DNA of 16,246 nt from Flavobacteriaceae bacterium (GTDB lineage Bacteria; Bacteroidota; Bacteroidia; Flavobacteriales; Flavobacteriaceae). Positions 1 to 16,246 of this stretch are shown in pieces (within the stretch, counting starts at the first letter, position 1; each line of letters opens with the position of its first letter). Below the pieces are notes generated by a model that was not told the DNA's origin, did no database searches, and worked only from the letters and a program-made list of their open reading frames with translations. Made by a program: the position numbers and the translations under genes. The stretch lies in assembly GCA_002691265.1 (NCBI GenBank), contig NZHJ01000008.1, forward strand, positions 55,067 to 71,312, read 5' to 3'.

Positions 1-521
1 CCTGCGTTATAAGATGCCAAAACAAGATTCCAATCATTATGTATTTTGTAAAGTTTATTTAGATATAGTGCTGCTGCTGCCGTAGACTTATAAGGATCCA
101 TTCTTTCATCAACATAACTATTCATGGTTAAACCATTTTCAAGGGCCGTATAAAACATAAACTGCCACAAACCCGTAGCGCCAACCTTCGAAACTGCAGA
201 GGGATCTAGTCTCGATTCGATAATCGGTAAATATTTAATTTCTACGGGTATTTTTTGATTTTGAAGCTGCTCCTCAAACAGAGGAAGATAATAATTTAAT
301 TTATCGATATTTTTTTTGTAAAATTCTACTCTAGTATTCAAATACCTCTTGATTGTTTTTTCAACGCTTGTTGTAAAATATAGCTCTATTGGGGTTTTAG
401 CATTAAGTCTCTCAAGTCTATTTTTGATGGTATCTGAATTAAAATTTGATTCATCGATTTGAGAATAGGCAGAGCAAATGAAAAATAAAATTATTATCAG
501 AAAGAGTTGGTTAGTTTTCAT
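1..521 (-). CDS. MltD-like lytic murein transglycosylase, 5' part (runs off the left edge)
   Basis: The visible 173 residues begin with a signal peptide (MKTNQLFLIIILFFICSAYS) and continue into an SLT-type lytic transglycosylase domain. The hallmark segments are IESRLDPSAVSKVGATGLWQ (about residues 105-124), containing the likely catalytic glutamate in IES and the GLWQF motif, then YVDERMDPYKST and the closing LASYNAG. This family cleaves the glycan strand of peptidoglycan between MurNAc and GlcNAc with 1,6-anhydro product formation, in the periplasm. MltD-type proteins normally carry LysM repeats after this domain; that part lies beyond the window, so it cannot be confirmed. The start codon is 4 nt after the pgk stop, so it is almost certainly co-transcribed with pgk. 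It is truncated by the window edge, and no frameshift is seen. Confidence 0.88.
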   Translation of the reverse strand, partial: MKTNQLFLIIILFFICSAYSQIDESNFNSDTIKNRLERLNAKTPIELYFTTSVEKTIKRYLNTRVEFYKKNIDKLNYYLPLFEEQLQNQKIPVEIKYLPIIESRLDPSAVSKVGATGLWQFMFYTALENGLTMNSYVDERMDPYKSTAAAALYLNKLYKIHNDWNLVLASYNA

Positions 522-525
522 TTTT

Positions 526-1707
526 TTAATTCAATGCTTTAATTCCTGGAAGTATTTTGCCTTCTAGGCTTTCCAGCATTGCTCCTCCACCTGTGCTTAT
601 AAAACTAACTTCGTCTTGTAAATTAAACTTTTTGATTGCAGCAACCGAATCACCACCTCCTATTAATGAAAAAGCTCCACTACTAGTTGCTTTGGCAACT
701 GATTTTGCAATTGCTAAAGTTCCTTGTTCAAAGGCTGGCATTTCAAAAACTCCCATTGGACCATTCCATAATATAGTCTTACTTTCTGTTACAATCTTTT
801 CAAATTTAGATATTGTTAAATGCCCAATATCTAATCCTTGCCAACCCTTAGGAATGTTGTATATATTAATGGCTTTTTTTAATCCATCGTTAGAAAACTC
901 GTTTGATGCGACGACATCTTCTGGTAAAGAGATATTAACATTTTTTTGTTCTGCTAAAGAAATGATTTCACTACAATCGTTGAGCTTGTGTTTTTCAAAA
1001 ATAGAGTCACCAATAGCGCCTCCATTATTTTTTATAAACGTATAAGCCATGCCACCACCAATAATAAGATTATCAACGACATCAAGCATATTTGCTATCA
1101 CAGAGATTTTTGAGGAAACCTTGGCTCCACCTATGATAGCTGTTACTGGTCCAGTAGGATTATCCATTAATTTTTTAAGGCTTGTTATTTCATTTTCAAG
1201 TAAAATCCCTGGGCTCTTTAGATCAAAGAATTTGGCTATTGTTGCTGTCGAAGCGTGCTCTCTGTGGGTAGTGCCATAGGCATCATTTACATATATTTCT
1301 GCAAGATTAGATAGTTTTTTAGCAAAGCTCTCATCAGCATTGATTTCCTCTTTATAAAATCTTAAGTTTTCCAATAATATGACTTCACCTGGTTTTAAAT
1401 TAGAGCATTGACTTTCTGTTTTTTCACCTATACAATCATCGGAAAATAAAACTGTTTTGCCGAGTAATTTTTCTAGCTCTGGGACAAGCTTTGAAAGTGA
1501 CAGGTCTTTTGTTTTACCTTTTGGGCGTCCTAAGTGTGATGCTAGTATACAAGAACCACCACTTGACAAAATATACTTAATTGTTGGAAGTGCTGCTACA
1601 ATTCTAGAGTTATCGGTGATCCGTCCTGCATCGTCAAAAGGAACATTAAAATCTACTCTTACAAAGGCTTTTTTTTCTGAAAAGTCAATTTGATTTATTG
1701 ATTTCAT
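526..1707 (-). CDS. pgk: phosphoglycerate kinase
   Basis: Phosphoglycerate kinase (393 aa, the usual bacterial length of about 390-400) transfers phosphate from 1,3-bisphosphoglycerate to ADP in cytosolic glycolysis and runs in reverse in gluconeogenesis. Family signatures are visible in order: VRVDFNVPFD near residue 17, SHLGRPKG near 58, EVILLENLRFYKEE near 108, GGAKVSSKI near 193, the hinge region GGGMAYTFI near 217, WNGPMGVFE near 314 and the nucleotide-binding GGGDSVAAI near 350. The gene is the first of a minus-strand operon with the MltD-like gene 4 nt downstream. It is divergent from holB across 55 nt that hold a good Bacteroidota promoter for each direction. Nothing in the sequence is unusual for the family. 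Confidence 0.98.
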   Translation of the reverse strand: MKSINQIDFSEKKAFVRVDFNVPFDDAGRITDNSRIVAALPTIKYILSSGGSCILASHLGRPKGKTKDLSLSKLVPELEKLLGKTVLFSDDCIGEKTESQCSNLKPGEVILLENLRFYKEEINADESFAKKLSNLAEIYVNDAYGTTHREHASTATIAKFFDLKSPGILLENEITSLKKLMDNPTGPVTAIIGGAKVSSKISVIANMLDVVDNLIIGGGMAYTFIKNNGGAIGDSIFEKHKLNDCSEIISLAEQKNVNISLPEDVVASNEFSNDGLKKAINIYNIPKGWQGLDIGHLTISKFEKIVTESKTILWNGPMGVFEMPAFEQGTLAIAKSVAKATSSGAFSLIGGGDSVAAIKKFNLQDEVSFISTGGGAMLESLEGKILPGIKALN

Positions 1708-1724
1708 ATATATATATAACGTGG

Positions 1725-1758
1725 CAAATATAATTCTTTATCTTTGTTTTTAATCAAA
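1725..1758 (-). promoter_or_regulatory. predicted pgk promoter (TTTG-N22-TATATTTG)
   Basis: Read on the minus strand, TTTG (1758-1755) is followed after 22 nt by TATATTTG (1732-1725). These match the Bacteroidota -33 (TTTG/TTG) and -7 (TAnnTTTG) elements at an acceptable spacing. The transcript would start roughly 5-8 nt further on, giving a leader of only about 10-13 nt before the pgk ATG at 1707. It interleaves with the opposing holB element at 1739-1746. Confidence 0.65.
1739..1746 (+). promoter_or_regulatory. predicted holB -7 element (TATCTTTG)
   Basis: TATCTTTG matches the Bacteroidota TAnnTTTG element exactly and lies 16 nt before the holB ATG at 1763, predicting a leader of about 10 nt. 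No clear TTG is seen at the matching -33 position, so the call rests on the -7 element and its position. It sits between the -7 and -33 elements of the divergent pgk promoter, so the two promoters cannot both be occupied at once. Confidence 0.45.
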
Positions 1759-1762
1759 TCGG

Positions 1763-2791
1763 ATGAGTCAAATTGAGTTAAAAAAAGCGAAAAAGGCAAT
1801 TGATAGTGGCAGGGTTGCCAACACATACTTGATGGTTGGCAAGGCTGATTCAGATGTTCTTGGCTCATCGTTTGAGCTAATAAAATTCATAATTAAGAGC
1901 CCGTACTCAAATCTAGATATACCTGAACAGCAAGCCGCTCTAAAAAAACTAAAAAGTTTAACAAATCCAGATATACACTATTTCTATCCTGTAAATACAA
2001 CAAGTGAAGTAAAGACAAAAGCAAGTTCAGAAGATTTTATAGAAAAATGGAGAGAAATTGTTTTGAAAGAGACAAAAATCAAGCTTACAGACTGGTATGA
2101 TAAAATTGGGCTGGGCAACAAGCAAGCTGTGATTAATAAAGATGAGGCAGAAAAAATAACAAAGCTTGCTTCATTAAAATCATACGAGGGTGGAGTAAAA
2201 ATATTTTTGATTTGGATGGCGGAAAAAATGAATATTAGCGCTTCAAACAAACTTCTTAAGCTACTTGAAGAACCTCCTCCAAAAACTATTTTCATTTTAG
2301 TTTGTGAGCAAGAAAATAAGCTGTTAGATACAATAAAATCTAGGTGTCAAAAAATTTTTATAAGACCACAAACTGCTGAATATCAATATATTAAGGTAGA
2401 TTTTGAAATTCTTTTTTTAGAGTGGGTTAGAGCCGCTTTTAAGGTTAAGGGAAAGAAGTCTGCAATTAATGAACTGGTTCACTTTGCTGAAAAAGTGAGT
2501 AAAAAAACGAGGGAGGAGCAAAAGTCATTTTTAATCTATTGTTCTAATGTCATTAGAGACTCTATGCTCTATGGCTATAGGAATGAAAACAAAAAAGACA
2601 GCTATAAATCAGGACTAGATCTTGAAAAATTCGCTCCGTTCGTTCATGAAAAAAACATTTTGGATTTTTATAAAGAAATTCAAAAAGGATTTTCTGATAT
2701 AGAAAGAAACGGGAACCCTAAAATTATATTTCTTGATATTTCTATAAAACTTACCAGACTGCTTCATATAAAACCAACTGAGGATGTCTAA
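1763..2791 (+). CDS. holB: DNA polymerase III delta' subunit (clamp-loader subunit), zinc-site cysteines absent
   Basis: This 342-aa protein resembles the delta' subunit of the replicative clamp loader, which opens the beta clamp and loads it on DNA together with gamma/tau and delta. Visible family features are the NPDIHYFYPV segment (near residue 68), the long run SLKSYEGGVKIFLIWMAEKMNISASNKLLKLLEEPPPKTIFIL typical of Bacteroidota HolB, and the arginine-finger motif SRC (residues 193-195). A stop codon is in frame 12 nt upstream, so the ATG at 1763 is the only reasonable start; the protein seems to lack a few residues at the N-terminus compared with relatives as I remember them. The P-loop position reads VGKADSD, which is acceptable because delta' is normally not an ATPase. 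No cysteine occurs before residue 181, so the usual zinc module of this domain is missing. The gene overlaps the next gene by 8 nt, implying translational coupling. Confidence 0.87.
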   Translation: MSQIELKKAKKAIDSGRVANTYLMVGKADSDVLGSSFELIKFIIKSPYSNLDIPEQQAALKKLKSLTNPDIHYFYPVNTTSEVKTKASSEDFIEKWREIVLKETKIKLTDWYDKIGLGNKQAVINKDEAEKITKLASLKSYEGGVKIFLIWMAEKMNISASNKLLKLLEEPPPKTIFILVCEQENKLLDTIKSRCQKIFIRPQTAEYQYIKVDFEILFLEWVRAAFKVKGKKSAINELVHFAEKVSKKTREEQKSFLIYCSNVIRDSMLYGYRNENKKDSYKSGLDLEKFAPFVHEKNILDFYKEIQKGFSDIERNGNPKIIFLDISIKLTRLLHIKPTEDV

Positions 2792-3698
2792 TGAATGGTT
2801 TATAGTAGCGAACAGGCTCTCTAATTCTGGAAAAGCAATAAGTGTTATTGATAAAGTAGTAAAGAAGCTTAAAGTAGAGAAAATAAAACATAGTCTCAAT
2901 CTAACAATTAAAAGTGGTGATGAAATTGATTTAGTGAAAAGCGCCACAAAAAATGGGTACAATAAAATATTGGCTATCGGGGGAGACGGGACAGTGCAAA
3001 AGGTTGTTGCGGGAATTGTTATGCAGCAGAGTATCAGTCATAAAAAAATGGTCTTTGCGTTGATTCCGTCTGGAACAGGAAATGACTGGGCAAAATCAAA
3101 AAACATTTCCTCAAACATAGATGAGTGCGTAAAGGCTTTAAAAAGCGGTAAGATAAAAACTCAAGATGTTGGAGTTGCCACAATAGAAAGTGCTAATAAA
3201 ATAAGGATAAGGTATTTTATTGCATACTCTGGGGTGGGGTTTGATTCTTTTATGTTAAGTAAAATTGATAAGTATAAGTGGCTCGGTAAACTTTCATATT
3301 TGGTATGTGCAATTATGAACTTCTTAAAGTTTCAAAATATTGCTGTAAAAATTCTAACTTCAAAAAATGAAATTAACACTAATGTGTTCTTACTTGGGAT
3401 AGGAATATGTAAGTTTACAGGCGGAGGGATGCAGTTAATAAAAAAACCTAAGGGCAACGACGGTCTTTTAAATATTACAATTGCTCAAGAATTTAACAAA
3501 TTTGATATAATTCGAAATTTTTTTAATCTTTTTAATGGGTCTATTTTTAAAGAACGTAAAGTTTTGACACTTACGGATAGCGAGGTGAAAATAAGCGCTA
3601 ATAACGGAGATTTAGTGTGTCAGGGGGATGGTGAAATTTTTGGGGCTGGAAAAATAGATTATTCTTTGATCAAAAAAGGGCTTAGATACTTATCTTAA
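2784..3698 (+). CDS. diacylglycerol kinase-family lipid kinase (YegS/DagK-like)
   Basis: This 304-aa protein has the DAGK catalytic domain layout: GGDGT at residues 66-70 (ATP and catalytic loop), PSGTGND at 95-101, and YSGVGFDS near 149, followed by the C-terminal beta-sandwich with GIGICKFTGGGMQLIKKPKGNDG and the late GDGE motif. The family phosphorylates a membrane lipid hydroxyl, such as diacylglycerol or a related lipid, at the inner face of the membrane; the exact substrate cannot be read from the sequence. The N-terminal motif that is usually NPxSGxG reads ANRLSNSGKA here, a mild deviation. It overlaps the end of holB by 8 nt, and its own last 9 nt overlap tail-to-tail with the 3' end of the convergent methyltransferase gene. 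Confidence 0.88.
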   Translation: MSNEWFIVANRLSNSGKAISVIDKVVKKLKVEKIKHSLNLTIKSGDEIDLVKSATKNGYNKILAIGGDGTVQKVVAGIVMQQSISHKKMVFALIPSGTGNDWAKSKNISSNIDECVKALKSGKIKTQDVGVATIESANKIRIRYFIAYSGVGFDSFMLSKIDKYKWLGKLSYLVCAIMNFLKFQNIAVKILTSKNEINTNVFLLGIGICKFTGGGMQLIKKPKGNDGLLNITIAQEFNKFDIIRNFFNLFNGSIFKERKVLTLTDSEVKISANNGDLVCQGDGEIFGAGKIDYSLIKKGLRYLS

Positions 3699-4529
3699 TT
3701 TTTTAAAAACAAAAATATTTGACGAATATTCTTTAGTGAAAAAGGCCAACGTGTTTGAAATTGTTGCTATAAAAATGGACTTAAGGATTTTAAATGTTGA
3801 TTTTTTGTATGATTCGGAAAGCAAAGAAACATAATATGCATCTAAGATCATCGGGCTAGATTTAACGAGCTTAAAGCCTTTGTTTTCAAAAACCTCTTTT
3901 AGTGATTTTTTATCAAAATGCCACAAATGTCTTGGCACATCATAAGCAGCCCAAAATCTTTTATAGTATCTAGCATCAAAAGATAAATAATTGGGTACGC
4001 CAACAATTATGGTTCCTTTTTCATCAAGCAAATCATACATACGGGAGATTGTTTTTTCCAGCTCATGAACATGCTCAATTGAATGCCACGCTGTTATATG
4101 GCTGAGCTTTTGACTGTTCAATTCTTCAGCAAAAATGGATTTATAAACGGTAGTTAAAGAAGGTGTTGCAGACGAGTCAACTCCGCAAGCCTTGATCCCT
4201 CTTTTTTTAAGCTTGTTTAGAAAATAGCCTTCCCCTGAACCGAAGTCCAGAACGTTTCGATTGTTTTTGTTACTAGATAAAAAACGGTATTTGGTGTAAA
4301 AATTAACAGACCTTAAAAATCTGTAAAAGAAAAAAAACACCCCCGTTTTTCTAGAATTGTGAGAGATATATCTTTCTGATTTATAATATTTAATTATGTC
4401 TTCTTTGGTAGGTGTAGGGATTGTTTGAAGTAGGCCTGGAACAGAGGTCTTTTGAATTTTAAATTTTTCTTTTGTTAGAAAATGGTCAATGACTTCAATG
4501 TGTGTTTTTTTTTGTTCCACGTGAAACAT
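3690..4529 (-). CDS. class I SAM-dependent methyltransferase beginning inside a parS site
   Basis: This 279-aa protein has a Rossmann methyltransferase core: motif I VLDFGSGEG at residues 93-101, an acidic end of beta-2 in GVDSS near 117, WHSIEHV near 148 and ILDEKG-like LLDEKGTIIVGVPN near 168. It also carries the DVPRHLWHF segment found in Methyltransf_23-type enzymes, commonly linked to surface-glycan or cofactor modification; the substrate is unknown. The N-terminal PGLLQTIPTPTKEDIIKYYKSERYISH resembles the lead-in of such enzymes but without the zinc-ribbon cysteines some have. The start ATG directly abuts the mnmG stop (TAA then ATG), so the gene is the last of the ybeY-mnmG operon. Its first six codons (MFHVEQ) are made by the parS sequence, followed by a run of nine A. 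The 3' end overlaps the convergent lipid kinase gene by 9 nt. Confidence 0.82.
   Translation of the reverse strand: MFHVEQKKTHIEVIDHFLTKEKFKIQKTSVPGLLQTIPTPTKEDIIKYYKSERYISHNSRKTGVFFFFYRFLRSVNFYTKYRFLSSNKNNRNVLDFGSGEGYFLNKLKKRGIKACGVDSSATPSLTTVYKSIFAEELNSQKLSHITAWHSIEHVHELEKTISRMYDLLDEKGTIIVGVPNYLSFDARYYKRFWAAYDVPRHLWHFDKKSLKEVFENKGFKLVKSSPMILDAYYVSLLSESYKKSTFKILKSIFIATISNTLAFFTKEYSSNIFVFKKLR
4513..4528 (+). promoter_or_regulatory. parS: parS centromere site 1 (ParB binding), overlapping a start codon
   Basis: TGTTCCACGTGAAACA is the classical 16-bp parS sequence bound by chromosomal ParB (Spo0J) proteins, a near-palindrome around CACGTG. ParB loads here as a CTP-dependent clamp, spreads along DNA, and works with ParA and SMC in origin segregation. 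The site covers all but the first base of the methyltransferase start codon and continues through codons 2-5, and it begins 1 nt after the mnmG stop codon. parA and parB are not in the window. An identical site in the other orientation lies 1894 bp away at 6407-6422. Confidence 0.9.
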
Positions 4530-6401
4530 TTAACGACCCATATAAACAAGAAGAACAGATATATCATTGGGTGATACGCCGCTAATTCTTGATGCTTGCG
4601 ATATGGTTTCGGGTTTAATTTTATTTAACTTTTCTAAGGCTTCAGCACTTATTGATTTAAGTTTTTTATAATCGAAATCTTTAGGAATCTTTACAGACTC
4701 CAGTCTGTTTAATTTGTCGGCGTTGTTTTTTTCTTTCTGGATGTAGCCACTGTATTTTATTTGGATTTCGGCTTGATCTTGTACCTCTTCAGAAAGATTG
4801 TTTGTAGAAATGTATGAGTCAACGCTATCGCATTCTTTAAGGTCTGACATATATATATTTGGCCTAGATAAAATTTTGTCAGCTTTGCCAGACTGCTTAA
4901 TTAACGCTGATTCTTTTGAGGAAAGAATGGGGTTAATTTCAGCCGGTAAAATGCTTTGAGATTTTAAAAAACTAATTAAGCCTTCAGACTGTTTGTATTT
5001 TTGATCACATGCGACTAACCTTTCATCACTAGCTAAACCTAATGAATGACTAACCTCTGTCAGCCTTTGATCGGCATTGTCTTGTCTTAAAAGCATTCTA
5101 TATTCTGCTCTTGATGTGAACATTCTGTAAGGCTCTTCAGTTCCTTTTGTAATTAAATCATCAATTAAAACACCAATGTATGCTTCATCTCTTTTAAGCA
5201 CGAAAGGATTTTTTTCTTTAATTTTTAAAACCGCATTAATCCCTGCCATCAAGCCTTGGGATCCGGCTTCCTCATAACCAGTAGTTCCATTAATCTGGCC
5301 TGCAAAAAAAAGATTATCGACAATCTTTGTTTCTAAAGAATATTTGAGTTGTGTTGGGTAGAAATAGTCATATTCAATAGCATAGCCTGGCCTAAAAAAC
5401 TTTACATTTTCAAAGCCTGGAACAGCACGTAAGGCAGAAAACTGAACTTCTTCTGGTAAGGAAGTTGAAAAACCATTAACATAAACCTCTACCGTGTTCC
5501 ATCCTTCGGGCTCAACAAACAATTGGTGTCTTTCTCTTTCTGAAAATCTGTGAATTTTGTCTTCAATTGAAGGGCAATAACGGGGGCCAACACTTTTTAT
5601 TCTGCCGTTAAACATTGGAGACCTGTCAAATCCTTCCCTGAGTAAATCATGAACCACAGGGCTAGTATAAGTCATATGACATGATAATTGTTTTTGTAAA
5701 GGGGTTGACGAATCTAAATAAGAAAATTTTTGAGGGTTTTCATCGCCTGGCTGCTCAATCATTTTAGAATAATCCAGCGATCTTCCATCAACTCTTGGTG
5801 GTGTTCCTGTTTTCATTCTTCCTGAATCAAAACCAAGAGATACAAGCTGCTCTGTTATTCCTGTTGCTGCTTTTTCTCCAGCTCTACCTCCGCCAAAATT
5901 TTTCTCGCCTACATGAATTAATCCATTAAGAAATGTTCCGTTTGTAAGAACTACTGTTTTCCCTTTGATCTTTTGGCCTAAACCTGTAACGACTCCGCAC
6001 AGATTGTTTTTTTCAATCCAAAGATTTTTTACCATTTCTTGGTAAAAATCAAGATTTGGTGTTGACTCAAGCATTTCTCTCCAATATTGAGCAAATAAGG
6101 ACCTGTCATTTTGAGCTCTTGGGCTCCACATAGCTGGGCCTTTTGAAAGGTTGAGCATTTTAAATTGAATTGAAGATTTGTCCGTAACAATTCCGCTGTA
6201 ACCACCAATAGCATCAATTTCTCTGACAATTTGACCTTTCGCAATTCCACCCATTGCTGGGTTGCATGACATCTGACCAATGGTTTGGAGGTTCATTGTA
6301 ACCAATAGTGTTTTTGCACCAAGATTAGCTGCGGCCGCTGCAGCCTCACTGCCAGCATGCCCACCACCAACTACTATAACGTCATATTCTTGATTAAACA
6401 T
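4530..6401 (-). CDS. mnmG: tRNA uridine-5-carboxymethylaminomethyl(34) synthesis enzyme MnmG (GidA)
   Basis: MnmG (623 aa, the normal length) is the FAD-binding partner of MnmE. Together they install the carboxymethylaminomethyl group at wobble uridine 34 of certain tRNAs, improving decoding of purine-ending codons. The sequence shows the FAD-binding GGGHAG at residues 12-17, the conserved SCNPAMGGIAKG with C46, SKGPAMWSPRAQNDR near 88, RYCPSIEDKIHRF with the second conserved cysteine near 277, and the GIDA signature region RPGYAIEYDYFYPTQL and AGQINGTTGYEEAGSQGLMAG near 345-385. The C-terminal helical domain ends in VSPNDISVLLVYMGR, which in this family contacts MnmE and tRNA. The gene lies between two parS sites and directly abuts the downstream methyltransferase start. 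ybeY ends 37 nt upstream. Confidence 0.98.
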   Translation of the reverse strand: MFNQEYDVIVVGGGHAGSEAAAAAANLGAKTLLVTMNLQTIGQMSCNPAMGGIAKGQIVREIDAIGGYSGIVTDKSSIQFKMLNLSKGPAMWSPRAQNDRSLFAQYWREMLESTPNLDFYQEMVKNLWIEKNNLCGVVTGLGQKIKGKTVVLTNGTFLNGLIHVGEKNFGGGRAGEKAATGITEQLVSLGFDSGRMKTGTPPRVDGRSLDYSKMIEQPGDENPQKFSYLDSSTPLQKQLSCHMTYTSPVVHDLLREGFDRSPMFNGRIKSVGPRYCPSIEDKIHRFSERERHQLFVEPEGWNTVEVYVNGFSTSLPEEVQFSALRAVPGFENVKFFRPGYAIEYDYFYPTQLKYSLETKIVDNLFFAGQINGTTGYEEAGSQGLMAGINAVLKIKEKNPFVLKRDEAYIGVLIDDLITKGTEEPYRMFTSRAEYRMLLRQDNADQRLTEVSHSLGLASDERLVACDQKYKQSEGLISFLKSQSILPAEINPILSSKESALIKQSGKADKILSRPNIYMSDLKECDSVDSYISTNNLSEEVQDQAEIQIKYSGYIQKEKNNADKLNRLESVKIPKDFDYKKLKSISAEALEKLNKIKPETISQASRISGVSPNDISVLLVYMGR

Positions 6402-6406
6402 ATGCT

Positions 6407-6422
6407 TGTTTCACGTGGAACA
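6407..6422 (-). promoter_or_regulatory. parS: parS centromere site 2 in the mnmG leader
   Basis: The plus strand reads TGTTTCACGTGGAACA, whose reverse complement is exactly the site 1 sequence TGTTCCACGTGAAACA. It is therefore the same 16-mer in inverted orientation. It sits 5 nt ahead of the mnmG start codon, between ybeY and mnmG, and next to a predicted -7 promoter element at 6429-6436. ParB bound here would cover the predicted transcription start and the ribosome-loading region of mnmG. Such near-gidA positions for parS are typical of origin-proximal regions in many bacteria. Confidence 0.9.
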
Positions 6423-6428
6423 TTTGTG

Positions 6429-6436
6429 CAAATATA
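6429..6436 (-). promoter_or_regulatory. possible internal mnmG -7 element (TATATTTG)
   Basis: The minus strand reads TATATTTG, an exact TAnnTTTG match, between ybeY and mnmG. No TTG is present at the expected -33 distance, so this could be a weak or chance match in AT-rich DNA. If used, transcription would begin at about 6421-6424, at the edge of parS site 2, with a leader of about 20 nt consisting mostly of that site. Confidence 0.35.
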
Positions 6437-6438
6437 AT

Positions 6439-6861
6439 TTATTTATAAGTGGAATGAAAAGTAGCTATAGCTTTGTCTTCAGCTGACCTTATAACAACCA
6501 AGTCTTTACTGTTTTTGTCTTTATGACCACAAAGATGAAAAAGCGCATGACACAAGACTCTAAGCGTCTCATTTTCAATGGTTTGTAAATAATCACTAGC
6601 GTTTTGTTCAACTATTTGTTGACAAACAAACACCTCTCCGGAAAGCTCTTTGTCTTCACAATAATCAAAGGCAATTACATCTGTAGGGTAATCGTGATTG
6701 AGAAACTGACGGTTTATAGACTGTATTTTTTTTGCCGAGACAAAGTTATAATGAAGGTTTTTAATACTAAAACCTTCACTCTTAGCCAGAAAGTAAAGCC
6801 AGTCAGATATCTGTTTTTTATTGCCAAGTATAAAATCAGTATTAAAAGTAAACTCAATCAT
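6439..6861 (-). CDS. ybeY: endoribonuclease YbeY (rRNA maturation factor)
   Basis: YbeY is a single-strand-specific metallo-endoribonuclease used in 16S rRNA 3'-end maturation and 70S ribosome quality control. The 140-aa protein from the ATG at 6861 shows HDYPTDVIAFDY (near residue 56) and the metal site HALFHLCGHKDK, with H105 and H109 as the first two ligands. The third ligand position, histidine in E. coli YbeY (HxxxHxxxxxH), is D115 here, while an extra histidine is at 113. A longer frame starting at 6879 exists, but MIEFTFNTDFIL matches how flavobacterial YbeY proteins start, and a predicted -7 element at 6867-6874 lies inside the extension. It is first in the operon ybeY-mnmG-methyltransferase and divergent from gltX. 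Confidence 0.9.
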   Translation of the reverse strand: MIEFTFNTDFILGNKKQISDWLYFLAKSEGFSIKNLHYNFVSAKKIQSINRQFLNHDYPTDVIAFDYCEDKELSGEVFVCQQIVEQNASDYLQTIENETLRVLCHALFHLCGHKDKNSKDLVVIRSAEDKAIATFHSTYK

Positions 6862-6866
6862 AGAAA

Positions 6867-6874
6867 CAAAACTA
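6867..6874 (-). promoter_or_regulatory. possible ybeY -7 element (TAGTTTTG)
   Basis: The minus strand TAGTTTTG fits TAnnTTTG and ends 5 nt before the ybeY start codon, so a transcript beginning 5-8 nt downstream would be essentially leaderless. No well-placed -33 TTG is visible. The element supports the shorter ybeY start, though only weakly. Confidence 0.35.
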
Positions 6875-6900
6875 CACAATCAATTGAAGAATTAATGTTT

Positions 6901-6908
6901 TATATTTG
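6901..6908 (+). promoter_or_regulatory. predicted gltX -7 element (TATATTTG)
   Basis: TATATTTG is an exact match to the Bacteroidota -7 consensus, 23 nt before the gltX GTG start, predicting a leader of roughly 16-18 nt. The nearest upstream TTG (6884-6886) is only 14 nt away, closer than usual, so the -33 half is uncertain. Confidence 0.5.
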
Positions 6909-6931
6909 ACAAAAGTAATTATTACACTATT

Positions 6932-8419
6932 GTGAGACGAGTAAGATTTGCACCAAGCCCAACAGGACCGCTTCACGTGGGTGGTCTGCGAACAGCTCTG
7001 TTTAACTACCTGTTTACCAAAAATTCTGGAGGTGATTTTATTCTTAGAATTGAAGACACTGACAAAAAAAGAGAGGTACCAGGAGCTGAGCAATATATTG
7101 TTGACGCACTAGCTTGGTGTGGAATCACTCCCGATGAAGGCCCAAAAACAGGCGGCAAGCTTGGCCCTTACAGGCAGAGCGAGAGAAATCATTTGTATGA
7201 AGAAAAAATTAAGATCTTAGTTAATTCTGGGCAGGCTTATTATGCATTTGATTCTGAAGAAGAGCTTAATTTGTATAGAGAAGATTCTGAAAAAAAGGGA
7301 GAGACCTTTATTTATAATTGGAAAAACCGAAAGTCTCTCAAAAACTCTCTTTCGCTTGACAAAGAATCTGTGGAAAAGCTACTTGAAAAAGGAGAAAAGC
7401 ATGTAATAAGATTTTTATCACCTGAGAGCCAGGAGGTTAAAACTGTTGATGTAATAAGAGGCGAGTCTGTTATTGACTCTAGTTTGCTGGATGACAAAAT
7501 CTTAATTAAGGCTAACGGAACTCCTACGTATCATTTTGCCAATGTAGTTGATGATCACTTAATGAAAATTACCCATGTAATTAGAGGGGAAGAGTGGTTG
7601 CCTTCTTTGGCGCTACACGTTCTCTTGTATGACGCGTTTGGCTGGGAAAAGCCGATTTTTGCTCACCTTCCTTTAATCCTCAACCCCAACGGAAAAGGAA
7701 AGCTGAGCAAGAGAAGTGGTGAAAAAGGAGGGTTTCCAGTGTTTCCAATCGACTGGAGAGAGGATACCAAGCTAAAAGGTTTTAGAGAGTCCGGCATCCT
7801 TCCAGAAGGATTAGTTAACTATTTAGCAACACTTGGCTGGTCACCTGAAGAAGGCTTAGAGATATTGACGCTACGTAAGCTAACAGAACTGTTTTTATTG
7901 GAAAATGTTGTTTCATCTGCTGCAAACTTTGATTTTGAGAAACTAAAATGGTATAACCACAAGCATATCCAAACAACAGAAAGCTTTAAGCTGGCTGAGT
8001 TGCTTGAAAGTCTAAATAAGAACGCTGGTGAAATTATAAAGGAAAAGTTGGCAGACGCTATAACTCTTGTAAAAGAAAGAGCTAATACTGTTTCTGATCT
8101 GTGGGGGTTAGTAAGTTATCTGTTTTTTGACCCGATAAGCTACGATGAAAAAAGTTTAAAAAAGATATCTAAAGACGGTCTCGAAAAAATAGTTTCTGAA
8201 ATAATTAGTCAGTGTAAGAAAAGAGATGGTACATCAGGATTCGTTGAAAATCTAACGTCTTGGGGTGATGAAATTGGAATAGGGGCTGGTCAAATAATGA
8301 TGACTACAAGAGTAATCTTAACCGGTAGTTTGACAGGTGTTGGTGTTCAAGAAATAGTGTCGTTCATTGGGTTAGAGAGCGTTGGTCGACGTGCGGAAAA
8401 ATTTAAAACCGGAATTTAA
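6932..8419 (+). CDS. gltX: glutamyl-tRNA synthetase
   Basis: This class Ic aminoacyl-tRNA synthetase (495 aa) charges tRNA-Glu with glutamate using ATP. The Rossmann catalytic core begins at once with RFAPSPTGPLHVGG, in which HVGG (residues 15-18) is the HIGH motif. RIEDTD follows near 40, and KLSKR (residues 257-261) is the KMSKS motif. The C-terminal half is the helical anticodon-binding region. The start codon is GTG at 6932, because no ATG fits and the catalytic core starts only four residues later. A glnS gene is also present in the window, so GltX here is expected to be the discriminating form that charges only tRNA-Glu. It is followed after 78 nt by the SPFH gene on the same strand. 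Confidence 0.98.
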   Translation: MRRVRFAPSPTGPLHVGGLRTALFNYLFTKNSGGDFILRIEDTDKKREVPGAEQYIVDALAWCGITPDEGPKTGGKLGPYRQSERNHLYEEKIKILVNSGQAYYAFDSEEELNLYREDSEKKGETFIYNWKNRKSLKNSLSLDKESVEKLLEKGEKHVIRFLSPESQEVKTVDVIRGESVIDSSLLDDKILIKANGTPTYHFANVVDDHLMKITHVIRGEEWLPSLALHVLLYDAFGWEKPIFAHLPLILNPNGKGKLSKRSGEKGGFPVFPIDWREDTKLKGFRESGILPEGLVNYLATLGWSPEEGLEILTLRKLTELFLLENVVSSAANFDFEKLKWYNHKHIQTTESFKLAELLESLNKNAGEIIKEKLADAITLVKERANTVSDLWGLVSYLFFDPISYDEKSLKKISKDGLEKIVSEIISQCKKRDGTSGFVENLTSWGDEIGIGAGQIMMTTRVILTGSLTGVGVQEIVSFIGLESVGRRAEKFKTGI

Positions 8420-8497
8420 CATTATTTTAAAGTAAATTTTTTCACGAAAGCTTGTCTTTTCTGTATATTGTGTGATACAAACCAATTTTTATTTAAA

Positions 8498-9430
8498 ATG
8501 ATATTTTATACTATTATTCTGCCTATAGGGCTATTACTTCTTTTCTTTACTTTTTTCGTGGTTAAGCAACAATCTGCTGCGATTGTTGAAAGATTTGGAA
8601 AATTTGTGAGCGTAAGACAGTCTGGCCTTCAATTAAAAATTCCTATTATTGATAATGTGGCAGGAAGACTAAGTTTGAGAATTCAGCAACTTGATGTTGT
8701 TGTTGAAACTAAAACGAAAGACGACGTTTTTGTAAAACTGAAAGTCTCCGTGCAATTTAAGGTAATCAAGGAAAAAGTTTATGATGCTTTTTACAAATTA
8801 GACAACCCTGGTGATCAAATCACAAGTTTCATTTTTGATGTGGTGCGTGCTGAGGTCCCAAAACTAATTCTTGATGATGTGTTCCTTAAGAAAGATGATA
8901 TTGCAATTGCTGTTAAGTCTGAGCTTCAAGAAGCTATGACAGAGTACGGCTTCCAAATAATTAAAACACTTGTTACTGATATTGATCCAGACGCACAGGT
9001 TAAAGAATCAATGAACAGAATTAATGCCTCAGAAAGAGAAAAGGTTGCTGCTCAATTTGAGGGAGAGGCTCAAAAGATTTTAATCATAGAAAAAGCTAAG
9101 GCTGAAGCAGAAAGCAAAAGGCTTCAAGGTCAAGGTATTGCAGATCAAAGAAGGGAAATTGCAAGAGGATTAGAGGATTCTGTAAAAGTGCTTAACGGAG
9201 TTGATATTAACTCCCAAGAGGCTTCTGCGCTGATTGTTGTTACTCAGCATTATGACACGCTTCAATCAGTCGGAGCTGAAGCAAACAGTAATCTAATTTT
9301 GATGCCTAACTCTCCTCAAGCTGGATCTGAGATGCTAAACAACATGGTTGCATCCTTTACGGCTAGTAATCAAATTGGAGAAGAAATGAAAAAAGCGAGA
9401 ATGCAACAAAAAGGAAAAGAGTCTAAATAA
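8498..9430 (+). CDS. SPFH/band-7 domain membrane protein (stomatin-like)
   Basis: This 310-aa protein has one N-terminal membrane segment (residues 2-22) followed by an SPFH/band-7 domain (VKQQSAAIVERFGKFVSVRQSGLQLKIP onward). A charged, alanine- and glutamate-rich coiled coil comes next (SEREKVAAQFEGEAQKILIIEKAKAEAESKRLQ, about residues 177-210). The C-terminus ALIVVTQHYDTLQSVGAEANSNLILMPNSP is typical of stomatin/paraslipin-like proteins, which oligomerise on membranes and are thought to organise membrane proteins or proteases. The partner is not identifiable here. An upstream TTG at 8468 would add ten residues, but the ATG at 8498 puts the membrane segment at the N-terminus as in relatives. 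It ends 3 nt before the convergent glnS end, and its likely terminator lies inside glnS. Confidence 0.92.
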   Translation: MIFYTIILPIGLLLLFFTFFVVKQQSAAIVERFGKFVSVRQSGLQLKIPIIDNVAGRLSLRIQQLDVVVETKTKDDVFVKLKVSVQFKVIKEKVYDAFYKLDNPGDQITSFIFDVVRAEVPKLILDDVFLKKDDIAIAVKSELQEAMTEYGFQIIKTLVTDIDPDAQVKESMNRINASEREKVAAQFEGEAQKILIIEKAKAEAESKRLQGQGIADQRREIARGLEDSVKVLNGVDINSQEASALIVVTQHYDTLQSVGAEANSNLILMPNSPQAGSEMLNNMVASFTASNQIGEEMKKARMQQKGKESK

Positions 9431-9433
9431 CTC

Positions 9434-11107
9434 TTACTTTTTCCAGGAGTCTCTAAGGCCGACAGTTTTGTTAAAAACAATATTGTCGGCTTTACTTTTT
9501 TTATCTACTGTGAAATATCCTTTTCTTTGGAACTGAAATGTGTCTCCTGGAACAGCACCTTTTAAAGACGGCTCTGCTTTTGCATGAATAACTTTTAATG
9601 AGTCAGGGTTAATGTCATCAAGGAAGTTGCCTTTTTCATTTGATCCCGGCGCTTCTTCTTTAAATAATCTGTCGTAACTGTTAACGATTATGTTTATGCT
9701 TTCTTTTTGAGTTACCCAATGAAGGGTTCCTTTTACTTTCCTTAGGCTTTCCTCTGTTCCAGAGCCGCTTTTACTATTTGGGTCATACTCGCACAGTATT
9801 TCAACTATATTCCCTGCAGGATCTTTAATCACACTTGTTCCTTTTATTATATATGCACTTTTCAGCCTAACCTCTTTGCCTGTAGTTAGTCTAAAGAACT
9901 TTCTATTGGCTTCTTCTTTGAAGTCTTCTCTTTCTATATACAGGTGTTTATTAAAGGGTATTGTTCTTTTTTTAATACCGTCTTTTTCAGGATTGTCCTC
10001 AGACTCAAGCTCTTCAGTTTTGCCTTCTGGATAGTTTGTTATCGTTAGTTTAACAGGGTCTAAAACAACCATTTTTCTATCTGCTTCTTTATTTAAATCT
10101 TCTCTAACACAAAACTCAAGCAAAGAAACATCAATTACGTTTTCTCTTTTTGCAACACCAACCTTGTTTATAAACTCTCTGATGGATTTCGGTGTGTAGC
10201 CTCTTCTTCTTAGCCCTGAGATTGTTGGCATTCGTGGATCGTCCCAACCGTCAACTAGCTCTTTATCAACTAAAACCGCAAGCTTTCTTTTACTCATTAT
10301 TGTATAGCTTAGATTTAATCTAGCAAATTCTCTTTGTTTTGGTAAAACAGACATGTTTTGTGTCTCAGGCTTTATTGACTCTATAAACCACTCGTATAAG
10401 TCTCTGTGTGGTTTAAATTCTAAAGAGCACAAAGAATGTGAAACTTGTTCAATGTAATCGCATTGTCCGTGAGCCCAATCATACATTGGATAGATTTTCC
10501 AATCTGTAGATGTTCTATGGTGTGGCTTATTTAGAACCCTGTAAATAATCGGGTCTCTCATAAGCATGTTTGGGTGAGACATGTCAATCTTTGCTCTTAA
10601 AACATGAACCCCTTCTTTATGCACACCATTTTTCATTTCGGTAAAAATGTTTAGGTTTTCTTCAACACCCCTGTCCCTGTGTGGGCTGTTTTTACCTACA
10701 GTGGTGGGGGTGCCTTTTTGTTCCGCCATTTCCTCAGAGGTTTGAGAGTCTACATAGGCCTTTCCTTTTTTTATTAGTAAAATTGCCCAGTCATAAAGTT
10801 GTTGAAAGTTGTCAGATGAATAAGTGACCTTGTCCCAATTAAAACCTAGCCATAAAACATCATTTTTAATTGCTTTTACGTATTCAACTTCTTCTTTTTC
10901 AGGGTTTGTGTCATCAAATCTAAGGTTAACAGGGGCGTTATATTTTTGCCCTAATCCAAAATTTAAACCAATTGCTTTGGCGTGTCCTATGTGTAAGTAT
11001 CCGTTTGGCTCAGGCGGAAATCTAAACCTCAAGTCTCTTGAGTCAAAACCAGAAGCTAAATCTCCTTGAATAATTTGCTCTATAAAATTTTCTGGTTTAT
11101 TTTCCAC
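9434..11107 (-). CDS. glnS: glutaminyl-tRNA synthetase
   Basis: This class Ic synthetase (557 aa, close to the E. coli length) attaches glutamine to tRNA-Gln. RFPPEPNGYLHIGHAKAI contains the HIGH motif at residues 39-42, followed by LRFDDTNPEKE near 62. YDWAHGQCDYIEQVSHSLCSLEF and the KMSKS-equivalent MSKRKL come later in the core, and the C-terminal beta-barrel anticodon-binding domain includes YIKGTSVIKDPAGNIVEI-like sequence. The presence of GlnRS means glutamine tRNA is charged directly rather than through transamidation. The 3' coding end (9455-9493) contains a strong stem-loop that reads as a terminator only on the opposite strand. It is divergent from folB across 47 nt. Confidence 0.98.
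   Translation of the reverse strand: MENKPENFIEQIIQGDLASGFDSRDLRFRFPPEPNGYLHIGHAKAIGLNFGLGQKYNAPVNLRFDDTNPEKEEVEYVKAIKNDVLWLGFNWDKVTYSSDNFQQLYDWAILLIKKGKAYVDSQTSEEMAEQKGTPTTVGKNSPHRDRGVEENLNIFTEMKNGVHKEGVHVLRAKIDMSHPNMLMRDPIIYRVLNKPHHRTSTDWKIYPMYDWAHGQCDYIEQVSHSLCSLEFKPHRDLYEWFIESIKPETQNMSVLPKQREFARLNLSYTIMSKRKLAVLVDKELVDGWDDPRMPTISGLRRRGYTPKSIREFINKVGVAKRENVIDVSLLEFCVREDLNKEADRKMVVLDPVKLTITNYPEGKTEELESEDNPEKDGIKKRTIPFNKHLYIEREDFKEEANRKFFRLTTGKEVRLKSAYIIKGTSVIKDPAGNIVEILCEYDPNSKSGSGTEESLRKVKGTLHWVTQKESINIIVNSYDRLFKEEAPGSNEKGNFLDDINPDSLKVIHAKAEPSLKGAVPGDTFQFQRKGYFTVDKKSKADNIVFNKTVGLRDSWKK
9455..9502 (+). terminator. factor-independent terminator for the SPFH gene, inside the glnS coding end
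   Basis: On the plus strand, AAGGCCGACA (9455-9464) pairs with TGTCGGCTTT (9484-9493), ten pairs with one G-U. An inner stem TTGTT/AACAA (9468-9472 with 9476-9480) is separated from it by a 3x3 internal loop, and the hairpin is followed by ACTTTTTTT (9494-9502). This has the form of an intrinsic terminator, 25 nt past the SPFH stop. Read the other way there is no T-run after the hairpin, so it should not stop glnS transcription. The same bases encode the last residues of GlnRS. Confidence 0.75.
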
Positions 11108-11131
11108 AATAGTTTGTTTTTAATAAGTTTA

Positions 11132-11139
11132 CAAAGTTA
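11132..11139 (-). promoter_or_regulatory. possible glnS -7 element (TAACTTTG)
   Basis: The minus strand TAACTTTG fits TAnnTTTG and lies 24 nt before the glnS ATG. A clear -33 TTG is not seen. On the other strand TAAGTTTA (11124-11131) is a 7 of 8 match that could serve folB, so the 47-nt divergent gap probably holds both promoters. Confidence 0.4.
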
Positions 11140-11154
11140 TCAAAAGAATAATTA

Positions 11155-11514
11155 ATGAAGGCTACTGTTAAAGTTGAAAATCTGAAAATATATGCTTTTC
11201 ACGGATGCATGGAAGAAGAAAAGGCAATAGGAAGCGATTATATTGTAAATATTGAGGCAGAGTGTTTTGTGGGCAATGATGCTTTTAACGACAAGATTTC
11301 AGACACCATAGATTATGTTGATTTAGCCAGAATAGCAAAAAGGGAGATGTTGACAAGGTCTAAGCTGCTTGAAGCTGTAGTGAAAAGAATCATTGATAGA
11401 TCGTTTGAAGAAATTAATGTATTGAATAAAATTTCTGTAACAGTTTCTAAGCTAAACCCTCCCATAAATGCAGATGTTGAAGCTGTTTCAGTAACAATGG
11501 AAGAAGAAAGATAA
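11155..11514 (+). CDS. folB: dihydroneopterin aldolase
   Basis: FolB (119 aa, standard length) converts 7,8-dihydroneopterin to 6-hydroxymethyl-7,8-dihydropterin plus glycolaldehyde in cytosolic folate synthesis, working as an octamer in characterised relatives. The sequence has the family opening VKVENLKIYAFHGCMEEE with the catalytic-site glutamate at E22, the conserved tyrosine at Y54 in TIDYVDL, and the general-acid/base lysine at K99 in VSKLNPP. These positions coincide with those of characterised FolB enzymes, so the enzyme looks intact. It starts at ATG 11155 in a short gap divergent from glnS, and tRNA-Cys follows 50 nt after its stop with its own likely promoter. Confidence 0.95.
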   Translation: MKATVKVENLKIYAFHGCMEEEKAIGSDYIVNIEAECFVGNDAFNDKISDTIDYVDLARIAKREMLTRSKLLEAVVKRIIDRSFEEINVLNKISVTVSKLNPPINADVEAVSVTMEEER

Positions 11515-11539
11515 GGAGAGGTAAATAAAAAATTTATCC

Positions 11540-11547
11540 TACATTTG
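11540..11547 (+). promoter_or_regulatory. predicted tRNA-Cys -7 element (TACATTTG)
   Basis: TACATTTG is an exact TAnnTTTG match ending 17 nt before the mature tRNA 5' end, which gives a short 5' leader of about 10 nt for RNase P to remove. No convincing -33 TTG is present upstream, where the sequence is the end of folB and an A-rich stretch. Confidence 0.5.
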
Positions 11548-11564
11548 CCCTCACCATATGAAAG

Positions 11565-11635
11565 GGCGCCTTGGCCGAGTGGCTAGGCAGAGGTCTGCAA
11601 AACCTTGTACGGCGGTTCGAATCCGCCAGGCGCCT
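11565..11635 (+). tRNA. tRNA-Cys (anticodon GCA)
   Basis: A complete cloverleaf is readable. Acceptor stem GGCGCCT (11565-11571) pairs with AGGCGCC (11628-11634). The anticodon stem GAGGT/ACCTT encloses loop CTGCAAA with anticodon GCA at 11597-11599. The T arm is GGCGG-TTCGAAT-CCGCC (11611-11627). The discriminator base is T (U73), the identity base for cysteine. The CCA tail is not encoded, so it must be added by a nucleotidyltransferase. Confidence 0.96.
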
Positions 11636-11640
11636 CATCA

Positions 11641-11672
11641 AAAAAACCCCTGCTAATCACAGGGGGTTTTTT
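11641..11672. terminator. bidirectional intrinsic terminator after tRNA-Cys
   Basis: AAAAAACCCCTG (11641-11652) pairs with CAGGGG and TTTTTT (to 11672) around a 7-nt loop, with one extra G bulged on the 3' arm. The A-run on one side and T-run on the other allow termination in both directions. It closes folB/tRNA-Cys from the left and the lipoprotein genes, ending at 11692, from the right. Confidence 0.88.
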
Positions 11673-11691
11673 CCTTTTAATTCTTGGATTA

Positions 11692-12201
11692 TTATTCCTC
11701 CGCCGCCATAGACTGAGCTAATTCAACTTCCTTTGCCATAGCGCTTGTGTCGTTACGCAAATACGATCTTTGTATTTTGTCTTCATTTCCCCAGAAATAT
11801 GAAATATGTGTTGGCACTTCTATAGTCTCTCCACTTGCTTTTCCAACGCCTTTCCATAGAAACCATGCTTTACTCACTTTTCCAAAACCGGGGTAAGTTA
11901 CAGTTTCAACCCAAGCGGATCTGCCTTCGTTGCCCCAAATACACTCAATATTATCAAAAAGCTCGTGATGTGAAGCAACAAGCGTTAAGTTCTCTGCGAT
12001 TGGTATAGAGTCTGTACTGTTAGAAAAGACATATGCGTCATCTGCATACGCGTTCGCGATACCCTGCATGTCGTTTGCCATATAGGCTTCAAATATTCCC
12101 AAAACTGCTTGTGATTTAGGGTCGTCAAATTCAATTGTTGCTTTTTCTTCACAGCTAAAAGAAATAGTTACTGCTGTAATTAATAAAATTAGTTTTTTCA
12201 T
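11692..12201 (-). CDS. NTF2/SnoaL-like lipoprotein A
   Basis: This 169-aa protein has a lipoprotein signal peptide with the lipobox ending at C17 (ISFSC) and then an acidic EE directly after the cysteine. The rest resembles the small cone-shaped NTF2/SnoaL-like fold: FEAYMANDMQGIANAYADDAYVFSNST is a typical opening helix and strand, followed by a strand-rich part with WVETVTYPGFGKVSKAWFLWKG and ISYFWGNEDKIQRSYL. It is clearly related to the neighbouring upstream gene. The product should be tethered to a membrane by lipid. The fold can be enzymatic or purely ligand-binding; I cannot assign a substrate. The first gene of the pair lies 31 nt upstream, so co-transcription is likely. Confidence 0.75.
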   Translation of the reverse strand: MKKLILLITAVTISFSCEEKATIEFDDPKSQAVLGIFEAYMANDMQGIANAYADDAYVFSNSTDSIPIAENLTLVASHHELFDNIECIWGNEGRSAWVETVTYPGFGKVSKAWFLWKGVGKASGETIEVPTHISYFWGNEDKIQRSYLRNDTSAMAKEVELAQSMAAEE

Positions 12202-12232
12202 TGTATTGTGTTTTAATTAGTGTTTGAGTTAT

Positions 12233-12727
12233 TTATTCGACTGGCATTGCTGCCTCCATTATTCTAGAATAGTCTCGGTCGGAGAAAAATGCTTGAGCTA
12301 TCACTATTTTTCCGTCTTCCCATTTATAATCAAAATGAGCTCTAATCTGTAGTTTCTCACCTGTTTCATTTGCTGTTGCACTCCATGTAAACCAGTGGTT
12401 TGTCCATATGTTTCCGTCAGAAAAGTAATTAGTATGTGCATATTGGTCGTCAATAGAAATACCCGAGAACACCTTATGTTCCACATGCCATCCTCCAATT
12501 AAATTTTCTTTTCCTTGTACCTCAGTTGAATTAAATTTAGCTTGGACAGTGTCAGAATATGTTTCGTTGGCAGTGTCAAAATTTTTGGAAACATAATCTT
12601 CTGCTATTTTTTTTACTTTTGTTGAAAGATCATCTGTTCTTTTAAGAACTCCTGCATTGTCTGCTGTTGGTTGTTTGCATGCTGCAAACATAAATGAGAC
12701 TAACATAATTAGCATTATTTTTTTCAT
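12233..12727 (-). CDS. NTF2/SnoaL-like lipoprotein B
   Basis: This 164-aa protein starts with a lipoprotein signal peptide whose lipobox ends at C17 (FMFAAC), the same position as in the downstream paralogue. The mature part has helix-forming KVKKIAEDYVSKNFDTANETYSDTVQAKFNST and then a beta-rich region with WTNHWFTWSATANETGEKLQIRAHFDYKWEDGKIVIAQAFFSDRDYSRIMEA. Shared spacing with lipoprotein A (NST ahead of ENL, then WF.W, GE, H..Y.W, KI) indicates an old tandem duplication. The function is unknown. The gene lies 68 nt downstream of the LysE-type exporter gene; that gap contains a 19-bp inverted repeat that may be a terminator for the exporter operon or an operator for this pair. Confidence 0.75.
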   Translation of the reverse strand: MKKIMLIMLVSFMFAACKQPTADNAGVLKRTDDLSTKVKKIAEDYVSKNFDTANETYSDTVQAKFNSTEVQGKENLIGGWHVEHKVFSGISIDDQYAHTNYFSDGNIWTNHWFTWSATANETGEKLQIRAHFDYKWEDGKIVIAQAFFSDRDYSRIMEAAMPVE

Positions 12728-12770
12728 TTTATAAAAAGATTATTGGTTAGTGCTTAAATTTAATAAATTA

Positions 12771-12799
12771 TGTAACACGCTGTGTTACAATAACGTTAT
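12771..12799. repeat. 19-bp perfect inverted repeat plus adjacent 10-bp palindrome
   Basis: TGTAACACGCTGTGTTACA (12771-12789) is an 8-bp perfect inverted repeat around GCT. It is directly followed by the palindrome ATAACGTTAT (12790-12799), which contains the exporter gene stop codon. It lies at the 3' end of the minus-strand exporter gene, 44 nt before lipoprotein B. A hairpin here has only an AT-rich tail, not a T-run, so it would be a weak terminator. The symmetry would also fit a dimeric regulator's operator. Confidence 0.6.
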
Positions 12800-13413
12800 G
12801 CACCTTTTAAAATTAAAACTACTCCAGAAACTATAAGTATTAAAGAAACTATAGAATTCACAATTACTATTCCTTTTCCTGTTAATAGAGATTTAAACCT
12901 ATTTGCAACAGAAATTTTTAACAGATCAGTAATAAAGTATGAAAGTAGTACTATTGAAAAAAACAAAACAAAGCTTGTAAATGATTTGCCACTTGCCGGC
13001 GATGATACGATGGTAACCCCTCCCCAAAAGATGAACACTCCTACATTTAAAATGTTTATAGCAAACCCTTTTGCTGCCAATCCGAAATAATTTTCTTTGG
13101 TTTCCTGAATTTCCGGTTGATCTTTACTTTTTTTGTTTCTGTTAATCCACGAAAAAAGACCATATAAGAGTAGTATTGTTCCCCCTAAGACAAAAAGCCC
13201 TTGCTTATTTTGATCATCCTCAAGAAGCTGAAAGCTTCCTAAATAACAAACACCTATAAAGCACGCGTCTGCAAACATAACCCCGAGGTCAAATGCTACT
13301 GCCGCTTTAAATCCTTTTGTAATACTTGTTTCTAATAAAACCCAAAAAACAGGACCCATTATAAATGCTGTAAAAAATCCTATAGTGATTGGGGTTAAAA
13401 AATTAAAGTCCAC
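12796..13413 (-). CDS. LysE/RhtB-family exporter
   Basis: This 205-aa integral membrane protein begins with a GTG codon whose G is shared with the TAG stop of the upstream GIN-domain gene. The N-terminus PITIGFFTAFIMGPVFWVLLETSITKGFKAAVAFDLGVMFAD fits the LysE/RhtB family signature, with a conserved GP in the first membrane segment and a G-rich second one. About six hydrophobic segments are visible, with a hydrophilic loop NRNKKSKDQPEIQETKEN near residues 90-108. Family members export amino acids or other small metabolites using the proton-motive force; the substrate is not predictable. It is the last gene of the tight rnr-GIN-exporter cluster. Confidence 0.82.
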   Translation of the reverse strand: MDFNFLTPITIGFFTAFIMGPVFWVLLETSITKGFKAAVAFDLGVMFADACFIGVCYLGSFQLLEDDQNKQGLFVLGGTILLLYGLFSWINRNKKSKDQPEIQETKENYFGLAAKGFAINILNVGVFIFWGGVTIVSSPASGKSFTSFVLFFSIVLLSYFITDLLKISVANRFKSLLTGKGIVIVNSIVSLILIVSGVVLILKGA

Positions 13414-14090
13414 TATTCGTTATAAATATAATTCACAACCCCTCCTAAAGAAATACTCTCAACTATTTTATCTGTTTTGTAGTGTACGTTTATTATCCCG
13501 CCTAGCTTGCTGTTTGCTTCAAGTTCTTTAGTTGCTGAAACCTCAATTAATCCACCTGTTGTAGACGCCGCATAGGTTTCAGTTGTTGTAAGTTTTTCTG
13601 CATCTATTTCAGCACCAGTTGAAGTAGAACAATCATGATATTCAGCATTGCCTGAAAGATTAACTGTAGATCCAGTAGCAGAAGTTGTGTTTAAAGTGTT
13701 TAAATCAACAATGATATTCACGGTTGATCCTGTGTTTGCTTTTAAATTTAAATCTGCCTGCTTTATTGTATCTTTTGAAAAGACATTAGATCCTTCGTGA
13801 GAGATTATATTATAGAGTGTTTTATAAAACAAGGTGACTTTTGTTTTATCTCCAGAAAATCTTCTTTCCAAGTTTAGTCTAATTTTTAAATCTCCATTTT
13901 TATTTTTTACAACAACGAAGTTTGTGTTTTTTCCTGTAATTTCAACTTTGTTTTCATCGAACTTAATAAGCTCTAGATTTATTCCGTCATAAACCGCAAC
14001 TTTTGAGAAATCTCCTAGGCCTCTATCAATCTTAGACTGTCCTAAAAATGTAAATGTTCCAAGTAAAAAAATTATAACTGTATGTTTCAT
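13413..14090 (-). CDS. secreted GIN-domain (DUF2807-type) protein
   Basis: This 225-aa protein has an N-terminal signal peptide (about residues 1-18) without a lipobox cysteine. The rest follows the putative auto-transporter adhesin, head GIN domain pattern: FSKVAVYDGINLELIKFDENKVEITG and then short glycine-rich beta turns in series (NTGSTVNII, SATGSTVNLSG, STGAEIDA, STTGGLIEVSA, SKLGGIINV, SLGGVVNYI), consistent with a right-handed beta-helix. Such proteins are common in Bacteroidota and are expected in the periplasm or at the outer membrane. No enzymatic role is known to me. The gene is 12 nt downstream of rnr and overlaps the exporter start by one base. Confidence 0.82.
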   Translation of the reverse strand: MKHTVIIFLLGTFTFLGQSKIDRGLGDFSKVAVYDGINLELIKFDENKVEITGKNTNFVVVKNKNGDLKIRLNLERRFSGDKTKVTLFYKTLYNIISHEGSNVFSKDTIKQADLNLKANTGSTVNIIVDLNTLNTTSATGSTVNLSGNAEYHDCSTSTGAEIDAEKLTTTETYAASTTGGLIEVSATKELEANSKLGGIINVHYKTDKIVESISLGGVVNYIYNE

Positions 14091-14102
14091 AACTTAAAAT
14101 TA

Positions 14103-16067
14103 TTAAATAATTATAAAATCTAAATGTTTTTTAACTAAATCTGCTTTTTTTACCTCAACAGCAATAGGATCTCCAAGCTGATATTTGTTTTTATTTTTCT
14201 TTCCTATTATTGATGCTTCTTCGCTATTATAATAATATTTATCATCTTTTATATCTTTAACATAAACCATTCCCTCACATTTACTTTCTTCTAATTCTAC
14301 ATATATTCCCCAATCTGATACTCCCGAAATTATTCCATTAAATGTTTCTCCAATTTTATTTTGCATATATTTTATTTGCATAAACTTTATCGACTCTCTC
14401 TCTGCTTTAACAGCAATGTTTTCTTGTTCAGAGCAATGAACCGCTTTTTTTTGCAGGTTTTTATCAATTCTTCCATATTTTTTATCAAGAATATCTTGTA
14501 ATAATCTGTGTACAAGTACATCGGGATATCTTCGAATTGGAGAAGTAAAATGTGTATAGTTTACAAAAGCTAATCCATAATGTCCAATATTATTTGTTGA
14601 GTACTCTGCCTTACTCATACTTCTTAAAGCCAAAGACTCAATTAAATTTTGTTCTTCTTTTCCACGAATATTATTAAGTAGCTGATTTAAAGATTTAGAT
14701 ATTCCTTTTGAACTTGTTAAATCTAGAGTATATCCAAAGCTTTTAACAATGTGTTTTAATGATTGTAATTTTTCATTATCAGGCAAATCATGAACTCTAT
14801 ATATATACTTTTGTTTTTTTATTTCTGTAAAGAGTTCAGCAACTTTTTTATTTGCTATTAACATAAACTCTTCAATTAATTTATTAGCATCTTTTGATTC
14901 TTTTAATAAAACACCTGTTGGATTTTTATTTTCATCTAACTTAAAATAAACCTCTTTTTTGTTAAAATTTATAGATCCTTTTAACTCTCTTTTTTTTCTT
15001 ACCTCTTTTGCTATTTTATCCATTATCAAAACAGCGTCTACTACTTGATCATCAACTTTATATTGTTTACCGGTTAAAGAATTTTTTTCGCTTATTATAT
15101 TTTGTTTTCTTTCTATAATTTCTTGCGCTTCTTGATATGAAAATCTATAATTACTGTTAATTATACTTCTTCCGAACCAATGTTCTATTATATTTCCTTT
15201 GCTATCAATTTTTACAGAAACCGAAAAAGTTAATTTTTCTTCATTTGGTCTCAATGAGCAAACTTTATTAGATAATTTTTCTGGTAACATTGGTATTACT
15301 CTGTCTACTAAATAAATTGAAGTTGCTCTGTTGTAAGCTTCCTTGTCAAGTAAACTTCCAGGGGTTACATAATGAGAAACGTCTGCTATATGAATACCTA
15401 TTTCGAAAGTTTCTTTATCAATTTTTTTGAATGACAGAGCATCATCAAAATCTTTAGCATCTGTAGGATCAATTGTAAAAGTTAAGGTATCTCTAAAATC
15501 TCTTCTTTTCTTTATCTCCTCAGTTGATATTGAATCGCTTATATTTTTTGTGAAGTCTAAAACTTCATTTGGGAAAGATATGTTAACATTATTTTGTGTT
15601 AATATAGAATCCATTTCGGTTTCATGATCACCTGGCTTACCCAAAACTTTTTCAATATTTCCGATTGGGGAAAGATCTTGTTTTTTCCAGTCTAATATTT
15701 TAACAAGTACTTTATCTCCATTTTCTGCATTATTTATATTAGTGCTCGGAATAAAAAAATCAGTGTGTACTTTTCTATCATCTAGTAATGCAAAAGCAAA
15801 GTTTTTATTTATTTGAATAATTCCAACATATTCTTTTTTATCACGCTTGATTAAACCTATAATATTAGCTAAATAAAATCCTTTTCTTTTTCTAGTTAAT
15901 ATTTCAAATTCAACAAAATCATTATGTAAATAATTAATGATTGGGGATTTTAGTTTTATAGTGTGATTTATTTTATCACACACAATAATAGGATCTTTTT
16001 TATTTGAGAAATCTATATAACCGTTGTAGTATTTACTACTACTTGTTTTTTTATTTTTTTTTCTCAT
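14103..16067 (-). CDS. rnr: ribonuclease R
   Basis: RNase R is a processive 3'-to-5' exoribonuclease that degrades structured RNA. From the ATG at 16067 the protein has 654 residues: a lysine-rich N-terminal tail (MRKKNKKTSSSK), cold-shock-like RNA-binding domains, and the RNB catalytic domain with metal-binding aspartates in TIDPTDAKDFDD (residues 198-209). The conserved SPIRRYPDVLVHRLL comes later, and the C-terminal S1 domain starts at GETFNGIISGVSDWGIYVEL. The upstream frame would allow a start at 16106, but the predicted -7 element at 16073-16080 lies inside that extension, so the shorter form is chosen. At 654 residues it is shorter than E. coli RNase R (813) and lacks a long N-terminal helix-turn-helix region. 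The gene is visibly AT-richer than the synthetase genes. Confidence 0.94.
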   Translation of the reverse strand: MRKKNKKTSSSKYYNGYIDFSNKKDPIIVCDKINHTIKLKSPIINYLHNDFVEFEILTRKRKGFYLANIIGLIKRDKKEYVGIIQINKNFAFALLDDRKVHTDFFIPSTNINNAENGDKVLVKILDWKKQDLSPIGNIEKVLGKPGDHETEMDSILTQNNVNISFPNEVLDFTKNISDSISTEEIKKRRDFRDTLTFTIDPTDAKDFDDALSFKKIDKETFEIGIHIADVSHYVTPGSLLDKEAYNRATSIYLVDRVIPMLPEKLSNKVCSLRPNEEKLTFSVSVKIDSKGNIIEHWFGRSIINSNYRFSYQEAQEIIERKQNIISEKNSLTGKQYKVDDQVVDAVLIMDKIAKEVRKKRELKGSINFNKKEVYFKLDENKNPTGVLLKESKDANKLIEEFMLIANKKVAELFTEIKKQKYIYRVHDLPDNEKLQSLKHIVKSFGYTLDLTSSKGISKSLNQLLNNIRGKEEQNLIESLALRSMSKAEYSTNNIGHYGLAFVNYTHFTSPIRRYPDVLVHRLLQDILDKKYGRIDKNLQKKAVHCSEQENIAVKAERESIKFMQIKYMQNKIGETFNGIISGVSDWGIYVELEESKCEGMVYVKDIKDDKYYYNSEEASIIGKKNKNKYQLGDPIAVEVKKADLVKKHLDFIII

Positions 16068-16072
16068 AACTA

Positions 16073-16106
16073 CAAAAGTAAGGCTATTAGTATTATTTAA
16101 TATCAA
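16073..16106 (-). promoter_or_regulatory. predicted rnr promoter (TTG-N23-TACTTTTG)
   Basis: The minus strand TTG (16106-16104) is followed after 23 nt by TACTTTTG (16080-16073), matching the Bacteroidota -33/-7 elements. The start codon begins 6 nt past the -7 element, so transcription would begin at or within 1-2 nt of the ATG, giving a leaderless or near-leaderless mRNA. The promoter would drive rnr, the GIN gene and the exporter. Confidence 0.55.
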
Positions 16107-16246
16107 TTAGCTTTTTACTTATAAACACATAATAATAATAAAAATAAATTTTTAAAATAAATTTTATAGATATAATAGCTTGTTAGTTTATACAATAACT
16201 TTATTATTATAATTTGTTTTTATAATTATTAATAGTATATCAATAT
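16107..16246. other. very AT-rich region without a recognisable gene
   Basis: These last 140 bases are almost entirely A and T, with runs such as ataataataataaaaat. No coding frame, RNA gene or clear promoter motif beyond the rnr -33 element at its border is seen. It may be the upstream intergenic region of rnr and its unseen neighbour. Confidence 0.6.

Follow-up and report, generated by a model that had tools for sequence, protein, structure and literature searches.

The window analysed here, a stretch of 16,246 nucleotides from a Flavobacteriaceae bacterium, raises the question of what two identical, nearly palindromic 16-mers are doing at the two ends of mnmG, and whether it is the gene or the chromosomal neighbourhood that keeps them there. 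Very probably, both 16-mers are parS sites on the chromosome, belonging to a Bacteroidota ParABS system and retained for their nearness to the replication origin, with mnmG as no more than their usual neighbour. The evidence comes from the sites themselves, from the ParB of the genome, from the placement of parS in relatives and from the GC skew of single-contig relatives.

The paired sites and their gene context

The sequence TGTTCCACGTGAAACA occurs exactly at 4513-4528 on the plus strand and at 6407-6422 on the minus strand, with 1894 bp from start to start, which confirms the sequence and coordinates reported by an initial annotation of the window. That annotation had considered a chance pair very unlikely, and indeed none of 200 dinucleotide shuffles of the window contained two copies. 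A looser scan of the window, in which two variable positions were set to N and as many as 3 mismatches were allowed, yielded 2 extra matches, each with 3 mismatches, against 0.69 expected. Across the source MAG (1,361,524 bp, 38 contigs, 78.5% complete), TGTTNCACGTGNAACA has no exact match other than these two, and the 16-mer is thus not scattered over the recovered part of the genome; four more places match with 1-2 mismatches, which is chance level because the reversed control pattern yields equally many matches (6 vs 6). The opposite orientation of the copies, to which the same annotation had drawn attention, carries little meaning because 7 of its 8 base-pair positions are palindromic, so that the plus and minus readings of the 16-mer differ at one position.

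In the direction of transcription, along the minus strand, the order is ybeY, site 2, mnmG, and site 1 at the start of a methyltransferase gene. The ybeY gene (6439..6879, minus strand), encoding the rRNA maturation RNase, lies upstream of mnmG, while mnmG itself (gidA; 4530..6401, minus strand; TIGR00136, 841 bits; PF01134), which encodes the tRNA uridine-5-carboxymethylaminomethyl(34) synthesis enzyme, lies between the sites, and its stop codon directly abuts the start of a SAM-dependent methyltransferase (Methyltransf_23; 3690..4529, minus strand; TAA followed at once by ATG). Site 1 (4513..4528, assigned no strand) covers methyltransferase codons 1-6 (MFHVEQ), and site 2 (6407..6422, likewise without strand) is located within the 37-bp gap between ybeY and mnmG, 5 bp 5' of the mnmG ATG. 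Both occupy the same positions in G055, a genome of the same genus with an identical layout, in which the outer base of site 2 is changed so that it ends in C instead of A.

At 6429..6436 on the minus strand, 6 bp 5' of site 2, lies TATATTTG, with TATCTTTG at the matching place in G055. It resembles TAnnTTTG, the consensus of the Bacteroidota -7 promoter element; its start is 15 bp from the start of the parS core. A scan of positions 3500-7200 for sigma-70-type promoters returned sites no more commonly than in shuffles. A 9-codon mini-ORF, MFHVKQAYV followed by a stop (6394..6423, minus strand), begins on site 2 and overlaps the start of mnmG; its G055 counterpart reads MFHVKPAYV before the stop, and it is possibly incidental.

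A parS-type ParB and the recurrence of parS at mnmG

The identification of the sites as parS, already proposed by the initial annotation, is upheld by a consensus match far above chance and by a predicted partner protein, a ParB with R173 and G201. The one parB found in the source MAG is located on contig C14, immediately 3' of parA (locus L007, adjacent genes: ParA 629-1390, ParB 1393-2268, given without strand). In profile searches, this ParB passes TIGR00180 (153 bits, above the cut-off of 58) and PF02195/PF17762; the Noc model TIGR04285 scores 225 bits, higher than TIGR00180 but below its own cut-off of 315. Among solved structures, Noc proteins score best against it, with ParBs such as 7bnk, 4umk, and 6t1f next. 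The GERR box, the CTP-binding box of ParB, is present alongside R173 and G201 in 13 of 13 ParBs aligned, comprising the genome's own protein and those of 12 relatives. The DNA-binding region of the own ParB aligns without gaps to the Caulobacter numbering of PMC7383237, in which these two residues are of the parS type rather than the Noc type (Q173/R201); the available text of that paper describes R173 and G201 as absolutely conserved in ParB and residue 184 as variable among ParBs. At position 172, the own ParB has K instead of S, and at position 184 it has K, as in Noc. In 13 genomes, the 3.5-kb parAB loci contained no exact parS core.

The pattern is widespread. An exact copy is present in 132 of the 149 family genomes drawn, with 1-3 copies each, and absent from 17, while the reversed control pattern gave no match in any of the 149. 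Among the matches listed, which cover 47 of the positive family genomes (G000 included, as well as G015, whose mnmG is split; G141 and G055 left out), an end of mnmG is no more than 400 bp away for 72 of 76 sites (50 upstream and 22 downstream), and at least one such site occurs in 46 of the 47 genomes. Counting exact sites only, 20 of these genomes carry sites on both sides of mnmG, 26 on one side, and 1 on neither. The closest relatives are more regular: 80 loci nearest by mnmG were kept, an uneven sample in which 78 could be counted, two being too short in flank, and with at most 1 mismatch in the 14-bp core both sides of mnmG have a site in 72 of the 78. The exact core is present on both sides in 65; a site on one side only was seen in 5, and on neither side in 1, the Capnocytophaga locus L114.

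Beyond the family, a class-wide draw gave the parS core in 89 of 99 genomes, the reversed control giving one match in 15 of 99. Of 26 class-level genomes among the matches listed, 22 have a site no farther than 400 bp from an mnmG end, and 24 have one no farther than 2 kb; this set leaves out G127 and G242, represents G181 by 3 of its 12 sites, and uses one piece of the split mnmG of G202, while G161 gave no mnmG match. In three class-level genomes (G243:C55, G169:C18, and G219:C1), the core lies, also or solely, inside mnmG itself. A limited search of the open-licence PMC literature found no description of parS bracketing mnmG.

The immediate context of the sites varies among relatives, where parS may occupy the mnmG leader, the end of ybeY, the beginning of the next ORF, or a hairpin. 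Of 79 cases with an upstream site, relatives and window together, that site overlaps the 3' end of the ORF before it in 26 and lies outside any upstream ORF in the other 53; ten of those 26 ORFs were tested, and all ten are YbeY. Of 75 cases on the downstream side, the site lies within the next ORF or at its beginning in 12, just before it in 19, and in neither position in 44. Such varied contexts therefore point to selection on the parS DNA element itself, not on a peptide or on a single regulatory geometry.

A role of parS as intrinsic terminator of mnmG was also considered. Among seven sequences folded, the downstream parS forms the core of a long-stem hairpin in L040, L050, L083, and L089, some followed by T-runs, and in these loci it may double as a terminator. 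Pairing arms of at least 5 beyond the core occur at 8 of 79 downstream sites and at 11 of 103 upstream sites. As upstream sites have arms too, and as folding of the two sites in the window is no more stable than that of shuffled sequences (z -0.59 and +1.27), intrinsic termination of mnmG was rejected as a general function of parS.

Position of parS relative to the replication origin

The initial annotation had regarded the window as origin-proximal. On its own contig, GC skew is uninformative, the contig being too short and the genome fragmented; in relatives of the same family, the proposal finds support, sharp in one genome and less so in others. Five of seven single-contig family genomes were sampled (G059, G118, G023, G143, and G078), and a two-step model was fitted to the GC skew of 4-fold sites, corrected for gene strand, on sampled stretches. 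The best skew origin lies 19 kb from parS in G059, 13 kb in G118, 12 kb in G023, 138 kb in G143, and 234 kb in G078, whereas in the five the fitted origin is separated from parB by 811-1275 kb and from dnaA by 1117-2169 kb; parB is about 0.8-1.4 Mb from both parS and the fitted origin. Stretches were resampled in 60 bootstraps per genome, and parS was the nearest of parS, parB, and dnaA in 60, 55, 56, 52, and 53 of these, in the same order of genomes. The parS pair is real and conserved, and its link to the origin is probable.

The sharpness of the fits differs. A single 10-kb bin is supported in G059; the supported ranges are wide in G078 (0.64-1.37 Mb), G118 (1.00-1.46 Mb), and G143 (2.17-3.15 Mb). 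The range in G143 does not cover parS, at 2.03 Mb, and even the best bin no farther than 50 kb from it loses 7.2 units. Earlier, coarser fits gave origins at 1.00 Mb (G118) and 1.18 Mb (G023). DnaA-box clusters were discarded as origin evidence at the parS sites: the window has 56 matches with at most 1 mismatch against 62 expected, which is no enrichment, and no DnaA-box peak was seen near mnmG across 80 loci.

An origin next to mnmG has been predicted in print. The available text of PMC11278836 reports such a prediction by Ori-Finder and GC skew for Mariniflexile litorale KMM 9835, with a dnaA position inconsistent with the skew, although a figure legend of the same paper gives mnmG as ter and leuB/dnaA as oriC, opposite to its text. 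Similarly, in the portion of PMC12843772 at hand, the oriC of strain KMM 8389 (Flavobacteriaceae) is predicted at mnmG by Ori-Finder and skew. These predicted origins lie next to mnmG, as the sites described here do, and no mention of parS was found in the available text of either paper.

mnmG and parS usually lie together, and one genome separates them. In G023, three parS copies are located about 280 kb away from mnmG, two of them flanking a homologue of the window's methyltransferase (37% identical, and by sequence a likely orthologue), and the 20-kb stretch containing mnmG has no core match even at 2 mismatches. A denser skew fit of G023 puts the origin at a distance of 12 kb from parS but 268 kb from mnmG; the best bin is at parS, and the fit loss is 10.4 near mnmG versus 0 near parS. 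In 42 of 60 bootstraps, parS was nearer the origin than mnmG was. From G023 there is therefore moderate evidence, short of decisive, that parS follows the origin rather than mnmG. Taken with the other genomes, parS appears to be tied to the origin region, with mnmG as its usual neighbour.

Why the sites bracket mnmG

In the standard course of ParABS segregation, ParB loads at parS and spreads, and ParA moves the resulting complex, with Smc-ScpAB as the usual partner. Applied to the window, ParB, encoded with ParA on another contig, would load at both parS sites and spread over the mnmG region, and ParA would move the covered region, leading to early separation of newly copied origins. The sites would be kept because this stretch lies near the window genome's own origin of replication, and mnmG would not be the reason.

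How the bracket itself arose is a separate matter, on which a compatible account differs from the preferred reading in nothing else. According to it, the origin link alone is selected and the bracket is passive, the edges of mnmG tolerating parS and rearrangements rarely breaking the cluster. We give this account roughly even chances. The number and side of the sites vary, as seen in the arrays upstream of mnmG in several Flavobacterium loci, in one-sided loci, in sites inside mnmG, and in the varied gene contexts, all of which fit a passive bracket, although the two-sided arrangement in 72 of 78 close relatives is more regular than free drift suggests.

It is conceivable, though rather doubtful, that the paired layout is itself selected. 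ParB clamps entering from both ends would then keep the 1.9-kb mnmG densely covered, forming a ParA-responsive complex that works without Smc-ScpAB or with an unrecognised condensin, and this compact parS island would be the Flavobacteriaceae centromere, about 1 Mb from parAB and dnaA. The condensin search covered ten genomes (G000, G055, G059, G143, G023, G078, G087, G014, G118, and G024, of which G000 and G055 are incomplete). ScpA (PF02616) was found in 0 of 10, versus 9 of 14 controls, and SMC_prok_B scored over its cut-off in 0 of 10, all of which gave weak partial matches only, versus 10 of 14 controls. The MksE-like PF13835 also gave 0 of 10, a result that is uninformative because only 1 of 14 controls scored. 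The available text of PMC10197239 reports that a search of two other Bacteroidetes turned up no known condensin, in agreement with the Smc-ScpAB result.

Regulation of mnmG is an unlikely reason for the sites. The initial annotation had suggested that mnmG expression may be linked to segregation; in such an arrangement, the sites would be ParB operators for mnmG, and perhaps for the methyltransferase, with ParB at site 2 covering the promoter or 5' leader and clamps from both sites covering the gene. Site 2 does lie just past the TAnnTTTG-like box and just before the mnmG ATG, in G055 as in the window, and the two-sided placement is common among the named relatives. However, the upstream site often sits in the end of the upstream ORF, exact sites flank both sides in fewer than half of the 47 family genomes, and the mnmG of G023 has no site at all. 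Fixed promoter geometry was rejected as well: TAnnTTTG occurs within 300 bp upstream in 40 cases, a raw count, and the distance from box start to core start is 24-45 bp in only 14 of them. Apart from proximity, no support emerged for a role of parS in mnmG control or for the suggested link of expression to segregation.

Conservation at the protein level is disfavoured: 25 of the 26 overlapped upstream ORFs have FHVE (22) or FHVK (3) in their final stretch, exactly FHVEQ and a stop in 10, and MFHVEQ begins the methyltransferase in both the window and G055, but with identical DNA outside the upstream ORFs in most cases and in another frame in L108, it is extremely improbable that an FHVEQ or MFHVEQ peptide of YbeY or the methyltransferase is what is kept.

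The preferred reading, parS kept near the origin, places the system among known ones. It shares with the Bacillus subtilis Spo0J/Soj and Caulobacter ParB type a 16-bp near-palindromic parS, a ParB with R173/G201, and a ParA encoded beside ParB; in relatives, the sites also lie closer to the fitted origin than parB or dnaA do. Unlike that type, parB is far from parS in the five relatives, the parAB loci of 13 genomes are devoid of the exact core, and Smc-ScpAB is undetected in the ten genomes searched. The distribution of parS was reportedly treated by Livny and colleagues in 2007. In gut bacteria including Bacteroides caecimuris, a parS cluster and skew together place ori, which is not always at dnaA, as stated in the available text of PMC10197239, where placement of parS at mnmG is not mentioned. 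Systems of this kind are already known; of use here are the anchoring of parS to mnmG across the lineage and the long distance that separates it from parAB and dnaA. parS at mnmG is a simple sequence mark by which the centromere and the likely origin region can be located in a large group in which, for the five genomes measured, dnaA and parAB are remote from the skew origin. It also draws attention to a ParB-parS system that may do without Smc-ScpAB.

Variants in site number and sequence were also encountered. In L065 (Flavobacterium), four parS-like copies with a CACATG centre lie 5' of mnmG at a spacing of 116-118 bp, and additional copies extend up to 1.2 kb upstream of the gene. The class-level genome G181 has seven parS cores about 99 bp apart at G181:C24:13203-13809, and five others on three more contigs. 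Near mnmG in L083, L086, L089, and L102 (Tenacibaculum and Polaribacter), the sites are altered, with outer bases changed or with CATGTG, CACATG, or CTCGTG centres, possibly reflecting a shifted parS consensus.
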